Shown here piece by piece: positions 1-64,000 of a DNA stretch of 64,000 bases. The translations under genes and the position numbers were made by a program. The notes under the pieces are model-generated. The model made no database searches and was not told the DNA's origin. It saw only the letters and a program-made list of their open reading frames with translations. The stretch is from Betaproteobacteria bacterium (GTDB lineage Bacteria > Pseudomonadota > Gammaproteobacteria > Burkholderiales > Rhodocyclaceae): the NCBI GenBank assembly GCA_020621405.1, contig JAHRYN010000007.1, positions 62,001 to 126,000 of the forward strand, read 5' to 3'. Position 1 is the first letter of the stretch, and each line of letters starts with the position of its first letter.

Positions 1-12
1 CTCATGCCTTGA

Positions 13-846
13 TTACTCCAGATGGATGTCTGCTTCAAAAACCGTGACCGCCGGGCCGGTCATGAAGACCGGTTCACCTTCGCCGGCCCAGGCGATATTC
101 AGTTCGCCGCCGCGGGTGGCTACCCGCACCGGACTTTCCAGCAGGTTGCGCACGATGCCGGCCACCACCGCTGCGCAGGCGCCGGTACCGCAGGCCAGCG
201 TTTCGCCGGCACCACGCTCGTATACGCGCAGCCGGATGTGGTGTGCATCGACCACCTGCATGAAGCCGGCGTTCACACGCGCCGGAAAGCGCGGGTGCGA
301 CTCGATCAGCGGCCCCATCTGCGCCACCGGCGCCTTGTCGATGTCGGCCACGACCTGCACCGCGTGCGGGTTGCCCATCGATACCGCGGTGATCGCCAGC
401 CGGGCACCCGCCACGTCGAGCGGCTGCACTCGGGCGTCGGACGCCGACTCGAACGGGATGCGCGCCGGTTCGAACACCGGCACCCCCATGTTCACGGTCA
501 CCGTGTCGTCGTCCTCGCAGCGCAGCGTGATCACTCCGCTTTTGGTCTCGACGCGGATTTCCCGCTTGTCGGTCAGCCCCTGCTCGCGCACGAAGCGCAC
601 GAAGCAGCGCGCACCGTTGCCGCACTGTTCGACTTCACTGCCGTCGGCGTTGAAGATGCGGTAGCGGAAATCCACGCCCGCCTGCTGAGCAGGTTCAACC
701 AGCAACAGCTGATCACAGCCGACGCCGAAGTGGCGGTCGGCCAGGAAACGCACGCGCTCCGGCGTCAGGTCCACCTGCTGGCCGATGCCGTCGATGACCA
801 CGAAGTCATTGCCCAGCCCGTGCATCTTGGAAAAACGGATCTTCAT
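13..846 (-). CDS. dapF: Diaminopimelate epimerase
   Basis: Converts LL- to meso-diaminopimelate for lysine and peptidoglycan synthesis in the cytoplasm. At 277 aa it has the usual family length. Both catalytic cysteines are visible: Cys75 in EQCGNGA and Cys219 in LACGTGA. The N-terminus ([14 protein letters not shown]) matches the family start, so the ATG at 846 is used. It overlaps the upstream CoA-binding gene by 4 bases (ATGA), which implies translational coupling. An ATG preceded by AAGG follows the stop at bases 5-3, so another gene probably continues the operon beyond the window edge. Family identification is firm. Confidence 0.97.
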
Positions 847-1271
847 TCGCTCACCATCGAAACGTAGTCACGCCACACGCAGCGGTTCATCACCACGGTC
901 AGCCCGGCATCCCTGGCACGCTGCGCCGCCGCCTCGTCGATCACACCGTCCTGCAGCCAGATTGCCGGCAATCCGAGCGCGATGCAGCGATCGACCACCG
1001 CACCGACGCGCTGCGGCGCAAGGAACACGTCGACCAGATCCACCGTCTGCCGCAGTGCCTGCGGAATGTCGTCGAGCGAGCTGAAGGCCGGCTCGCCGAG
1101 TACCTCGGATACGACCGGCCTGACCGGCACGATGCGCCAGCCGAAGCCCTGCATGGCGCGCGCCACGCGATGGCTGGGACGGGACGGATTCGGTGACAGG
1201 CCGACCACGGCGACCGTGCGTACCGAGCGCAGCAGTGCAGCGATGGCCTGTGGCGTGGGGTTTTCGAACAT
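843..1271 (-). CDS. CoA-binding domain protein (YccU-like)
   Basis: Small (142 aa) Rossmann-fold protein of the CoA-binding family. The glycine-containing nucleotide loop [15 protein letters not shown] lies at about residues 20-34, followed by typical segments ending in AIWLQDGV and MNRC. Members resemble the CoA-binding half of succinyl-CoA synthetase, but the physiological role is not established. It lies between the acyltransferase gene (9-base gap) and dapF (4-base overlap), so the three are likely co-transcribed. Nothing in the sequence assigns a substrate. Confidence 0.85.
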
Positions 1272-1280
1272 CCGCGCATT

Positions 1281-2150
1281 CTACAGGGCGGGTCGCTGCA
1301 CGCCCGGCGGGCACTTGTAGCGCTTGTAGCCCCAGATGTACTGCGCCGGGTAGCGGCGCACCAGCGCCTCGACATTGCGGTTGATCGCCTCGACCCGGGC
1401 GCGCGTGTCACCGGTCACCGGCACCTCCGGCTGCAGAAAATGCAGGTGAAAACCCCGGCCGGCGGGAAGACGTTCGGCAAACACCATCAGCACGCCGGCC
1501 GCGACGTCGGTCAACCGCGCCGCCAGCGTCATCGTGTAGGCCGGCCGTCCGAAGAAATCCACCCACAGTCCCTCGCCATTGCCCGGCACCTGATCGGGCA
1601 GGATGCCGACCATGCCGCCGTCACGCAGGGTGCGCAGCAACCGGCGCACGCCGCCGGCGTCGGCTGCTGCCAGCGACACGCCGCCGCCCCGCCGACCCTT
1701 TTCCATCAGCGGGCCCAGCCAGGCCTGGCGCGGTGCCCGGTACAGCACGGTGATCGGGATGCGCGAACCGATCAGCTGCGCCGCGACCTCGAACGCCCCC
1801 ATGTGCGGCGTCAGCAGCACCACGCCGCGACCGGTGGCGTGCAGCGCCTCTACATGCTCCCAGCCGCTGACCTCGACCACGCGGGCCAGCACCTCGGCAC
1901 GCGGACGCCGCCACACCCAGGGCAGTTCCAATATCACGCGCCCGGCGTGGGCGGCCGCGTTGGCGATCAGCGCCTCGTCGGCGTCCGGAATCGCGGCCAG
2001 CAGGTTGCGTTCGAATTCCTGCCGGAACTTGGCGGAATGGCGACGCATCAAACGCCCGACGACCGCACCGACGGCCTGCAAAAAACCGAGAGGCAGGCGC
2101 GACAGCGCCCCGAAAACGGCTTCGACAGCCCTGCTTGCGACGACGGACAT
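1281..2150 (-). CDS. LpxL/HtrB-family lysophospholipid acyltransferase
   Basis: Membrane-associated acyltransferase (289 aa) of the lauroyl/myristoyl transferase family that completes lipid A. The catalytic H-x4-E motif is present as HMGAFE (His116, Glu121), instead of the common HxGNWE. The C-terminal YIWGYKRYK block is typical. A hydrophobic stretch near residues 14-34 fits membrane attachment. It is divergent from metK, a common arrangement in betaproteobacteria. Which acyl chain or position it serves (LpxL, LpxM or another acceptor) cannot be told from sequence, so no symbol is given. Confidence 0.88.
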   Translation of the reverse strand: MSVVASRAVEAVFGALSRLPLGFLQAVGAVVGRLMRRHSAKFRQEFERNLLAAIPDADEALIANAAAHAGRVILELPWVWRRPRAEVLARVVEVSGWEHVEALHATGRGVVLLTPHMGAFEVAAQLIGSRIPITVLYRAPRQAWLGPLMEKGRRGGGVSLAAADAGGVRRLLRTLRDGGMVGILPDQVPGNGEGLWVDFFGRPAYTMTLAARLTDVAAGVLMVFAERLPAGRGFHLHFLQPEVPVTGDTRARVEAINRNVEALVRRYPAQYIWGYKRYKCPPGVQRPAL

Positions 2151-2198
2151 GGCAAAAAGCGTGATGCACCGGAACGGACGAACGCGGTAGACTACTGG

Positions 2199-2252
2199 TT
2201 CCGCCGAGTTAAACGAGACAACTTGCAGGGCGGATTAAAAATACTGCTAAAG
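2199..2252 (+). promoter_or_regulatory. SAM-II-like riboswitch in the metK leader
   Basis: The leader has the order of conserved elements known for the SAM-II aptamer: a P1 stem (CCGCC at 2201-2205 with GGCGG at 2229-2233), a loop starting GAGTTAA, TTGCA just before the 3' P1 strand, then ATTAAA and GCTAAA (2246-2251). Compared from memory with the crystallised metX aptamer, TTGCA and GCTAAA are identical and the spacing is close. It precedes S-adenosylmethionine synthetase, a fitting target. The ribosome-binding site lies about 57 bases further on, so the expression platform is not the usual direct one. A covariance-model search was not possible. Confidence 0.72.
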
Positions 2253-2275
2253 CGTCGCCTGCTCGCTTCCCGGAG

Positions 2276-2292
2276 CCGGTTCGACGAACCGG
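2276..2292 (+). other. Hairpin between the aptamer and metK start
   Basis: Perfect 7-bp stem CCGGTTC/GAACCGG with a 3-base loop, between the SAM-II-like aptamer and the AAGGAG ribosome-binding site (2308-2313). No T-run follows, so it is not an intrinsic terminator as it stands. It may be part of the riboswitch expression platform or only a leader-stabilising stem. Confidence 0.5.
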
Positions 2293-2320
2293 AAACAGGG
2301 ATATATCAAGGAGCAGCCGC

Positions 2321-3484
2321 ATGTCAGATTACTTCTTCACCTCGGAATCCGTATCGGAAGGCCACCCCGACAAGGTGTCCGACCAGATTTCCGACGCCAT
2401 CCTCGACGCCATCCTGGCGCAGGACCCGACCGCCCGCGTCGCCGCGGAAACGCTGTGCAACACCGGTCTGGTCGTGCTGGCCGGCGAAATCACGACCACC
2501 GCCAACGTCGATTACATCCACGTCGCGCGCGACGCGATCAAGCGCATCGGCTACGACAACACCGAATACGGCATCGACTACAAGGGCTGCGCGGTGCTGG
2601 TGGCCTACGACAAGCAGAGCCCTGACATCGCGCAGGGCGTGGATCGCGCCAGCGACGACTACCTGAACCAGGGTGCCGGCGACCAGGGTCTGATGTTCGG
2701 CTACGCCTGCGACGAAACTCCGGTGCTGATGCCGCTGGCCATCCACCTGTCGCACCGTCTGGTCGAGCGCCAGTCGCACCTGCGCAAGGACGGCCGCCTG
2801 CCCTGGCTGCGCCCGGACGCCAAGAGCCAGGTCACGATCCGCTATGTCGACGGCAAGCCGCACAGCGTGGACACGGTCGTGCTGTCCACACAGCACTCGC
2901 CCGACATGTCGCTCGAGGCGATCCGCGAGGCGGTGATCGAGGACATCATCAAGCCGGTGCTGCCGCCGGAACTGATCAAGGGCGAAATCAAGTATCTGGT
3001 GAACCCGACCGGCCGCTTCGTCATCGGCGGTCCGCAGGGCGACTGCGGCCTGACCGGCCGCAAGATCATCGTCGACACCTACGGCGGTGCCGCACCGCAC
3101 GGTGGCGGTGCGTTCTCAGGCAAGGACCCGTCCAAGGTCGACCGCTCGGCCGCCTACGCCGGCCGCTACGTGGCGAAGAACATCGTCGCCGCCGGACTGG
3201 CCACGCGCTGCCAGATCCAGGTCAGCTACGCCATCGGCGTCGCCAGGCCGACCAGCGTGATGGTCGAAACCTTCGGTACCGGCAAGGTTTCGAACGAACG
3301 TCTGACCGAACTGGTGCTCAAGCACTTCGACCTGCGCCCGAAGGGCATCGTGCAGATGCTCGACCTTCTGCGCCCGATCTACCAGAAGACCGCTGCCTAC
3401 GGCCACTTCGGCCGCGACGAGCCGGAATTCACCTGGGAAGCGATCGACAAGGCGGCCGCGCTGCGGGCGGACGCGGGACTTTGA
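2321..3484 (+). CDS. metK: S-adenosylmethionine synthetase
   Basis: Makes S-adenosylmethionine from methionine and ATP; cytosolic tetramer. It is 387 aa (E. coli enzyme 384). Both family signatures are present: [12 protein letters not shown] around residue 120 and the phosphate-binding loop GGGAFSGKD around 265. The N-terminus [11 protein letters not shown] contains the active-site His. Start chosen at ATG 2321, preceded by AAGGAG at 2308-2313. It stands alone, followed by a strong bidirectional terminator, and is probably regulated by the SAM-II-like leader. Confidence 0.99.
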
Positions 3485-3510
3485 TCGCCTGACCAAGCGC
3501 ATCTGCAATG

Positions 3511-3536
3511 AAAAGGGCCGCATGCGCGGCCCTTTT
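3511..3536. terminator. Bidirectional terminator between metK and the TRAP-type gene
   Basis: Perfect 11-bp inverted repeat AAAAGGGCCGC/GCGGCCCTTTT with a 4-base loop. The A-run on one side and T-run on the other give a U-tract on either strand. It lies between the convergent metK (+) and the dctP-like gene (-), so it can serve both. Confidence 0.9.
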
Positions 3537-3556
3537 CATTTTCAGCTCCGGACGGC

Positions 3557-4630
3557 TTACTCGACCGGATGCCTCCCGGCGAACGCATCCACGCTGTTTT
3601 CGGCGATGCGCGTCCACAGGTGCTGTGCCGAGCGGAAACGGTTCCACGGCTCGAAAACCTTGCGGAACTGCGGATTGGCGGCTGCGATTTCGCGGTACAG
3701 CGCGAAGGTTTCCTTCTGGCAGGCCAGCAGGATGTCGCGCGGGAACACGCGCAGCTGCGCGCCGCCGTCGATCAGCTTCTTCATCGCCACCGGATTGCGC
3801 GCGTCATAGCGTGCCTGCATGCCGAGATGGGCCGCCGCACAGGCCGCTTCCAGCACATGGCGATACTCGACCGGCAACGCGTCGTAGGCCTGCCGGTTCA
3901 CGTAGATCGACACCTGCGCACCAGGCTCGCCCCAGCCGGGATAGTAGTAATAGGGCGCGACCTTGTAGAAGCCGAACTTCAGGTCGTCATACGGCCCGAC
4001 CCATTCGGCCGCATCGATGGCGCCCTTTTCCAGTGCCGGATAGACGTCGGCGCCGGGAATCTGCTGTGGAATCACGCCCAGACGCGACACCACCTGACCG
4101 GCCAGGCCGCTGATGCGCATCTTCAGCCCCCGGAGGTCCGCCACAGTGCGGATTTCGCGGCGGAACCAGCCGCCCATCTGCGCACCGGTGTTGCCGCACG
4201 GGAAGTTCACGATGTTGTAGCCGGCGAACAGTTCGCGCATCAGCGCCAGACCGCCGCCGTCGGCCATCCACGCCGCCTGCTGGCGACCGTTCAGGCCGAA
4301 CGGCATCGCGCAGTCGAAGGCGAAGGTAGGGTCCTTTCCGATGTAGTAGTAGGACGCCGAGTGGCCGCATTCGACCGTGCCCTCGCGGGCCGCATCGAGC
4401 ACGCCATAGGGCGGCACCAGCTCGTTGGCTGCGAACACCTGGATCTGGAAACGGCCGCCGGTCGCCGCTGCGACCTGCTGTGCCACCATTTCGGCCGAAC
4501 CATAGATGGTGTCGAGCAGCTTCGGAAAGCTGGACACCAGCCGCCAGCGTATCGCCGGCTGCGCGCTGACCACCGCCGGCGCGGCCACCAGCGCGGCCGG
4601 AGCAGCCTGCAGGAAGCGACGACGGCTCAC
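3557..4630 (-). CDS. TRAP transporter substrate-binding protein, DctP family
   Basis: Periplasmic solute receptor of 357 aa. The N-terminus SRRRFLQAAPAALVAA is a twin-arginine signal with cleavage expected near VVSAQP. The mature part shows DctP-family blocks such as LRGLKMRI, GADVYPALEKGAIDAAEW and YYYYPGW, resembling the alpha-keto acid (TakP-type) subgroup. No dctQ or dctM membrane genes are adjacent, so it is an orphan receptor here. Its ATG overlaps the pmbA stop by 4 bases, an odd coupling of a binding protein with a peptidase-associated gene. The ligand cannot be predicted with confidence. Confidence 0.87.
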   Translation of the reverse strand: MSRRRFLQAAPAALVAAPAVVSAQPAIRWRLVSSFPKLLDTIYGSAEMVAQQVAAATGGRFQIQVFAANELVPPYGVLDAAREGTVECGHSASYYYIGKDPTFAFDCAMPFGLNGRQQAAWMADGGGLALMRELFAGYNIVNFPCGNTGAQMGGWFRREIRTVADLRGLKMRISGLAGQVVSRLGVIPQQIPGADVYPALEKGAIDAAEWVGPYDDLKFGFYKVAPYYYYPGWGEPGAQVSIYVNRQAYDALPVEYRHVLEAACAAAHLGMQARYDARNPVAMKKLIDGGAQLRVFPRDILLACQKETFALYREIAAANPQFRKVFEPWNRFRSAQHLWTRIAENSVDAFAGRHPVE

Positions 4631-5967
4631 GCCCCGGCGACCCTCATGCGGTCGATCAGGATGGATCCGCTCTGCTTCGATCCGCGGATCAGCGCGTCGG
4701 CGCCGACTTCCTTGATGCCCATGAACATGTCCTTCAGATTGCCGGCGATGGTGATCTCCTGCACCGGATAGGCGATCTCACCGTTCTCGATCCAGTAGCC
4801 GGCAGCGCCGCGCGAATAGTCGCCGGTCACGTAATTGACGCCGTGGCCCAGCAGTTCGGTCACCAGCAGGCCGCGCTTGATCGAGCCGATCATGTCGGCC
4901 AGGCTGCGCTTGCCCGAATGCAGGATGAGGTTGTGCGAGCCACCGGCATTGCCGGTGGTCTGCATGCCCAGCTTGCGCGCCGAATAGGTGCCGAGGAAGT
5001 AGCCGTTGAGCACGCCGTTCTCGACCACCTCGCGGTCCCGCGTCGCCACGCCGTCGTCATCGAACATGCCGGACCCCATCGCGCGCGGGATGTGCGGACG
5101 CTCGGACACGTTGATCAGCGGCGAGAAGATCTGCTTTCCCAGGCTGTCGAGCAGGAAGGACGACTTGCGGTACAGCGATCCGCCGCTCGCCGCCTGCACG
5201 AAGTGGCCGAGCAGACCGATCGCCAGCGGCGCCTCGAACAGCACCGGCACACGGGTGGTCTTGACGCGCCGGGCACCGAGCCGAGCCAGCGCGCGCTGCG
5301 CCGCGTAATTGCCGATCGCCTCCGGCGGCGGCAGTTCGTCGGCCGAACGACGGCTGGCGTACCAGTCCTCGCGCTGCATCGCGTCGCCTTCGCCGGCGAT
5401 CACCGAGCAGCTGATGTACTGGCGCGTGCTGGCGTAGCCGGCCATGAAACCCAGGCTGTTGGCGGAAATGAACTGAGACTGCTGGGCCGACACCGAGCCG
5501 CCCTCGGAATTGCGGATGTCGGGCGAGGTCGCGAATGCCGCATCCTCGCAGCGCCGGGCCAGATCGATCGCCTGCTCGACCGGCAGTTCCCACGGATGGA
5601 ACAGGTCGAGATCGCGGAACTCGCTTGCCATCAGTGCGGCGTCGGGCAGGCCGGCGCAATCGTCCTCCGCGGTGAAGCGGGCGATCGACAGTGCCGCATC
5701 GACGGTGGCGCGCATCGCATCACGCGAGAAGTCGCTGGAACTGGCGTAGCCCTTGCGCTGGCCGACATAGACGGTCACGCCTATGCCCTTGTCGCGGTTG
5801 TACTCGATGGTTTCCACCTCGCCCTTGCGCACCGTGACCGACTGCCCGAATCCTTCGGACACATCGACTTCGGCTGCGGTGGCGCCGCCGGCACGGGCGT
5901 GGTCGAGCAGATCCTGCGCAATCTCGCGCATGCTGCCGTCGGTATAGCTGAAACCCTGTCGGGACAT
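4627..5967 (-). CDS. pmbA: Metalloprotease-associated protein PmbA/TldE
   Basis: The TldE subunit of the TldD/TldE zinc protease pair, known for microcin B17 maturation and CcdA degradation in E. coli. It is 446 aa, the usual length. It has the long conserved C-terminal half (GGSLYRKSSFLLDSLG, MQTTGNAGGSHNL, LIRGSKQSGSILIDRM). As expected for TldE, no HExxxH zinc motif is visible; TldD should be elsewhere. It is divergent from yjgA, a well-known neighbourhood in proteobacteria, and is followed by the overlapping dctP-like gene. Confidence 0.95.
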   Translation of the reverse strand: MSRQGFSYTDGSMREIAQDLLDHARAGGATAAEVDVSEGFGQSVTVRKGEVETIEYNRDKGIGVTVYVGQRKGYASSSDFSRDAMRATVDAALSIARFTAEDDCAGLPDAALMASEFRDLDLFHPWELPVEQAIDLARRCEDAAFATSPDIRNSEGGSVSAQQSQFISANSLGFMAGYASTRQYISCSVIAGEGDAMQREDWYASRRSADELPPPEAIGNYAAQRALARLGARRVKTTRVPVLFEAPLAIGLLGHFVQAASGGSLYRKSSFLLDSLGKQIFSPLINVSERPHIPRAMGSGMFDDDGVATRDREVVENGVLNGYFLGTYSARKLGMQTTGNAGGSHNLILHSGKRSLADMIGSIKRGLLVTELLGHGVNYVTGDYSRGAAGYWIENGEIAYPVQEITIAGNLKDMFMGIKEVGADALIRGSKQSGSILIDRMRVAGA

Positions 5968-6086
5968 GAGGAAGCCTATCTTGCAGTCAAACTCGGTTTA
6001 TGGCGTCCGGCCGGAACATGGCGCACAGCCGGGCGTGATGCGGCAAAGCTGCAATAATAGCCGCTTGCCAAGCTTCGCCCCGCCCC

Positions 6087-6665
6087 ATGCGCCCGAAATC
6101 CATATCGACCCATACCGAACCCGACGACGAGCCGCAGTACGACGGCCCGAGCAAGAGCCAGAGAAAGCGCGAATCGCATGCGCTGCAGGACATCGGCGCG
6201 CAGCTGGTCGAGCTGTCCGCCACCCAGCTCAAGCGCATCGAGATGCCGGACAACCTGCGCCTCGCGATCGAGGAAACACAACGCACGCGCAGCCGCGAGG
6301 GCCTGCGCCGGCAGATGCAGTACATCGGCAAGGTGATGCGCGGCATCGACACCGCACCGCTGGTCGAAGCGCTCGACGCGATACGCGGCGTATCGGCCCG
6401 TGCGGTAGCGCGCGAACAGATGCTGGAGCGCATGCGCGAACGCTTCCTCGCCGACGAACAGGTTCTTGGCGACATCGCCTCACAATGGCCGGGCGCCGAC
6501 CTGACGCACCTGCGCACCCTGCGCCGCAACGCGCTGCGCGAACGCGAACAGAACAAGCCGCCGCGCGCCTTCCGCGAAATCTTCCGCGTGCTGCGCCAGC
6601 TGGAACACGGCAGCGCGGCCGAAACCGATCCTGATCTTGAAGAGGAAATCGACGACGATGAATGA
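6087..6665 (+). CDS. yjgA: Ribosome-associated protein YjgA/DarP (DUF615)
   Basis: Highly charged 192-aa protein of the DUF615 family, associated with late 50S ribosomal subunit assembly. It shows the conserved KSQRKRESHALQDIG start, RQMQYIGKVMR in the middle, and an acidic C-terminal tail. It is divergent from pmbA with 119 bases between them, and its last codons overlap the mog start, so the two genes are probably one transcript. Confidence 0.93.
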   Translation: MRPKSISTHTEPDDEPQYDGPSKSQRKRESHALQDIGAQLVELSATQLKRIEMPDNLRLAIEETQRTRSREGLRRQMQYIGKVMRGIDTAPLVEALDAIRGVSARAVAREQMLERMRERFLADEQVLGDIASQWPGADLTHLRTLRRNALREREQNKPPRAFREIFRVLRQLEHGSAAETDPDLEEEIDDDE

Positions 6666-7257
6666 ACAAGCGGATCTGCTGACGGTCGGCCTGGTATCGG
6701 TGTCCGACCGCGCCTCGACCGGCGTCTACCAGGACCAGGGCATTCCGGCACTGGAAGACTGGCTGTCGGGCGCAGTCGCCAACCCGGTCATCTTCGAAAC
6801 ACGGCTGATTCCGGACGAACAGGCGCAGATCGAGGCCACGCTGATCGACCTGTGCGACAACGCAGGCTGCGATCTGGTGCTGACCACCGGCGGCACCGGC
6901 CCGGCACCGCGCGATGTGACGCCGGATGCCACCGCGGCCGTGGCGCACAAGCTGATGCCGGGCTTCGGCGAACAGATGCGCCAGATCAGCCTGCGCTTCG
7001 TGCCGACCGCCATCCTGTCGCGCCAGACCGGCGCGATCCGCGGCAAGACATTGATCCTGAATCTGCCCGGCCAACCGAAGTCGATCCGGGAAACCCTGGA
7101 AGGCGTGAAGGATGCCGAAGGCCATCAGGTGGTACCGGGCATCTTCGCCGCTGTACCCTACTGTGTCGACCTGATCGGCGGCGCCTACATCGAGACCAAC
7201 GATGCGGTCGTGAAGGCGTTCCGGCCCAAGTCGGCGATCCGCCCCCCGCGCGGCTAG
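6658..7257 (+). CDS. mog: Molybdopterin adenylyltransferase
   Basis: Adenylylates molybdopterin before molybdate insertion (molybdenum cofactor synthesis). It has the MoCF_biosynth fold, with the motif LTTGGTGPAPRDVTPDAT and the C-terminal LNLPGQPKSIRETL block. The ATG at 6658 is chosen, giving 199 aa and an 8-base overlap with yjgA; an upstream in-frame TTG at 6637 is less likely. A GAGG lies 12 bases upstream. Confidence 0.93.
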   Translation: MNEQADLLTVGLVSVSDRASTGVYQDQGIPALEDWLSGAVANPVIFETRLIPDEQAQIEATLIDLCDNAGCDLVLTTGGTGPAPRDVTPDATAAVAHKLMPGFGEQMRQISLRFVPTAILSRQTGAIRGKTLILNLPGQPKSIRETLEGVKDAEGHQVVPGIFAAVPYCVDLIGGAYIETNDAVVKAFRPKSAIRPPRG

Positions 7258-7267
7258 GCGCGTGCAG

Positions 7268-7285
7268 GCCCGCGACGACGCGGGC
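7268..7285. terminator. Possible terminator hairpin between mog and mtgA
   Basis: Perfect 7-bp GC stem GCCCGCG/CGCGGGC with a 4-base loop, between the convergent ends of mog and mtgA. Only two Ts follow on the + strand, so its activity as an intrinsic terminator is uncertain. Confidence 0.35.
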
Positions 7286-7978
7286 TTACGGCACCTGCGA
7301 GTAGTGCATGCGTGTCGCCACGCTGGCCGCATGCGCGGCCAGGCGCGGGCCGAACTGCTTTTCGTACTTGCGCGGATTGGGCAGCATCACCGCCAGCCGC
7401 GCCGCCTGTTCCGGCCCGAGCTGGGCGGCGCTGATGCGGTAGTAGCGCTGTGCCGCCGCCTCGGCACCGAACACGCCGTCACCCCACTCGACCACGTTCA
7501 GATAGATTTCCAGGATGCGCCGCTTGTCCATCACCGCCTCCATCATGAAGGTGATGACGGCCTCCTGCCCCTTGCGCAGATAGCTGCGGCTCGGGCTGAG
7601 GAACAGGTTCTTCGCCAGCTGCTGGCTGATGGTCGAACCACCGACCGCGGCGCGGCCGCGCTTGCGGTTCTTTTCCATCGCACGCTGGATCGCATCCCAG
7701 TCGAAGCCTTCGTGATCGACGAAGCCGTCGTCCTCGGACGCGACCACCGCCCGCTTGAGCTGCACCGAGATGCGCTCGTACGGCACCCACTGCCAGCGCA
7801 GCTGCGCGTCCGGCTGGCGTTCCCTCAGTTCGGCCAGGCGCAGCGACATGAAACTGGTTTCCGACGGATTGAAGCGCGTCCACCACAGCAGGTGGCCGAA
7901 CACCCATAGCTGGTAGGCGAGCACCAGCAGCACCAGGCCGGCCAGCAGCCACTTCAGTCCCCGCATCAGTCCGCGCAT
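7286..7978 (-). CDS. mtgA: Monofunctional peptidoglycan glycosyltransferase
   Basis: Polymerises lipid II into glycan strands at the periplasmic face of the inner membrane. GT51 family, 230 aa from ATG 7978. One N-terminal membrane anchor (about residues 9-31) is followed by the catalytic block SEDDGFVDHEGFD with Glu82, then GGSTISQQLAKNLFL and ILEIYLNVVEWG. It is the last gene of a tonB-like/aroE/mtgA operon, 14 bases after aroE. A longer frame to 8065 exists, but it runs through the aroE end and is unlikely. Confidence 0.96.
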   Translation of the reverse strand: MRGLMRGLKWLLAGLVLLVLAYQLWVFGHLLWWTRFNPSETSFMSLRLAELRERQPDAQLRWQWVPYERISVQLKRAVVASEDDGFVDHEGFDWDAIQRAMEKNRKRGRAAVGGSTISQQLAKNLFLSPSRSYLRKGQEAVITFMMEAVMDKRRILEIYLNVVEWGDGVFGAEAAAQRYYRISAAQLGPEQAARLAVMLPNPRKYEKQFGPRLAAHAASVATRMHYSQVP

Positions 7979-7992
7979 GACGGTATCGCCGC

Positions 7993-8829
7993 TCAGTCCA
8001 GCGGCGGCGTGGCCGCGCGCAGCTGTGCTCTTACCGGCGCCGTATCGGGCCGCACGCCGCGCCACAGCGCGAAGGCCTCGGCTGCCTGTTCGACCAGCAT
8101 GCCCAGGCCATCGGCGACACGGGCGGCGCCCTGCGCGCGCGCCTGCCCGAGAAACGCCGTCAGGCCCCGGCCATACACCATGTCGTAGGCGAGGCTGCCC
8201 GGCGCGTACAGTCCCGCCGGCAGTGGCGGCGCCTGGTTACTGAGGCTGGCGCTGGTGGCATTGATCACCACGTCGTAAGCCGCGCCTGCTGCGTCGTGCC
8301 AGCCACCGGCACCCAGCGCGCCGCGTGCATCATGGCCGGCGAAATGCACCTGCAACGCGCAGGCACGCTCGGCCGTGCGATTGGCGATGAACAGCCGCGA
8401 CACGCCCGCTTCAAGCAACGGCAGCACCACGCCGCGCGCGGCGCCGCCAGCACCGAGCAGCAGCACGCGCGCACCGTCGAGCCGGCAGCCCAGCCACTCG
8501 AGATCGCGTACCAGACCGGCACCGTCGGTGTTGTCGCCGGCGATGGCTTCACCCCCGATGACGAAAGTATTCACTGCGCCGGCCAGGCGCGCGCGTTCGC
8601 TCAGGCTGTCGGCCAGACGCCAGGCCTCTTCCTTGAACGGTACGGTGATGTTGAGCCCGCGACCGCCGGCGGCACGGAACGCGGCGACGGTCGCGGCAAA
8701 ACCATCGAGCGGCGCCAGCAGCGCTTCGTAGCTCATGTCTTGGCCGGTCTGAGCGGCAAAGGCGGCATGGATGGACGGCGACTTGCTGTGCGCAATGGGG
8801 TGGCCGATGACGGCGTAACGGTCGGTCAT
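7993..8829 (-). CDS. aroE: Shikimate dehydrogenase
   Basis: NADPH-dependent reduction of 3-dehydroshikimate to shikimate (chorismate pathway). It is 278 aa. Substrate motifs SKSPSIH (residues 15-21), catalytic Lys66 in NITVPFKE and Asp102 in DNTDGAG are present. The nucleotide-binding loop is [11 protein letters not shown] and the C-terminal [11 protein letters not shown] block is typical. Middle gene of the tonB-like/aroE/mtgA operon. Confidence 0.97.
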
Positions 8830-8852
8830 GGGGGAATGCCTGGCGGAAATGC

Positions 8853-9815
8853 CTAACGTGATTCGAGCTGGTCGCCCTGGGTGAAGCTCCAGGTGCGGGT
8901 GATCGACAGAATTTCGAACTCGCGCCGGATGTCCGGCGGGAAGGGTGCGTAGGGTGCTGCCATGCGCACGATGCGGATCGCCGCCTCGTCGAGCAGCGAC
9001 TGGCCCGACGAGCGATTCAGCTCGATGTGCTCGATCTCGCCGTCAGAGCGGATTTCGACGGTCAGCGTCAGGTTGCCGTAGACGCGACCGCGCGCGGCAC
9101 TCGGATAGTTCAGGTTGCCGATGCGTTCGACCTTCTGTCGCCAGTCCTCGATGTACTGCGCGAACCGGTATTCCTTGGTGCGCGCACCGACGAACTTCTT
9201 GCGCGGACGCTTGTTGTAGTCATCGACATCGCGCGCGATCTCCGCTTCCATGCGCGCCATCGCCATCGCCCGCGCGGCGAGGTCATCGCCAGTCAGCGCG
9301 TGCAGCGGCTGTGGCGTGGGCTCGAGCTGTTCGAGCTTGCGTTCGTCCGAGCGCACCTCGGACTTCGCCGGGGCATTTGACAGCAGCTTCTGCTGCACCG
9401 TCTCGAGCTCCTGCACCCGCTGCTGCGTGTCCACCAGCTGGTCTCCGGCCTTGTCGCGCCGGCTGGCCGGCAGCGGCGTCTTCGCCCGGCGGTCCTGGTC
9501 GGTGTTGCCACCACCATCGAGGTTGGCCTGCGCCAGTGCCTGCGCCTCCGCCGGCTTCTGCTTGCTGCGCGCGTTGACCAGCACGACCTCGAGCGCCTGG
9601 TCGCGCGCCTTCTGTTTAGGCTTGATGTCGGGTACGAAATTGATCGCCAGCACGAAGGCATGCACCAGGATGGATATCGCAATGCCGACCGCCAGCGGCG
9701 GCAGCGGCGGTTCGCCTGCAGCAGCAATCGGGTGGATGCGATCGGTCAGCACCGCGCGTTCACGTGTTCTGGCGGCATCTGGCTGCTTGCTGACGACTGC
9801 ACTTTTTCTCGGCAT
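8853..9815 (-). CDS. TonB-family protein with C-terminal TonB domain
   Basis: About 320 aa from ATG 9815. A cytoplasmic N-terminus is followed by one membrane segment ([16 protein letters not shown]), a charged Gln-rich and probably coiled periplasmic stretch, and a TonB C-terminal domain ([24 protein letters not shown]). TonB-like proteins transmit the energy of ExbB/ExbD to outer-membrane receptors, but no exbBD or receptor gene is nearby. The coupling with aroE and mtgA is a betaproteobacterial arrangement, so it may serve envelope maintenance instead of siderophore uptake. That role is inference. Confidence 0.82.
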
Positions 9816-9905
9816 GGGGCGGGATTTTACAGTCGGGCGGTGAATTACCGCCGCCCGACCGACAATCTTGATTGCGAACGGCGCCGGAGCACCGGCGGGC
9901 TCGCC

Positions 9906-9911
9906 TATACT
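9906..9911 (+). promoter_or_regulatory. Possible -10 element for uppP
   Basis: TATACT lies 26 bases before the uppP ATG in the tonB-like/uppP divergent region. No convincing -35 hexamer is seen at 16-18 bases upstream, so this is a weak call. Confidence 0.35.
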
Positions 9912-9937
9912 CCGGCGTTTTGTGCGCTGCAAACTCC

Positions 9938-10759
9938 ATGGATCCCCTGCTGATCAAGGCCCTGATACTCGGCGTCATCGAAGGACTGACCGAATTCCTG
10001 CCGATCTCCAGTACCGGTCACCTGATCATCGCCGGCAGCCTGCTGGGCTACACCGATGACACCAGCCGCGTCTTCAAGATCGTCATCCAGTTGGCCGCGA
10101 TACTGGCCATCTGCTGGGAATACCGCCGCAAGATAGTCGACGTCTGCTCCGGACTCGGCCGCGAACGCCAGTCCAACCGCTTCGTGCTGCTGCTGCTGAT
10201 CGCCTTCCTGCCCGCCGCGGTACTCGGCTTCCTGTTCCACGGCATCATCAAGACCTATCTGTTCAACCCGCTCACCGTGGCCGGCGCACTGATCGTCGGC
10301 GGCGTGGTGATACTGCTGATCGAGCGGCGCGCTCACACGCCGCGCTTCAACACGGTGGAAGACATGGACTGGCGCGTCGCACTGAAGGTCGGCTTCGCGC
10401 AGTCGCTGGCGATGTTCCCGGGCGTGTCGCGCTCGGGCGCGACCATCATGGGCGGGCTGATGCTCGGCCTGTCGCGCCGCGCCGCCACGGAATTCAGCTT
10501 CTTCCTGGCAATCCCGACCATGTTCGCGGCCACCGCCTACGACGTGTACAAGAACTGGTCGCTGCTGCACGCCAGCGACCTGCCGGTGTTCGCTACCGGC
10601 TTCGCAGCCTCCTTCGTCGCCGCGTTCTTCAGCGTGCGCTGGCTGCTGCGCTACATCTCGAGCCACACCTTCGAACTGTTCGCCTGGTACCGCATCGCCT
10701 TCGGCCTGCTGGTACTGGCCAGCGCCTTCGGCGGCTGGGTGGACTGGAGCGATCACTGA
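9938..10759 (+). CDS. uppP: Undecaprenyl-diphosphatase
   Basis: Recycles undecaprenyl pyrophosphate to the monophosphate carrier for peptidoglycan synthesis; also the classical bacitracin-resistance protein. Polytopic membrane protein of 273 aa. The motifs [14 protein letters not shown] near the N-terminus and [11 protein letters not shown] in the middle are the conserved catalytic regions. Start chosen at the ATG 9938 directly before [11 protein letters not shown]. The stop overlaps the next ATG by one base, so it is coupled with the esterase gene. Confidence 0.97.
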
Positions 10760-11343
10760 TGCAGAAGCTGCTGTATCTGCACGGCTTCCGGTCCGGACCG
10801 CAGTCGGTCAAGGTACAGCAGTTGCGCGCTCACCTCGCTCGCCGCGGACGCACCGACGACCTGTGGTGCGAACAGCTGCCGCCGGGCCCGCTCGACGCCA
10901 TCGCGCTGATCGAATCGGTACTGCTGCCCGCGCTGCAGACAGGTACCGACGTATCGCTGGCCGGCTCGTCGCTGGGCGGCTTCTATGCGCTCCACCTGGC
11001 GGAAAAGCATGGCCTGCGCGCAGCGCTGATCAATCCGGCGGTGGTCGCGCCACTGTCGCTCGGCGACTACGTCGGCGAACACGCCCACATGTACACCGGC
11101 GAACCCTTCCGGTTCGAGCAGCGCCATGTCGAGGAACTGCGTACGCTGGATGTCGCCCGGGTCACGCGCCCCGAGCGCTATCTGGTGCTGCTGGAAACCG
11201 GTGACGAGGTACTGGACTGGTGGCAGGCGGTACTGAAGCTGCGCGGTGCGAACATGATCATCCACGCCGGCGGTGATCACGGCCTGCAGAGCTTTGCCGG
11301 GGAACTGACCCGGTTTACGGATTTCCTGCTGCCCGAAGGCTGA
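10759..11343 (+). CDS. YqiA-like alpha/beta-hydrolase esterase
   Basis: Small serine esterase (194 aa) of the UPF0227/YqiA family. It has the N-terminal YLHGFRSGPQS oxyanion region, the nucleophile elbow AGSSLGG (Ser71), and a C-terminal His in GGDHGLQSF. Its substrate is unknown in this family beyond simple esters. Starts within the stop codon of uppP (TGATG), so translation is coupled. Confidence 0.88.
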   Translation: MQKLLYLHGFRSGPQSVKVQQLRAHLARRGRTDDLWCEQLPPGPLDAIALIESVLLPALQTGTDVSLAGSSLGGFYALHLAEKHGLRAALINPAVVAPLSLGDYVGEHAHMYTGEPFRFEQRHVEELRTLDVARVTRPERYLVLLETGDEVLDWWQAVLKLRGANMIIHAGGDHGLQSFAGELTRFTDFLLPEG

Positions 11344-11372
11344 GCGCGGCAACGCGCCCGCAGGCGGTCGCC

Positions 11373-12842
11373 TCAGCGGAAGTCGCTAACCCGGAAACGC
11401 GCCAGATCGAAATTGCTGCCACGCTCTATGAGTTCGACCGGATCGAGACGCACGTGGCGGCCATTGATCGACGCGTGCAACGGATATTCGGCCGAATAGC
11501 CTGTGCCATTGATCGCCAGACGCACGACGGTACCGCTGATCGGATCATCCAGCGCAACCGCCTCGCCGCTGTTGCGCTCGGAAAAGACCTCCAGCGGACG
11601 CGCCTGGGTCGACAGCGTCTCGATTCCGACCGTGCCGCGCGCATCGCGGCCGCGCAGGTAGCGCCGCACCACACCCACCAGCCAGTTGTCGCCGCCCGAC
11701 GGCTGCATGCCGACCAGCGACCCCACACGTACCCATTCAGCACTGGCGGTGGGCGCGGTCGCGCCGATGCCGCCGAGGCTGGCATCCGACATTTCCCAGC
11801 GGTAGATGACGGCCTCGTCGCGCGCGCCGCGCAGCACGTGGTGCAGATGCTTGATGCCATTGGCGACAGCCAGTGCGCCGCCGAGCGAATGCCGGCGATA
11901 CTGGCGGGTCGGCGGATCGAGCGCCCAGTTGGTCGCGAGGTGGCGCATCAGTGCCGCCATCTGCTTGTGATCCGGCATGTCGTCGAAATTCACGGTATCG
12001 GGCGTTTCCCCGGCCTCGATCCGGCGCGCCAGCGCAAGCGCCGCATCGGCAGCAGCGATGCCGGAAAAGTAACGAATTCCGTCCACCTGCCGCGGCGTGC
12101 GCACCAGGCGCAGCGGCGGGGCCGGCTGATTGGCGTCCAGCCAGTGCGTGCTGCCGCGTTCGATGGCGCCCGCCAGCGAATAACGGGCGGCGAAGTAGCC
12201 GGTCAGCTGTTCGGCCACCCGCACGCCGACCGGCACCAGTCCTTCGGGTGCCGCGACGTGCAGCGCGATCAGACGGAGGTATTCGCGTTCGACCGAGGTG
12301 GCCGCTTCGTCCGCCGCATTGACGACCTCGCGCGCTTCCGCACCCGATGCCTGGGCCAGCAGGTAGGCCTGGCCGGCGACCTGCCACAGCCCGGCGTCCA
12401 CCGGACCGTTGTGATACACGTCCCACTTGAAGCGCTGCCGGCACGAGCGCACGGTGCGCGAGGCCAGTCGCGACAGTCCGCTCAGTACGGACGCCTGCGC
12501 CGGATCCGACACGTAACGATCGAGCGCCACTTCATAGGCACCCGAGAGGACTGACCAGAAGTCGCGACCGGTGCGCCACACGACATCCTTGCCTTCAGGC
12601 TGTTCGACATAGACGCTGTCGAGCTTGCGCAGATGCGGCTGAGCGCTTGAATCGAACTGGTAAAGCAGATTGACATGGTGCGCGAGATCGATGTTCGGGG
12701 CGTCGCTGACCGACTCGATCCATCCGGTCAGCTCGTTTATCGCCAGATCCGGCTGGGCAGCGGCAATTTCGGCCAGCACGCGCCGCAACTCGGCCGGGTT
12801 GCCGAGCACACTTGCCGGTGATGAAGAAAAAACGCCGAACAT
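11373..12842 (-). CDS. Unknown 489-aa cytoplasmic protein
   Basis: I do not recognise a characterised family. Start chosen at ATG 12842, which has GGAGGTG just upstream; the longer reading to 12917 lacks such support. The N-terminal two thirds is rich in helical, Ala/Leu-dense segments, with no signal peptide and no clear membrane span. The last 100 residues look beta-rich (VGVVRRYLRGRD, GTVVRLAINGTGYSAEYPL) and faintly resemble a PilZ-like barrel. A c-di-GMP role would be speculation because the RxxxR and (D/N)xSxxG signature is not clear. It converges on the YqiA-like gene and is divergent from thyA. Confidence 0.6.
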   Translation of the reverse strand: MFGVFSSSPASVLGNPAELRRVLAEIAAAQPDLAINELTGWIESVSDAPNIDLAHHVNLLYQFDSSAQPHLRKLDSVYVEQPEGKDVVWRTGRDFWSVLSGAYEVALDRYVSDPAQASVLSGLSRLASRTVRSCRQRFKWDVYHNGPVDAGLWQVAGQAYLLAQASGAEAREVVNAADEAATSVEREYLRLIALHVAAPEGLVPVGVRVAEQLTGYFAARYSLAGAIERGSTHWLDANQPAPPLRLVRTPRQVDGIRYFSGIAAADAALALARRIEAGETPDTVNFDDMPDHKQMAALMRHLATNWALDPPTRQYRRHSLGGALAVANGIKHLHHVLRGARDEAVIYRWEMSDASLGGIGATAPTASAEWVRVGSLVGMQPSGGDNWLVGVVRRYLRGRDARGTVGIETLSTQARPLEVFSERNSGEAVALDDPISGTVVRLAINGTGYSAEYPLHASINGRHVRLDPVELIERGSNFDLARFRVSDFR

Positions 12843-12962
12843 ACCTGCCACCTCCGCGGTTCGGGACGATTCCCGACTCGTGCAAATTTTGAAGCGCCTC
12901 TGCGGGCATCCGCTCACTGCCGGCCGGCTGCGCTACCGCGCGTGCCGAACGGCGCACTCGTC

Positions 12963-12968
12963 TACAAT
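12963..12968 (+). promoter_or_regulatory. Possible -10 element for thyA
   Basis: TACAAT, 39 bases before the thyA start, in the divergent region. The -35 region is poor. Weak call made from position and match only. Confidence 0.3.
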
Positions 12969-13007
12969 CCCGACCCTCTAGCGTAACGCGACTGCGCAAT
13001 ATTTTCC

Positions 13008-13802
13008 ATGCAGCAATATCACGACCTCATGCGTCATGTGCTGGAACACGGCGCCATCAAGGCCGACCGTACCGGTACGGGCACCCGTTCGGTGTTCGGC
13101 TGGCAGATGCGTTTCGATCTGGCCGGAGGCTTTCCGGTCCTGACCACGAAAAAGCTGCACCTGCGCTCCATCATCGTCGAGCTGCTGTGGTTCCTGCGCG
13201 GCGACACCAACATCGCGTGGCTGAAGGAGCACGGCGTCAGCATCTGGAACGAGTGGGCCGACGAGAACGGCGAACTGGGGCCGGTATACGGTGCGCAATG
13301 GCGCAGCTGGCCGACGCCGGACGGCGGTCACATCGATCAGATCACCGAACTTCTGGCAGGGCTGCGCAACAACCCCGACTCGCGCCGCCACATCGTCAGC
13401 GCGTGGAACCCGGCCAGCATCCCGGCGATGAAGCTGCCACCCTGCCACGCACTGTTCCAGTTCTATGTCGCCGACGGCAGATTGTCGTGCCAGCTGTACC
13501 AGCGGAGCGCAGACATATTTCTCGGAGTGCCTTTCAATATCGCAAGTTACGCGCTGCTGACGATGATGGTGGCCCAGGTGTGCGGACTGCAGCCGGGCGA
13601 ATTCATCCACACCCTGGGCGACGCGCACCTGTATTCGAACCACCTGGATCAGGCGCGCCTGCAGCTCGAACGCGCGCCGAAGCCGCTGCCGACGATGTGG
13701 ATCAACCCGGCGGTGACCGATCTGTTCGCCTTCCGGCCGGAAGACTTCCGGCTCGACGGCTACGAACCGTGGCCGCACATCCCGGCACCGGTGGCGGTAT
13801 GA
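13008..13802 (+). CDS. thyA: Thymidylate synthase
   Basis: Methylates dUMP to dTMP with methylenetetrahydrofolate. It is 264 aa, identical in length to the E. coli enzyme, with catalytic Cys146 in [11 protein letters not shown], the [10 protein letters not shown] block and the [18 protein letters not shown] block. Overlaps folA by 4 bases (ATGA). This is the classical thyA-folA pairing: the synthase produces dihydrofolate that the next gene reduces. Confidence 0.99.
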
Positions 13803-14299
13803 AGCGGCCACAGCTTTCGCTGATCGCCGCGCTGGCGGCCAACGGCACGATAGGCCGCGACAACGCGATGCCCTGGCATCTGCCGGAAGACCTGAAACGC
13901 TTCCGCGCACTCACCACCGGCCACCCCATCATCATGGGCCGCAAGACCTGGGATTCGCTCGGCCGGCCGCTGCCCGGACGCACCAGCATCGTGGTGAGCC
14001 GGCAGACCGGGCTGATCATTCCGGGCGCCGTGGTCGTGTCGTCGCTGGATGCGGCGATCGATGCTGCCGCTGCGGCGGAAGGCGGCGACCACGCCTTCGT
14101 GATCGGCGGCGCCCAGCTGTACGCGCAGGCATTGCCGCATGTCGACCGGCTGCTGCTGACGGAAATCGCGGACGCCTTCGACGGCGACACCGTGTTTCCA
14201 GCGTTCGACCGCAGCGACTGGATCGAGACTGTACGGGAACAGGGCGTCAGCGCAGCAGGCCTGCGCTACGCCTTCGCCGACTACCGCCGGCGCGGCTGA
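13799..14299 (+). CDS. folA: Dihydrofolate reductase
   Basis: Regenerates tetrahydrofolate with NADPH. It is 166 aa from the ATG at 13799, which overlaps the thyA stop. It has the N-terminal [25 protein letters not shown], active-site acid in PEDLKRF, the cofactor motif [16 protein letters not shown], and the FVIGGAQLY loop. The stop codon abuts the stop of the decarboxylase gene on the opposite strand, with no intergenic bases. Confidence 0.98.
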
Positions 14300-16552
14300 T
14301 CAGTCGCGCACGCAGTCGACCGCGTAGTCCAGCGTGTCGCCTTCGCCGGTGCCAACCAGGCCGTGGATGTCGGTCTCGAAGCCGGGGAAGGCGCGGTTGA
14401 ACTCACGCGCGAAGCGCAGGTAATTGACGATGGTGCGGTTGAAGCGCTCACCCGGAATCAGCAGCGGGATGCCCGGCGGGTAGGGCGTCAGCAGCACGCT
14501 GGTGATGCGGCCTTCCAGCTGGTCGATGTCCACACGGTCGATCTCGCGATGCGCCATTTTCGCCCAGGCGTCGGCCGGTTTCATCGCCGGTTCCATCGGC
14601 GACAGGTACATCTCTGTGGTCAGGCGCGCGATGTCGTGCTTCTTGTACATCTCGTGGATGCGCACGCACAGATCGCGCAGGCCGACCCGCTCGTAGCGCG
14701 GATGCGCCGCGACGAATTCCGGCATCACGCGCCACAGCGGCTGGTTGTTGTCGTAGTCGTCCTTGAACTGCTGCAGCTCGGTCACCAGCGTGTTCCAGCG
14801 ACCCTTGGTGATGCCGATCGTGAACATGATGAAGAAGCTGTACAGCCCGGTCTTCTCGACGATGATGCCGTGCTCGGCCAGGTAGCGGGTCAGGATGCCG
14901 GCCGGAATGCCCCAGTCGGCGAAGTCACCATCGACGTCCAGCCCCGGCGTGATCACCGTGGCCTTGATCGGATCGAGCATGTTGAAGCCTTCGGCCAGAT
15001 CGCCGAAACCGTGCCAGCGCTCGCCGGCACGCAGCGTCCAGTCGTCGCAGGTGCCCAGCCCCTCCTCCGCCAGATGTTCGGGGCCCCACACCTTGAACCA
15101 CCAGTCGACGCCGAATTCCTCGTCCACCTTGCGCATGGCGCGGCGGAATTCGGCCGCTTCGGCCAGTGACTCCTCGACCAGCGCGGTACCGCCCGGCGGT
15201 TCCATCATCGCGGCGGCGACGTCGCACGAGGCGATGATCGCGTACTGCGGGCTGGTGGACGTATGCATCAGGTAGGCCTCGTTGAACACGTCGCGATCGA
15301 GCGAACGGGTCTGCGAGTCCTGCACCAGGATCTGTGACGCCTGCGACAGGCCGGCCAGCAGCTTGTGCGTCGACTGCGTGGCGAAGATCATCGAATCCTT
15401 GCAGCGCGGGCGGCCCTCGCCGATCGCGTGATAGTCGCCGTAGAAATCGTGGAAGGACGCGTGCGGCAGCCAGGCCTCGTCGAAGTGCAGGGTGTCGATC
15501 TCGCCGTCGAGCACGTCCTTGATCGCCTCGACGTTGTAGAGAATGCCGTCGTAGGTGGACTGCGTGATGGTCAGGATGCGCGGCTTCTTGTTGCCGACCG
15601 CGCGGGCGAACGGATTGGCCTCGATCTTGGCGCGGATCACGTCCGGGCTGAACTCGGACAGCGGGATCGGACCGATGATGCCGTAGTGGTTGCGCGTCGG
15701 TGTCAGGAAGACCGGAATCGCACCGGTCATGATGATGGAGTGCAGGATGGACTTGTGGCAGTTGCGGTCCACCACCACGATGTCGTCCGGCGCGACGGTC
15801 GAGTGCCACACCATCTTGTTCGACGTCGAGGTGCCGTTGGTGACAAAGAACAGGTGGTCGGCGTGGAAGATGCGCGCCGCGTTGCGCTCGCTGGCCGCCA
15901 CCGGTCCGGTATGGTCGAGCAGCTGACCCAGTTCCTCGACCGCGTTGCACACGTCGGCACGCAGCATGTTCTCGCCGAAGAACTGGTGGAACATGCGGCC
16001 GACCGGGCTCTTCAGGAAGGCGACGCCACCGGAGTGGCCCGGGCAATGCCACGAGTAGGAGCCGTCCTGCGCGTAGTGCGTCAGCGCCCGGAAGAAGGGC
16101 GGCGGCAGCGAATCGAGATAGGCGCGGGCCTCGCGCACGATGTAGCGCGCGACGAATTCCGGCGTGTCCTCGAACATGTGGATGAAGCCGTGCAGCTCAC
16201 GCAGGATGTCGTTCGTGATGTGGCGCGTGGTGCGCGTCTCGCCGTAGAGAAAAATGGGGATGTCGGCGTTGCGGCGCCGGATCTCGGCGACGAAATCACG
16301 CAGGTTCTGCAGCACCGCCTGGATTTCCTCGTCGCTGCCGCCACCGAACTCCTCGTCGTCGATCGACAGGATGAAGGTGGATGCACGACTCTGCTGCTGC
16401 GCGAACGAGGTCAGGTCGCCATAGCTGGTGACCCCCAGTATCGTCAGCCCTTCCTTTTCGATCGCCTCGGCCAGCGCGCGGATGCCCAGTCCGGAGGCGT
16501 TCTCGGAGCGGAAATCCTCGTCGATGATGATGATCGGAAACTCGAAACGCAT
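14300..16552 (-). CDS. Arginine/lysine/ornithine decarboxylase (PLP, fold-type I)
   Basis: Large 750-aa decarboxylase of the AdiA/LdcI/SpeC group. An N-terminal response-regulator-like wing domain (about 1-140) is followed by the PLP-binding core with Lys397 in ATQSTHKLLAG, the cofactor Asp/Ala in LHFDEAWLPH, and the C-terminal domain. These enzymes make agmatine, cadaverine or putrescine, either for acid resistance or polyamine supply. No antiporter gene (adiC/cadB) or regulator is adjacent, which favours a biosynthetic or housekeeping role. Substrate cannot be fixed from sequence. Confidence 0.92.
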   Translation of the reverse strand: MRFEFPIIIIDEDFRSENASGLGIRALAEAIEKEGLTILGVTSYGDLTSFAQQQSRASTFILSIDDEEFGGGSDEEIQAVLQNLRDFVAEIRRRNADIPIFLYGETRTTRHITNDILRELHGFIHMFEDTPEFVARYIVREARAYLDSLPPPFFRALTHYAQDGSYSWHCPGHSGGVAFLKSPVGRMFHQFFGENMLRADVCNAVEELGQLLDHTGPVAASERNAARIFHADHLFFVTNGTSTSNKMVWHSTVAPDDIVVVDRNCHKSILHSIIMTGAIPVFLTPTRNHYGIIGPIPLSEFSPDVIRAKIEANPFARAVGNKKPRILTITQSTYDGILYNVEAIKDVLDGEIDTLHFDEAWLPHASFHDFYGDYHAIGEGRPRCKDSMIFATQSTHKLLAGLSQASQILVQDSQTRSLDRDVFNEAYLMHTSTSPQYAIIASCDVAAAMMEPPGGTALVEESLAEAAEFRRAMRKVDEEFGVDWWFKVWGPEHLAEEGLGTCDDWTLRAGERWHGFGDLAEGFNMLDPIKATVITPGLDVDGDFADWGIPAGILTRYLAEHGIIVEKTGLYSFFIMFTIGITKGRWNTLVTELQQFKDDYDNNQPLWRVMPEFVAAHPRYERVGLRDLCVRIHEMYKKHDIARLTTEMYLSPMEPAMKPADAWAKMAHREIDRVDIDQLEGRITSVLLTPYPPGIPLLIPGERFNRTIVNYLRFAREFNRAFPGFETDIHGLVGTGEGDTLDYAVDCVRD

Positions 16553-16656
16553 GGCACCGGCCCGTCGAAGTAAAAGGGGGCACCACTGTCGGCGCCCCGG
16601 GGCTGCAGCGACGCTGCAGACTTGAAGCGCGCGATGGTATCAGTTCGAGATTTCAA

Positions 16657-16687
16657 AACAATCGGGGCCGCACAAGGCGGCCCCGAT
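16657..16687 (-). terminator. Intrinsic terminator of the PEP-CTERM gene
   Basis: An 11-bp GC-rich stem (16661-16671 with 16677-16687) with a 5-base loop, read on the minus strand 24 bases after the PEP-CTERM stop and followed by TTGTTTTG. Good placement and shape for a Rho-independent terminator. Confidence 0.8.
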
Positions 16688-16710
16688 CATTGGCAAAAGA
16701 GGCGTGGCGC

Positions 16711-17409
16711 TCAACAGATGCGACGGCGGGCGACGGCACCGACCACCAGCAAACCGGCCAGAATCATCACCGACGACGACGGTTCCGGCACCGCCAGAAC
16801 AGGCGCCGGCAGATGCGGCACCGGCGGCTGCGGTGCGCTGACCACCGACGACAGGAACTCGACGCGCAGTCCGGTCGGGCTGCTGACCGGGTGCGGCAGG
16901 TTGGTCACGAAGAAATCGAGGGTGTTAACACCGGCAACAAAGCCCTGGCTGGCCGAGAAATCGGTCCAGTTGCTCTTCCTGACGCCGGTTTCGATCAGAT
17001 TTCCGTTGAGATGGATGTAACCGCTGTCATCGGCTGCCCAGCGGCCGGCAAACGACGCCGAGGCGGCATCGAAACCGGTCAGATCGAAAGTCAGCGTCCA
17101 CTTGTACAGGCCACTGCTCGTCCGGTCGTAGCTGGCGGCGGCGTTGGCCGACGGCGTCAGCCATGCGGAGGTTGCCGTGTTGGCAACCCAGGCCGGCACC
17201 GGGCGCACGACGCCGGTGACCACGCCGAACCCGCCGGTACCGGTCGCGCTGCCGCTGACCGAGCTGAAAGCATAGTGCGTATCGACCACACCACCTGCCA
17301 GACCGGCGCCGGTATTGACCAGACCGTCGATCCACGACGCGCCGATATCGGCCGACGCGGCAAGCGACGTCAGTGCCAGGCCCGATACTGCGAGAAATTT
17401 CTTGATCAC
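16711..17409 (-). CDS. PEP-CTERM sorting-domain protein
   Basis: Secreted protein of about 232 aa with a C-terminal VPEPSSSVMILAGLLVVGAVARRR tripartite signal: PEP motif, membrane helix, basic tail. Such proteins are processed by an exosortase and linked to extracellular matrix or floc formation. The start is taken at the GTG 17409 (IKKFLAVSGLALTSLAASA signal peptide, GCGGAG upstream); the longer frame begins with TTG at 17436. The body shows a beta-sandwich-like pattern (YKWTLTFDLTGFDAASASFAGRW) with no catalytic motif. No exosortase gene is in the window. Confidence 0.85.
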   Translation of the reverse strand: MIKKFLAVSGLALTSLAASADIGASWIDGLVNTGAGLAGGVVDTHYAFSSVSGSATGTGGFGVVTGVVRPVPAWVANTATSAWLTPSANAAASYDRTSSGLYKWTLTFDLTGFDAASASFAGRWAADDSGYIHLNGNLIETGVRKSNWTDFSASQGFVAGVNTLDFFVTNLPHPVSSPTGLRVEFLSSVVSAPQPPVPHLPAPVLAVPEPSSSVMILAGLLVVGAVARRRIC

Positions 17410-17624
17410 GATGCGCTCCGCTCTGCTGCTGTTCAATGTGGAGCGGAGTCTAGGGAGAGCAGCGGATGCAATCCGTTCAGGAATTCACGCTTTGCTGACA
17501 ACGGTCGGGGCTGCCCGCCGAAAAAACAGCCACAACCATATGATTAAAATGAATATTTAAACAAAAACCAATTTCTGCAGCGCAACAGAAAGTGACCGTG
17601 TTTAACAGTCCGCCGGCGCAAAAC
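17410..17624. other. AT-rich region upstream of the PEP-CTERM gene
   Basis: A stretch around 17515-17575 is markedly AT-rich compared with the rest of the window and probably holds the promoter of the PEP-CTERM gene. It contains an inverted repeat TTTCTG-N8-CAGAAA (17572-17591) and an imperfect one, ACCGT-N5-ACAGT (17595-17609). No sigma-54 site of correct spacing was found; the nearest GG/GC pair is spaced 11, not 10. Confidence 0.4.
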
Positions 17625-18191
17625 TCAGATTTTCGGCAGCGTCACGCCGGTCTGGCCCTGGTATTTGCCGCCGCGGTCGCGGTATGAAGTGTCGCAGGGC
17701 TCGTCGGATTCGAAGAACAGCATCTGCGCCACGCCCTCGTTCGCGTAGATGCGGGCGGGCAGCGGCGTGGTGTTGGAGAACTCGAGCGTGACGTGGCCTT
17801 CCCACTCCGGTTCGAGCGGCGTCACGTTGACGATGATGCCGCAGCGCGCATAGGTGCTCTTGCCGAGACAGACGACCAGCACGTTGCGCGGAATGCGGAA
17901 GTACTCGACGGTGCGCGCCAGCGCGAAGGAGTTCGGCGGGATGATGCAGGAGTCGCCTTCCATCTCGACGAAGGAATTCGGATCGAAGGCCTTCGGGTCG
18001 ACGATGGTCGAGTTGATGTTCGTGAATACCTTGAATTCCGACGAACAGCGCACGTCGTAGCCATAGCTCGACGTGCCGTAGGACACGATGCGCCGGCCTT
18101 CGACATGCCGGACCTGACCCGGCTCGAACGGATCGATCATCTGATGTTCCTGCGCCATGCGGCGTATCCAGCGGTCGGCCTTGATGCTCAT
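17625..18191 (-). CDS. dcd: dCTP deaminase
   Basis: Deaminates dCTP to dUTP, feeding dTMP synthesis by ThyA. It is 188 aa. It has the conserved [13 protein letters not shown] start, [12 protein letters not shown], the nucleotide-binding GKSTYARCG and the catalytic Glu in [10 protein letters not shown]. The C-terminal [12 protein letters not shown] is typical of the trimeric dCTP deaminase. It is a single gene with no obvious operon partner. Confidence 0.97.
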
Positions 18192-18257
18192 CTGAGTGCC
18201 CTCGTTGCGTGCGCACGGCCCCGGTGCGGGCCTGCGAAAAGGCGCAATTGTTGCAAA

Positions 18258-18296
18258 AAAGCGCGCGGCCCGTTGACCTTCCGGTCAACGGGCCGC
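18258..18296 (-). terminator. Intrinsic terminator of the sulfide dehydrogenase operon
   Basis: Perfect 14-bp inverted repeat (18265-18278 with 18283-18296, loop TTCC). On the minus strand it is followed by GCGCTTTTTTGC. It lies 20 bases beyond the flavoprotein stop codon. Strong Rho-independent terminator. Confidence 0.92.
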
Positions 18297-18316
18297 CTCT
18301 CTGCTGGCGGCAGGGC

Positions 18317-19585
18317 TCAGGTCAGCATGTCGGCCCAGATGTTCTTCGCCCAGGACAACGCGAACCTGCCCTCCGCTTCGGTCGGTGCCGGCGACAGACC
18401 GCCGGCTCCCTTGACCGGCTGCACCAGCCGGGTGGCAGGATCCCAGGCATGGACCGACGACACGTGCACCGCGCTGATGTTGTCGATGAAGCTGTAGCAG
18501 GTGTTCATCACCAGCGGCGCATCCGGTGGCGGCAGTCCGGACAGCAGATTGACGATCGCTGCCGCCGCCAGCTTGGCGTGCTGGTTTGCCATGTGTCCTG
18601 ACTTGGGCATGGTCGGCGCCGGGAAGATGGCATCGCCGATCACGTGTACGCCCGGCGTACCGGTCGCTTCCATGGTCAGCCAGTCGATGTCCACCCAGCG
18701 CTGGTTGACCAGCTTCAGCCCGGCATTGACCGCGATGTCGCCGGCGCGATGCGGCGGCACCACGTTCAGCACGTCGGCCTTGACCTTGTCGAATTCGAGC
18801 ACGGCCGTACGGCCGGCGACATCGACGTCGCGCAATTCGCTCTGCGGACGGTATTCGATGATGCCTTTGTAGTGGTCGGCCCAGGCCTTCATGAACAGGC
18901 CCTTCTTCGACACGATGTCCTCGTTCGCATCGAGCACCAGCACCTTGGAGCGCGGTTTGGCCTGCTTCAGATACCAGGCGACGGTGCTGGCACGCTCGTA
19001 CGGTCCGGGTGGGCAGCGGTAGGGCGCCTTCGGAATGGTCAGCGCAAACACGCCACCGTCCGGCATCGCCTCCAGCTGCCGGCGCAGCGCGACAGTCTGC
19101 GGTCCGGCCTTCCACGCGTGCAGGATGGCCTGCCGCGCGGCCACCGGTTGCAGACCCGGCAGGTCGTCGTAGAGGAAATCGACGCCGGGCGACAGCACCA
19201 GCCTGTCCCAGGCAAGATCGCCGCCGCGGGCGAGCCTGACCAACCTCCTGTCGGCATCGACCGCCGTCACCTCGTCCTGCACCACAGTGACGCCGTATTT
19301 CGCCAGTCCCTCGTAGCCGAGGGTGATGTCCGACAGCTGCTTCTCGCCCGCCAGCACGAGATTGGAGATCGGGCACGACACGAAGGCCGCGTTGCGCTCG
19401 ACCAGCGTCACGCGGATGCCACCACCCCACAGCGCGATGTACTTGGCCGCGGTGGCGCCGCCGAAACCGCCGCCCACCACGACCACATGACCCCGACCCT
19501 TGCCGGTCGCGGCGCAGCCATGGAGTGCCGCCAGCGCCGACAGGCCGAGCGCGCCCTGCATGAATTCCCGGCGTCCGATGCTCAT
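18317..19585 (-). CDS. fccB: Flavocytochrome c sulfide dehydrogenase, flavoprotein subunit
   Basis: FAD-dependent periplasmic enzyme oxidising sulfide to sulfur (FccB/SoxF family), 422 aa. The N-terminus has a twin-arginine signal (GRREFMQGALGLSALA); a following Cys24 gives a poor lipobox. FAD loop VVVVGGGFGGATAAKY is at 34-49. Cys71 in SCPISN is at the position of covalent FAD attachment in FccB, and Cys191 (YRCPPGPYER) and Cys363 (MNTCYSFI) match the redox-active pair. It overlaps the upstream cytochrome gene by 4 bases. The electron acceptor is presumably that cytochrome. Confidence 0.92.
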   Translation of the reverse strand: MSIGRREFMQGALGLSALAALHGCAATGKGRGHVVVVGGGFGGATAAKYIALWGGGIRVTLVERNAAFVSCPISNLVLAGEKQLSDITLGYEGLAKYGVTVVQDEVTAVDADRRLVRLARGGDLAWDRLVLSPGVDFLYDDLPGLQPVAARQAILHAWKAGPQTVALRRQLEAMPDGGVFALTIPKAPYRCPPGPYERASTVAWYLKQAKPRSKVLVLDANEDIVSKKGLFMKAWADHYKGIIEYRPQSELRDVDVAGRTAVLEFDKVKADVLNVVPPHRAGDIAVNAGLKLVNQRWVDIDWLTMEATGTPGVHVIGDAIFPAPTMPKSGHMANQHAKLAAAAIVNLLSGLPPPDAPLVMNTCYSFIDNISAVHVSSVHAWDPATRLVQPVKGAGGLSPAPTEAEGRFALSWAKNIWADMLT

Positions 19586-19899
19586 CGCTCACCTCCGGCC
19601 GGCTTGCGCGACGCGAAGTAGTCGGCGATCAGCGCCAGCTGTTCGTCGCTGTAGCCCTTCGATATCTGGTGCATGATCGTCGCCGGCTTCGCGCCGCTGC
19701 GGAATTCGCCGATCCGCGCCAGCAGCCGGTCCCTGGGCATGCCGGCCAGCGAGGCCGTACCGCCGACGCTGTTGCCGTCGGTGCCGTGACAACCGGCGCA
19801 ACCGGCCGCGAGATTGCGCCCGAGATTGGGGTCGGCCGCCCATGCGCCGGAACACGCAAGACCGAGCACCAGTGCGCCGGCCACTTTCCATTCTTCCAT
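19582..19899 (-). CDS. Class I c-type cytochrome, sulfide dehydrogenase partner
   Basis: Short (105 aa) monoheme cytochrome c with a signal peptide (LVLGLACSGAWA) and the heme motif CAGCH, followed by an axial-Met region. The ATG at 19899 is preferred because GGGGG sits six bases upstream; the ATG at 19905 would directly abut it. Overlap with fccB and order match the FccA subunit of flavocytochrome c. It is monoheme, not the diheme form found in some phototrophs. Confidence 0.87.
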   Translation of the reverse strand: MEEWKVAGALVLGLACSGAWAADPNLGRNLAAGCAGCHGTDGNSVGGTASLAGMPRDRLLARIGEFRSGAKPATIMHQISKGYSDEQLALIADYFASRKPAGGER

Positions 19900-20157
19900 C
19901 GTCATCCCCCAGTAGTCGCAAGCCATCCGGCGGGCAACGCGCGACGCGTCGATGCGCCAAATCCCGCAGACCCTAAACAAAAACCGCACCACGCTCAAAT
20001 ACACATTCCCGAAAAGCTTATGCCGATTATCGACGCCGGTTGTCCGGCCGGCAGATCACGGCCCCTGGAACAAGCGGCAGACGGCGGGTTCCTATTGCAG
20101 GGACGCTGGCGACAGGGTATTCATGGCCGCCTTAAAGAGACGGCAAGGACGGAAGGC

Positions 20158-20622
20158 ATGCAGCGCAGAGACGTACTCAGGGCGGGAGGGGCAGGCACGC
20201 TGTTCGCCGTGCTGGCTGGCGCCGGACTGATCACGCCGGAACAAGCGCACGCGGCATCGGCCGACCGTGCCGCATTTGCCGCGACCACGATGGAAGAGGC
20301 ATTGACGGCGCTCGGCGCCGGCCGACCTGCGATCACGCAGGACCTCCGGATCCAGGCGCCCGACGTGGCGGAAAACGGCGCCGTGGTGCCGGTGACGGTC
20401 ACCAGCGCGCTGCCTGGCACGACGTCGATCGCGCTGCTGGTCGAACGCAACCGCACGATGCTGGCCGCCAGCTTCATCCTGCCCGACGGCACGCTGCCGA
20501 CAATCAACACACGCATCAAGATGGCGGAAAGTTCCGACGTGTACGCGCTGGTCAATGCCGGCGGCCGCTTCTACATGACGTCGCGCGAAATCAAGGTGAC
20601 GCAGGGCGGCTGCGGCGGCTGA
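20158..20622 (+). CDS. soxY: Thiosulfate oxidation carrier protein SoxY
   Basis: Carrier subunit that holds sulfur intermediates covalently during Sox thiosulfate oxidation in the periplasm. It is 154 aa with a twin-arginine signal (QRRDVLRAGGAG) and the diagnostic C-terminal GGCGG swinging arm (Cys152). The start at ATG 20158 places the Tat motif at the extreme N-terminus. It is divergent from the sulfide dehydrogenase pair, with about 260 bases between them, and 35 bases upstream of soxZ. Confidence 0.95.
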   Translation: MQRRDVLRAGGAGTLFAVLAGAGLITPEQAHAASADRAAFAATTMEEALTALGAGRPAITQDLRIQAPDVAENGAVVPVTVTSALPGTTSIALLVERNRTMLAASFILPDGTLPTINTRIKMAESSDVYALVNAGGRFYMTSREIKVTQGGCGG

Positions 20623-20657
20623 CGCCGCCCGTCCCCTGCATCGACGAGGAAGGAAAC

Positions 20658-20969
20658 ATGTCAGGCCCGACCCGCATACGCGCCACCGGCACCGGCGGCG
20701 AAACCGAAGTGAAGATACTGATGAGCCACGACATGGAGACCGGTCAGCGCAAGGAAGCGTCCGGCGCGCTGGTGCCGGCCCATCACATCACCGAAGTGAC
20801 GGTGACGCACAACGGCCGCGTCGTGCTGTCGGCGCAGTTCGGCACCGCCGTGTCGAAGAATCCCTATCTGCAGTTCAGGTTCCGCGGCGGCGCAAAGGGC
20901 GACACCGTCGGCGTGCGCTGGCTGGACAATCTGGGCGGGCGGCGCAGCGACGAGGTTGCAATCACCTGA
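20658..20969 (+). CDS. soxZ: Sulfur carrier complex subunit SoxZ
   Basis: Partner of SoxY, 103 aa, without its own signal peptide; it is exported as the SoxYZ complex by hitch-hiking on the Tat signal of SoxY. Conserved start with RATG and EVKILMSHDMETGQRK, and a beta-sandwich body ending VRWLDNLGG. Ribosome-binding site GAGGAAGGA is just upstream. No soxA, soxX, soxB or soxCD gene is found in the window. Confidence 0.95.
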   Translation: MSGPTRIRATGTGGETEVKILMSHDMETGQRKEASGALVPAHHITEVTVTHNGRVVLSAQFGTAVSKNPYLQFRFRGGAKGDTVGVRWLDNLGGRRSDEVAIT

Positions 20970-21009
20970 GCACGACGCCTGAACGCGATTGCGCAGGCCC
21001 GGCAGCCGT

Positions 21010-22098
21010 TCAGGTGTTCTGCACGACGATGCTGGGGAACTTGGCGCTCATGTCCTTGCCCTTGTCCGCAACCTTCACCGCCACCTTGCGCGCGATCTCG
21101 CGATAGATCTCGGCGACGCGGCCATCCGGGTCGGACACCACGGTCGGCTTGCCGGAGTCGGCCTGTTCGCGGATCTGCATCGCCAGCGGCAGCGAACCGA
21201 GCACTTCCAGACCGTAGTCGCCGGCCATGCGCGCACCGCCGCCCTCGCCGAAGATGTGTTCCTCGTGGCCGCACTTCGAACAGGTGTGAATGCTCATGTT
21301 CTCGACGATGCCGAGGATGGGGATACCCACCTTCTCGAACATCTTCAGTCCCTTGCGCGCATCGAGCAGCGCGATGTCCTGCGGTGTCGTGACGATGACC
21401 GCCCCGGTGACCGGCACCTTCTGCGCCAGCGTGAGCTGGATGTCGCCGGTACCCGGCGGCATGTCGATCACCAGGTAGTCGACGTCTTCCCAGCGGGTTT
21501 CGGTCAGCAGCTGTTCCAGCGCCGACGTGACCATCGGACCGCGCCACACCATGGGGGTCTCGACGTCGATCAGGAAACCGATAGACATCGCCTGGATGCC
21601 ATAGGCAATCATCGGCGACAGCGACTTGCCGTCGGGCGAATCCGGGCGGCCGGTGATGCCCAGCATCTGCGGCTGCGATGGGCCGTAGATGTCGGCATCA
21701 AGCAGACCCACTGTGGCGCCCTCGGCGGCCAGCGCCAGCGCCAGATTGACGGCGGTCGTGCTCTTGCCGACACCGCCCTTGCCGGACGCCACCGCGATGA
21801 TGTTCTTGACGCCCGGCAGCAGCTTCACGCCGCGCTGCACCGTGTGCGACACGATCTTCTGCGTGACGCTGACACTGACGTTTCCGATGCCCGGAATCGC
21901 GCGCAGGCAGGCGATCGCCATGCGGCGCAGGCCATCCATCTGGCTCTTCGCCGGATAGCCCAGCTCGATGTCCACCGACACGTCCGCGCCATCGACACGG
22001 ATGTTGCGCGCACTGCGCGTGCTGACGAAATCCTTGCCGGTATTGGGATCGATCAGTTCCTTGAGCGCATTCTGGACCTGGACTTCACTGATGGACAT
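21010..22098 (-). CDS. apbC: Mrp/ApbC-family Fe-S cluster carrier ATPase
   Basis: P-loop scaffold that delivers iron-sulfur clusters. It is 362 aa from the ATG 22098 (MSISEVQVQNALK); the longer frame to 22251 runs into the metG promoter region. It has an N-terminal DUF59-type domain (about 1-80), the deviant Walker A GKGGVGKS at 106-113, and the cluster-binding CxxC at Cys274/Cys277 (CSKC). It is divergent from metG, a conserved arrangement in proteobacteria. Confidence 0.95.
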   Translation of the reverse strand: MSISEVQVQNALKELIDPNTGKDFVSTRSARNIRVDGADVSVDIELGYPAKSQMDGLRRMAIACLRAIPGIGNVSVSVTQKIVSHTVQRGVKLLPGVKNIIAVASGKGGVGKSTTAVNLALALAAEGATVGLLDADIYGPSQPQMLGITGRPDSPDGKSLSPMIAYGIQAMSIGFLIDVETPMVWRGPMVTSALEQLLTETRWEDVDYLVIDMPPGTGDIQLTLAQKVPVTGAVIVTTPQDIALLDARKGLKMFEKVGIPILGIVENMSIHTCSKCGHEEHIFGEGGGARMAGDYGLEVLGSLPLAMQIREQADSGKPTVVSDPDGRVAEIYREIARKVAVKVADKGKDMSAKFPSIVVQNT

Positions 22099-22229
22099 GT
22101 TGACTCCGTACGGTGATGCGGGTGTGCCGGCGCGCTCGACGCGTGCCCCGGCACTGGAATACCCGATTGATTTACTCCAGTTTAACCGATCCGGCGCCAT
22201 CCACATCCCGGAAGCAGCCGTCCGGGCAG

Positions 22230-22235
22230 TAGAAT
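22230..22235 (+). promoter_or_regulatory. Possible -10 element for metG
   Basis: TAGAAT, 27 bases before the metG ATG, in the apbC/metG divergent region. No clear -35 partner. Confidence 0.3.
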
Positions 22236-22262
22236 TGCCGGTTTTCCGCAACGCCAGCCACC

Positions 22263-24422
22263 ATGTCCCGCCGCCGCCTGCTCGTCACCAGCGCCCTGCC
22301 GTACGCCAACGGCGCCATTCACCTCGGCCATCTGGTCGAGTACATCCAGACCGACATCTGGGTGCGCTTCCAGCGCATGCGCGGCCACGAGGTGCATTAC
22401 GTCGGCGCGGACGACCAGCACGGCACGCCCATCATGCTGCGCGCCGAGAAGGAAGGCATCACGCCGCGCCAGCTGGTGGAGCGCGTACTGCACGAACATG
22501 CGCGCGACTTCTTCGGCGGCCTCGACACGCTGGCCGCCTGGCGGCAGGGCAAGGGCGAACTGGGCGGCTTCCTGGTCAGTTTCGACAACTATCACGAGAC
22601 CGACTCCGACGAGAACCGCGCCTTCTGCGAGGACATCTACGGCAAGCTCAAGGCCGGCGACCTGATCGCGCAGCGCTCGGTCGAGCAGTTCTACGACCCG
22701 GTGAAGGAAATGTTCCTGCCGGACCGCTTCATCAAGGGCGAGTGCCCGAAGTGCGGCGCCAAGGACCAGTACGGCGACTCCTGCGAGGTGTGCGGCGCCA
22801 CCTACGCGCCGACCGAACTGAAGAACGCTTACTCGGTGGTGTCCGGCGCCGCACCCGAACGGCGCGCCAGCGAACACCACTTCTTCCGGCTGTCGGCGCC
22901 GCAGTGCGAACAGTTCCTGCGCGACTTCACGCAGGGCTCGAACCGGCTGCAGCCGGAAGCCGCCAACAAGATGAAGGAATGGCTGGGCGAGCCGGGCGAC
23001 AACCGCCTGTCCGACTGGGACATTTCGCGTGACGCGCCCTATTTCGGCTTCCGCATCCCGGGCACCGACAACAAGTTCTTCTACGTCTGGCTGGACGCCC
23101 CGGTCGGCTACTTCGGCAGCTTCCGCAACTACGTGGCGAAGCAGCAGGCACTCGGCAACGCGATCAGCGAAGCCGACTTCCTCGACGCCGCCGGTGCGAA
23201 GGCGGCAGGCACCGAGATGGTGCACTTCATCGGCAAGGACATCCTGTACTTCCACGCGCTGTTCTGGCCGGCCATGCTGGAGCACTCCGGCTACCGCACG
23301 CCGACCCAGATCAATGCGCACGGCTTCCTGACGGTCAATGGCGAGAAGATGAGCAAGAGCCGCGGCACCTTCATCACCGCGCAGAGCTACCTCGACCTCG
23401 GCCTGAATCCGGAATGGCTGCGCTACTACTACGCCGCCAAGCTGAACGGTTCGATGGAGGACATCGATCTCAACCTCGACGACTTCGTCGCGCGGGTCAA
23501 TTCCGATCTGGTCGGCAAGTACATCAACATAGCCAGCCGCTGCGCCGGTTTCATCAGCAAGCGCTTCGGTGGCAGGCTGTCGGCGCCGACCGTGCCCTTC
23601 CACTGGCACGAGGTATCGATCCGCGACGCCTACGAGTCGCGCGACTACGCCCGCGCGCTGCGCGAGGTGATGGCCTATGCCGATCAGGCCAATGTGTTCG
23701 TCAATGACCACGCACCCTGGGTGCTGGCCAAGCAGGACGGCCAGGACGAGAAGCTGCAGTCGGTGTGCAGCACCGCGATCGAACTGTTCCGCCAGCTCAC
23801 CGTGCTGCTCAAGCCTGTACTGCCGCACCTCGCAGCCGAGGTCGAACGCTTCCTCGGCATCGCAGCGATGGGCTGGGACGACTTCGGCAACGCGCTGACC
23901 GCTGGCCACCCGATCAACGACTACAAGCACCTGATGACCCGCATCGACCCGAAACAGGTGATCGCGCTGGTCGACGCCAACAAGGAATCACTCGTGATCA
24001 CGCAAACCCCGGCCCCGGCTGCCGAACCCGCAAAGAGCGAAACCATCAAGAAGGCAGAGGTCGCAGCGCCGGCCACCGGCGGCGAGCACATTTCGATCGA
24101 CGACTTTTCGAAGGTCGAACTGCGCATCGCGAAAATCGTCGCCGCCGACCACGTCGAGGGCGCGGACAAGCTGCTGCGCCTGCAGTTGGATATCGGCGAA
24201 GAGAAACCGCGCCAAGTATTCGCCGGCATCAAGTCGGCCTACGACCCGGCGCTGCTGGTCGGCCGGCTGACCGTGATGGTGGCCAACCTGGCGCCGCGCA
24301 AGATGAAATTCGGCATGTCCGAGGGCATGGTGCTGGCCGCCTCCGACGACAGGGGCGAAGTGCCGGGCCTGTTCATCCTGTCGCCGGACAGTGGCGCCAC
24401 GCCAGGCATGCGGGTCAAGTAG
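22263..24422 (+). CDS. metG: Methionyl-tRNA synthetase
   Basis: Class I synthetase of 719 aa, the long dimeric form. HIGH motif as HLGH at 20-23, zinc knuckles CPKCG and CEVCG, and the KMSKS loop [11 protein letters not shown]. The last 110 residues form an EMAP-like tRNA-binding/dimerisation domain ([17 protein letters not shown]). The linker before it is Ala/Pro/Lys-rich. Followed after two bases by the acylphosphatase gene. Confidence 0.99.
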
Positions 24423-24424
24423 GC

Positions 24425-24727
24425 ATGGAACCGGAACTCGAAGCGCTGCACTTCGCCATCCGCGGACGCGTGCAGGGGGTCGGCTTCCGCTACGCCATGG
24501 TGACCGAGGCGAGCCGCCTCGGTCTGACCGGCTGGGTGCGCAACCGGCGCGACGGCTCGGTCGAGGCCTTCGCCTGCGGCGTGCCGCCGGCGCTGGACGC
24601 ACTGGTGCAGTGGGCCGAGCGCGGTCCGGCCGGTGCCCGCATCGACGAATGCCTGATCGCGCCGGTGGCGGCCGACGCCGCACTGCACGACTTCTCGCAA
24701 TGGGCGACGGTCGGCGATCCAGCCTGA
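24425..24727 (+). CDS. acyP: Acylphosphatase
   Basis: Hydrolyses acyl phosphates. It is 100 aa from ATG 24425, two bases after the metG stop. Family signatures are present: HFAIRGRVQGVGFRYAM with the phosphate-binding Arg, and GWVRNRRDGSVEAFA with the catalytic Asn. Co-transcription with metG is likely. Confidence 0.93.
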   Translation: MEPELEALHFAIRGRVQGVGFRYAMVTEASRLGLTGWVRNRRDGSVEAFACGVPPALDALVQWAERGPAGARIDECLIAPVAADAALHDFSQWATVGDPA

Positions 24728-24861
24728 AAAGAAGGCCTGAAATCAGCTCCGGATGGTGCACTGCCGCCATCGCAGTGCGGCAAGACTTCCGTTTCCGACA
24801 GGTCTAGTCTCCTGCCCCAGGCGCGCGCACGGACGCGACCCACACTGTGGAGGAGACAACC

Positions 24862-25308
24862 ATGCTGCCAATGGAGGAAGCGTGTTTCCGCGCTGTGTTG
24901 CGCGCCTGCCAGGATCACGCCGACGCCCTGCTGGCGCGCGGCGCATCACCCCGGCCGACCGCACTGGTGGCCCATGTCGAACGCGGCCGCATCCGGGACG
25001 CCGCGCTCGCGCGCATGGACACGCTGGACGAGTCCGCGGTCACCCGCTTCGTGCAGGAAACCGTCGCGCAACCGGAGGTGGACGTGGTCGGCCTCAGCTG
25101 CGTGCTGCGTCTGGCCGAATTCGACGACGACACGCCGGATTGCCTGCCGGTCACACGCGACGTCGTGCTGATCTACCTGGTGTCGAAGGAACGCGAGACC
25201 TGGGTCGCCAACGATATCGACCAATCGGGCCGCCGGCTGACGCGCGGCTCGCTCGACCTGACACGCGGCAGCAACACCTTCATTGCGGCACCGGCGCGGA
25301 TGCACTGA
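24862..25308 (+). CDS. Hypothetical protein, 148 aa
   Basis: Unrecognised, probably cytoplasmic protein. Start at ATG 24862, preceded by GGAGGAG at 24849-24855. It is acidic and Ala/Leu-rich, with no signal peptide, membrane span or metal motif. The middle (VDVVGLSCVLRLAEFDDD) and end (WVANDIDQSGRRLTRGSLDL) alternate strand and helix-like pieces. Upstream, 134 bases separate it from the acylphosphatase gene; downstream 126 bases separate it from the Ca-loop protein. Codon use matches its neighbours, so it is likely a real gene. Confidence 0.65.
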   Translation: MLPMEEACFRAVLRACQDHADALLARGASPRPTALVAHVERGRIRDAALARMDTLDESAVTRFVQETVAQPEVDVVGLSCVLRLAEFDDDTPDCLPVTRDVVLIYLVSKERETWVANDIDQSGRRLTRGSLDLTRGSNTFIAAPARMH

Positions 25309-25434
25309 TCCGGCACGCTGTGCCGACGCAGCAACGCAGCGCCGGGGGCACGCCTGCCACGCGCCCTCTCTGACCCTGCGGAAGGCAGGCGCAAGAACCG
25401 TAAATCTTTCCAGGTCAGACACCCGGAGAGAACC

Positions 25435-26448
25435 TTGAAGGTCACCGCCAGCAGCATCCAGCTCGACAGCTCGCATACTGAAACCCGCCGGCTCGAAGTC
25501 ACGGAACGCCTCGACATGTGGGTCGGCGACCGACGACCGGCAGGCAATTCGCCAAAGGGCGACGCGGTCACCCTGTCGGACGAGGCCCGGGCCGCGCAGC
25601 AGGCCGACCCGCTCGACGGCACCGACGACAATGTGCGCAACGATCCACGGCTGTCGCTGCTGATCATGCTGATAGAAAAGATCACCGGCCGGCCGGTGCG
25701 CTGGCTGCAGGCGTCGGACCTGCAGGCACCGCCCGCCACTACGACCGGTACGACCGCCGCGCCCGAAGCGCCGCAGCGCGCCGGCTACGGCATCGAATAC
25801 GACTACCACGCCGAATACAGCGAATCGGAAAGCACCACATTCGCTGCCGAAGGCGTGGTGCGCACCGCCGACGGCCGGGACATCCGCTTCACGCTCGAAA
25901 CCTCGCTGTCGCGCAGCTTCAGCGCCCGGGAAAATATCTCGCTGCGCGCCGGCGACGCCGTGCTCAAGGATCCGCTGATGCTCGACTTCGCCGGTCCCGC
26001 GTCGAGCTTGTCGGACCTGCGTTTCGCCTTCGATCTCGACGCCGACGGCACGAAGGAACAGGTGCCGTTGCCCGGCGGCCGCGGCATGCTTGCCTTCGAC
26101 CGCGACGGCAACGGCCGCATCGACGACGGCCGCGAGCTGTTCGGCCCGACCACCGGCCAGGGCTTCGAGGAACTTGCCGCACTCGATGCCGACGGCAACG
26201 GCTGGCTGGATGAAGCCGATCCCGCCTTTGCCCACCTGCGACTGTGGCGCCCGGACGCCAGCGGTGTCGGCACGCTGCAGACCATGAAGGACGCCAATGC
26301 CGGCGCCTTCTGGCTGGGCCGCGTCGATACGCCGTTCAGCCTGCGCGGCGCCGACAACGAAGTGCTCGGCCAGATGCGCGCCAGCAGCGTGTATCTGCGC
26401 GAGGATGGCACGGCAGGCACGGTGAGCCAGGTCGATCTGAGCGTCTAG
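25435..26448 (+). CDS. Hypothetical protein with EF-hand-like calcium loops
   Basis: 337-aa protein starting at a TTG, with CGGAGAG five bases upstream. No signal peptide is seen. The N-terminal third is variable (SSHTETRR, VTLSDEARAA, a Thr/Ala-rich linker near residue 105). The second half has three Asp/Asn-Gly loops: DLDADGTKE, DRDGNGRIDDG and DADGNGWLDEADP, resembling EF-hand or dockerin-type calcium sites. Similar proteins occur widely in beta- and gammaproteobacteria without known function. Calcium binding is inference from the loops. Confidence 0.7.
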   Translation: MKVTASSIQLDSSHTETRRLEVTERLDMWVGDRRPAGNSPKGDAVTLSDEARAAQQADPLDGTDDNVRNDPRLSLLIMLIEKITGRPVRWLQASDLQAPPATTTGTTAAPEAPQRAGYGIEYDYHAEYSESESTTFAAEGVVRTADGRDIRFTLETSLSRSFSARENISLRAGDAVLKDPLMLDFAGPASSLSDLRFAFDLDADGTKEQVPLPGGRGMLAFDRDGNGRIDDGRELFGPTTGQGFEELAALDADGNGWLDEADPAFAHLRLWRPDASGVGTLQTMKDANAGAFWLGRVDTPFSLRGADNEVLGQMRASSVYLREDGTAGTVSQVDLSV

Positions 26449-26469
26449 GAGAGCCTTGGTCGGGCGCCT

Positions 26470-28488
26470 TCAATGCGGCGCTGCCAGCGACCCCGGATCG
26501 AGCCTGACCTCGAATTCGACCGCCTGCAGCCGCCGGCCCTGCGCGTCGAGCAGTTCCAGGCGCTGAACGCCGGGACGCGGACTCCACAACGCGCGGCCCT
26601 CGACCGCCGGCAGCGTTTCACCGTTGATAGCCCAGCCCAGGCCCGGCAGCGCCGGCCGCGCCTCCAGCAGCAGCGACTGCCGGCCGGCCGGCACGCTGGC
26701 GCTGACCAGCTTCACGCCGAATGTCGGCAGCACGATGTGCGGCGCATCCAGGTGACTCGAAGAAGCATCGACGAACCCCTGCTGCGTGCCCGGCAGGAAG
26801 AACTCCTCACGCGTCGCCTCGATTTCCGGTTCGAAATGCACCCAGGCCGACTCCACTCCGGCCGGCAGCGCCGGCGCTTCCACGGGTGAGGCATCGAGCG
26901 CCGCAACGACCGCCTGCCATACGGCGGCGGCCGGACGCGGCGAGCGCAGCGCGACGGTGTAGCGGCGGGTGAAACCGACCGCCCACCAGGTGGAACGATC
27001 GGGCGCACGCGCGCTCATCAGAGCCGACCACGGCCGCGGCTCGCCACCCGCGGTGCGGAAGGACAGCAGGTCGCCGACCAGCCATGCCACGGCGGACGGC
27101 CACAGCCTGCGGCCGGGGCGTTCCTGATCCATGCCGCGCTGCGCCGGCGGTTCAAGCGACCAGGGGCTCCACACGCCGTCGTTGGCGAAGACACGGTAGG
27201 CGTTGGCCAGTTCGGCCAGACCGACGCGGCCACCCGCCGCCGATACCGCATCAAGCCCGTGCGCGTGCAGCACGCTGCCCAGCACGTCGTCGCCCACCAT
27301 CGCACGCACGCGCAGCGCCGGAATGTCGGCCGCCAGCGCCAGCGCGCTGCGCACACTCAGCATGCCGCGCGATTCACCCTCCGCCTGGCCGGGCAACAGC
27401 GGCAGCGCCAGCAACGCCGGACTGTCGTCCAGCACCGATGCCGCCGTGAGCCAGCGCTGTTCGATCGCCGTGCCGTACAGGAAAGGCTGCAGCACGCCGC
27501 CGGCCGGCAGGCGCCGCAGCACCGCGTCGGCGTCGTCCGGACCGCCACCCCACACCAGCACCTCGCCGCTGGCGTTGTCGAGCACGACCACCGCGCTGTC
27601 CGGGCGCTCGCGGCCGAGCGCCAGCAGCACGCGATGCTGCAGCCGGGCATCCAGCGTGGTCATGCGCTGTTCGCCCGGCTCCTTCAGCAGACGGCGCGCC
27701 AGCGCCGGTGCGTCCTGCCAGCGCGGCTCCAGACGGTAGCGGCGCGCAAGCACGCGGTCGGCCAGCGCGCGGATGTCGTCGCAGGCCGGCGCCGGCTTCA
27801 GGCGCAGTGCAACGGCACAGGCGCGCACCGCCACGCGGTCGGCGCTGGCGTTCGGGCCGCGCAGCAGCGCGGCCAGCAGCACCGCTTCACGCGCGTCGAC
27901 CGCATCCGGATCTTTGCCGAACAGGCCGCGCGCTGCCGCCGAAATGCCGCGCAGCTCGCCGCGGAACGGCGCCAGATTGAAATACGCCTCGAGTATCTGC
28001 GCCTTGGTCCAGCGCCGTTCGATGTCGCGCGCGGCGGCGCCCTGATCCCACTTCTGGCCGACGCTGCGGCGCGTGCCCTGCAGGCGCAGCGCCGGATCGA
28101 TCAGCCCGGCCAGTTGCATGGTCAACGTCGAGGCACCGCGCGGACGCCGGCCTTCGAGCGTGCGCCACAGATTGTCCCAGGTGGCGCCGGCCAGCGCCTG
28201 CCAGTCGACGCCGCCATGCTCCAGGAATCGCTTGTCCTCGGCCACCAGCAGCGCACGCACCAGCGGCGGCGACAGCGCACGCGCGCTCACCCAGTCCAGC
28301 CGGCGTTCGTCGAAATCGACGCGCACTTCCGACACGGGCTGGCCGGTACGGTCGAGCAGACGCGCCTCGGACGAGCGCCAGCTGTCGCGCACCGTTTCGA
28401 AGTCGGGCGCGGAAGCCTGCGCGGTGCCGGCCAGCAGCAGTGCAGCGCCAGCGAACAGGCCGCGCAGCAGATGCGCGCCGGCGCTCAG
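26470..28488 (-). CDS. PbpC-type penicillin-binding protein with degenerate transpeptidase domain
   Basis: Class A PBP of the PbpC group. The GT51 glycosyltransferase looks intact (VAEDKRFLEHGGVDW, GASTLTMQLAGL). The transpeptidase domain is recognisable but lacks all three catalytic motifs: SxxK is GGVLQ, SxN is AAD, and KTG is replaced by SARAP in the block before WWAVGFTRRYTV. A C-terminal beta domain follows. An apparent signal sequence (LLRGLFAGAALLLAGTAQA) precedes the first conventional start (GTG 28392) in frame without a stop. The only start candidate in front of it is CTG 28488, placed seven bases after GAGGG. The 5' end given here assumes that CTG. Downstream of queD. Confidence 0.8.
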   Translation of the reverse strand: MSAGAHLLRGLFAGAALLLAGTAQASAPDFETVRDSWRSSEARLLDRTGQPVSEVRVDFDERRLDWVSARALSPPLVRALLVAEDKRFLEHGGVDWQALAGATWDNLWRTLEGRRPRGASTLTMQLAGLIDPALRLQGTRRSVGQKWDQGAAARDIERRWTKAQILEAYFNLAPFRGELRGISAAARGLFGKDPDAVDAREAVLLAALLRGPNASADRVAVRACAVALRLKPAPACDDIRALADRVLARRYRLEPRWQDAPALARRLLKEPGEQRMTTLDARLQHRVLLALGRERPDSAVVVLDNASGEVLVWGGGPDDADAVLRRLPAGGVLQPFLYGTAIEQRWLTAASVLDDSPALLALPLLPGQAEGESRGMLSVRSALALAADIPALRVRAMVGDDVLGSVLHAHGLDAVSAAGGRVGLAELANAYRVFANDGVWSPWSLEPPAQRGMDQERPGRRLWPSAVAWLVGDLLSFRTAGGEPRPWSALMSARAPDRSTWWAVGFTRRYTVALRSPRPAAAVWQAVVAALDASPVEAPALPAGVESAWVHFEPEIEATREEFFLPGTQQGFVDASSSHLDAPHIVLPTFGVKLVSASVPAGRQSLLLEARPALPGLGWAINGETLPAVEGRALWSPRPGVQRLELLDAQGRRLQAVEFEVRLDPGSLAAPH

Positions 28489-28498
28489 GTGACGACCC

Positions 28499-28879
28499 TC
28501 AGTTCGCGCACAGCGAGCATTTGTCGCCCGAGGCCTGGCGCTCCACCGTCACGCGCGCCAGCTGTGGCAGTTGCGGCTGCAGTGCGCGCCAGATGAAGTG
28601 GCAGAGGTTTTCCAGCGTGGCCGGACCGAGGCCGGCCATCTCGTCGAGGAAGCGGTGGTCGAGCTGGTCGCGCACGCCGGCCAGCGCGGCGCGCAGCACC
28701 GCCAGATCGACCAGCATGCCGCTCGCCGGATCGGGTTCGCCGCGCAGCATCACTTCGGCGTGATAGGTGTGGCCGTGGATGCGCAGACTGGAGTCGCGCA
28801 GGCCGGATTCATTTTCCAGCGTGCGGCGCAGCGTATGGGCGGCTTCGAAGAAGAAGCGCTGACTGAGTTCGACGACCAT
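28499..28879 (-). CDS. queD: 6-carboxytetrahydropterin synthase-family protein
   Basis: Second step of the queuosine/preQ0 pathway, forming 6-carboxytetrahydropterin. It is 126 aa from ATG 28879 (MVVELSQRFFFEAAHTL). The zinc histidines are present in AAHTL and IHGHTYH. The catalytic Cys of E. coli QueD, four residues before HGH, is replaced by Ser here (DSSLRIHGH), while the C-terminus carries CSLC. Lies 26 bases after queE, so the two form an operon. A paralogous activity within the PTPS family cannot be excluded. Confidence 0.85.
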   Translation of the reverse strand: MVVELSQRFFFEAAHTLRRTLENESGLRDSSLRIHGHTYHAEVMLRGEPDPASGMLVDLAVLRAALAGVRDQLDHRFLDEMAGLGPATLENLCHFIWRALQPQLPQLARVTVERQASGDKCSLCAN

Positions 28880-28905
28880 CTCGTAAATCCGGAAAGAACC
28901 GGCGT

Positions 28906-29538
28906 TCAGCGTATGCCGACCGCCTTGTGCGTCTGCACGCTGAGACGCCAGCGGGGATGGCGCAGGCACCAGTCTATCGCCCAGCGGCTGTTGTCGGCGG
29001 CAAGCAGGTTGTCCATCGGCTGCACCAGGAAGTGCTCGAAATCCCAGGCCTCCATCGCAGCCATGTCGAGTTCCGGTTGCGGCACCACGACCTTCAGCTC
29101 GTGACCGCGCCGCTGCACCACCTCGTTGCCGGCCTTCGGGCTGACGCAGATCCAGTCCAGTCCGTCCGGCGCCATGACCGTGCCATTGGTTTCGACCGCA
29201 ATCTCGAAGCCAGCGTCATGCAGCGCATCGATCAGCGGCCGGTCGACCTGCAGCAGCGGCTCGCCGCCGGTCAGCACCGCCAGCGGCCGCCCGCCATCGC
29301 CCGAACGGCAGCCGGCGATCGCGGCCGCCAGCGCCTGCGCGTCGTCATAGCGACCACCCAGCGTACCGTCCGTGCCGACGAAGTCGGTATCGCAGAAGCG
29401 GCACTGTGCCGCATCACGATCGGCTTCGCGCCCGCTCCACAGGTTGCAGCCGGCAAAACGGCAGAACACCGCCGCACGGCCGGCATTGAGTCCCTCGCCC
29501 TGCAGGGTGTAAAAGATTTCCTTGACCTGATATGCCAC
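28906..29538 (-). CDS. queE: 7-carboxy-7-deazaguanine synthase (radical SAM)
   Basis: Radical SAM enzyme converting 6-carboxytetrahydropterin to 7-carboxy-7-deazaguanine. It is 210 aa. The cluster cysteines have the expanded spacing C-x14-C-x2-C (Cys31, Cys46, Cys49) characteristic of one QueE subgroup. The YTLQGEGLNAGR start, LTGGEPLLQ and VETNGT motifs are present. First gene of the queE-queD unit. QueC and QueF are not in the window. Confidence 0.95.
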   Translation of the reverse strand: MAYQVKEIFYTLQGEGLNAGRAAVFCRFAGCNLWSGREADRDAAQCRFCDTDFVGTDGTLGGRYDDAQALAAAIAGCRSGDGGRPLAVLTGGEPLLQVDRPLIDALHDAGFEIAVETNGTVMAPDGLDWICVSPKAGNEVVQRRGHELKVVVPQPELDMAAMEAWDFEHFLVQPMDNLLAADNSRWAIDWCLRHPRWRLSVQTHKAVGIR

Positions 29539-29639
29539 GGCGCCTGTTGATGCAGTGCAAAACGCGTTAGGGTAGGGGTTGCCGACCCTGAATTCAAGGC
29601 TGGCAATTACCCAGAACCTTCGAATCGATAGACCAGACG

Positions 29640-30650
29640 ATGACCGACGCCACCAGCGACCAGCCTTACGCCGACCTGACCCCGGAAGCTGTGCTCGACG
29701 CGCTCGAAGCCGCCGGCTACGCAGTCGACGGCCGGCTGCTCGCGCTGAACAGCTTCGAAAATCGCGTCTATCAGGTCGGCCTCGACGAGGGTGCGCCGAT
29801 GATCGCCAAGTTCTACCGGCCGGCGCGCTGGACCGACGAAGCCATCCTCGAGGAACACGCCTTCTGCCTGGAACTGGCGGCGCACGAAATCCCGGTGGTG
29901 GCTCCGCTCGAACTGCCCGGCGGCGGCACGCTGATGACGCACGCCGGCTATCGCTTCGCGGTGTTTCCGCGTCGCGGCGGACGCGCGCCCGAACTGGATC
30001 GCCCGGACACGCTGGAATGGATAGGCCGCTTCATGGGTCGCATCCACGCGCTCGGCGCCGTCCGGCCCTACATCCACCGCCCGACGCTGGACATCGCCAG
30101 CTTCGGCGACGAGCCGGCAGCCTATGTGCTGCAGCACGGCTTCGTGCCGCCCGAACTGGCAAGCGTCTATCGTGGCGTCACCGCGCAGGCGCTCGACGGC
30201 GTGCGGGTCATCTTCGAGCGCTGCGGCGCGGTGCGACGCATCCGCACGCACGGCGACTGCCACGTCGGCAACATGCTGTGGGTCGAGGGTCAGGGGCCGC
30301 ACTTCGTCGACTTCGACGACAGCCGCATGGCCCCGGCCATCCAGGACCTGTGGATGCTGCTGTCCGGCGAACGCGCCGATCGTGCGCGTCAGTTCGCCGA
30401 CGTGTTGGCCGGCTATGAAGAGTTCTGCGAATTCGATCCGCGCGAACTGCAGCTGATCGAGGCGCTGCGCACCCTGCGGCTGATCCATCACAGCGGCTGG
30501 ATCGCGCGCCGTTGGCAGGACCCGGCCTTTCCGACCGCGTTCCCGTGGTTCGACACGCCGCGCTACTGGGAGTCGCGCATCCTCGAACTGCGCGAACAGA
30601 TCGCCGCGATGGACGAACCGCCGCTGTGGCTGGTGCCCGGCATGCGCTGA
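29640..30650 (+). CDS. srkA: YihE/SrkA-type stress response Ser/Thr kinase
   Basis: Cytoplasmic kinase of the choline-kinase-like fold, known in E. coli to counter MazF-type stress death. It is 336 aa. ATP region SFENRVYQVGLDEG, Lys in MIAKFYRPARW, catalytic loop HGDCHVGN (204-211, Asp206) and metal site DFDD (224-227) are present, and the C-terminal RYWESRILELREQ block is typical. Divergent from queE with about 100 bases between them; converges on the protease gene. Confidence 0.93.
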   Translation: MTDATSDQPYADLTPEAVLDALEAAGYAVDGRLLALNSFENRVYQVGLDEGAPMIAKFYRPARWTDEAILEEHAFCLELAAHEIPVVAPLELPGGGTLMTHAGYRFAVFPRRGGRAPELDRPDTLEWIGRFMGRIHALGAVRPYIHRPTLDIASFGDEPAAYVLQHGFVPPELASVYRGVTAQALDGVRVIFERCGAVRRIRTHGDCHVGNMLWVEGQGPHFVDFDDSRMAPAIQDLWMLLSGERADRARQFADVLAGYEEFCEFDPRELQLIEALRTLRLIHHSGWIARRWQDPAFPTAFPWFDTPRYWESRILELREQIAAMDEPPLWLVPGMR

Positions 30651-30677
30651 ACACGCGCTGTCCTGTGGCGCGGCGGG

Positions 30678-31415
30678 TCAGCCCGCCGTCAGCGTCATCA
30701 GGATGTCGGCGTACCAGGCGCAATTCAGGCCCAGCGCCTCATCCACCTTCAGGTCGCGCGTGCCGACGTCGAGACGTGCGGAGTGCACGCCGAGCAGCAT
30801 CCACGGCAGGTCACCGGGCTCCGAGTTGCCATCCGGCAGGCGCATGACGACCGGCGCGCCGCTGGTGCCGCGGTGCGTGCGCGCATCGGTCAGGAAATAG
30901 CCCTCGCCCTGGAAGCGCAGGCCGAACGACGACGCCACCACCGCGTGACGCACCACCGGCATGTGATGCAACGTATCGTGGAAACCCAGCGGAAAGCCCA
31001 CCACGAGCAGCGAACTGCCGACCTCGATCTGCTCCGGACCGTGATGCAGATTGGCCGGCGTGAACGCGCGATAGACAGTGTGCGCGGGCAATGCCGCGCG
31101 TTCGATCTCGATCACCGCCACATCGATCGCGCCGGCGACGTCCTTGCCCTGGCGCCAGATGCTCCGGCCGCCGCGGTACAGCGGAATCGAAAAGCCGGTC
31201 GACGCCGCCAGATTGTCCGGATTGGTGTGCAGTTCGATCACCAGCCTGTCCGGGAAATGCCTGCTCGGCTCGTCGATCACCACATGCCTGCTGGTGACCA
31301 GAAAGAGCCGTGCGTCGCGTTCGAAGAAGAAGCCGCTGGCATTGGTCAGCATGCACTCGCCGGACAGCGTGCATACGCGCGCCGCAGTAAGCAGGATGGG
31401 TTCGATCACGGACAT
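30678..31415 (-). CDS. Trypsin-like serine protease family protein
   Basis: 245 aa from ATG 31415. A chymotrypsin-fold triad is visible: His44 in SRHVV, Asp98 in IDVAV and Ser185 in RGTSGAPVV. There is no signal peptide, membrane span or PDZ domain, so a cytoplasmic location is predicted, unusual for this fold. The text around the serine (YFLTDARTHRGTSGAPV) is that of small bacterial trypsin-like proteins of unknown target. A longer reading to 31529 lacks support. Converges on srkA. Confidence 0.8.
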   Translation of the reverse strand: MSVIEPILLTAARVCTLSGECMLTNASGFFFERDARLFLVTSRHVVIDEPSRHFPDRLVIELHTNPDNLAASTGFSIPLYRGGRSIWRQGKDVAGAIDVAVIEIERAALPAHTVYRAFTPANLHHGPEQIEVGSSLLVVGFPLGFHDTLHHMPVVRHAVVASSFGLRFQGEGYFLTDARTHRGTSGAPVVMRLPDGNSEPGDLPWMLLGVHSARLDVGTRDLKVDEALGLNCAWYADILMTLTAG

Positions 31416-31946
31416 TTCGCTGCGTGGATGAGGGCGGTCCTTGCGGCCACCCGGCGCTGCGCGCGGACGGACCAGGCAGGCCTGAACGGACATTGTGCCC
31501 GTTCCGCACAGGCAGCGTAGAAACCGCACGGCTGGCCGAATGGCAAGCAGACCGGTCGAATACAGGGCATAGTGTCAAGAGGCGAGCATCGAACGAAACC
31601 ACGTCCGGTCGCTCTGCCGCTGTTCCAGGTATTCCTTCTTCATCATTCCGACAACGGCGCCCGGGGTTGCCCGCGCATCTGGCCGCGAGGCAGACACCCC
31701 GACCTCCCGGACGCCGCAGGACATCGAAGGTGCGGGCACGCTGCCCGGCCTCCGGCCCGAAATATCGGCAGGCCCGAAGTCCGGCCTGTCGAATGGATTC
31801 TGAAGCTGGCAGGCACCGCCTGCCATGCCGCCCGCCTCACCGTGGCGCCTTGCCGGCCCGCGCACGGCAGATCAGCCCGTCATCACCCCGGACGACGCCG
31901 GTCCGGCCGGATTTTCCGGACAAGACTTTCAATTGGAGAAATGGCC
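31416..31946 (+). other. Gene-free leader region upstream of infA
   Basis: 531 bases without a gene I can support. The protease promoter should lie at its left end. The part near infA has a hairpin GTCCGG (31901-31906)/CCGGAC (31916-31921) with a 9-base loop, ending 13 bases before the infA ribosome-binding site. A 96-codon minus-strand reading frame (31575-31865) has no ribosome-binding site or family resemblance. A long structured 5' leader for infA is possible. Confidence 0.4.
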
Positions 31947-32210
31947 ATGGCCAAAGAAGAACTCATCGACATGAACGGCGTGGTAACCGAAGTGCTGCCC
32001 GACTCTCGCTTCCGCGTCACGCTGGAAAACGGTCACCAGATCGTCGCCTACACCTCGGGCAAGATGCGCAAGCACCACATCCGCATCCTGGCCGGCGACA
32101 AGGTCGCGCTGGAACTGTCGCCCTACGACTTCAGCAAGGGCCGCATCACCTTCCGCGAAATCGAAGGTCGTGGTCCGTCGACCTCGGCACCGCGCCGGCG
32201 CGTTCACTGA
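31947..32210 (+). CDS. infA: Translation initiation factor IF-1 (second copy type)
   Basis: S1-fold initiation factor of 87 aa, starting [21 protein letters not shown]. The ATG 31947 is chosen because GGAG lies eight bases upstream; the ATG at 31941 is only two bases from it. The C-terminus has an extra basic tail ([12 protein letters not shown]) beyond the usual 72 residues. It is a free-standing gene, not inside a ribosomal protein operon; betaproteobacteria often carry such an additional infA. Converges on the DksA-like gene. Confidence 0.95.
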
Positions 32211-32288
32211 GACCGCGACAGCGCGGTTCAACGCAGCACCACGACCAGCGCCGCCCCGTCTCCTGACGGCGCAGCGCTTGTCTGTCAA

Positions 32289-32729
32289 TCAGCGTCCGCG
32301 CATCTTGCGCTTGCGCTCGTGCAGTTCCTGCGCTTCCAGCGACAGCGTCGCTGTAGGGCGCGCCAGCAGCCGTGCGATACCGATCGGATCGCCGGAAAAC
32401 TCGCACCAGCCATAGCTGCCGTCGTCGATGCGCGCGAGCGCCTCGTCTATCGTGTGCAGATGTTTGCGTTCGCGGTCGCGCACGCGCAGTTCGAGCGAAT
32501 GGTCCTCTTCCAGCGATGCCCGGTCGGATGGATCCGGCGTGCGCTCGAATTCGTGCAGATGCTGGGTCGTCTCGAGTGCGGCCTGCAGCAGCGAATCGCG
32601 CTCCGCCCGCAGCCGGTCGCGGAAGAACACGAGCTGTTCGGGTGACATGTACTCGGAATCGGGAGCTGCCAGAAGCGCCGCTTCCTCGCGGGAAACGACC
32701 GCGGAGGTATGGGTGGGGGCAATCATCAT
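32289..32729 (-). CDS. DksA/TraR-family protein lacking most zinc cysteines
   Basis: 146 aa from the ATG 32729, preceded by AAAGGAGG. Coiled-coil segment (VFFRDRLRAERDSLL to ERKHLHTIDEALARI) and the DksA C-terminal block IGIARLLARPTATLSLEAQE. Standard DksA has four zinc cysteines in CxxC...CxxC; here only one remains (YGWCEFSG) and the second pair reads SLEAQ. It resembles the zinc-independent DksA2 type, which acts with ppGpp on RNA polymerase under zinc limitation. The acidic coiled-coil tip DPSDRASLEEDH is retained in spirit but not identical. Confidence 0.85.
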   Translation of the reverse strand: MMIAPTHTSAVVSREEAALLAAPDSEYMSPEQLVFFRDRLRAERDSLLQAALETTQHLHEFERTPDPSDRASLEEDHSLELRVRDRERKHLHTIDEALARIDDGSYGWCEFSGDPIGIARLLARPTATLSLEAQELHERKRKMRGR

Positions 32730-33032
32730 GGTCTGCCTCCTTTGGGTGTGGGCTGCTCGGGAAAGAATGCGCCGCGCCCGATACAGGCAACACGCGTGTC
32801 GGGCCGGAACCCCGGTCGACCCGACTGCAACCGCGCAGCACCATGCATGCGCGGCGATGCCCACGATACACGGCAAATGCTACGCACGCGGATCTTTGCA
32901 GCGCGCGGCTGCCGGACCACGTCACGCACGGCACCGGTTTATCGCCGCCTCACGTCCATGCCTGCAAAAGGCGGCGCAGAAACGACGCGGCCCCACGCCG
33001 GCAGAAGCGCGGAGCCGCATCAGACCAGTACA
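32730..33032. other. Gene-free stretch upstream of the DksA-like gene
   Basis: About 300 bases between the DksA-like gene and the small 68-aa gene. It should contain the DksA-like promoter, but no convincing -35/-10 pair was found. A TTGCCT about 50 bases before the ATG is the best -35-like hexamer. No terminator-like hairpin with a T-run is seen. Confidence 0.3.
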
Positions 33033-33239
33033 TCAGGCCTTTTCGTTGATGATGCTGCCTACGGTCTGGCCTGAAGAATTGACCGTTGGTTTCGGCGCCT
33101 GAACGGATCGGGCAGCATCGTCGGCATCACCGTCGTTCTTCACGTCACGCCCGGCGCGATGCGCCTCGCCCGCCTCCGACTGCGGCCGGACCGACTGCGT
33201 ATAGGCGTTCCCGCCCGATCCCACTGAATTGACTGACAC
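33033..33239 (-). CDS. Small hypothetical protein, 68 aa
   Basis: Short, hydrophilic, probably disordered protein beginning at a GTG with GGGAGAG just upstream. Gly/Asn/Ser-rich N-terminus (SVNSVGSGGNAYTQSV) and a C-terminal hydrophobic-amphipathic motif SGQTVGSIINEKA. Similar short proteins ending in a VGxxIN pattern occur in betaproteobacteria as far as I recall, without known function. No signal peptide. It could be a secreted or surface-associated helper, but there is no direct evidence. Confidence 0.55.
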   Translation of the reverse strand: MSVNSVGSGGNAYTQSVRPQSEAGEAHRAGRDVKNDGDADDAARSVQAPKPTVNSSGQTVGSIINEKA

Positions 33240-33334
33240 GCTGCTCTCCCATTGATCCTGCCGAGGTGCCGGCGGCGTCCTGCATGGACAACGGCGCTCC
33301 GGCGCGGCGCCTTGATGGCCGCCGTTGTAATGAT

Positions 33335-34081
33335 ATGTTTCCGCCGATGTACCGATACCTGCAACGACAGACCCGCTGGTCGTCGCCCGACCAACCGGTT
33401 TTCCGGCGTCTGGAAAACCGTGCGCGCGCCCGGCACGGCCGTTACATCATCACGCCGCCGACCAGCCTGGACGGCACAGGCAAGCACTACATGGGGCGCG
33501 AGATTTCCGACGTGATGGGCTGGCAGGCGTCGGCCTGGCTGGAGCGCGAGGAGCGCGAGAGCGAGGAGCGCACCGACCTGCTGCTGCAGGCGCTCGACCT
33601 GAGGCCGGGCATGACCGTTGCCGACATCGGCGCCGGCACCGGCTACCTGTCGCGGCTGATGGCGCCGGCGGTTCTGCCGGGTGGCCGGATACTGGCGGTC
33701 GATGTGCAGCCGATGATGGTGCGCATGCTGCAGCGCCTGACCCGGCTGGACGGGCTTGGCCATATCGAACCGTCGCGCTGCGCCGAACACGACGTGCAGC
33801 TGCCGGAAAATTCGGTCGACATGGCGGTCATGCTCGATGTCTACCATGAACTGGCCTGCCCGCATGAAATGCTGGCCAGCATCGTGCGCACACTCAAACC
33901 CGGGGCACGCCTGGTGTTCGTCGAATTCAAGGCCGAAGACCCGGACATTCCCATCAAGCCGCTGCACAAGATGAGCGAGGCGCGGGTGCGCCGCGAAGCC
34001 GCCGTGCACCGGCTGGTGTGGGAATGCACGCTGGAGCACCTGCCGTGGCAGCACATCGTGATGTTCCGCAAGCGGACTTGA
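33335..34081 (+). CDS. Class I SAM-dependent methyltransferase
   Basis: 248-aa protein with motif I VADIGAGTGYLSRL, motif II region ILAVDVQPMMVRML and the post-motif MLDVYHELACPHEML. It belongs to the type 11 methyltransferases; substrate unknown. The N-terminal 60 residues are basic (RYLQRQTRW, ENRARARHGRY), possibly for nucleic acid or membrane contact. Start uncertain between ATG 33335 and ATG 33347, neither with a good ribosome-binding site. Upstream of the Mre11-like gene by 95 bases. Confidence 0.8.
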   Translation: MFPPMYRYLQRQTRWSSPDQPVFRRLENRARARHGRYIITPPTSLDGTGKHYMGREISDVMGWQASAWLEREERESEERTDLLLQALDLRPGMTVADIGAGTGYLSRLMAPAVLPGGRILAVDVQPMMVRMLQRLTRLDGLGHIEPSRCAEHDVQLPENSVDMAVMLDVYHELACPHEMLASIVRTLKPGARLVFVEFKAEDPDIPIKPLHKMSEARVRREAAVHRLVWECTLEHLPWQHIVMFRKRT

Positions 34082-34175
34082 TGCCATCCACCCCCATCCG
34101 GAGCGCGTGTGTCGCACCGGGCGTCATCCGTTCTGTATATTCCGCCCACCTTCGAACCGCCACCCGGGATCATCC

Positions 34176-35303
34176 GTGCTGAAGCTACTCCACACCGCCG
34201 ACTGGCAGATCGGCAAGCAATTCGGCCAGTTCGAGCCGGACGAAGCCGCGCTGCTGGCCGATGCACGCTTTGCCGCGATCGAGCGGCTGGCGCAGCTGGC
34301 GGCCGTTCAGGGCATGCATATGGTGCTGGTCGCCGGCGACGTGTTCGACGCGCAGGGCGTGAGCGACAAGACCATCCACCGTCTGTTCCACAGCATGCGC
34401 GGCTACACCGGGCCGTGGATCATGATTCCGGGCAACCACGATGCCGCACTGTCGGAATCGGTATGGACGCGCGCCGCGCGGCTGGGCGCGATGCCGGCCA
34501 ATGTGCACGCCTGCCTGCGCGCCGAACCGCTGCTGCTCGACGCCGCCGGCGTTGCGGTGCTGCCGGCGCCGCTGACGCAGCGCCTGACCCACACCGACCT
34601 GACCGAATGGTTCGCCGGCACCGCGACACCCGCCGGCATGTACCGCATCGGCCTGGCACACGGCAGCGTGCAGGGCATCCTGGCCGAAGGCATCGACTCG
34701 ACCAACCCGATCGCCGCCGACCGCGCCGCACAGGCCGGCCTCGACTATCTGGCGCTGGGCGACTGGCATGGCTGCAGGCAGGTCGACGCGCGCACCTGGT
34801 ACAGCGGCACGCCGGAGACCGACCGCTTCCGCGCCAACGAATCCGGCCACGCACTGATCGTCGAACTGGCTGCGCCGGGCGCTGAACCCGCGGTGACGCG
34901 GGTGGCGACCGGCCTGTACCACTGGCGCAGCGATGCGGCGACGCTGCAGGTCGCCAGCGACATCGAGCCGCTGCTGTCGCGGCTGTCCGTACTCGACGCC
35001 CATGACGTCGTGCAACTGGCGGTCGACGGCCAGACCGACCTCGCCGGCCACGCTCGCCTGTGCGAGGCAATCGCGGCGGCTCAGGGTCGCGCGCGCAGTC
35101 TGCTGGCCAACCTCGATGCGCTGCGCATCGAGCCGACCGACGACGACATCGACGCACTCGCCGCCGACGGTTACCTGGGCGAAGTGATCGACGAACTGCG
35201 CGCCGGCCAGAGCGGCGCCGACGCCGACCTGTCGCGCGACGCGCTGGTGCTGCTGGCCGGCATCCTCGCCCAGCGCCGCGACGCGGCCGGAGGCGCACGA
35301 TGA
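34176..35303 (+). CDS. SbcD/Mre11-like DNA repair exonuclease (YhaO type)
   Basis: Calcineurin-type metallophosphoesterase of 375 aa from GTG 34176. Metal motifs in order: HTADWQIG, LVAGDVFD, IPGNHD, LAHGSVQG and GDWHG. The C-terminal part after residue 230 is a capping domain. It overlaps the ATPase gene by 4 bases, giving the Mre11-Rad50 pairing. It is closer in layout to YhaO/YhaN than to SbcCD. Expected to process DNA ends or hairpins with its partner. Confidence 0.9.
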   Translation: MLKLLHTADWQIGKQFGQFEPDEAALLADARFAAIERLAQLAAVQGMHMVLVAGDVFDAQGVSDKTIHRLFHSMRGYTGPWIMIPGNHDAALSESVWTRAARLGAMPANVHACLRAEPLLLDAAGVAVLPAPLTQRLTHTDLTEWFAGTATPAGMYRIGLAHGSVQGILAEGIDSTNPIAADRAAQAGLDYLALGDWHGCRQVDARTWYSGTPETDRFRANESGHALIVELAAPGAEPAVTRVATGLYHWRSDAATLQVASDIEPLLSRLSVLDAHDVVQLAVDGQTDLAGHARLCEAIAAAQGRARSLLANLDALRIEPTDDDIDALAADGYLGEVIDELRAGQSGADADLSRDALVLLAGILAQRRDAAGGAR

Positions 35304-37951
35304 AACTGACGCGCCTCCGCATCGAGCAGTTCAGGCAGTTCCGCCAACCGCTGGAAATCCGCGATCTTGCCGACGGCATCAACCTGTTCTCCGGGCCGAA
35401 CGAAGCCGGCAAGAGCACCATTGTCGCGGCCATCCGCGCCGCCTTCTTCGAGCGCCACCGCTCCGGCAGCGTGGACGACCTGCGCCCGTGGGGCGACGGC
35501 TCGGCCTCGCCATCGGTCGAACTGGATTTTGAACTCGGCGGCACCGCCTGCCGCCTGCACAAGAGCTTCCTCGGCCGCAAGCGCTGCTCGCTGCAGGTCG
35601 GCACGCAGCAGCTGGACGGCGCCGACGCCGAAGACCGATTGGCCGAACTGCTCGGCTTCCGTCATGCCGGCCGCGGCGCCAGTGCCGCCGAGCACTGGGG
35701 CATTCCCGGCCTGCTGTGGATAGAGCAGGGTGCGGCGCACGACATCCGCGACCCGGTTGCACACGCGACCGACCATCTGCGCGGCGCGCTCAATGCCTCG
35801 CTGGGCGAGGTGGCGAGCAGCGGCGGCGACGAGGTGACCGATCAGGTCGAGGCACTGCGCAACGAACTGCTGACGCCGGCCAACGCGAGCCCGCGCGGCG
35901 CCTACGGCGACGCGCTCAGACAGGAAGCCGAACTCGCCACGGGCATCGCGGCACTGGATGGCGACATCGCCACCTATCGGCAGAAGGTCGACCGGCTGGC
36001 CGCACTGCGCCGCGAACACGACGCCGACGAGGCGGAAAAGCCCTGGCTGGAATTCCGTGCGAAGGAACAGGCCGCCCGCATCCGCCTCGATGAGGCCAGC
36101 ACGCTGGCGGCGAAGCTGGCCGAGGAACAGCGGCGCGCACGGCAGATCGAGGACACGCTGACCCCGCTGCGCGCGCAGCTCGACGGTTTCGCCATGCAGG
36201 AGCAGACCGCCGCCAGGCGACGGACAGAGCTCGATACCGCTGGCGAAAACCTGCGTGCCACGCAAGCGCTCGTCCAGCAGTGGCGCAGCCGCAACAGTGA
36301 CGCCGGCACACGCTACGAACAGGCGCGGCTGACGCTGAACCGTGCGCGCCAGCGCGACATCCGGCAGACGCTGACACGCGAGCAGGCCGAACTGCAGCGC
36401 CGGCTCGAAGCGGCCGTCGCGACGCTGAGGCAGGCCGACGCCGAACACGGCCGGCTGCGCGCGGCACAGCAGCAGATGGCCGCCACCGGCATGCGCGCCG
36501 CCGACCTGACTGCGCTGCGCGACCAGCAGCGCCAGATCAGGGAGCTGCGGCTGCGGCAGGACGCGACAGCCACCCGGCTCTCCTTCACGCTGGACGAAGG
36601 CCGCAGCATCACCATAGACACCGACACGGTGCGAGGCAGCGGCGAACGCCTGCTGGTCGAGGCCACCACGGTGACGCTGCCCGGCCTGGGCCGGCTCAAC
36701 GTCGCTCCCGGCGGCACCGATCTGGCCGACCTGGGCCGTCAGGAAGCCGCACTGTGCGACAGCCACGCCGCATTGCTGCTGCGACTCGGCGTCGACTCGC
36801 TGGAAACGGCCGAAGCACGCACGCAGACCCACGCGCAGCACCAGTCCGATGCGCGGACGGCCGAAGCTGCACTGAAGGCCCACGCACCGCAAGGCCTGGA
36901 CGCACTGCGCGCCGCCATCGCCGCGCTCGAAGCCCGCAGCAGCGAAATCACCGCCGCGCTCGGGCGCCTGCCCGACGACGATGACACCGGTACCGACCTG
37001 CCGGGAATCAGCGAGGCCGAATCCCTGGAAGTTGCGGCACGCGCGTCGGCGGCCGACAGCGCAGCCCGGCTGGCGGCTGCCGAACTCGCCGCCGGCAACG
37101 CGCAGGCAGTGGCCGAAGCGGCCGCTCGCGAACAGCAGGCAGCACAGGCCGCACTGGACGCACCCGACCGCGCCGCGCGTCTCGCCGCGGCACAGGCCGC
37201 GCTGCTCGACGCCCGCGCCGGGCAGGCCGAGGCGGCTGCCAGCATCCTGGCACTCGGTATTCGCTGTGCCGAAGCACGCACCGACATACTCGCGCAGGAC
37301 GTCGAGCGTTTCGGGCGCAGCGCCGAACAACTGGAAAAGAGCTGCAACCAGCGCCGCGACGAACTGACCCGGCTCGACGTCGAACTGCAGACCGCTGGCG
37401 CGATGGGACTGGACGAACGTCGCGCCGGGCTGGCACGCGACCACGCGCAGGCGGTGCGCCGGGTCGACCAGCTGCGCCGCCGGGCCGCCGCTCTCGACCA
37501 CCTGCTGAGCCTGCTGCGCGACAAGCGCCGCAGGCTCACGCAGAAGCTGCAGGCACCGCTGCAGAAGCACCTGAACCACTACCTGCAGCTGCTTTTTCCG
37601 CAGGCCCGTCTGGAGATCGACGAAAACCTCAGCCCCGGCCAACTGACCCGCAGTGGCGGCAACGGGCAGGAAACCGGCGACTTCGAGGCGCTGAGCTTCG
37701 GCGCGCGCGAACAGATGGGCGTCATCTGCCGGCTCGCCTACGCCGATCTGCTGCGGGAGGCCGGTCGGCCGACGCTGATCATCCTTGACGACGCGCTGGT
37801 ACACAGCGATGAAGCCCGGCTGACCCAGATGAAGCGCGTGCTGTTCGACGCCGCCACGCGGCACCAGATACTGCTGTTCACCTGCCACCCGGCCAACTGG
37901 CGCGACCTCGGCGTCGGCGCACGTTCGCTGGACGATCTGCGCGCCGGCTGA
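35300..37951 (+). CDS. SbcC/Rad50-like ATPase (YhaN type)
   Basis: 883-aa SMC-like ATPase. Walker A GPNEAGKST at 32-40, two long Ala/Arg/Gln-rich coiled-coil arms (about 185-420 and 560-760), then the ABC signature-like LSFGAREQMG and Walker B LIILDDALVHSD. No CxxC zinc hook is visible between the coils; the middle instead has a compact beta insert (ITIDTDTVRGSG to LPGLGRLNVAPGG), as in YhaN. Partner of the upstream nuclease. Confidence 0.88.
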   Translation: MKLTRLRIEQFRQFRQPLEIRDLADGINLFSGPNEAGKSTIVAAIRAAFFERHRSGSVDDLRPWGDGSASPSVELDFELGGTACRLHKSFLGRKRCSLQVGTQQLDGADAEDRLAELLGFRHAGRGASAAEHWGIPGLLWIEQGAAHDIRDPVAHATDHLRGALNASLGEVASSGGDEVTDQVEALRNELLTPANASPRGAYGDALRQEAELATGIAALDGDIATYRQKVDRLAALRREHDADEAEKPWLEFRAKEQAARIRLDEASTLAAKLAEEQRRARQIEDTLTPLRAQLDGFAMQEQTAARRRTELDTAGENLRATQALVQQWRSRNSDAGTRYEQARLTLNRARQRDIRQTLTREQAELQRRLEAAVATLRQADAEHGRLRAAQQQMAATGMRAADLTALRDQQRQIRELRLRQDATATRLSFTLDEGRSITIDTDTVRGSGERLLVEATTVTLPGLGRLNVAPGGTDLADLGRQEAALCDSHAALLLRLGVDSLETAEARTQTHAQHQSDARTAEAALKAHAPQGLDALRAAIAALEARSSEITAALGRLPDDDDTGTDLPGISEAESLEVAARASAADSAARLAAAELAAGNAQAVAEAAAREQQAAQAALDAPDRAARLAAAQAALLDARAGQAEAAASILALGIRCAEARTDILAQDVERFGRSAEQLEKSCNQRRDELTRLDVELQTAGAMGLDERRAGLARDHAQAVRRVDQLRRRAAALDHLLSLLRDKRRRLTQKLQAPLQKHLNHYLQLLFPQARLEIDENLSPGQLTRSGGNGQETGDFEALSFGAREQMGVICRLAYADLLREAGRPTLIILDDALVHSDEARLTQMKRVLFDAATRHQILLFTCHPANWRDLGVGARSLDDLRAG

Positions 37952-37976
37952 TGCGGCCCTCGCCGCCGCATCGTGC

Positions 37977-38699
37977 TCAGCCGCGGGCTGACCTCATCCG
38001 TGCCAGTTCGAGCGCCAGTTCCGGCGCGCCCGACACCGACACGTCAACCGGCACGCCGGGCGCCACCTCACCGCGGCCCGGCCCATGCTCGTCCGGCCGC
38101 GCGATGAAGGCGGTCCGCAGGCCGGCCGCTGCGGCCGCCGCGAGATCCGACGAATGCGCTGCCACCATCATGGTCTGTTCCGGCGCGAGATCGAACGCCT
38201 CGGCGGCCGCCAGATAGACCGCCGCATTCGGCTTGTAGTCGCGCGCGACTTCCGCGCCGAGTATCGCGTCCCACGGAAATCCGTTGCGCCGCGCCAGATC
38301 GACCATCAGCGAAATGTTGCCGTTCGAACACGGCGCCAGAAGGTAGTCGGCGCGCAGGGTCCTCAGACCGGGTGCGACGTCGGGCCAGGCATCGAGCCGG
38401 TGCCAGGCCAGGTTCAGTTCGTGACGCACCGGCTCGCCGACGTGGTCGATGCCGAATTCACCGAGAATCAGGTCGAGGTTGCGGCGATGCAGGAGATCGA
38501 GCTTGCAGAAAGGCACGCGTCCGCTCCTGACCTCTTCCATCGCCGGCTGGTAATGGCCGCGCCAGGCGTCGGCAAAGGCGAGCCAGTCGATCGAGATGCC
38601 GAGCGGCGACAGCCGTTCTTCCGACTCCCTGGCGATCGAGGTGCGCCAATCGACCAATGTGCCGAACACGTCGAAAATCAGGGCTTTGACATCATTCAT
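37977..38699 (-). CDS. Haloacid dehalogenase type II family protein
   Basis: HAD-superfamily hydrolase, 240 aa from ATG 38699. Nucleophile Asp10 in LIFDVFGTLVDWR, the SNGN motif in APCSNGNIS, Lys in ARDYKPNAAVY and the metal or structural acids in VAAHSSDLAAA are those of L-2-haloacid dehalogenases. These release halide from 2-haloalkanoates through an ester intermediate. The true substrate may differ. Converges on the Rad50-like gene. Confidence 0.88.
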   Translation of the reverse strand: MNDVKALIFDVFGTLVDWRTSIARESEERLSPLGISIDWLAFADAWRGHYQPAMEEVRSGRVPFCKLDLLHRRNLDLILGEFGIDHVGEPVRHELNLAWHRLDAWPDVAPGLRTLRADYLLAPCSNGNISLMVDLARRNGFPWDAILGAEVARDYKPNAAVYLAAAEAFDLAPEQTMMVAAHSSDLAAAAAAGLRTAFIARPDEHGPGRGEVAPGVPVDVSVSGAPELALELARMRSARG

Positions 38700-38848
38700 C
38701 GCGAGTCGGGAGAAGGGGATCGGGAAAACGGGGCCCGGTCGGCCGGCCGGCGCGGCCATTCCGACACTCCGATTCTCCATCACGCGCCGTTTGCCTATCA
38801 AGCGCCGGCCCTGCGCTCCCGCGCCGGATCAGCGGCAGCACGCCCTGT

Positions 38849-39553
38849 TCAGCGCCTGCGGGCAGCGATGCCGATCAGACCGAGGCCTGCAAGCATCAGT
38901 ACATAGGTTTCCGGCTCGGGCACCGACGGAATCAGCGGTGCAGCCTGAATCTGCGTGACCCGGACATTGTCCAGACCGACGCCCAGACTGCTGGACGCGA
39001 GGCTCAGCGAGCTGCGCAGGTCCAGCGTGGTCGAGGCAGCCGTGGCCACGAAGTCGAAGGATTTCGTTTCCCAGTCGCTGCCCGGCGCCGCCAACCCGAG
39101 CACATTGGTGAAACTGTGCGTCGTCGTATCGCCCGACACCTTCAGATCGACGATGACGTTGCCGAACGAGCCCTGGCCAGCAACGTAAAAGGCTCCGATG
39201 TCGAATTCCACCCTGTAGGTTGCACCGACATCGGTGCCGAAGGCATTCGACACGACACCGCCACCACGACCGACGACGCCGGTCAGTTCAAGGAACTGGT
39301 GGCCTTCCGACGCCGCGACACCGCCACCACCGAATGCCGCCGTGTCCTGGAACGATATCTGGTTGCCGACCACAGTCCAACCGGTAATGCTTGTATCGCC
39401 GACATTCTTGAGCACCCAGCTCGCGACGTCCGGGCTTTCAAAGCCACCGTTCACCACCAGATTTGCCGCCACGGTCGCCGACGCTGGAGCAGACATCAGG
39501 CCCAGGATCGACGAACACAGAACAACAGGCAGTATTGCGTGAGGGAAGCGCAT
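38849..39553 (-). CDS. PEP-CTERM sorting-domain protein
   Basis: Secreted protein of 234 aa from ATG 39553, with signal peptide ending MSAPASA. The mature part begins NLVVNGGFESPDVASWV, a carbohydrate-binding-like jelly roll common in PEP-CTERM proteins. The C-terminus VPEPETYVLMLAGLGLIGIAARRR is a full sorting signal. No catalytic motif. A sigma-54-like promoter lies 37 bases upstream. Function likely extracellular matrix or surface; the exosortase is elsewhere. Confidence 0.9.
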   Translation of the reverse strand: MRFPHAILPVVLCSSILGLMSAPASATVAANLVVNGGFESPDVASWVLKNVGDTSITGWTVVGNQISFQDTAAFGGGGVAASEGHQFLELTGVVGRGGGVVSNAFGTDVGATYRVEFDIGAFYVAGQGSFGNVIVDLKVSGDTTTHSFTNVLGLAAPGSDWETKSFDFVATAASTTLDLRSSLSLASSSLGVGLDNVRVTQIQAAPLIPSVPEPETYVLMLAGLGLIGIAARRR

Positions 39554-39589
39554 GGTCGGAACTGGAACAGAAGGTAAGGACACGATGTA

Positions 39590-39606
39590 CAGCACAAGAC
39601 ATGCCA
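39590..39606 (-). promoter_or_regulatory. Sigma-54-type promoter of the PEP-CTERM gene
   Basis: On the minus strand TGGCATG, four bases, then GTGCT: a GG-N10-GC arrangement close to the sigma-54 consensus (one mismatch in the -12 box). The predicted start of transcription near 39578 leaves a leader of about 25 bases. PEP-CTERM genes are known in Zoogloea-type bacteria to depend on sigma-54 and the PrsK/PrsR pair. Confidence 0.65.
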
Positions 39607-39666
39607 GAACAGTAACCCACTGATATCCATCATCTTGATGGCACAGCCTTCCTCTGGCGCAGCAGC

Positions 39667-39679
39667 ACTGTAAAACAGT
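39667..39679. promoter_or_regulatory. Inverted repeat, possible activator site
   Basis: Perfect palindromic pair ACTGT-AAA-ACAGT centred about 95 bases upstream of the predicted sigma-54 start site of the PEP-CTERM gene. The position is right for an enhancer-binding protein site. No protein assignment can be made. Confidence 0.45.
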
Positions 39680-39816
39680 CCGACATCCGGTCGCCGCATG
39701 GGGCCGGCGCATCCGCGTGCGAGCGAACCAGCAACCGATCTCCGACGAGAATCATCGTCATACGCGCACCACATAAGGTTTCGACGGCCTGCTGCTAGAC
39801 TGCAGCTGCTGTCGCG

Positions 39817-39826
39817 CCCCCCCCCC
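39817..39826 (+). repeat. Poly-C tract upstream of mscS
   Basis: A run of ten Cs between a TAGACT -10-like element (39796-39801) and the mscS ribosome-binding region, 28 bases before the ATG. Homopolymers of this size can vary in length by slippage. Confidence 0.7.
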
Positions 39827-39854
39827 TTCCCGATCGTCCGAACGGAGAACAAAC

Positions 39855-40673
39855 ATGGATAACGCACTCGGTTTCGATTTCAACCAGTTCCTGACCCTTT
39901 ACCTGATCCCGCTCGGATGGAAGCTGGCGGGCGCGATCGCGCTGTGGATACTCGGCGGCTGGGTGATCAACATCATCGGCAACCTGTCGCACCGCGGCAT
40001 GACGCAGTCCAAGGTCGAACCGACGCTGATCCGCTATGTCGAGGCGACACTGCGCATCGCGATGCGTGTCGTGCTGGTGATCGTCATACTCGGCGTCTGC
40101 GGCATCGAAACCACCAGCTTCGCCGCACTGCTGGCCGCCGCCGGCATCGCCATCGGCGCGGCCTGGAGCGGCCTGCTCGCCAACTTCGCGGCGGGCGCCT
40201 TCCTGATCATCCTGCGGCCCTTCAAGGTCGGCGACTTCGTATCGGGCGCCGGCATCACCGGCACGGTCAAGGAAATCGGCCTGTTCGCGACCACCATCGA
40301 CCAGCCGGACAACGTGCGCACCACGGTCGGCAACAACAAGCTGTTCTCGGACAACATCGTCAACTACACCTCCAACCCGTTCCGCCGCGTCGATCTGCAG
40401 GCCCAGCTGGCGCACAGCGTCGACCCCAAGCAGGCGATGGACGCACTGCGCGCGCGCATCGTGCAGATTCCGAATGTGCTGAGCGATCCGGCACCGGACG
40501 TCGAGATACTCGAATTCAACGCTGCCGGCACCCGCCTCGTGGTGCGCCCGTACTGCAACAACGACCACTACTGGCAGGTGTATTTCGACACCAACAAGGC
40601 GATGGCGGAAGTCGGTGCGGCGAACAACTGGCCGATCCCGGCGCCGCACCAGGTGATGCGCCAGCCGGGCTGA
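39855..40673 (+). CDS. mscS: Small-conductance mechanosensitive channel MscS
   Basis: Inner-membrane channel that relieves hypoosmotic pressure. It is 272 aa. Three N-terminal transmembrane helices (about 17-40, 60-84, 89-118), the last being the Ala/Gly-rich pore helix LLAAAGIAIGAAWSGLLANF. The beta domain begins LRPFKVGDFV, and the cytoplasmic alpha/beta vestibule follows. Start ATG 39855 with CGGAG upstream. It is a single gene, behind the poly-C tract. Confidence 0.95.
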   Translation: MDNALGFDFNQFLTLYLIPLGWKLAGAIALWILGGWVINIIGNLSHRGMTQSKVEPTLIRYVEATLRIAMRVVLVIVILGVCGIETTSFAALLAAAGIAIGAAWSGLLANFAAGAFLIILRPFKVGDFVSGAGITGTVKEIGLFATTIDQPDNVRTTVGNNKLFSDNIVNYTSNPFRRVDLQAQLAHSVDPKQAMDALRARIVQIPNVLSDPAPDVEILEFNAAGTRLVVRPYCNNDHYWQVYFDTNKAMAEVGAANNWPIPAPHQVMRQPG

Positions 40674-40888
40674 CGCACCGTACGCCGCTGCACGGTCAGC
40701 CGGAATGGCCGTCGCAGCGGCGTCAGCACCCCTGTCACCATCTGAGCGGACGTTTGCCTCACCAGACAAGCGCCTGCCTCAAGCCTGCGTCCGCGCACCA
40801 CGAGTCAGCGTCTCAGGGCCCCGAACAGTCCGCCGCCGCTGCGCGACCCTCGGCAACGTACGCACCGTCCCGGATGAACAAACTTTAA

Positions 40889-40907
40889 TGTGGGTTTAAT
40901 TCCCACA
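40889..40907. promoter_or_regulatory. Inverted repeat upstream of the PEL-CTERM gene
   Basis: TGTGGG (40889-40894) and CCCACA (40902-40907) form a perfect 6-bp inverted repeat around a TTTAATT core, in the 284-base gene-free region after mscS. It is followed by CCGG-CTCG-CCGG (40911-40922). Possible operator; no regulator known. Confidence 0.45.
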
Positions 40908-40957
40908 AACCGGCTCGCCGGTATGCTGCGGCCATCGTCGGAACTACGACGGCGCAC

Positions 40958-41680
40958 GTGCGCGGACGTCAGGTTCGGCACGTCCAGACACCTCGAACCG
41001 GAATCCAACAGAACAAACACACCCTGGCGCTGGTGCTGGCGGCCTTCTGCACGCAGGCATCCGCTCAGAACCTGCTGCTCAACGGCGATTTCGCACAAAC
41101 CTACGCGCCGCAGATCGGCATCAACAAGAGCCTGCCGACAAGCTGGTCCGGGCTGCAGGGGCAAACCGACAATGCCTCGGTGGTGGATGGCACGCTGCTC
41201 TTCAGCACCTCCGGCACGCACAGCGCAACACTGCACAAGTACTACGTCTACCAGAGCTTCGATGCCGGCCCGGGCGGCGACTTCCTGCTCACGTTCGACT
41301 ACCAGTTGCGCAATTCCTACTCGGGCTATGTCACGAACGGCGCCAACGTGGTCATCGACAACTGGTACACCACGCCCACCTCGGGGCCCAATACCGTCTT
41401 TTCCGAAACCTACGGCCACGACTTCAGCCAGAACGGCGCGAACTACGGCCAGTGGAAGATCGGGCAGTCGGTAAGGCTGAACCTGGGCGCAGGCCAGCAC
41501 ACGCTGTATCTGGGCACGCTCGGGCCATCGAGGAGCGGGGATCAGGCAGCTGTCATCTACGACAACGTCTCGCTGTCCGCGGTTGTCGCCAGCGTGCCGG
41601 AACTGGAAAGTCATGCGATGTTCCTGTCCGGTCTGAGCCTGATCGGCGTCATGGTCTGGCGTCGGGCCCGGCGCTGCTGA
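40958..41680 (+). CDS. PEP-CTERM-like secreted protein with variant PEL motif
   Basis: 240-aa protein whose hydrophobic signal (HTLALVLAAFCTQASA) is followed by NLLLNGDFAQTYAPQ, the same type of domain as in the other PEP-CTERM proteins. The C-terminus reads VPELESHAMFLSGLSLIGVMVWRRARRC: membrane helix and basic tail are kept, but PEP is PEL. The only conventional start in frame is GTG 40958, far from the hydrophobic core, giving a 36-residue signal peptide; no good ribosome-binding site is seen. Start is therefore doubtful. Confidence 0.72.
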   Translation: MRGRQVRHVQTPRTGIQQNKHTLALVLAAFCTQASAQNLLLNGDFAQTYAPQIGINKSLPTSWSGLQGQTDNASVVDGTLLFSTSGTHSATLHKYYVYQSFDAGPGGDFLLTFDYQLRNSYSGYVTNGANVVIDNWYTTPTSGPNTVFSETYGHDFSQNGANYGQWKIGQSVRLNLGAGQHTLYLGTLGPSRSGDQAAVIYDNVSLSAVVASVPELESHAMFLSGLSLIGVMVWRRARRC

Positions 41681-41878
41681 ACACACACCGGCCGCGGACT
41701 GCCGCACCGTACCGTTCCTTCCCCCAGCGACCGCGGCGCTTGCCTCGGCCGGGCACGTCTGCCCGGCCTGAAAGGCCTGCTTGCACTTGCATCGACGGAA
41801 CACCCCGGAGCACGCCTACAATCGCGAGCAGCTTGCCGTTACGACCACATCGCACCCTGACACCCTGCGCCTGCCCGC

Positions 41879-42208
41879 ATGAACCGCCCTCAGTCGAACG
41901 AACAGCGCGAACATGACTTCACGATGCATGTGTTCTCAATCTCCGCCGGCATGGTCGGGGTATGCCTGACCGCAATCGGCATACTGCGGCTGATCACCAG
42001 CCAGACGCGCATCGAAACCATCGGCGACGAAATGCTCGCCGCCGACGCGGTGCTGTTCGTGCTGTGCTGCTTCCTGTCGTTCTGGTCGTTCAAGACGACA
42101 GGTCCGACGCTGCGCCGCACCTTGCGGCTGGCCATCGATGGACTGTTCATGCTCGCACTGAGCATCATGGTGCTGGTATGCACGGTGATCGCCTATGCGA
42201 TCGCCTGA
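41879..42208 (+). CDS. Small hypothetical membrane protein
   Basis: 109 aa with three predicted membrane helices (about 17-39, 53-72, 85-107) and a charged N-terminus (NRPQSNEQREHDF). I do not recognise the family. It overlaps the next gene by 14 bases, so the two are probably co-translated. No metal or catalytic motifs. Confidence 0.7.
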   Translation: MNRPQSNEQREHDFTMHVFSISAGMVGVCLTAIGILRLITSQTRIETIGDEMLAADAVLFVLCCFLSFWSFKTTGPTLRRTLRLAIDGLFMLALSIMVLVCTVIAYAIA

Positions 42209-42674
42209 CGGCGTCCGCGCCATCGCGGCGCTGGAGGCCGCCAAGGGCGCACTGGTACTGATCGCCGGCTGCGGCCTGCTGTCGCTGGTCCATCATGATG
42301 CGCAACGGCTCGCCGAAGCGCTGGTGGCGCACATGCACCTGAATCCGGCCAGCCACTACCCGCAGATCTTCATTTCTGCCGCGGCGCGGCTGTCGGACAG
42401 CCGTCTGATACTGCTCGCCGGTGGCGCGGCGCTGTACTCGCTGGTCAGATTCGTCGAAGCCTGGGGTCTGTGGCGCCGGCTGCGCTGGGCAGAATGGTTT
42501 GCCGCAGTCAGCGGCGCCATCTACCTGCCGTTCGAAGCCTATGAACTGCTGGAACGCATGGACTGGACCAGCGCCGTCGCATTGGTCGTGAACCTGCTGG
42601 TGGTGGCACTCATGTACCGCGCGCTGCGGCAGTCGCAGCAGCGGAACGCAGCCCGCAATCAGCCGAGCACGTAG
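42195..42674 (+). CDS. DUF2127-type membrane protein
   Basis: 159-aa protein with about four membrane segments. The N-terminus RAIAALEAAKGALVLIAGCGLL and the later YSLVRFVEAWGLWRRLRWAEWFA, YLPFEAYEL blocks match the DUF2127 family of unknown function. Its 3' end overlaps the 3' end of the convergent monooxygenase fusion by 16 bases. Confidence 0.85.
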   Translation: MRSPDGVRAIAALEAAKGALVLIAGCGLLSLVHHDAQRLAEALVAHMHLNPASHYPQIFISAAARLSDSRLILLAGGAALYSLVRFVEAWGLWRRLRWAEWFAAVSGAIYLPFEAYELLERMDWTSAVALVVNLLVVALMYRALRQSQQRNAARNQPST

Positions 42675-45040
42675 TCCTTCATGTCGGGTGTGCGCACCGA
42701 CTTCACGTATTCGCGCGTGAAACCGGGAAACAGCGCAACCACGCGACCGTTCTCCATGCGGTACCAGCTGCGGCACTGCGCCCACACCGAATCGCCAAGC
42801 CTTTCCTGCAGCCCGCGGTTGTGTTCGCGCAGCACCTCGGCACGAACGTCTATCCAGCGGTGACCGCCGGCGCGCACAGCCTTCATGCAGGCGATCGCGT
42901 GCTGCACCTCGGGTTCGATGTAAAGCAGCGTCGACGTGTGCCCGGTGGCGGTGTTCGGCCCGAGCATCAGGAACATGTTCGGGAAGCCCGACACCGTGAT
43001 GCCGTGATAGGCCTCGGGACCGTTGGCCCAGGCATCACGCAGCGTGCGGCCCTGCACGCCGGTGACCTGTACCGACGACAGCAGATGCACCGCATCGAAG
43101 CCGGTAGCGCAGACCAGCGCGTCTATGGTCCGCTCGCGCCCGTCGGCGGTGACGATGCCGTCTGCCGTGATGCGCTCGATGGCGTCGGTCACCAGCTCGA
43201 CATTCGGTCGCACCAGAGCCGGGTAGTAGTCGTTCGAATAGATGATGCGCTTGCAGCCCAGCGGGTACGGCGGCTCGAGCTTGCGGCGCATCGCTTCGTC
43301 CGGAACCTGCTTCTTCAGGTGCGTGGCGGCCGTCTTCAGCATGCTGCGGCGAGCCAGCGTGCCCTCGTCGAAACCGCGCCGGCCGACTTCCAGCAGTTGC
43401 ATCCAGCTCTTGCGCACCAGCGCCGCATAGGGCGGAAAGTGCGCCAGCAGTCGGTCGAGCACGTTGTAGGGCCGGTCCATGCGCGGCAGCACCCAGTTCG
43501 CGGTGCGCTGGAACAGGTGCAGCTGCTGCGCCTGTTCGGCCACCGGCGGTACCAGCTGCGATGAGGTCGAGCCGGTGCCGATCACCGCCACCCGTTTGCC
43601 CGCCATCTCGTAGTCATGGTCCCAGCGCGCCGAATGCAGGCGCTTGCCCCGGAAGTCGTCCAGACCCGGAATGTCGGGCCAGCGCAGCTGGCTCAGCGGC
43701 CCGGTGCTGCAGACGAAGAAGCGCGAACGCAGGCTGTCGCCGCGGTCGGTCGCGAACTGCCACTCGCCGGTGGATTCGTCGAAACGCGCCTCGGTCAGAC
43801 TGGTGGCCAGCCGGATGTGACCGAGCAGGTCATGGCGCTCCGCCACCTGCTGCATGTAGGCCTGGATTTCCGGCGCCGACGCAAAGCGCCGCGACCAGTC
43901 CGGATTGGGTGCGAACGAGAAGGAATACACCGGCGACGGCACGTCGACATGGGCGCCCGGATAGGTGTTGTCCCACCAGGTGCCGCCGAGTCCATCCTGC
44001 TTTTCCAGGATGACGAAATCCTCGATGCCGGCCTTCTTCAGCTGGATGGCCATGCACAGGCCCGACATGCCGGCGCCGAGGATGACCACTTCGTGCGTTG
44101 ACCGGGTCGGCGCAGTCGCACTCGCCAGCGGCTTGAGGATGAAGCGGGCGATGCGCGAGATCGCCTCGTCGGCACTGCGCAGCGCACCGGCCTGCATCTG
44201 AAACACATGCCAGCGCTTTTCGGTGATTTCGCAGCGGACATCTACGCCGGCCGCTTCCATGGCGTCGTGCATCTGCAGCGCCTGCCCGTACAGCAGTTCG
44301 TCGGTGCCGACCTGTATCAGCGTCGGCGGCAGGCCGCGCAGATCCGCGTTCAGCGGCGACGCCAGCGGCGTGGCGGGCGGCGTGTCACCGAGATAGCGGG
44401 CCGCACAGGCGCCCGCCCAGCCCGGGCTCAGCATCGCCTCGCCCGGCAATTCCGGTATCGGCTTGCCGTGGATTTCCAGATCGCACCAGGGCGACAGCAG
44501 CACCAGCGAGGCCGGCGTCGGCGCCCCCGTATCACGCAGTGAAAGTGCTGTGGCCAGCGCAAGACCGCCACCGGCCGAATCGCCTGCCACGATCACCGGT
44601 CCATCGGCACACAGTGCGCGAAAGGCCGCGACGGCATCGTCGATCGCCGCCGGAAAGCGGTGTTCCGGCGCCAGCCGGTAGTCGAGCGAAAACACCGGCA
44701 GCCCGGTCGCCAGCGCGATGCGCGAGGTCAGACCGCGATGCGTGGCCGGCGAACCGAGGCAGTAGGCACCGCCATGCAGATAGAGCACGACGCCGGGCTT
44801 GGCCGGCGACACGTCCTTGCGGCGCAGCCATTCGCCGGGTACACCGCCGGCTTCGCCCGGTTCGACCGACACCATGGACGGTATGAGCGCACCGCGCGCC
44901 AGCGTTTCCAGCCGATGGCGCTGGGATTCGATCGTTGCGTCGGGCGTGAATACCGGTTTGACCAGCATCTGCAACGACCCCCGGAATATCCAGGCCATCA
45001 GCGCTTCGGCGACACCACGCGGGGTGTGGGTGGTCAGCAT
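42659..45040 (-). CDS. Fusion: HSL-type esterase plus flavin Baeyer-Villiger monooxygenase
   Basis: 793-aa two-domain enzyme. Residues about 1-305 form a hormone-sensitive-lipase-type alpha/beta hydrolase with HGGAYCLG (89-96), nucleophile Ser155 in GDSAGG, Asp247 and His278. Residues about 315-793 form a flavoprotein monooxygenase with FAD loop GAGMSG (322-327), GGTWWDNTYPG, the Baeyer-Villiger fingerprint FRGKRLHSARW (463-473) and the NADPH loop GTGSTSS. A ketone could be converted to an ester and hydrolysed in one polypeptide. That coupling is inference. The reading frame is continuous, with no frameshift sign. Confidence 0.92.
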   Translation of the reverse strand: MLTTHTPRGVAEALMAWIFRGSLQMLVKPVFTPDATIESQRHRLETLARGALIPSMVSVEPGEAGGVPGEWLRRKDVSPAKPGVVLYLHGGAYCLGSPATHRGLTSRIALATGLPVFSLDYRLAPEHRFPAAIDDAVAAFRALCADGPVIVAGDSAGGGLALATALSLRDTGAPTPASLVLLSPWCDLEIHGKPIPELPGEAMLSPGWAGACAARYLGDTPPATPLASPLNADLRGLPPTLIQVGTDELLYGQALQMHDAMEAAGVDVRCEITEKRWHVFQMQAGALRSADEAISRIARFILKPLASATAPTRSTHEVVILGAGMSGLCMAIQLKKAGIEDFVILEKQDGLGGTWWDNTYPGAHVDVPSPVYSFSFAPNPDWSRRFASAPEIQAYMQQVAERHDLLGHIRLATSLTEARFDESTGEWQFATDRGDSLRSRFFVCSTGPLSQLRWPDIPGLDDFRGKRLHSARWDHDYEMAGKRVAVIGTGSTSSQLVPPVAEQAQQLHLFQRTANWVLPRMDRPYNVLDRLLAHFPPYAALVRKSWMQLLEVGRRGFDEGTLARRSMLKTAATHLKKQVPDEAMRRKLEPPYPLGCKRIIYSNDYYPALVRPNVELVTDAIERITADGIVTADGRERTIDALVCATGFDAVHLLSSVQVTGVQGRTLRDAWANGPEAYHGITVSGFPNMFLMLGPNTATGHTSTLLYIEPEVQHAIACMKAVRAGGHRWIDVRAEVLREHNRGLQERLGDSVWAQCRSWYRMENGRVVALFPGFTREYVKSVRTPDMKDYVLG

Positions 45041-45116
45041 GCAGAACTCCAGGTCAGCGAATTGATTTTCTCGGATAGCGCATCAACCGCGGCCTGGCCA
45101 CCCGGCACGGTAGTCC

Positions 45117-45150
45117 GTGCACGCTTTTTCCTTCGTACGAAAGCGTGCAC
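45117..45150. promoter_or_regulatory. Nested palindrome between ABC exporter and monooxygenase fusion
   Basis: Perfect 11-bp inverted repeat GTGCACGCTTT/AAAGCGTGCAC (45117-45127 and 45140-45150). Its loop region includes the 10-base palindrome TTCGTACGAA (45132-45141). It has no strong T-run, so it may be an operator for the downstream fusion gene rather than a simple terminator of the exporter gene. Confidence 0.55.
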
Positions 45151-45157
45151 CGGTCCG

Positions 45158-46903
45158 TCAGTCGTCGATGAACTGCAGCCGCGCGAGCTTTGCGTACAGA
45201 CCGTCTTTTACCAGCAATTCCGCGTGTGTGCCGGTCTCGACTGCGCGCCCCTGGTCGAGCACGACGATGCGGTCGGCACGCTGCACGGTCGCCAGTCGAT
45301 GCGCCACCACCAGCGTGGTGCGGCTGGCCATCAGCGGCGCCAGCGCGGCCTGCACCATGCGCTCGCTCTCGGCATCCAGCGCCGACGTCGCTTCGTCCAG
45401 CAGCAGTATCGGCCGGTCGGCCAGGATGGCCCGGGCGATCGCGATGCGCTGGCGCTGGCCGCCCGACAGGCGCACGCCGCGTTCACCCAGCTGGCTGTCG
45501 TAGCCACCGGGCAGTTCGCGGATGAAGGCGTCGGCAAACGCCGCCTCGCAGGCGGCGCGCACTTCGTCGTCGGTCGCCTGCGGACGCGCGTAGCGCACGT
45601 TGTCGGCCACGCTGGCGGCGAACACCACCGCTTCCTGCGGCACCAGCGCGATGCGCGCACGCAGCTCGGCCGGATCGGCCTGCGCCAGCGGCACGCCGTC
45701 GATCTCGACCCGACCGGACTGCGGATCGTAGAAACGCAGCAACAACTGGAACAGCGTGGACTTGCCGGCGCCGGACGGACCGACCAGCGCCACCGTCTCC
45801 CCGGCGCGCACCTCGAGGCTGAAGCCATCGAGCGCTGGACTGTCCGGCCGGCTCGGGTAGCAGAAACGCACATCGCGAAACGCAAGGTCGCCGCGCGCCG
45901 GAACCGGCAGCGCGACCGGCCGTGCCGGCGCGGTGATTTCGGGCTGCGTGTCGAGCAGTTCGATCAACCGCTCGGTGGCGCCGGCGGCGCGCTGGAGCTC
46001 ACCCCACACCTCCGACAGCGCACCGACCGAACTGGCGACCATGGCCGCATAGAACACGAAGGCCGACAGTTCGCCGGCGGTCAGCCGGCCGGCCAGCACG
46101 TCGTGCCCGCCGACCCACAGGATGACCGACACCGAACCGAACACCAGCAGGATGACCATGACGATCATCAGCGCCGAATGCCGGTAGCGGCGCACACCGG
46201 TGTCGAAGCTGCGTTCGACCAGACCGGCGAAGTGACGCCGGTCCGCGTCCTCGTGGCCGCAGGCCTGCACGATGCGGATGGCGTGCACGCTCTCGTCGAC
46301 ATGGGTGCCGAGATCGGCCACCCGTGCCTGCCGCTCGCGCGACAGCGCGCGCACCCGGCGGCCGAACAGCACGATGGGCGCGACCACCAGCGGCACGCCG
46401 GCCAGCACCAGCAGGGTCAGCCGGCCGCTGGTCAGCGCCAGCATGACCAGCCCGCCGGCCAGCAGCAGGGTGTTGCGCAGCGCGATCGACAGGGTCGAAC
46501 CGACCACGTTCTCGATCTGCGCGGTGTCGTTGGTCAGCCGGGAAATGACCTCGCCGGTACGCCCCGCCTCGAAGTAGGACGGCGGCAGCGACAGCAGATG
46601 GGCGTAGACGCGCGTGCGCAGATCGGCCGCCACCCGTTCGCCCAGCCAGGACACGTTGTAGAAGCGCATCCAGGTCGCGCCGGCCAGCACCACCACCAGC
46701 ACCAGCGAGCCGGCCAGCGCACGGTCCAGCCACTGCGCGTCGCCGGCGGCGAAACCCTGGTCGATCACGCTGCGCAGACCCTGGCCGAGCGCCAGCGCCG
46801 CAGCCGCAGCCACCACCAGTCCGGTCGCCGCCAGCAGCAGACGGCGACGGTGCGGCCTCACCAGTTCCAGCATCACCTGCCGCGCACGGCGCACATCACT
46901 CAC
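45158..46903 (-). CDS. ABC exporter, MsbA-related half transporter
   Basis: 581 aa from GTG 46903, preceded by AAGGAG at nine bases; the GTG at 46912 would sit too close to it. N-terminal six-helix exporter domain with the TNDTAQIENVVGSTLSIALRN coupling region, then the ATPase: Walker A GPSGAGKST, signature LSGGQRQR, Walker B ILLLDEATSALD. Homodimeric lipid or drug exporter type; substrate unknown. Lies just downstream of, and divergent from, the tRNA gene. Confidence 0.93.
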   Translation of the reverse strand: MSDVRRARQVMLELVRPHRRRLLLAATGLVVAAAAALALGQGLRSVIDQGFAAGDAQWLDRALAGSLVLVVVLAGATWMRFYNVSWLGERVAADLRTRVYAHLLSLPPSYFEAGRTGEVISRLTNDTAQIENVVGSTLSIALRNTLLLAGGLVMLALTSGRLTLLVLAGVPLVVAPIVLFGRRVRALSRERQARVADLGTHVDESVHAIRIVQACGHEDADRRHFAGLVERSFDTGVRRYRHSALMIVMVILLVFGSVSVILWVGGHDVLAGRLTAGELSAFVFYAAMVASSVGALSEVWGELQRAAGATERLIELLDTQPEITAPARPVALPVPARGDLAFRDVRFCYPSRPDSPALDGFSLEVRAGETVALVGPSGAGKSTLFQLLLRFYDPQSGRVEIDGVPLAQADPAELRARIALVPQEAVVFAASVADNVRYARPQATDDEVRAACEAAFADAFIRELPGGYDSQLGERGVRLSGGQRQRIAIARAILADRPILLLDEATSALDAESERMVQAALAPLMASRTTLVVAHRLATVQRADRIVVLDQGRAVETGTHAELLVKDGLYAKLARLQFIDD

Positions 46904-46958
46904 GCAGATCACTCCTTGTCGGATCGAATTTGTTGTATATTCCGGCCCCTACCCAAGT

Positions 46959-47043
46959 GCGCGGGTGGCGAAATTGGTAGACGCGCTGTCTTGAGGGGGC
47001 AGTGCCGCAAGGCGTAAGAGTTCGAGTCTCTTTCCGCGCACCA
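46959..47043 (+). tRNA. tRNA-Leu (anticodon GAG)
   Basis: 85-base tRNA of class II shape. Acceptor stem GCGCGGG pairs with TCCGCGC, discriminator A then encoded CCA. The anticodon arm CTGTC-TTGAGGG-GGCAG gives a 7-base loop with anticodon GAG, reading CUC/CUU leucine codons. A long variable arm (TGCCGCAAGGCGT) and a T-arm with TTCGAGT follow. Confidence 0.97.
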
Positions 47044-47246
47044 CACCTTCCGCATCTCGCGATGCATATGTCCCGAGCCGTTCCGGTCCGGGAAGTTTCA
47101 CCGGTACGATTCCGCAGCACGCTGCGCCCGTTTATGTATCGGGCTGCGTTCCGCGCGGCGTCGTCACCAACCATCTCATCGACCGCAGATCCGGACCGGG
47201 CGATAGGCGTAGCATGATGCCTTTCGCACCTCCTCTTCCGCTCCGC

Positions 47247-48284
47247 ATGAACGACACCCAATCCCCGCAACGCCGTCTGGCTCTGGTCATCGACGCCGAC
47301 AACGCACAGCCCTCGCTGATCCAGCCGGTACTGCTCGCCGCCGCTTCGCGTGGCCGCGTGACGGTACGCCGCATCTACGGCGACTGGACCTCGCCCAACA
47401 TGGCGAGCTGGAAGGCACACCTGCTCGATCACTCGATCCGGCCGATCCAGCAGTTTCGCATCGTCGGCGGCAAGAACGCCACCGACAGCGCGATGATCAT
47501 CGACGCGATGGACCTGCTGCACTCCGGTCTGGTCGACGGCTTCTGCATCGTGTCCAGCGACTCCGATTTCACGTCCCTGGCGCGCCGCATCCAGGAAAGC
47601 GGGCTGTTCGTGATGGGCGTCGGCCGCCGCACCACGCCGGTCGCCTTCCAGCGCGCCTGCGAGGAATTCGTGTTCACCGACGACATGCGAGCCTCGCCCG
47701 CACCGGCCGCCTCTTCGGGCCGGACACCGCGCAAGCAGCCGGCAGCCCCGGTCACGCCGGCGCGCGCCGAGCCGCCACGCCGGCCACGTCACGCACAGCC
47801 GGACGCACAGATACTGGAACTGCTGGCACAGGGCATACGCTCTGCCACCGACGAGGACAGCGGCTGGGCCGGCATCGGCCGCGTCGGCCAGGTCGTGCGC
47901 CAGTACGAACCCGGATTCAGCAACAAGGACTACGGCCACGCCACGCTGTCCGGACTGCTGGAAAGCCAGCCCGCACTGTTCCGGCTGCGCAAGGGCGACA
48001 ACGGACAGGCGCAGGTGCAGCTGATCGAAAGACCGGTCGAGCGTGCACCGGAGGCAGCCCCGGAGGAGACCACCGGCACCGCAACACCGGCCAAGGCTCG
48101 CCGCAGCCGGCAGCCGCGCAAGCCGGCTGCGGCCGAACCCGCTGCAGCGCCTGCACCGGAAGCAGCGGCGCCGGTCACGGCTGAAGCACCGGCAGCGGAC
48201 GCTGCCAGCGAGCCAAAGCCGGCCAAGCCGCGCGCACCGCGCCGCAGCCGCGCCCGCAAGCCGGCGGCAACCGGCGGCGAATAA
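47247..48284 (+). CDS. NYN-domain RNase-like protein with OST-HTH/LOTUS domain
   Basis: 345 aa from ATG 47247. Residues about 8-145 form a NYN/LabA PIN-like nuclease fold with metal-binding acids in LVIDADNAQ, DSAMIIDAMD and SSDSDFT. A winged-helix OST-HTH (LOTUS-type) segment follows at about 190-265 (GWAGIGRVGQVVRQYEPGF, LSGLLESQP). The C-terminal 80 residues are a disordered Ala/Pro/Lys/Arg tail able to bind RNA. Bacterial members are thought to act on RNA; targets unknown. The upstream ATG at 47214 is an alternative start. Confidence 0.85.
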   Translation: MNDTQSPQRRLALVIDADNAQPSLIQPVLLAAASRGRVTVRRIYGDWTSPNMASWKAHLLDHSIRPIQQFRIVGGKNATDSAMIIDAMDLLHSGLVDGFCIVSSDSDFTSLARRIQESGLFVMGVGRRTTPVAFQRACEEFVFTDDMRASPAPAASSGRTPRKQPAAPVTPARAEPPRRPRHAQPDAQILELLAQGIRSATDEDSGWAGIGRVGQVVRQYEPGFSNKDYGHATLSGLLESQPALFRLRKGDNGQAQVQLIERPVERAPEAAPEETTGTATPAKARRSRQPRKPAAAEPAAAPAPEAAAPVTAEAPAADAASEPKPAKPRAPRRSRARKPAATGGE

Positions 48285-48314
48285 GCACCATTGCCGCAGC
48301 GCCCCCTGCCCGCG

Positions 48315-50363
48315 TCAGCCATTCGGCGGCGCAGGCGGCGGGGCAGCGCCGTCGTCGGGCGTGTTCTTCGGCGGCCAGAAGAAGTCGCGCGGCCGGGTCA
48401 GGAAGCGTTCCGCCAGCTTCACCGACAGCCCGCTCGTGTCTTCGTGCCGGATGCCGCGCGAACGCAGCGCCACCTTCATCGCCAGGCTGAAGCTCACCAT
48501 CAGATTGGTCAGGCCGACCAGCATGACGCCCACGGCACAGATAACGATGTCCTGCCAGGCCACCCTGAAATCGAGCGATTCCAGGCCATACGCAAGATTG
48601 GCCGATGCGAAGGCGACGTGGCGTATGTCCAGCGGCATGCCCAGCATCTTGCCGACGATGGGGGTGCAGCCGAGCATGCAGCCGAACAGGAAGTTGCCGG
48701 CGAGCGCGCCCAGATTGTGTTCGACATAGTCGGCCAGCCGCCCGAGCCGCGACTCGCCCAACCAACGGCGCAGCCATTTGACGCGGCGCAGCCGCTCCGG
48801 CACGCGGTGGTACAGCGACTGGTTGTCGTAGTAGCCGGAAATCAGACCGCTCAGAAACAGGAACACGCCGGCAATTGCAGCATGCACCAGCGCCAGGCTC
48901 TGCCAGGGATGCAGTTCGTGCAGCAGGTGCTCGCCCTTGGCCTGGCTCACCGGATGCCAGTCCAGGAACTGTCCGGTCGTCATCGCGATCGCCAGCGCGG
49001 TCAGGAAGCCGATCGACACATTGCCGGCGATCGATATCCACTGCGTCCGGCTGACCTGAGCCGCCAGATCGACCAGCACGCCCAGCCGGGCGTCGCGGCT
49101 CTGCTTGCCGTCGAGCGAAGCTGCCAGCGTGGCGGCCGTCATTGCCGGCTGCTTGGTGGCGATGGTCAGGTGCAGCAGATGCACGATCACGAAACCCAGA
49201 CCGTAGTTCAGGCTGTATGCGACCGCCTCCCACACCGGCGGCAGATGCAGTTTGGCGGTCAGTATCTTGATCATCGCCATGGCGCCGATGATCAGGCCGG
49301 CCCCGGCGGCGGCGCGGAACATGCCGAAGAACTCGCCGCGCGTGCCGGTGACATAGTGCTCGCCCGACTTGCTGGCCTGCTCGGTCACGCGCCGGGCCAG
49401 CAGCTGCGTGGTGCCGGCAAACAGGTCGCGCAGGCTGTGCCGGCGGTTTTCCTGCTGCACCAGCTGCACGAAGAAGGCGGTGGCGCGCCGGCGCAGCGTG
49501 GCGGCGTCATCGGCGGCATCGGGCAGCGCCAGCGTGCGCAGCAGGCGCAGGCGTTCGGCGATCTGCTCGATGCGGGCAAGCACGAACACCAGATTCACGC
49601 CCACACCCGCCTCGCGCGAGCGTTTCCGGATGGTATCGACATAGCGGTCGCACTGGCCGAGCAGCACTTCCAGGTGTCCGTCATGCGCGTCCGGCGCGCC
49701 AGCCGCCGCGTGACGGGCGATCAGCGCGCCCACCTCGTCGCTCTGCGCCAGAAAGGGCGATTCGTGCCGTGCCAGCGCCGGCATGTAGCGCAGCAGTGCC
49801 GGCTCCATGCCGAGTGCGGCCAGCCGGTGCGAAGCCATGCGCATCGCCTCGAACAGTTCATGCCGGAACTGCTGCCGCGCCGGTGCAAAGCCCTCGCCAT
49901 CGACATCCAGCAGCTCGAGCAGCGCCTGCCAGTCTTCCTCCGGAATCGCGGCCAGCCATTCGCCGTCACCCGTATCGTCGAACACCTGGCTGAACAGGTC
50001 GCGCAGGAAATCCGGGTCGATCGCGGGCGGCAGCAGGCGGCCGAACAGGCGGCTCGCCAGCCCGGTGAAGAAGCCCTGATTCGCCAGCACGCCGGATTCG
50101 GAGTACAGCGTGCGATGCATGCGCGAGGTCAGCAGGGCATTCAGGTAGGAGGACAATGCCGCCGCCAGATCAGATCGGCCGGCCAGCAGACGCAGCAGGG
50201 CACGCAGGCGCGATGCGGCTGCCGCCACACCCTCACGTCCGTGCGGACGGATCAATGCGATCAGGCGCGTGATCCGGTCGCCGGATACGTCGCCGGGATG
50301 ACGCGCGATGTCTTCGAGCAGTGCCAGCAGCTCATCGGCGCGTGAACTGCTGGATGAATTCAT
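48315..50363 (-). CDS. Gcr-type membrane protein (site-specific recombinase family by name)
   Basis: About 682 aa. The N-terminal 330 residues are helical and soluble; the C-terminal half has six or more membrane helices ([104 protein letters not shown]). It matches the family historically called site-specific recombinase Gcr. No tyrosine or serine recombinase catalytic motif is seen, and the topology is that of a membrane protein. Start chosen at ATG 50363 of several close Mets. Function unknown. Confidence 0.8.
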
Positions 50364-50423
50364 CATCTGGCCATGCTGGACCATAAACGGGACCTCGTCT
50401 GTAGGACCCGGCGCCCTGGTCGA

Positions 50424-51137
50424 TCAGGCCGGCTGTGGCATTGCCGGTGAGGCCGGCGATGCCAGGCGGCCATCGACCAGTTCGATGCGCCGGTCGCAGC
50501 GTGCCGCCAGCCGGGGATCGTGCGTCACGATCAGGCAGGCGCTGCCGCGTTCTCGGTTGAATTCGCGCAGCAGCGCGAAAATGTCGTCGGCGGTATGAGT
50601 ATCCAGATTGCCGGTCGGTTCATCGGCCAGTATCAGGCGCGGCGAGCGCGACAGCGCACGCGCGATCGCCACCCGCTGCTGCTGGCCGCCGGACATCTGG
50701 TTCGCCTTCTTGTACTCGTGTCCCCGGAGTCCGACCCGCAGCAGCAGGTCGAGCGCGATCGCCTCGGCTTCCGCTGTCGCGACGCCCTGTTCGATGATGG
50801 ACGGCATCATCACGTTCTCCAGCGCGGTGAAGGCCGGCAGCAGATGATGGAACTGGAATACGAAACCGATATGACGGCCGCGCAGCACGGTCAGCGCCTG
50901 TTCGTTCATTCCGGTGGTCGACTGGCCGGCGACCACCAGCTCACCCGAGGTTGCCGGTTCGAGCAGGCCGATCAGGTTCAGCAGCGTGCTCTTGCCGGAA
51001 CCGCTCGGCCCGATCAGCGCACAGAACTCGCCCTCGGCCAGTTCGAGGTCGATGCCGTGCAGCACCTCGGTTTCCACCGGCGTGCCGACACCGTAGGACT
51101 TGCGCAGGCCGCGCATCGAAATGATGGCCGGATTCAT
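50424..51137 (-). CDS. ABC transporter ATP-binding protein, LolD/MacB type
   Basis: 237 aa from the ATG 51137, which overlaps the permease stop (ATGA). Walker [10 protein letters not shown], signature SGGQQQR, Walker [13 protein letters not shown]; the GNLD ending is characteristic of the lipoprotein/macrolide-export (LolD/MacB/FtsE) group. Third gene of a periplasmic adaptor/permease/ATPase operon, so it powers an efflux or envelope transport complex. Confidence 0.93.
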
Positions 51138-52357
51138 GACCGTATCGCCTGTACCGGATCCATCTTGGCGGCGCGCCGTGCCGGAATCAGCGCCGCCAGG
51201 ACACCCACGACCAGCGCGATGCCGGCGGCCGACAGCGCGATGCCGGTGTCGAGCTGCGGCTGGAACAGCGGTGCGCCGTCGCCGGTGCGATAGACACTGG
51301 AGAAGAACTGCAGCAGTCCCCAGGCCAGCCCGACGCCGGACAGTGCGCCGACAAAGCCGACCAGCGCACCCTGCAGCAGGAAAACCCCCATGATGCGGTT
51401 GGAACTGGTGCCCATCGCACGCAGGATGCCGATCTCCTTCTGCTTCTGCACCACGCTGACCACCAGCACGCTCGATATGCCGAGCGCGACGATGATGATG
51501 ACGAAGCTGCGGATCAGGTTGTTCGACACCGTCTGGTTGCGCAGCGCCGCCAGCAGCTGCGAGTTGGTCGTCATCCAGCTTTCGACCGTGAGCCCGCTGC
51601 CGGCCTGCAGCCGCTCGGCCACGTCCTGGGCGTCGAAGATGTCGGCCACCGTGATGTCGATGTTGGACACGCCGCCGGGCAGGTCGAGCAGCGACTGCGC
51701 CAGCTTCATTGTCGTGAATACCCAGCGCCGGTTCAGGTCCTTGTTGCCGATGTCGAACAGGCCGGCCACCTGCAGCAGTTCGTCGCGTCCACCGGCGGCG
51801 CGCAGGAACACCTTGTCGCCCACCGTGACGCCGAGGTCCTTCGCCAGTTCGGTGCCGATGATGGCGTTGGTCCCCTCGACCTGAAACTTGCCGCGTGTCA
51901 TGTAGGTGTCCATCTTGACCACCCGCCGGTAGCGGTCGGGATCCATGCCGACCAGCGCCACCGACTTGCTGGCACGTCCGCGCAACGCGAACGCCGGACC
52001 GCTGACCACCGGCGACACGGCCACCACGCGCGGCTGCGCCTCGGCCAGCGTGACCAGCGCCTCCCACTGATCGATCGAGCGCAGCCGCTGCGCACGCGGT
52101 TCGATCACCGCGGTGCTGGCCGGATTCGCGCTCGCGCGCAGATTGACCTCTTCCAGCGGCCGCATGACCACGTGCGCCTGACTGCCCAGCACGCGATCTA
52201 TGATGGTTGCCTGCAGCTGCGAGATCAACTGAGACAGGAACACGATGACCGCGACGCCGCCGGTCACGCCGAGCAGGATGAGCGCGGTCTGCATGCGCCC
52301 CTCGCGCAGGAAGCGCAGCGCGACCAGGAATTCGAACGGAAGCCGCGGGCGTGCCAC
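51134..52357 (-). CDS. ABC transporter permease, FtsX/MacB/LolE type
   Basis: 407 aa. One N-terminal membrane helix ([19 protein letters not shown]), a large periplasmic domain (about 50-270), then three C-terminal helices ([57 protein letters not shown]), the standard type VII ABC layout. The conserved [16 protein letters not shown] loop contacts the ATPase. Works with the adjacent ATPase and the adaptor protein; cargo not predictable. Confidence 0.93.
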
Positions 52358-52360
52358 CGC

Positions 52361-53587
52361 CTATCGCCCCATATTGGGCACGGTGCCCGGCTTCCCACGC
52401 GGCGGCTTGATGCGCACCGCATCGCCATCGAGCGCACCGCCGGCCGGCAGGATGGCGACGTCGCCCTCGGCCACACCATCGGTGACCTCGATCAGGCCGA
52501 TACCGTGCAAGCCGGTCTTCACCGGCACCTTCACCGCATGTCCATTGCGCGTGAGCAGTACCCAGGGCTCGGCGGTCTCCGCGTCGCGCACCGCTTCCAG
52601 CGGCAGCGCGAGCGCGGCATCGCGGCGGCCGATGACGACCTCGACCGACACCGTCATGTCCGGTTTCAGATAGGCCGGCGGCTCCGGCACGCGCAGCCTT
52701 ACTTCCACCGTGCCGCGCTGCGCATCGACCGCCGGCGAGATGTAATACACGACCGCATCGAAGGGCTGGCCCGGGAAGGCATCGGCCACCGCCTGCGCAC
52801 GCGCATCGAGTCGCAGATGACGCAGGTTCTTTTCGTCCAGCGTCGCGTAGATGCGCGTCTCGCCCGACTGTGCCAGGGTCAGCAGTGCCTTGCCGGCCTG
52901 CGCCGCGTCGCCCGGTTCTACGTCCCGCGCCAGCACCAGCGCATCGACCGGCGCACGCAGCGTCAGCAGTTCGCGCCGCGCCTCGGCCGACGCCAGCGCC
53001 GCCTGCGACTGCGCCAGACGCGCCTGCACGCCCTGCCGTTCGGCGCCGCGCGGCGAATTGGAATCACGCTGCGCCTGCGCGGTGCGCAGCTGGGCACGCG
53101 CCGTCTCCAGCTGGCGCGCCGCCTCGTCCAGCTTCGACGGCGAGAAGAACTGCTGCGCCACCAGTGCCTGCGCGCGCTGGTATTCGGCCTCGGCCACGCG
53201 CAGGTTGGCCTGCGCCTGGCGCACCGACTGCTCGGCCACCGGCAGTGTCACGGCGTCAGTCTGCACCAGGCGCGCCTGCGCCTCCTGGATCTGGGTACGC
53301 GCCTGTTCCACCGCCGCATCGGCATCGGTCGCACGCAGCCGGACCAGCACGTCGCCGGCCTTGACCAGCGCGCCTTCGCGCACCGTCACCTGATCGACGA
53401 TGGCGGTCAGCTGGGTACCGAGCGCGATACGGGCCGGCGTGGCGATGCGGCCGGTCGCCACCACGCTCTGGGTCAGCGGCGCCCGCGTCACGGTCACGAC
53501 ATCGACCGCAATGCCGCGCGGCCAGAAGAACACGGCGACAAGCACCGCTGCCAGCAGCAGCAGTGCAATCAGATGGCGGGATTTCAT
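52361..53587 (-). CDS. Periplasmic adaptor (HlyD/MacA-type membrane fusion protein)
   Basis: 408 aa with an N-terminal membrane anchor ([18 protein letters not shown]). It is followed by a lipoyl-like domain split around a long coiled-coil hairpin (about 90-200), a beta-barrel region and a C-terminal PMx-like domain. Family motifs such as [18 protein letters not shown] and [20 protein letters not shown] are present. It is 3 bases from the permease gene and links it toward an outer-membrane channel, which is not encoded here. Confidence 0.92.
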
Positions 53588-53618
53588 GTGCAGGAAACCA
53601 GTGGAAATCGGTGAAAGG

Positions 53619-54122
53619 TCAGTCGGCTGCCGAAAGCAGATCCTCTATCAGAGCGTCGAGCGTGGTGCGGTCCGGCGCACCGATGTAGCGTTTGACGATG
53701 CGCCCCTGCCGATCGATCAGGTAACTGGTCGGCGTGGCATTGACGCCACCGAAGCTGCGCGCGAGCGCGCCGACCGGATCGAAGCCTACGCGAAACGGCA
53801 GTGCCTCGCGACGGGCGAACGCCTGCACCTGATCGGGCGCGTCGTAGGACATGGCGACTGCCACCACGTCGAGGCCGCGCGCGTGATAGCGCTCGTGGGT
53901 GGCGGCCAGCGCCGGCATGCCGCGGATGCACGGTGCGCACGAGGTCGACCAGAAGTTGAGCAGACGCACATTCCCCTGCGGCTGCGCGAAATCCACCTGA
54001 CCGCCGTCGAGCATGGCCACCTGCATGGCCGGCGCATGCTCCGGAAAACCATTGCCACGCAAAGCGAACACCAGCGCCAGCAATGCCGCCAGCACTATCG
54101 GCGACATCCATTTGCGGGACAT
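53619..54122 (-). CDS. TlpA-like thioredoxin-fold protein
   Basis: 167 aa, membrane-anchored by an N-terminal helix (SPIVLAALLALVFAL), with the periplasmic redox motif CAPC in FWSTSCAPCIRGMP and a cis-Pro region NATPTSYLID. TlpA/ResA-type proteins reduce disulfides, often for cytochrome c or copper-site maturation. Start at ATG 54122; an ATG at 54131 is equally possible. It lies 31 bases upstream of the adaptor gene and may share its operon. Confidence 0.9.
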   Translation of the reverse strand: MSRKWMSPIVLAALLALVFALRGNGFPEHAPAMQVAMLDGGQVDFAQPQGNVRLLNFWSTSCAPCIRGMPALAATHERYHARGLDVVAVAMSYDAPDQVQAFARREALPFRVGFDPVGALARSFGGVNATPTSYLIDRQGRIVKRYIGAPDRTTLDALIEDLLSAAD

Positions 54123-54156
54123 AATCGTCATTCGTTCAAACACTGAGGTTCCAGCC

Positions 54157-54840
54157 ATGCGCGCAATTGTCGGTTTTGTAGCCTGTCTTGTCATGTGCAC
54201 CCAGGTATGGGCGCTGTCGCTGTCCGACCTTACCGACAAGGATGCAGGCGGCGGTCTGAAGGAAGCGCTGACCCAGGGCGCGTCGAAAGCGGTGGACCTG
54301 CTGGGCAAGCAGGACGGTTTCCTGAAGAACAAGCAGGTGAAGATCCCGATGCCGGACGGCCTGCGCCAGGCGGAAAAGGTGATGCGCACCTTCGGCATGA
54401 AGAAGCAGGCCGACGAACTGATCACCGCGATGAACCGCGCGGCCGAGGCCGCCGTGCCGGAAGCGAAGACGCTGCTGGTCGGCGCGGTCAGGGATATGAG
54501 TGTCGACGACGCCAAGAAGATCCTGACCGGCGGCGATACGGCGGGCACCGAGTACTTCAAGGACAAGACCTCGGCCCAGCTGAAGGAAAAGTTCAAGCCC
54601 ATCGTGCAGAAGGCGATGGAAAAGGTGGGCCTGGCCAAGACCTACGACAAGTTCGCGTCCAAGGGCGCCCAGTACGGCGTGATCAGCAAGGAAGACGCCG
54701 ACATCGACAACTACGTGACGCAGAAGACGCTGGACGGCCTGTTCACGATGGTGGCCGAGGAAGAGAAGGCGATACGCAAGAATCCGGTCGGCGCGGCTGG
54801 CAGTCTGGCGAAGAAGGTATTCGGCGCACTCGGCCAGTAA
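54157..54840 (+). CDS. DUF4197 family exported protein
   Basis: 227 aa with a signal peptide (AIVGFVACLVMCTQVWA), then a helical DUF4197 body: GGGLKEALTQGASKAVDLLG, PMPDGLRQAEKVMRTFGM, the TAGTEYFKDKTS stretch and a C-terminal QKTLDGLFTMVAEEEKAIRKNP. Function unknown; periplasmic. Divergent from the TlpA gene with 34 bases between the starts. Ends before a strong bidirectional terminator. Confidence 0.92.
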   Translation: MRAIVGFVACLVMCTQVWALSLSDLTDKDAGGGLKEALTQGASKAVDLLGKQDGFLKNKQVKIPMPDGLRQAEKVMRTFGMKKQADELITAMNRAAEAAVPEAKTLLVGAVRDMSVDDAKKILTGGDTAGTEYFKDKTSAQLKEKFKPIVQKAMEKVGLAKTYDKFASKGAQYGVISKEDADIDNYVTQKTLDGLFTMVAEEEKAIRKNPVGAAGSLAKKVFGALGQ

Positions 54841-54893
54841 GCACCGGGACCGGCGGCCGTCCTGCCGCCGGCAATCCGCTTGCAACCGATGTG

Positions 54894-54932
54894 AAAAGGC
54901 CACTCCCGATCCGTGATCGGGAGTGGCCTTTT
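54894..54932. terminator. Bidirectional terminator between DUF4197 gene and ahcY
   Basis: Perfect 18-bp inverted repeat (54894-54911 with 54915-54932) with a 3-base loop, A4 on one side and T4 on the other. It is placed between convergent genes and can terminate both. Confidence 0.93.
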
Positions 54933-54968
54933 CCATGTCCGTCCGTCGCCGGACGGACCGCCGCGCGA

Positions 54969-56378
<1,410 letters not shown>

Positions 56379-56398
56379 CTGCGGGCTCCTTTGCAATC

Positions 56399-56418
56399 GG
56401 CAGGCTTGCTCACCTGCC
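56399..56418 (-). other. Hairpin in the ahcY leader
   Basis: GGCAGG and CCTGCC form a 6-bp stem 15 bases before the ribosome-binding site. Its 5' strand overlaps CAGGTGAGC (56408-56416), which can alternatively pair with the 3' end of the SAH aptamer. Probably part of the expression platform. Confidence 0.6.
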
Positions 56419-56453
56419 GTCCGCCGCCGGACTATTCCGGCATCGCGGGTTCA

Positions 56454-56542
56454 GGTGAGCGCCGTTGCAAAATGCCCGCGACCATGGCGGTCTGGCGGGG
56501 TCCGAGCCTGGGGGCCTTGCGGCACCTCGCAGCGCTCCTCGG
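56454..56542 (-). promoter_or_regulatory. SAH riboswitch of ahcY
   Basis: On the minus strand the leader reads CCGAGGAGCGCTGC, then CCAGGCTCGG, an optional stem CCCGC/GCGGG, and GCAACGGCGCTCACC. These are the conserved blocks of the SAH aptamer in the right order: P1 CCGAG/CTCGG and pseudoknot GAGCGC/GCGCTC. It directly precedes ahcY, the usual target, and should raise expression when S-adenosylhomocysteine accumulates. Confidence 0.95.
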
Positions 56543-56552
56543 AAAGATGCGG

Positions 56553-56558
56553 ATTATA
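56553..56558 (-). promoter_or_regulatory. -10 element of the ahcY promoter
   Basis: A perfect TATAAT on the minus strand, ending 10 bases before the SAH aptamer, which fits transcription starting at the aptamer edge. The -35 region is poor. Confidence 0.7.
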
Positions 56559-56671
56559 GCGACAGAGGACGCGTGATGCGCCTGTCTGCCACCGCCAGGT
56601 TCGGATGCCTCTGGCGGGAAAACATTGCCGCAACCATTTACGGCGATTCACGGCGGAACTTTAGAACTTTG

Positions 56672-57061
56672 TCAGCCGGCCGGGCTGCCGCTGAACCACC
56701 ACCATCCGGCACAGCCGAGCGCCAGCGCGACGACGGCCGCGACGGCCAGATTGCGCTGCAGCGCGTAACGCTCCAGCCGGACCAGCGGTGTCCGGTACGC
56801 GATGTAGAGGAAACCGCCGGCGAACAGCGCCAGCACGCCGAGCAAGGTCCAGCGGTTGCCCAGCCGCCCGGCGGCGCGCAGCAGGGTGCCGCAGACCAGG
56901 ATCAGCGCGAACTGCAGCAGCAGCGACAGTGGCGTGATGCCGGTACGCGAGCGGCCGCCGCAGGCCGGGCAGACGACCGGCGCTTTGGCCCGCGCGGCAA
57001 GCCTGGCCAGACGGCCGATGGTGTCCCGCCCGCAGTGCGGACAGCGTGAAAGTACGGCCAA
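56672..57061 (-). CDS. Zinc-ribbon membrane protein of unknown function
   Basis: 129 aa starting at TTG 57061, only one base after the kinase stop, so expression depends on the kinase gene. N-terminal zinc ribbon CPHC...CPAC (Cys7, Cys10, Cys31, Cys34), then three membrane helices (about 44-64, 71-89, 102-122). No ribosome-binding site of its own is evident. I do not recognise a named family. The position suggests a partner or substrate of the kinase and heme sensor. Confidence 0.72.
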   Translation of the reverse strand: MAVLSRCPHCGRDTIGRLARLAARAKAPVVCPACGGRSRTGITPLSLLLQFALILVCGTLLRAAGRLGNRWTLLGVLALFAGGFLYIAYRTPLVRLERYALQRNLAVAAVVALALGCAGWWWFSGSPAG

Positions 57062-57062
57062 G

Positions 57063-59183
57063 CTACTTGCCCGACAGGAAGGCGGCGCGCTGCACCGGGT
57101 CTGGGATGTCGCGTGCCAGCTCCTCCAGCAGCGCCTGTTCGGTGGCGGTCCGCTTCAGCGCGCGGCCGACCAGGATGCGCGCCATCGGACCGATGAGCCG
57201 CGCCAGCCGGCGTTCGATGTCGGCGATGACCTGTTCGTCCAGCGGACGCCCGCCGGCCGCACGCGTCCGGCCCGACGTACTGCCTGACGGCGGCGCGGCG
57301 CGACGGGAAGCGGACACTGACGACGACACCGACGCCTGGATGCTGGCCGAGGCGGACGCCGCGACGTGGCGCTGCGCCTCGATCAGGAAACCGGCGCGCT
57401 GCGCTTCGTTCGGTATGTGCTGCGCCAGTTGCTCGATCAGTTGTGCCGGCGCGCGCACCCTTGGCGCGATGCGCGACACCAGAACACGGGCCATCGGCCC
57501 GATGTGGCGCGCCAGCAGCGCTTCGAGCATCGGTGTCAGCGCGTCATTCCCGATGCCGGGCTGAGCGTCGTCGACGCGTCGCGTGATGCCGCTGCGGCTG
57601 TCGAGTTCGAACACCTCCTGACTGCGCGATGCGATCTCGACACGCTGGCCGGTGATGTGCAGTCCGTCCGGCGCGCCGCTGCCGAGCGCCGACACGGTTT
57701 CGTAATAGGCCCGCGACACCAGTACCTGCCCCGAATAAGCCAGTTCGGCCAGCGCACGCGCCGCGTCGAGACCGTCGCCATACAGGTCGAGCGCACCGCT
57801 GTTGGCGCGCGCCACCCGCACCGGCCCGAGGTTGATGCCCTGCTTGAGTCCGCCGCCGGCATCGCCGAATCCGTCCACGAAATCCAGCTTGCGCAGGCGC
57901 TGGGCGACCACGCAGGCATCTTCCGGCTGGCCGAGCAGGCACAGCGCGGCGCCATCCGCGGTGTCGTGGATGAGCCGGCTGTCCGCGTCGACCGAGCGCG
58001 CGGCGCGCGCCAGGGCCTCGTCCAGTTGGGACTTGCAGGCCAGCCGCTGCGCGGTATCGAGTTCGACGCTGCGGTCGATCTGCGCATACAGCACGCTGCA
58101 CACGATGGTGCGACGCTCTTCCGAGGCACCGCTGGCCCGTACCGTCGGAGCAGCCGGTGCAGCCTGCGCCGTCCCGGCGGCCAGCGGACCGCGCGCGGCA
58201 GGCGCCGCCATGAACACGCGGCGGAAGTCGGCGACGTTGCGCGGACGGCGCGAATCGTGCGGTTCCAGCCCCCAGTCGATGGCGCGCAGCAGCGAAGCGC
58301 CGAACACCGAGGCGTCGGCCGCGCGCGACGCCGGCTGCAGCGGATCGTTGTGCACGCGCGCCGCGGATTCCACCGGACGCTGGCCGGTGACCAGCCAGTA
58401 CATGACCGCGGCCAGCGCGTAGATGTCGGTCCACGGCCCCTGGTTGCCGTGCGAGTGGTACTGCTCGAACGGCGCGAAACCCGGCGTGACGATGGCCGTC
58501 AGCGTGTGTTCGGTGTCGTGGTAGCGGCGTGCCGCGCCGAAGTCGAGCAGCACCGGCGTACCGTCGTCGCGGATGCAGATGTTGGGCGGCTTGATGTCAC
58601 GGTGCAGGAAACCACCGTCGTGGATCACCTGCAGGCCTTCGAGCAGCGGACGCACGATGGCCAGCAGCGTCGCCTTGTCCATCGGTGCGTTGCGCTCGCG
58701 CACCCACTGGTTCAGTGGCCGGCCCTGCTCGTAGTCCATCACCATGTAGGCGCTGCCGTTCGCCTCGAAGAAGCGGCTGACGCGCACGATGTGCGGATGG
58801 CGAAAATTGGCCAGCGCGCGTGATTCATCCAGGAAACGGCGCAGGCCCTGCTCGAACATTTCGACAGCCGGGCCGCTGCGCGGCATCACGCGCTGGCCGT
58901 CGCCGCGCACCGCAATGTCGGTCGGCAGGAACTCCTTGATCGCCACCTTGCAGTCGAGCAGCGTGTCGTGTGCGAGATAGGTCAGTCCGAAGCCGCCGCC
59001 GCCGAGCAGCGATTCGATGCGGTATTCGTTGAGCGCCCAGCCGGTCGGCAGTGCGCCCGGACTGGCATTCGCGGTGGGCATGAAACCGGCGCCTGCCAGT
59101 ACCTCGGCCACCACGCTGTCCTCGGTGAAGGCCTCGTCGTCTGCGCCGAACGGCTGCGACGGATCGGCGGGTCCGGTCGCCAC
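57063..59183 (-). CDS. Ser/Thr protein kinase with cyclase-homology domain and tandem C-terminal repeats
   Basis: 706-aa cytoplasmic protein starting at GTG 59183. Kinase domain about 52-325: glycine loop LLGGGGFGLTYLA, Lys83 in VAIK, HRDIKPPN (194-201), DFG (214-216). Residues about 355-530 resemble a class III nucleotide cyclase domain (SVLYAQIDRS, DTADGAALCLL, LYGDGLDAARAL) but the catalytic residues look degenerate. Two copies of a 50-residue unit follow (about 548-600 and 649-703), each with IGPMAR(V/I)LV and QRA(G/A)FL. An Ala/Ser-rich linker separates them. No membrane span. Three bases after the heme sensor gene. Confidence 0.9.
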   Translation of the reverse strand: MATGPADPSQPFGADDEAFTEDSVVAEVLAGAGFMPTANASPGALPTGWALNEYRIESLLGGGGFGLTYLAHDTLLDCKVAIKEFLPTDIAVRGDGQRVMPRSGPAVEMFEQGLRRFLDESRALANFRHPHIVRVSRFFEANGSAYMVMDYEQGRPLNQWVRERNAPMDKATLLAIVRPLLEGLQVIHDGGFLHRDIKPPNICIRDDGTPVLLDFGAARRYHDTEHTLTAIVTPGFAPFEQYHSHGNQGPWTDIYALAAVMYWLVTGQRPVESAARVHNDPLQPASRAADASVFGASLLRAIDWGLEPHDSRRPRNVADFRRVFMAAPAARGPLAAGTAQAAPAAPTVRASGASEERRTIVCSVLYAQIDRSVELDTAQRLACKSQLDEALARAARSVDADSRLIHDTADGAALCLLGQPEDACVVAQRLRKLDFVDGFGDAGGGLKQGINLGPVRVARANSGALDLYGDGLDAARALAELAYSGQVLVSRAYYETVSALGSGAPDGLHITGQRVEIASRSQEVFELDSRSGITRRVDDAQPGIGNDALTPMLEALLARHIGPMARVLVSRIAPRVRAPAQLIEQLAQHIPNEAQRAGFLIEAQRHVAASASASIQASVSSSVSASRRAAPPSGSTSGRTRAAGGRPLDEQVIADIERRLARLIGPMARILVGRALKRTATEQALLEELARDIPDPVQRAAFLSGK

Positions 59184-59186
59184 CGC

Positions 59187-60059
59187 TCAGCTGTCTATCA
59201 TGCGCATCGCAGTTTCCAGGCTGCGACGCATGCGATTGAAGGATGCACCGAGCACCGACACCTCGTCGCGACCGTTATCGCCGAACTCCGGTACCGAGAA
59301 GTCGCCGGTACTGACCTGGTCGGCCGCCGCAGACATGCGCGCGACCGGGCGGATGATCAGCCATTCCAGCATCAGGTTCAGCGCCAGCATGACGAACACG
59401 AACACGCCGAGCAGCGACAGCATGAAGGTGTTGAAGGCACGGTCGGCATTGCCGACCGGCACCGCCATCGGCACCGACACCACCTGCGCACCGATGATTT
59501 CGTTGATCTTCCAGCCGAAGCCGTTGGCTTCGCCGTACACCTTCACCATGGTCGGCGGCGCGCTGGCCGCCGAGTTGTGGCAGGCCAGACAGGCCGGATT
59601 GCTGATCTTGATCGGTCGCGCGATATACATGTGGCGACCGGTCGGCGTATCGCGTTCGCCGGTCAGTTCCGTCGTGCCGTCCGCATTGCGGAAGCTGGTG
59701 ACGATGTCGGCTTCCCAGTCGGACGCCCTGTCACGCGGATTGGTCGGATTCAGCGTCGCTTCCTTGTACGCGTATTCCGGGTGGTTCTTGCGCAATTCGT
59801 TCAGCGTTTCGGTCGCCGCGTACGCCGGCACCGTCTGCGGCAGGAAGCGCTCGGCCAGCATCGGATCGAGGTGTGGCTTGATCTGGCCGACCGTATAGCT
59901 GCGAATGGCCAGCGCCGTTTCCATCATCAGCCGTGCGTTGCGCTCGACCTCGGCCCGTGCATTTTCGTGCAGCAGCCGGTGCGACAGCGCCGCGCAGGCC
60001 GCGAGACCGATGGCAAAAACGCCGATCAGCACAAGGTTGAACTTGAGTCTGAGTCCCAT
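59187..60059 (-). CDS. Membrane c-type heme sensor (DUF3365/Tll0287-like) with HAMP
   Basis: 290 aa. Membrane helix 1 about 8-28, a periplasmic Tll0287-like domain with the covalent heme motif CLACH (157-161), membrane helix 2 about 211-233, and a cytoplasmic HAMP domain (RPVARMSAAADQVSTGDF to SFNRMRRSLETAMRM). It ends right after the HAMP, with no kinase or cyclase output domain. The next gene, three bases away, is a Ser/Thr kinase. It therefore looks like a redox or gas sensor whose output is in trans; this is inference. Confidence 0.9.
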   Translation of the reverse strand: MGLRLKFNLVLIGVFAIGLAACAALSHRLLHENARAEVERNARLMMETALAIRSYTVGQIKPHLDPMLAERFLPQTVPAYAATETLNELRKNHPEYAYKEATLNPTNPRDRASDWEADIVTSFRNADGTTELTGERDTPTGRHMYIARPIKISNPACLACHNSAASAPPTMVKVYGEANGFGWKINEIIGAQVVSVPMAVPVGNADRAFNTFMLSLLGVFVFVMLALNLMLEWLIIRPVARMSAAADQVSTGDFSVPEFGDNGRDEVSVLGASFNRMRRSLETAMRMIDS

Positions 60060-60211
60060 CTTCTTATGGCTTCCCGGTTCCGAGGGTGCGGCGCGCGACG
60101 CCGGCCGGACACAGACCTTTCGTCATATGCCGGAACGGATTGTAAGTCATTGATGCAACGGAAAGATGAAACACACACCGGCCATGACCAGGTGTCACGG
60201 ACCTGCAATGC

Positions 60212-60610
60212 TCAGCCGCCGATGCTTGCGTACGGCCCACGGTGCATCCACCACCATGCGATGGCCGCGACGGACAGCGCCCACAGCAGCAGGACGCACA
60301 CCCCGGCGATCCAGTTGGCTGGCAGCGTGCCCTCGCGCGCCCGCGCACGAGCCGCGTCCATCACGTCATGCGGAATCATGGCCCGCGCCAGCCAGATGCC
60401 CAGCGGCAGCAGCACCAGCTCGTCGAGCAGGCCGAATACCGGGATGAAATCGGGGATCAGGTCGATCGGGCTGGCCGCGTAGGCGAGCAGGAACAGCAGC
60501 AGTATCTTCGCCCGTCGCGGCGTGCGCGTGTCCTGTGCGGCAATGGCAAGGGCCATCAATTCCAGCTTGATGGCGCTGATGCGGCTGCGGATGGAATCGG
60601 AGAGGCCCAT
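60212..60610 (-). CDS. DUF1232 (YkvA-type) membrane protein
   Basis: 132 aa with the family signature LLAYAASPIDLIPDFIPVFGLLDELVLLPLG and two or three membrane helices. Function unknown; the family occurs across bacteria. Separated from the rng gene by 24 bases and read in the same direction, so it is probably in its transcript. Confidence 0.9.
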   Translation of the reverse strand: MGLSDSIRSRISAIKLELMALAIAAQDTRTPRRAKILLLFLLAYAASPIDLIPDFIPVFGLLDELVLLPLGIWLARAMIPHDVMDAARARAREGTLPANWIAGVCVLLLWALSVAAIAWWWMHRGPYASIGG

Positions 60611-60634
60611 TTCTGATCGCCGTTGAATACGACG

Positions 60635-62089
60635 TTAAAGTAGCACGATATCAAACTGCTCCTGCGAGTAGCTTGACTCGGCATGCAACGAAATGGGCTT
60701 GCCGATGAAATCCGACAGCATCGCCAGCGCCTGCGACTCCTCCTCAAGGAAGAGGTCGACCACCTTCGGATGGGCCAGGATGCGGAATTCCCGCGCGTTG
60801 AACTGGCGCGCTTCGCGCAGCAGTTCGCGCAGGATGTCGAAACTCATGGTCTGCGCAGTCTTGACCTCGCCGCGTCCGCCGCAGGTCGGACAGGCCTCGC
60901 ACAGGATGTGGGCGATCGATTCGCGCGTGCGCTTGCGCGTCATTTCGACCAGACCGAGCGAGGTGAAGCCATTGACCGAAATCTTGGTGTGGTCGCGCGC
61001 CAGTGCCTTGTTCAGTTCGGCCAGCACCTGCGCACGGTGCTCGTCGCTTTCCATGTCGATGAAGTCGATCAGGATGATGCCGCCCAGATTGCGCAACCGG
61101 AGGTGACGCGCGATCTGGTGCGCCGCCTCCAGATTGGTCTTGAAGATGGTTTCGTCGAAATTGCGCGAACCGACGAAACCGCCGGTATTCACGTCTATGG
61201 TGGTCATCGCCTCGGTCTGGTCGAAGATCAGGTAGCCACCCGACTTCAGATCGACGCGCCGGGCGAGCGCCTTCTCGATCTCCTCCTCGACGCTGTGCAG
61301 CTCGAACAGCGGCCGCTCGCCGGTGTAGTGCTCGAGCAGGCGTGTCTGCTGCGGCATGTATTCCTCGGCGAAGGCGCGCAGCTTCACGTAGTTCTCGCGC
61401 GAATCGACCTGGATGCTCTGCGTCTCCGCACAGGCCAGATCACGCAGCACGCGCTGGCCCAGTGTCAGGTCCTCGAACACCAGGAAGGGCGGCTTCGCGG
61501 TTTTTGCGCGGTTGCGGATTTCCTGCCAGATCTTGCGCAGATAGGCGATGTCGGCGGCCAGTTCCTCGTCGGTCGCCGTTTCCGCCATGGTGCGCACGAT
61601 GTAGCCACCGGGGTCCTCCTGCGGCAGCAACGCATGGATGCGTGCGCGCAGCGCCTCGCGCTCCTCGGCCGCCTCGATGCGCTGGGAAATGCCGACATGA
61701 CGGTCCTGCGGCAGATGCACCAGCAGACGGCCGGCGATGCTGATCTGCGTCGACATGCGCGCGCCCTTGGTGCCGATCGGATCCTTCAGCGCCTGCACCA
61801 GCACGTTCTGGCCTTCGGTCAGGATGCGTTCGATCGGCTTCGGCGATTCGCCGTTCTGGCGCGCCTCCCAGATGTCGGCGACGTGCAGGAAGGCGGTGCG
61901 TTCCAGCCCGACGTCGATGAAGGCCGACTGCATGCCCGGCAGCACACGCACCACCCGGCCCAGATAGATGTTGCCGACGATGCCGCGCGCACCGCTGCGC
62001 TCGATGTGCAATTCCTGCACTGCCCCCTGCTGCAGCAGCGCGACGCGGGTTTCCTGCGGTGTGAAGTTGATGAGGAACTGGTCATTCAT
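60635..62089 (-). CDS. rng: Ribonuclease G
   Basis: Endoribonuclease of the RNase E/G family processing 16S rRNA 5' ends and mRNA. It is 484 aa, the usual RNase G length, without the long scaffold tail of RNase E. S1 domain at about 30-125 (VGNIYLGRVVRVLPGMQSAFIDVG), catalytic acids in IDVNTGGFVG and LIDFIDMES, zinc link CPTCGGRG. Part of the conserved maf-rng cluster: maf starts 28 bases upstream. Confidence 0.97.
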   Translation of the reverse strand: MNDQFLINFTPQETRVALLQQGAVQELHIERSGARGIVGNIYLGRVVRVLPGMQSAFIDVGLERTAFLHVADIWEARQNGESPKPIERILTEGQNVLVQALKDPIGTKGARMSTQISIAGRLLVHLPQDRHVGISQRIEAAEEREALRARIHALLPQEDPGGYIVRTMAETATDEELAADIAYLRKIWQEIRNRAKTAKPPFLVFEDLTLGQRVLRDLACAETQSIQVDSRENYVKLRAFAEEYMPQQTRLLEHYTGERPLFELHSVEEEIEKALARRVDLKSGGYLIFDQTEAMTTIDVNTGGFVGSRNFDETIFKTNLEAAHQIARHLRLRNLGGIILIDFIDMESDEHRAQVLAELNKALARDHTKISVNGFTSLGLVEMTRKRTRESIAHILCEACPTCGGRGEVKTAQTMSFDILRELLREARQFNAREFRILAHPKVVDLFLEEESQALAMLSDFIGKPISLHAESSYSQEQFDIVLL

Positions 62090-62117
62090 GGCAGCGCAGA
62101 CGGGAAGTGTGGGGAAT

Positions 62118-62744
62118 TCAGATATCCATGCCGAAGCGGCGCAACAGCTGCCAGGTTTCGTTCAGCGGCAGTCCGACGATGCCGGTGTACGACCCTTCGA
62201 CATGTTCGACGAAGGCACCGGCCCGGCCCTGTATGCCGTAGGCGCCCGCCTTGTCCATGGGTTCGCCGCTGAGGACGTAGCGTTCGATGTCACGCGGTTC
62301 GAGCCTGGCGAAACGCACGGTGGACACGGACAGCATGTGCTCCAGCCGCCGGCTGTCGCTGACGGCCACCGCGGTCAGCACCCGGTGACTGCGGCCGGAC
62401 AGTCGGGCCAGCATGCGCGCCGCGTCGTCGGCATCGGCCGGCTTGCCGAGTATTTCGCCATCGACTTCCACCGTGGTGTCCGCCGACAGCACCAGCCCGG
62501 CCGACAGCTTGCGCCAGCCTAGCCGTTTCTCGCCGCCCAGCGCCTTGGCACGGGCGACCCGCACCACATAGCTGTCGGCATCCTCGCCGGGGCGCACGTC
62601 TTCCGACACGTCGATGTCCTCGCGCGGCAGGCCGCGGAAGGGCAGCAGCAGGAAGGAGACGCCGATCTGCGTCAGCAGCTCCCGCCGGCGCGGGCTGCGC
62701 GACGCAAGGTAAAGAAGGGGAGGAACGGTGTTCAGAAGACTCAT
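62118..62744 (-). CDS. maf: Maf-type nucleoside triphosphate pyrophosphatase
   Basis: House-cleaning nucleotide pyrophosphatase (YhdE type) of 208 aa from ATG 62744. Motifs YLASRSPRRRELL, SADTTVEVDGEILGKP with the catalytic Asp, and GKAGAYGIQGRA-type block (MDKAGAYGIQGRAG) are present. The upstream in-frame extension to 62870 is not supported. Sits between rlmH and rng, a conserved arrangement. Confidence 0.95.
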   Translation of the reverse strand: MSLLNTVPPLLYLASRSPRRRELLTQIGVSFLLLPFRGLPREDIDVSEDVRPGEDADSYVVRVARAKALGGEKRLGWRKLSAGLVLSADTTVEVDGEILGKPADADDAARMLARLSGRSHRVLTAVAVSDSRRLEHMLSVSTVRFARLEPRDIERYVLSGEPMDKAGAYGIQGRAGAFVEHVEGSYTGIVGLPLNETWQLLRRFGMDI

Positions 62745-62888
62745 TTCAATGAATTCGCGTCGCGCCACCAGTCGGACAGCCCCTGTGGAGGGGTGAAGCA
62801 GGGGTTTCGCAGCGCATGCGCTGCGCCTGCTGAACGGCCCGGCCGTGCAAAGCCGGAGCGGTTCGAACACCGTGAGCGTGGGGGCGTT

Positions 62889-63359
62889 TCATTCGCGATG
62901 GTAGGGATGGTTGGCTTCGAGGCTCACGGCACGATACAACGCTTCAGCCAGCAGCAGGCGGGCGAGCGCATGCGGCAGCGTCAGGCTGGACAGGCGGATC
63001 AGCTCGTGCGCGCGCGACTTCAGCGCCGGCGACAGACCATCGGGACCGCCGATCAGCAGCGCCACGTCGTCGCCTTCGCCGCGCCAGCGGCGCAGCCGCG
63101 CGGCCAGCGCCACGGTCGTCAGATCGTCGCCGCGTTCATCCAGCGCCACGATGCGCGCGCGCGCCGGCAGCGCCTGCTCGATGCGCACGCGTTCCGCTTC
63201 GAGCAGTGCCTCGACCGGTTTGCCCTGGGTGCGAGGCTCGGCCTTGACCTCGACGATGGTCAGCGGCGATTCGCGCGGCATGCGGCGGGCGAATTCCTGC
63301 ACGCCCGCGTCGACCCAATCGGGCATGCGGTGCCCGACGCAGATCACCAGCAGTTTCAA
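62889..63359 (-). CDS. rlmH: 23S rRNA pseudouridine-1915 N3-methyltransferase
   Basis: SPOUT methyltransferase of 156 aa (E. coli 155). Starts at a TTG (63359) overlapping the rsfS stop as TTGA; the sequence [15 protein letters not shown] matches the family N-terminus directly after it. SAM-binding motif [11 protein letters not shown] and the C-terminal NHPYHRE are diagnostic. Coupled to rsfS. Confidence 0.97.
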
Positions 63360-63754
63360 CGCGTGCCCGGTCCGGTACCGCGCGCATGCACGCCGGCCGC
63401 GCGGGCGGCGGCGGACTTGTCCGACGGCTTGGCCGTACCCGACCACAGCTCTTCGAGGTTGTAGTAGGCGCGCACCGCCGGCTGCATCACATGCACCACG
63501 ATGTCACCGAGGTCCACCAGCACCCACTCGCCGGTTTCCTCGCCCTCGACACTGATCACGGTGGCGCCGGCTTCCCTGACCTTCTCCTGCACGTTGCGCG
63601 CGAGCGAACGGGTCTGCCGGTTCGAGTCACCGCTGGCAATGATCAGGCGGTCGAACAGCGAATTGAACTTCGAGGTGTCTATCACCTCGATGTCCTTGGC
63701 CTTGATGTCTTCCAGCGCATCGACCACCAGCGCCTGCAGTTTGTTGATTTCCAT
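63356..63754 (-). CDS. rsfS: Ribosomal silencing factor RsfS
   Basis: Binds L14 and blocks subunit joining when nutrients run low. 132 aa with the family blocks [30 protein letters not shown] and [15 protein letters not shown]. Carries an extra basic/Ala-rich tail of about 20 residues. Follows nadD by 8 bases and overlaps rlmH by 4. Confidence 0.96.
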
Positions 63755-63762
63755 ATGTTTTC

Positions 63763-64000
63763 TCAGTAGAGCCGATGATGGCTGATGTAATCCAGTACGG
63801 CGTCCGGTGCAAGATAGCGGCAGCTCGCGCCACGCGCCAGCCGCGCCCTCAGGTCGGTGGCCGATATCGCCAGCGGCGTCATGTCGAAACAGACGATGGC
63901 GCCGCCGGGCGCGGCACGCAGAGCATCCGCACTGTCGCGGCGGCGTGCCGCCAGTTCCGCGGCCAGCGCGTCGTTGAGAACGGCGGCGTCCGCTGCCTGG
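63763..64000 (-). CDS. nadD: Nicotinate-nucleotide adenylyltransferase (3' part)
   Basis: Only the last 78 codons lie in the window; the gene continues past the right edge. The translated end contains PLAISATDLRARLARGASCRYL and APDAVLDYISHHRLY, the ISxT-x-(I/L)R motif and C-terminus typical of NadD, which makes nicotinate adenine dinucleotide. First gene of the nadD-rsfS-rlmH unit in view. Confidence 0.93.
   Translation of the reverse strand, partial: QAADAAVLNDALAAELAARRRDSADALRAAPGGAIVCFDMTPLAISATDLRARLARGASCRYLAPDAVLDYISHHRLY

Follow-up and report, generated by a model that had tools for sequence, protein, structure and literature searches.

A HAMP-terminated c-heme receptor and a Ser/Thr kinase with STAC-like repeats form a conserved gene pair

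A membrane sensor with a periplasmic c-type heme and a Ser/Thr protein kinase are encoded by a conserved pair of genes. The kinase ends in two copies of a unit of about 57 residues, here called Rep, which is similar to STAC, the domain to which the archaeal HAMP-terminated receptor Af1503 is coupled. The reading that we favor by a modest margin is that a nitric oxide (NO)– or redox-sensing c-heme receptor signals through its HAMP domain to a separate kinase, whose STAC-like repeats receive the signal. The sensor and the kinase would then be two halves of one transmembrane signaling system, with HAMP as the sole cytosolic part of the receptor. The kinase would be soluble and distinct from the receptor, and its two C-terminal units would dock at the HAMP dimer or close by, so that a ligand-driven rearrangement of HAMP would be passed to the units and switch kinase activity. 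In this scheme we infer the physical contact, the direction of regulation, the ligand, and the substrates.

The genes were found in the window, the whole 64,000-nucleotide stretch of betaproteobacterial DNA analyzed here, as three minus-strand open reading frames at 56672-60059. Their features are as follows:

56672..57061, minus strand: zinc-ribbon membrane protein, 129 aa; genus-specific neighbor, probably no core part (13/13 genus genomes, 0/48 others)
57063..59183, minus strand: Ser/Thr kinase with a cyclase-like domain and two Rep units, 706 aa (Pfam and our own profiles)
57072..57242, minus strand: Rep unit 2, STAC-like four-helix unit, residues 648-704 (own profile; AF2 model)
57366..57545, minus strand: Rep unit 1, STAC-like four-helix unit, residues 547-606 (own profile; AF2 model)
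57588..58133, minus strand: cyclase-like domain, residues ~351-532, degenerate at three aligned catalytic positions (own profile; alignment)
58365..59024, minus strand: protein kinase domain, PF00069, residues 54-273, E 6e-34
59187..60059, minus strand: receptor, with TM1, periplasmic c-heme Cache (Tll0287-like), TM2, HAMP, and stop (PF11845 E 1.2e-39, HAMP E 7.9e-13)
59214..59363, minus strand: HAMP, the receptor's last domain, residues 233-282; same end point in all 80 related sensors
59577..59591, minus strand: CLACH heme c attachment motif, residues 157-161; CXXCH in 81/81 sensors

The gap between sensor and kinase is 3 bp and that between kinase and third gene is 1 bp, and the start codons are ATG (sensor), GTG (kinase), and TTG (zinc-ribbon gene), so the first-pass annotation had described the three frames and their spacing correctly. 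The order of a DUF1232 gene, the sensor, the kinase, and the third gene is identical at 12 loci of the genus besides the window, and the kinase and third gene are present in all 13 genus genomes examined. The arrangement is therefore more than chance.

The receptor is 290 residues long, and its heme domain (PF11845, residues 32-197) scores 136.5 bits against a cut-off of 24.1, with the CXXCH motif present as well. The stop codon lies 8 residues past the Pfam HAMP match. All of the 80 closest relatives kept (the best 80 of at least 575 confirmed loci; 53-90% identical) terminate at HAMP as well, the search profile having been built from HAMP-ended sensors and its matches not having been selected for that ending. 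The first-pass annotation held that such heme domains are usually fused to histidine kinases or diguanylate cyclases, a view that needs correcting, since nearly half are stand-alone according to the available part of PMC12889525.

What the heme responds to could be NO, but a redox state or another small ligand acting through the same coupling is a possibility that we put at somewhat over one in three. The heme is c-type, and sensor genomes are not enriched in nitrite reductase genes (9/20 vs 67/180, p 0.33), so a link to NO production through these genes was not significant and was dropped. Pulling the other way, all 81 sensors lack any additional periplasmic Cys, like the NO-binding protein of Pseudomonas azotoformans, which has no axial Cys (PMC12889525, available part), and the genome of the window holds a cytochrome cd1 family cluster.

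The kinase carries the Hanks-type motifs VAIKEF, HRDIKPPN, and DFG, and by pattern matching the Lys, HRD, and DFG motifs are present in 67, 69, and 68 of 69 partner kinases. The cyclase-like domain has Q, D, and A at positions where D, N, and R are kept by 14 of the 15 stand-alone partner cyclases in the alignment; these last three we take to be catalytic residues of class III cyclases. Judged from this alignment, the domain appears to lack the catalytic residues of a class III nucleotidyl cyclase, and it may have a structural or regulatory role in this genus.

The pairing of sensor and kinase is kept far beyond the genus. A same-strand Rep protein lies within 600 bp of the sensor in 77 of the 80 loci (again the best 80 of at least 575). 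The gap between the two is at most 35 bp in 63 of 78 loci, and the Rep partner is downstream of the sensor in 73 of these 78 and upstream in 5. In the order and class samples together, a Rep partner was seen at 40 of 48 sensor loci, with 4 of the others at contig edges and 4 without. At the level of whole genomes, Rep occurs in 19 of 20 sensor genomes versus 3 of 180 others in the order sample and in 25 of 27 versus 4 of 342 in the class sample; these Fisher tables use hand-read genome lists (sensor E ≤3.4e-66 for the order, ≤2.9e-40 for the class), leave the GGDEF-fused G073 out of the order table, include the window genome in both samples, and count G065 through another Rep protein, the one beside its sensor being cut by the contig end. 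In the phylum sample, Rep was found in only 2 of 229 genomes, namely that of the window and a second one that also carries the pair, and the system is therefore thin outside the class. The split of sensor and output over two genes, as first proposed, thus holds, and mere local adjacency does not describe the sensor–kinase pair.

The enzyme of the partner protein varies and the Rep units do not. Partners include two kinase types, kinase plus cyclase domain, and cyclase alone, and the constant part is the duplicated C-terminal unit already seen in the first reading of the sequence. The sensor tree gives a parsimony minimum of 11 enzyme changes, a figure from a quick method with many weak branches, of which the starred ones force just 1 to 3 changes per group. 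At four loci (L146, L147, L294, and L307), a single sensor is flanked by both a cyclase-Rep and a kinase-Rep gene. Because the same receptor and units pair with a cyclase in relatives, where they would drive a class III cyclase, the units may be regarded as an adaptor and the enzyme as exchangeable. This recurrence across dozens of bacteria, with different enzymes, suggests a route by which output-less receptors may pass their signal on.

A different possibility is that the kinase or cyclase domain takes the signal directly from HAMP, with the Rep units serving just to dimerize the enzyme or to anchor it to the membrane. HAMP distances, with the other parts held constant, track the kinase domain (correlation 0.45, 66 pairs) above Rep (0.02 and 0.13), and the same is true in type-A kinases (0.63 for the kinase domain, -0.03 and -0.13 for Rep); only in type-B kinases does Rep stand above the kinase domain (0.33 and 0.19 vs 0.04). 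Co-divergence as evidence of contact between HAMP and Rep is thus mixed and does not single out Rep. Against direct action, enzyme types change while Rep persists, and some partners have no kinase at all, being cyclases, DUF4388-like proteins, or Rep units only. Given such kinase-less partners, the C-terminal units look a better candidate for the receiver than the kinase domain does, even with the distance-correlation test mixed, and we consider direct action unlikely.

Exceptions to the pairing occur as well. The sensor loci without an adjacent Rep in the order and class samples are L097, L098 (GGDEF-fused), L152, and L170 (kinase frame cut by a contig end); an adjacent Rep is also missing at L300, among the 80, and at the more distant L103 and L174, and L175 has just a 17-bit Rep unit beside its sensor. 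Conversely, six Rep proteins have no adjacent HAMP receptor (L206, L208, L209, L210, L211, and L250), each from a genome with the sensor at another place, and in G178 and G517 the sensor and the Rep kinase sit at separate genome positions. Four Rep proteins adjoin dCache receptors that likewise end in HAMP (L212, L213, L246, and L247), and receptors that have lost the heme domain (L105 and L173) keep a Rep neighbor. The orphan sensors and orphan Rep proteins would fit co-regulation without interaction, with the sensor being a redox protein or acting elsewhere and Rep recruiting kinase substrates. This is quite improbable in view of the tight gaps, the occurrence of both gene orders, and the near-complete co-occurrence in genomes, and because no use other than signal relay is known for HAMP.

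The zinc-ribbon membrane protein is probably a genus-specific addition and not a core part. It carries two CPxC pairs, with all four Cys invariant in 13 aligned copies, and the L253 copy has 3 membrane segments by a simple hydropathy count; no Pfam or NCBIfam model matched it at its cut-off. Its gene was absent from the 48 genomes searched outside the genus (E 0.001), so a three-gene system beyond the genus was rejected: of the co-occurrence first proposed, the sensor–kinase part is conserved and the zinc-ribbon part is confined to the genus. The protein was first put forward as a partner or substrate of the kinase, and a necessary role of this kind is very improbable, despite the 1 bp gap, the presence in every genus genome, and the invariant Cys pairs, as the sensor–kinase pair occurs in genomes without it. 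No further conserved gene emerged from neighbor clustering in the best 80 of at least 575 loci, where families were common to at most 9 loci; the commonest, with names assigned by eye, were an ABC-type ATPase (9), a LysR-type regulator (8), and a secreted-looking protein of ~300 aa (8) with no Pfam match at E 0.01.

The resemblance of Rep to STAC can be followed in several ways. In the AF2 model of the tandem region (mean pLDDT 81.9; 84.8 for the single-unit model), the first unit has helices at 10-22, 26-36, 40-48, and 54-80, and both bundles contain blocks above 90, so Rep is predicted to be a four-helix bundle in the 60-90 residue range of STAC. The motif [ILMV]GPxA, which follows helix 1 and precedes helix 2 in the models, is present in 135 of 152 Rep units, against a single occurrence in the 33,159 residues that lie outside these units; the strict LGPx(x)A occurs in only 29 of the 152. 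Genomic coupling to a HAMP-terminated receptor, another mark of STAC, is seen at the sensor loci and beside the dCache receptors. In structure comparison, Af1502 (5A1Q) had the top Foldseek probability among the matches listed for the tandem model (0.72, with a weak E of 3.7), the single unit gave 0.23 (E 3.4), and VIA gave Z 4.8 and 5.5 and 2.7 Å over 60/68, tied with unrelated chains. In a PDB sequence search, AF1502 ranked 20 of 22 (E 0.81). By hhalign, Rep matched 10 SLC5-linked STAC regions, themselves assigned by position and motif, with probability 84 (P 7.3e-6; none of 199 column shuffles as good) in a register that pairs Rep hairpin 1 with their second hairpin; a control with the cyclase alignment, its Rep-containing row L292 removed, gave probability 2.

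Of 69 Rep members, no more than 7 match the same Pfam family (FR47, best E 0.035), and no NCBIfam family is matched by more than 2. The STAC regions of six SLC5-type kinases likewise match no Pfam model above its cut-off, so the absence of Rep from Pfam is no argument against STAC. The function of STAC is called unknown in the available parts of PMC5715377 and PMC9100948, and removing it from CbrA and from CrbS had no phenotypic effect under the conditions used (PMC5715377, available part).

The pair bears on three questions: the output of HAMP-ended receptors, the role of STAC, and the pathway downstream of HAMP-linked sCache_heme proteins, for which a 2026 report described NO binding and, in the available text, no partner (PMC12889525). 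All three could be tested with a compact two-gene system and its natural cyclase version, which could be read in laboratory E. coli. More generally, STAC-like domains may be HAMP readers through which HAMP-ended receptors signal in trans to exchangeable enzymes (Ser/Thr kinases, class III cyclases, and DUF4388-like proteins), a proposal that we offer tentatively, at a little under even chances. If true, this would be a modular transmembrane signaling architecture set apart from both two-component and chemoreceptor systems. Control of Ser/Thr phosphorylation by a periplasmic c-heme NO/redox sensor would then be one instance of it, and the signaling counterpart of Af1503 would be accounted for.

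A literature search, which did not include the original STAC description (Korycinski et al. 2015), found no publication joining these parts. PASTA kinases (NF033483) and kinase/cyclase fusions (TIGR03903) have in common with the window protein a kinase domain and a kinase plus cyclase-homology domain, respectively, but it scores far below both model cut-offs, and we know of no HAMP-terminated receptor partner or Rep units in either group. In chemotaxis, an enzyme-less chemoreceptor controls the separate kinase CheA; the window pair differs in having no MCP signaling tip and a Ser/Thr-type kinase. In the SLC5-STAC histidine kinases of the CbrA/CrbS type, STAC, whose profile may be related to that of Rep, lies between the membrane module and the signaling enzyme, and a coupling role was proposed from the CbrA structure (PMC13022988, available part). 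Unlike in the window pair, STAC and the membrane domain there share one chain, the output is a histidine kinase, and the input is transporter-like. The sCache_heme "Target 2" of P. azotoformans, a dimer in detergent that releases NO slowly (koff 6.25e-4 per s), is built like the window receptor, with two TM helices, a periplasmic c-heme Cache, HAMP, and no output; the available text of that report describes no partner gene and does not contain the word "operon," whereas the window sensor has a partner (PMC12889525). A close parallel is Af1503 of Archaeoglobus fulgidus, which also has HAMP as its sole cytosolic part and whose HAMP, much represented in the PDB, is the best PDB match to that of the window. 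Its neighboring gene encodes Af1502, the small four-helix domain with LGPx(x)A to which Rep is likened (PMC4834066, available part). The two receptors differ in sensor domain and lineage, and Af1502 is a STAC alone, without known output, whereas here a kinase or cyclase carries two such units.

The three genes of the locus lie in tandem on one strand, and re-reading the window confirmed the coordinates and descriptions that the first-pass annotation had given them:

59187-60059, minus strand: Tll0287-like/HAMP membrane protein (the sensor), 290 residues, from open reading frame and domain reading
57063-59183, minus strand: Ser/Thr kinase, 706 residues, 3 bp after the sensor, from open reading frame and domain reading
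56672-57061, minus strand: zinc-ribbon membrane protein, 129 residues, 1 bp after the kinase, from open reading frame reading

The sensor and the kinase make up a genuine and conserved receptor-effector system of two genes. In an order sample of 200 genomes, 20 (the window's included) carry a sensor relative at E 3.4e-66 or better, GGDEF-fused proteins left out; in a class sample of 369 genomes, 27 do at E 2.9e-40 or better. Most of these relatives adjoin a kinase (in some cases with only about 30% identity to that of the window), and at one locus (L084) a class III cyclase stands in the kinase's place. What the partners have in common is the duplicated C-terminal unit already seen in the first pass, a stretch of about 57 residues round an IGPxA core, here called Rep. 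Rep occurs in 19/20 sensor genomes versus 3/180 others in the order sample and in 25/27 versus 4/342 in the class sample. The 48 loci inspected in these two samples comprise 40 with a Rep neighbour, 4 at contig edges, and 4 without. In a phylum sample, Rep was found in 2/229 genomes, the window's and one more with an identical arrangement.

Scanning a collection of genomes yielded at least 575 confirmed sensor relatives; the best 80 loci were read with our own sensor, kinase, cyclase, and Rep profiles. All 80 sensors end 0-7 residues past the profile match, which itself ends with HAMP, and 77 of the 80 have a Rep protein encoded on their strand no more than 600 bp away. The other three are L292 (Rep at 854 bp), L286 (at a contig end), and L300 (without Rep). 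Among these best 80, the gap between sensor and partner is at most 35 bp in 63 of 78 pairs, and the partner gene follows the sensor in 73 pairs and precedes it in 5. The pairing is thus conserved well outside the genus, which bears out the earlier idea of a sensor split from its output.

The third gene is a local extra. Kinase and small protein are present in 13/13 genomes of the genus, and the small protein in 0/48 genomes searched outside it, so its proposed role as a partner in the system was not upheld. The closest named relatives among the best 80 of at least 575 are Methyloversatilis (L253, L254). A DUF1232 protein gene (60212-60610, on the sensor's strand) stops 152 bp short of the sensor on its upstream side; the 12 other genus loci inspected keep it there and share the whole gene order (DUF1232, sensor, kinase, small protein).

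The partner enzyme is exchangeable. With the window counted, type-B kinases make up 28 of the partners at the best 80 of at least 575 loci and cyclases 9; the type-A kinases number 17, plus 25 that also carry a cyclase-like domain. Mapped on a maximum-likelihood tree (quick method) of the 81 sensors (those 80 and the window's), partner type changes 11 times by parsimony, although fewer changes are forced by the starred branches alone. At L146, L147, L294, and L307, one sensor is flanked by a cyclase-Rep gene and a kinase-Rep gene on opposite sides. The cyclase-like domain of the window kinase is probably not an enzyme, because Q, D, and A replace the D, N, and R found in 14 of 15 stand-alone cyclases among the aligned partners; some kinase-cyclase partners of other genera keep these residues. 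In eight type-B kinase loci (L297, L304, L305, L311, L312, L317, L321, L322), the sensor also has near it a secreted-looking protein about 300 residues long, related between the loci; in L304 it lies upstream of the sensor, and that copy had no Pfam match at E 0.01.

On the whole, Rep tracks HAMP-terminated receptors and not the heme domain or any one enzyme. Small proteins with one Rep unit each adjoin a dCache_1 receptor with HAMP last at L212, L213, L246, and L247 (one of the four has a weak, sub-cut-off DUF4388 match). The L105 sensor lacks CXXCH and a Tll0287 match, keeps its HAMP, and adjoins a protein little larger than two Rep units, while the L173 sensor, missing the middle of its periplasmic part, adjoins a cyclase-Rep protein. 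None of three Tll0287-GGDEF fusions adjoins a Rep protein. There are exceptions: Rep proteins without an adjoining HAMP receptor (L206, L208, L209, L210, L211, L250), in genomes with a sensor elsewhere, and sensors without a Rep neighbour at the locus (L097, L152, L300, L103, L174). Sensor and Rep kinase occupy separate sites in genomes G517 (L152, L250) and G178 (L097, L206), and the latter has an adjacent pair too (L092). Two large proteins without Rep (L048:6574-9615, L215:5656-8199) start with a Ser/Thr kinase akin to that of the window, continue with dCache_1, and finish with HAMP, which puts receptor and kinase in a single chain in reverse order.

The periplasmic domain of the window's receptor belongs to sCache_heme. 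In the best 80 of at least 575 sensors plus the window's, CXXCH is present in 81/81 and a further cysteine within residues 29-205 in 0/81; therefore, these sensors lack the axial Cys of the redox-type protein. The group resembles in this a HAMP-linked sCache_heme protein of P. azotoformans, described in PMC12889525 as a dimer without axial Cys that releases NO slowly. Nitrite reductases are not commoner in the sensor genomes of the order sample (9/20 versus 67/180), which leaves NO, as a candidate ligand, a chemical analogy. Redox state as the stimulus instead of NO is a live rival. Three PF02239 (cytochrome cd1 family) matches cluster in the window's genome (G000:C2:179247-186992).

Rep is STAC-like, probably a divergent member of that four-helix domain. 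Among 69 Rep members compared with Pfam and NCBIfam, no family recurs except weakly, in at most 7. Structure models predict that each unit folds into four helices packed as a bundle and that the linker joining the two is disordered. In a Foldseek search of the PDB, Af1502 of Archaeoglobus fulgidus had the highest probability among the matches listed (0.72, but E 3.7), the next unrelated one being at 0.25; a single unit aligns to Af1502 with Z 5.5 and 2.7 A over 60/68 residues, a result that unrelated chains tie. The best PDB match of the window sensor's HAMP is Af1503, also the most represented HAMP in the lists. PMC4834066 describes Af1503 as a receptor whose sole cytosolic part is a HAMP, coupled to the STAC domain Af1502, and STAC as a bundle of four helices whose LGPx(x)A motif sits between the first two of them. 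At the corresponding place, [ILMV]GPxA occurs in 135/152 Rep units, and the rest of these proteins, 33,159 residues in all, contains it once.

A STAC profile was built from the presumed STAC region of ten proteins taken from weak SSF matches (six were checked, all six with histidine kinase domains). Against Rep it scored 32.1 (probability 84, P 7.3e-6), compared to a mean of 9.8 and a maximum of 18.1 in 199 column shuffles and to 10 to 17 for unrelated profiles. The register is unexpected, since Rep's first hairpin pairs with the second of the STAC regions. In the presumed STAC region of SLC5-type histidine kinases (L363-L372), a similar LxxxIGxxxA pattern is found in both hairpins, which together with the register may point to a repeated or rearranged hairpin; in the six scanned, Pfam had no model for the region above cut-off.

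The STAC-like repeat is probably the receiver of the receptor's signal, because it recurs in partners that otherwise differ. From the CbrA structure, STAC has been proposed to act in coupling beneath a membrane domain (PMC13022988). Two observations count against Rep as receiver: HAMP distances overall track those of the kinase domain more than those of Rep, and deleting STAC from CbrA and CrbS produced no visible phenotype, according to PMC5715377. A literature search, with the original STAC description outside its reach, found no publication combining these parts. The window pair is of the same kind as Af1503/Af1502 and differs in having a catalytic output attached, making it a new variant of that arrangement with an enzyme as its output.
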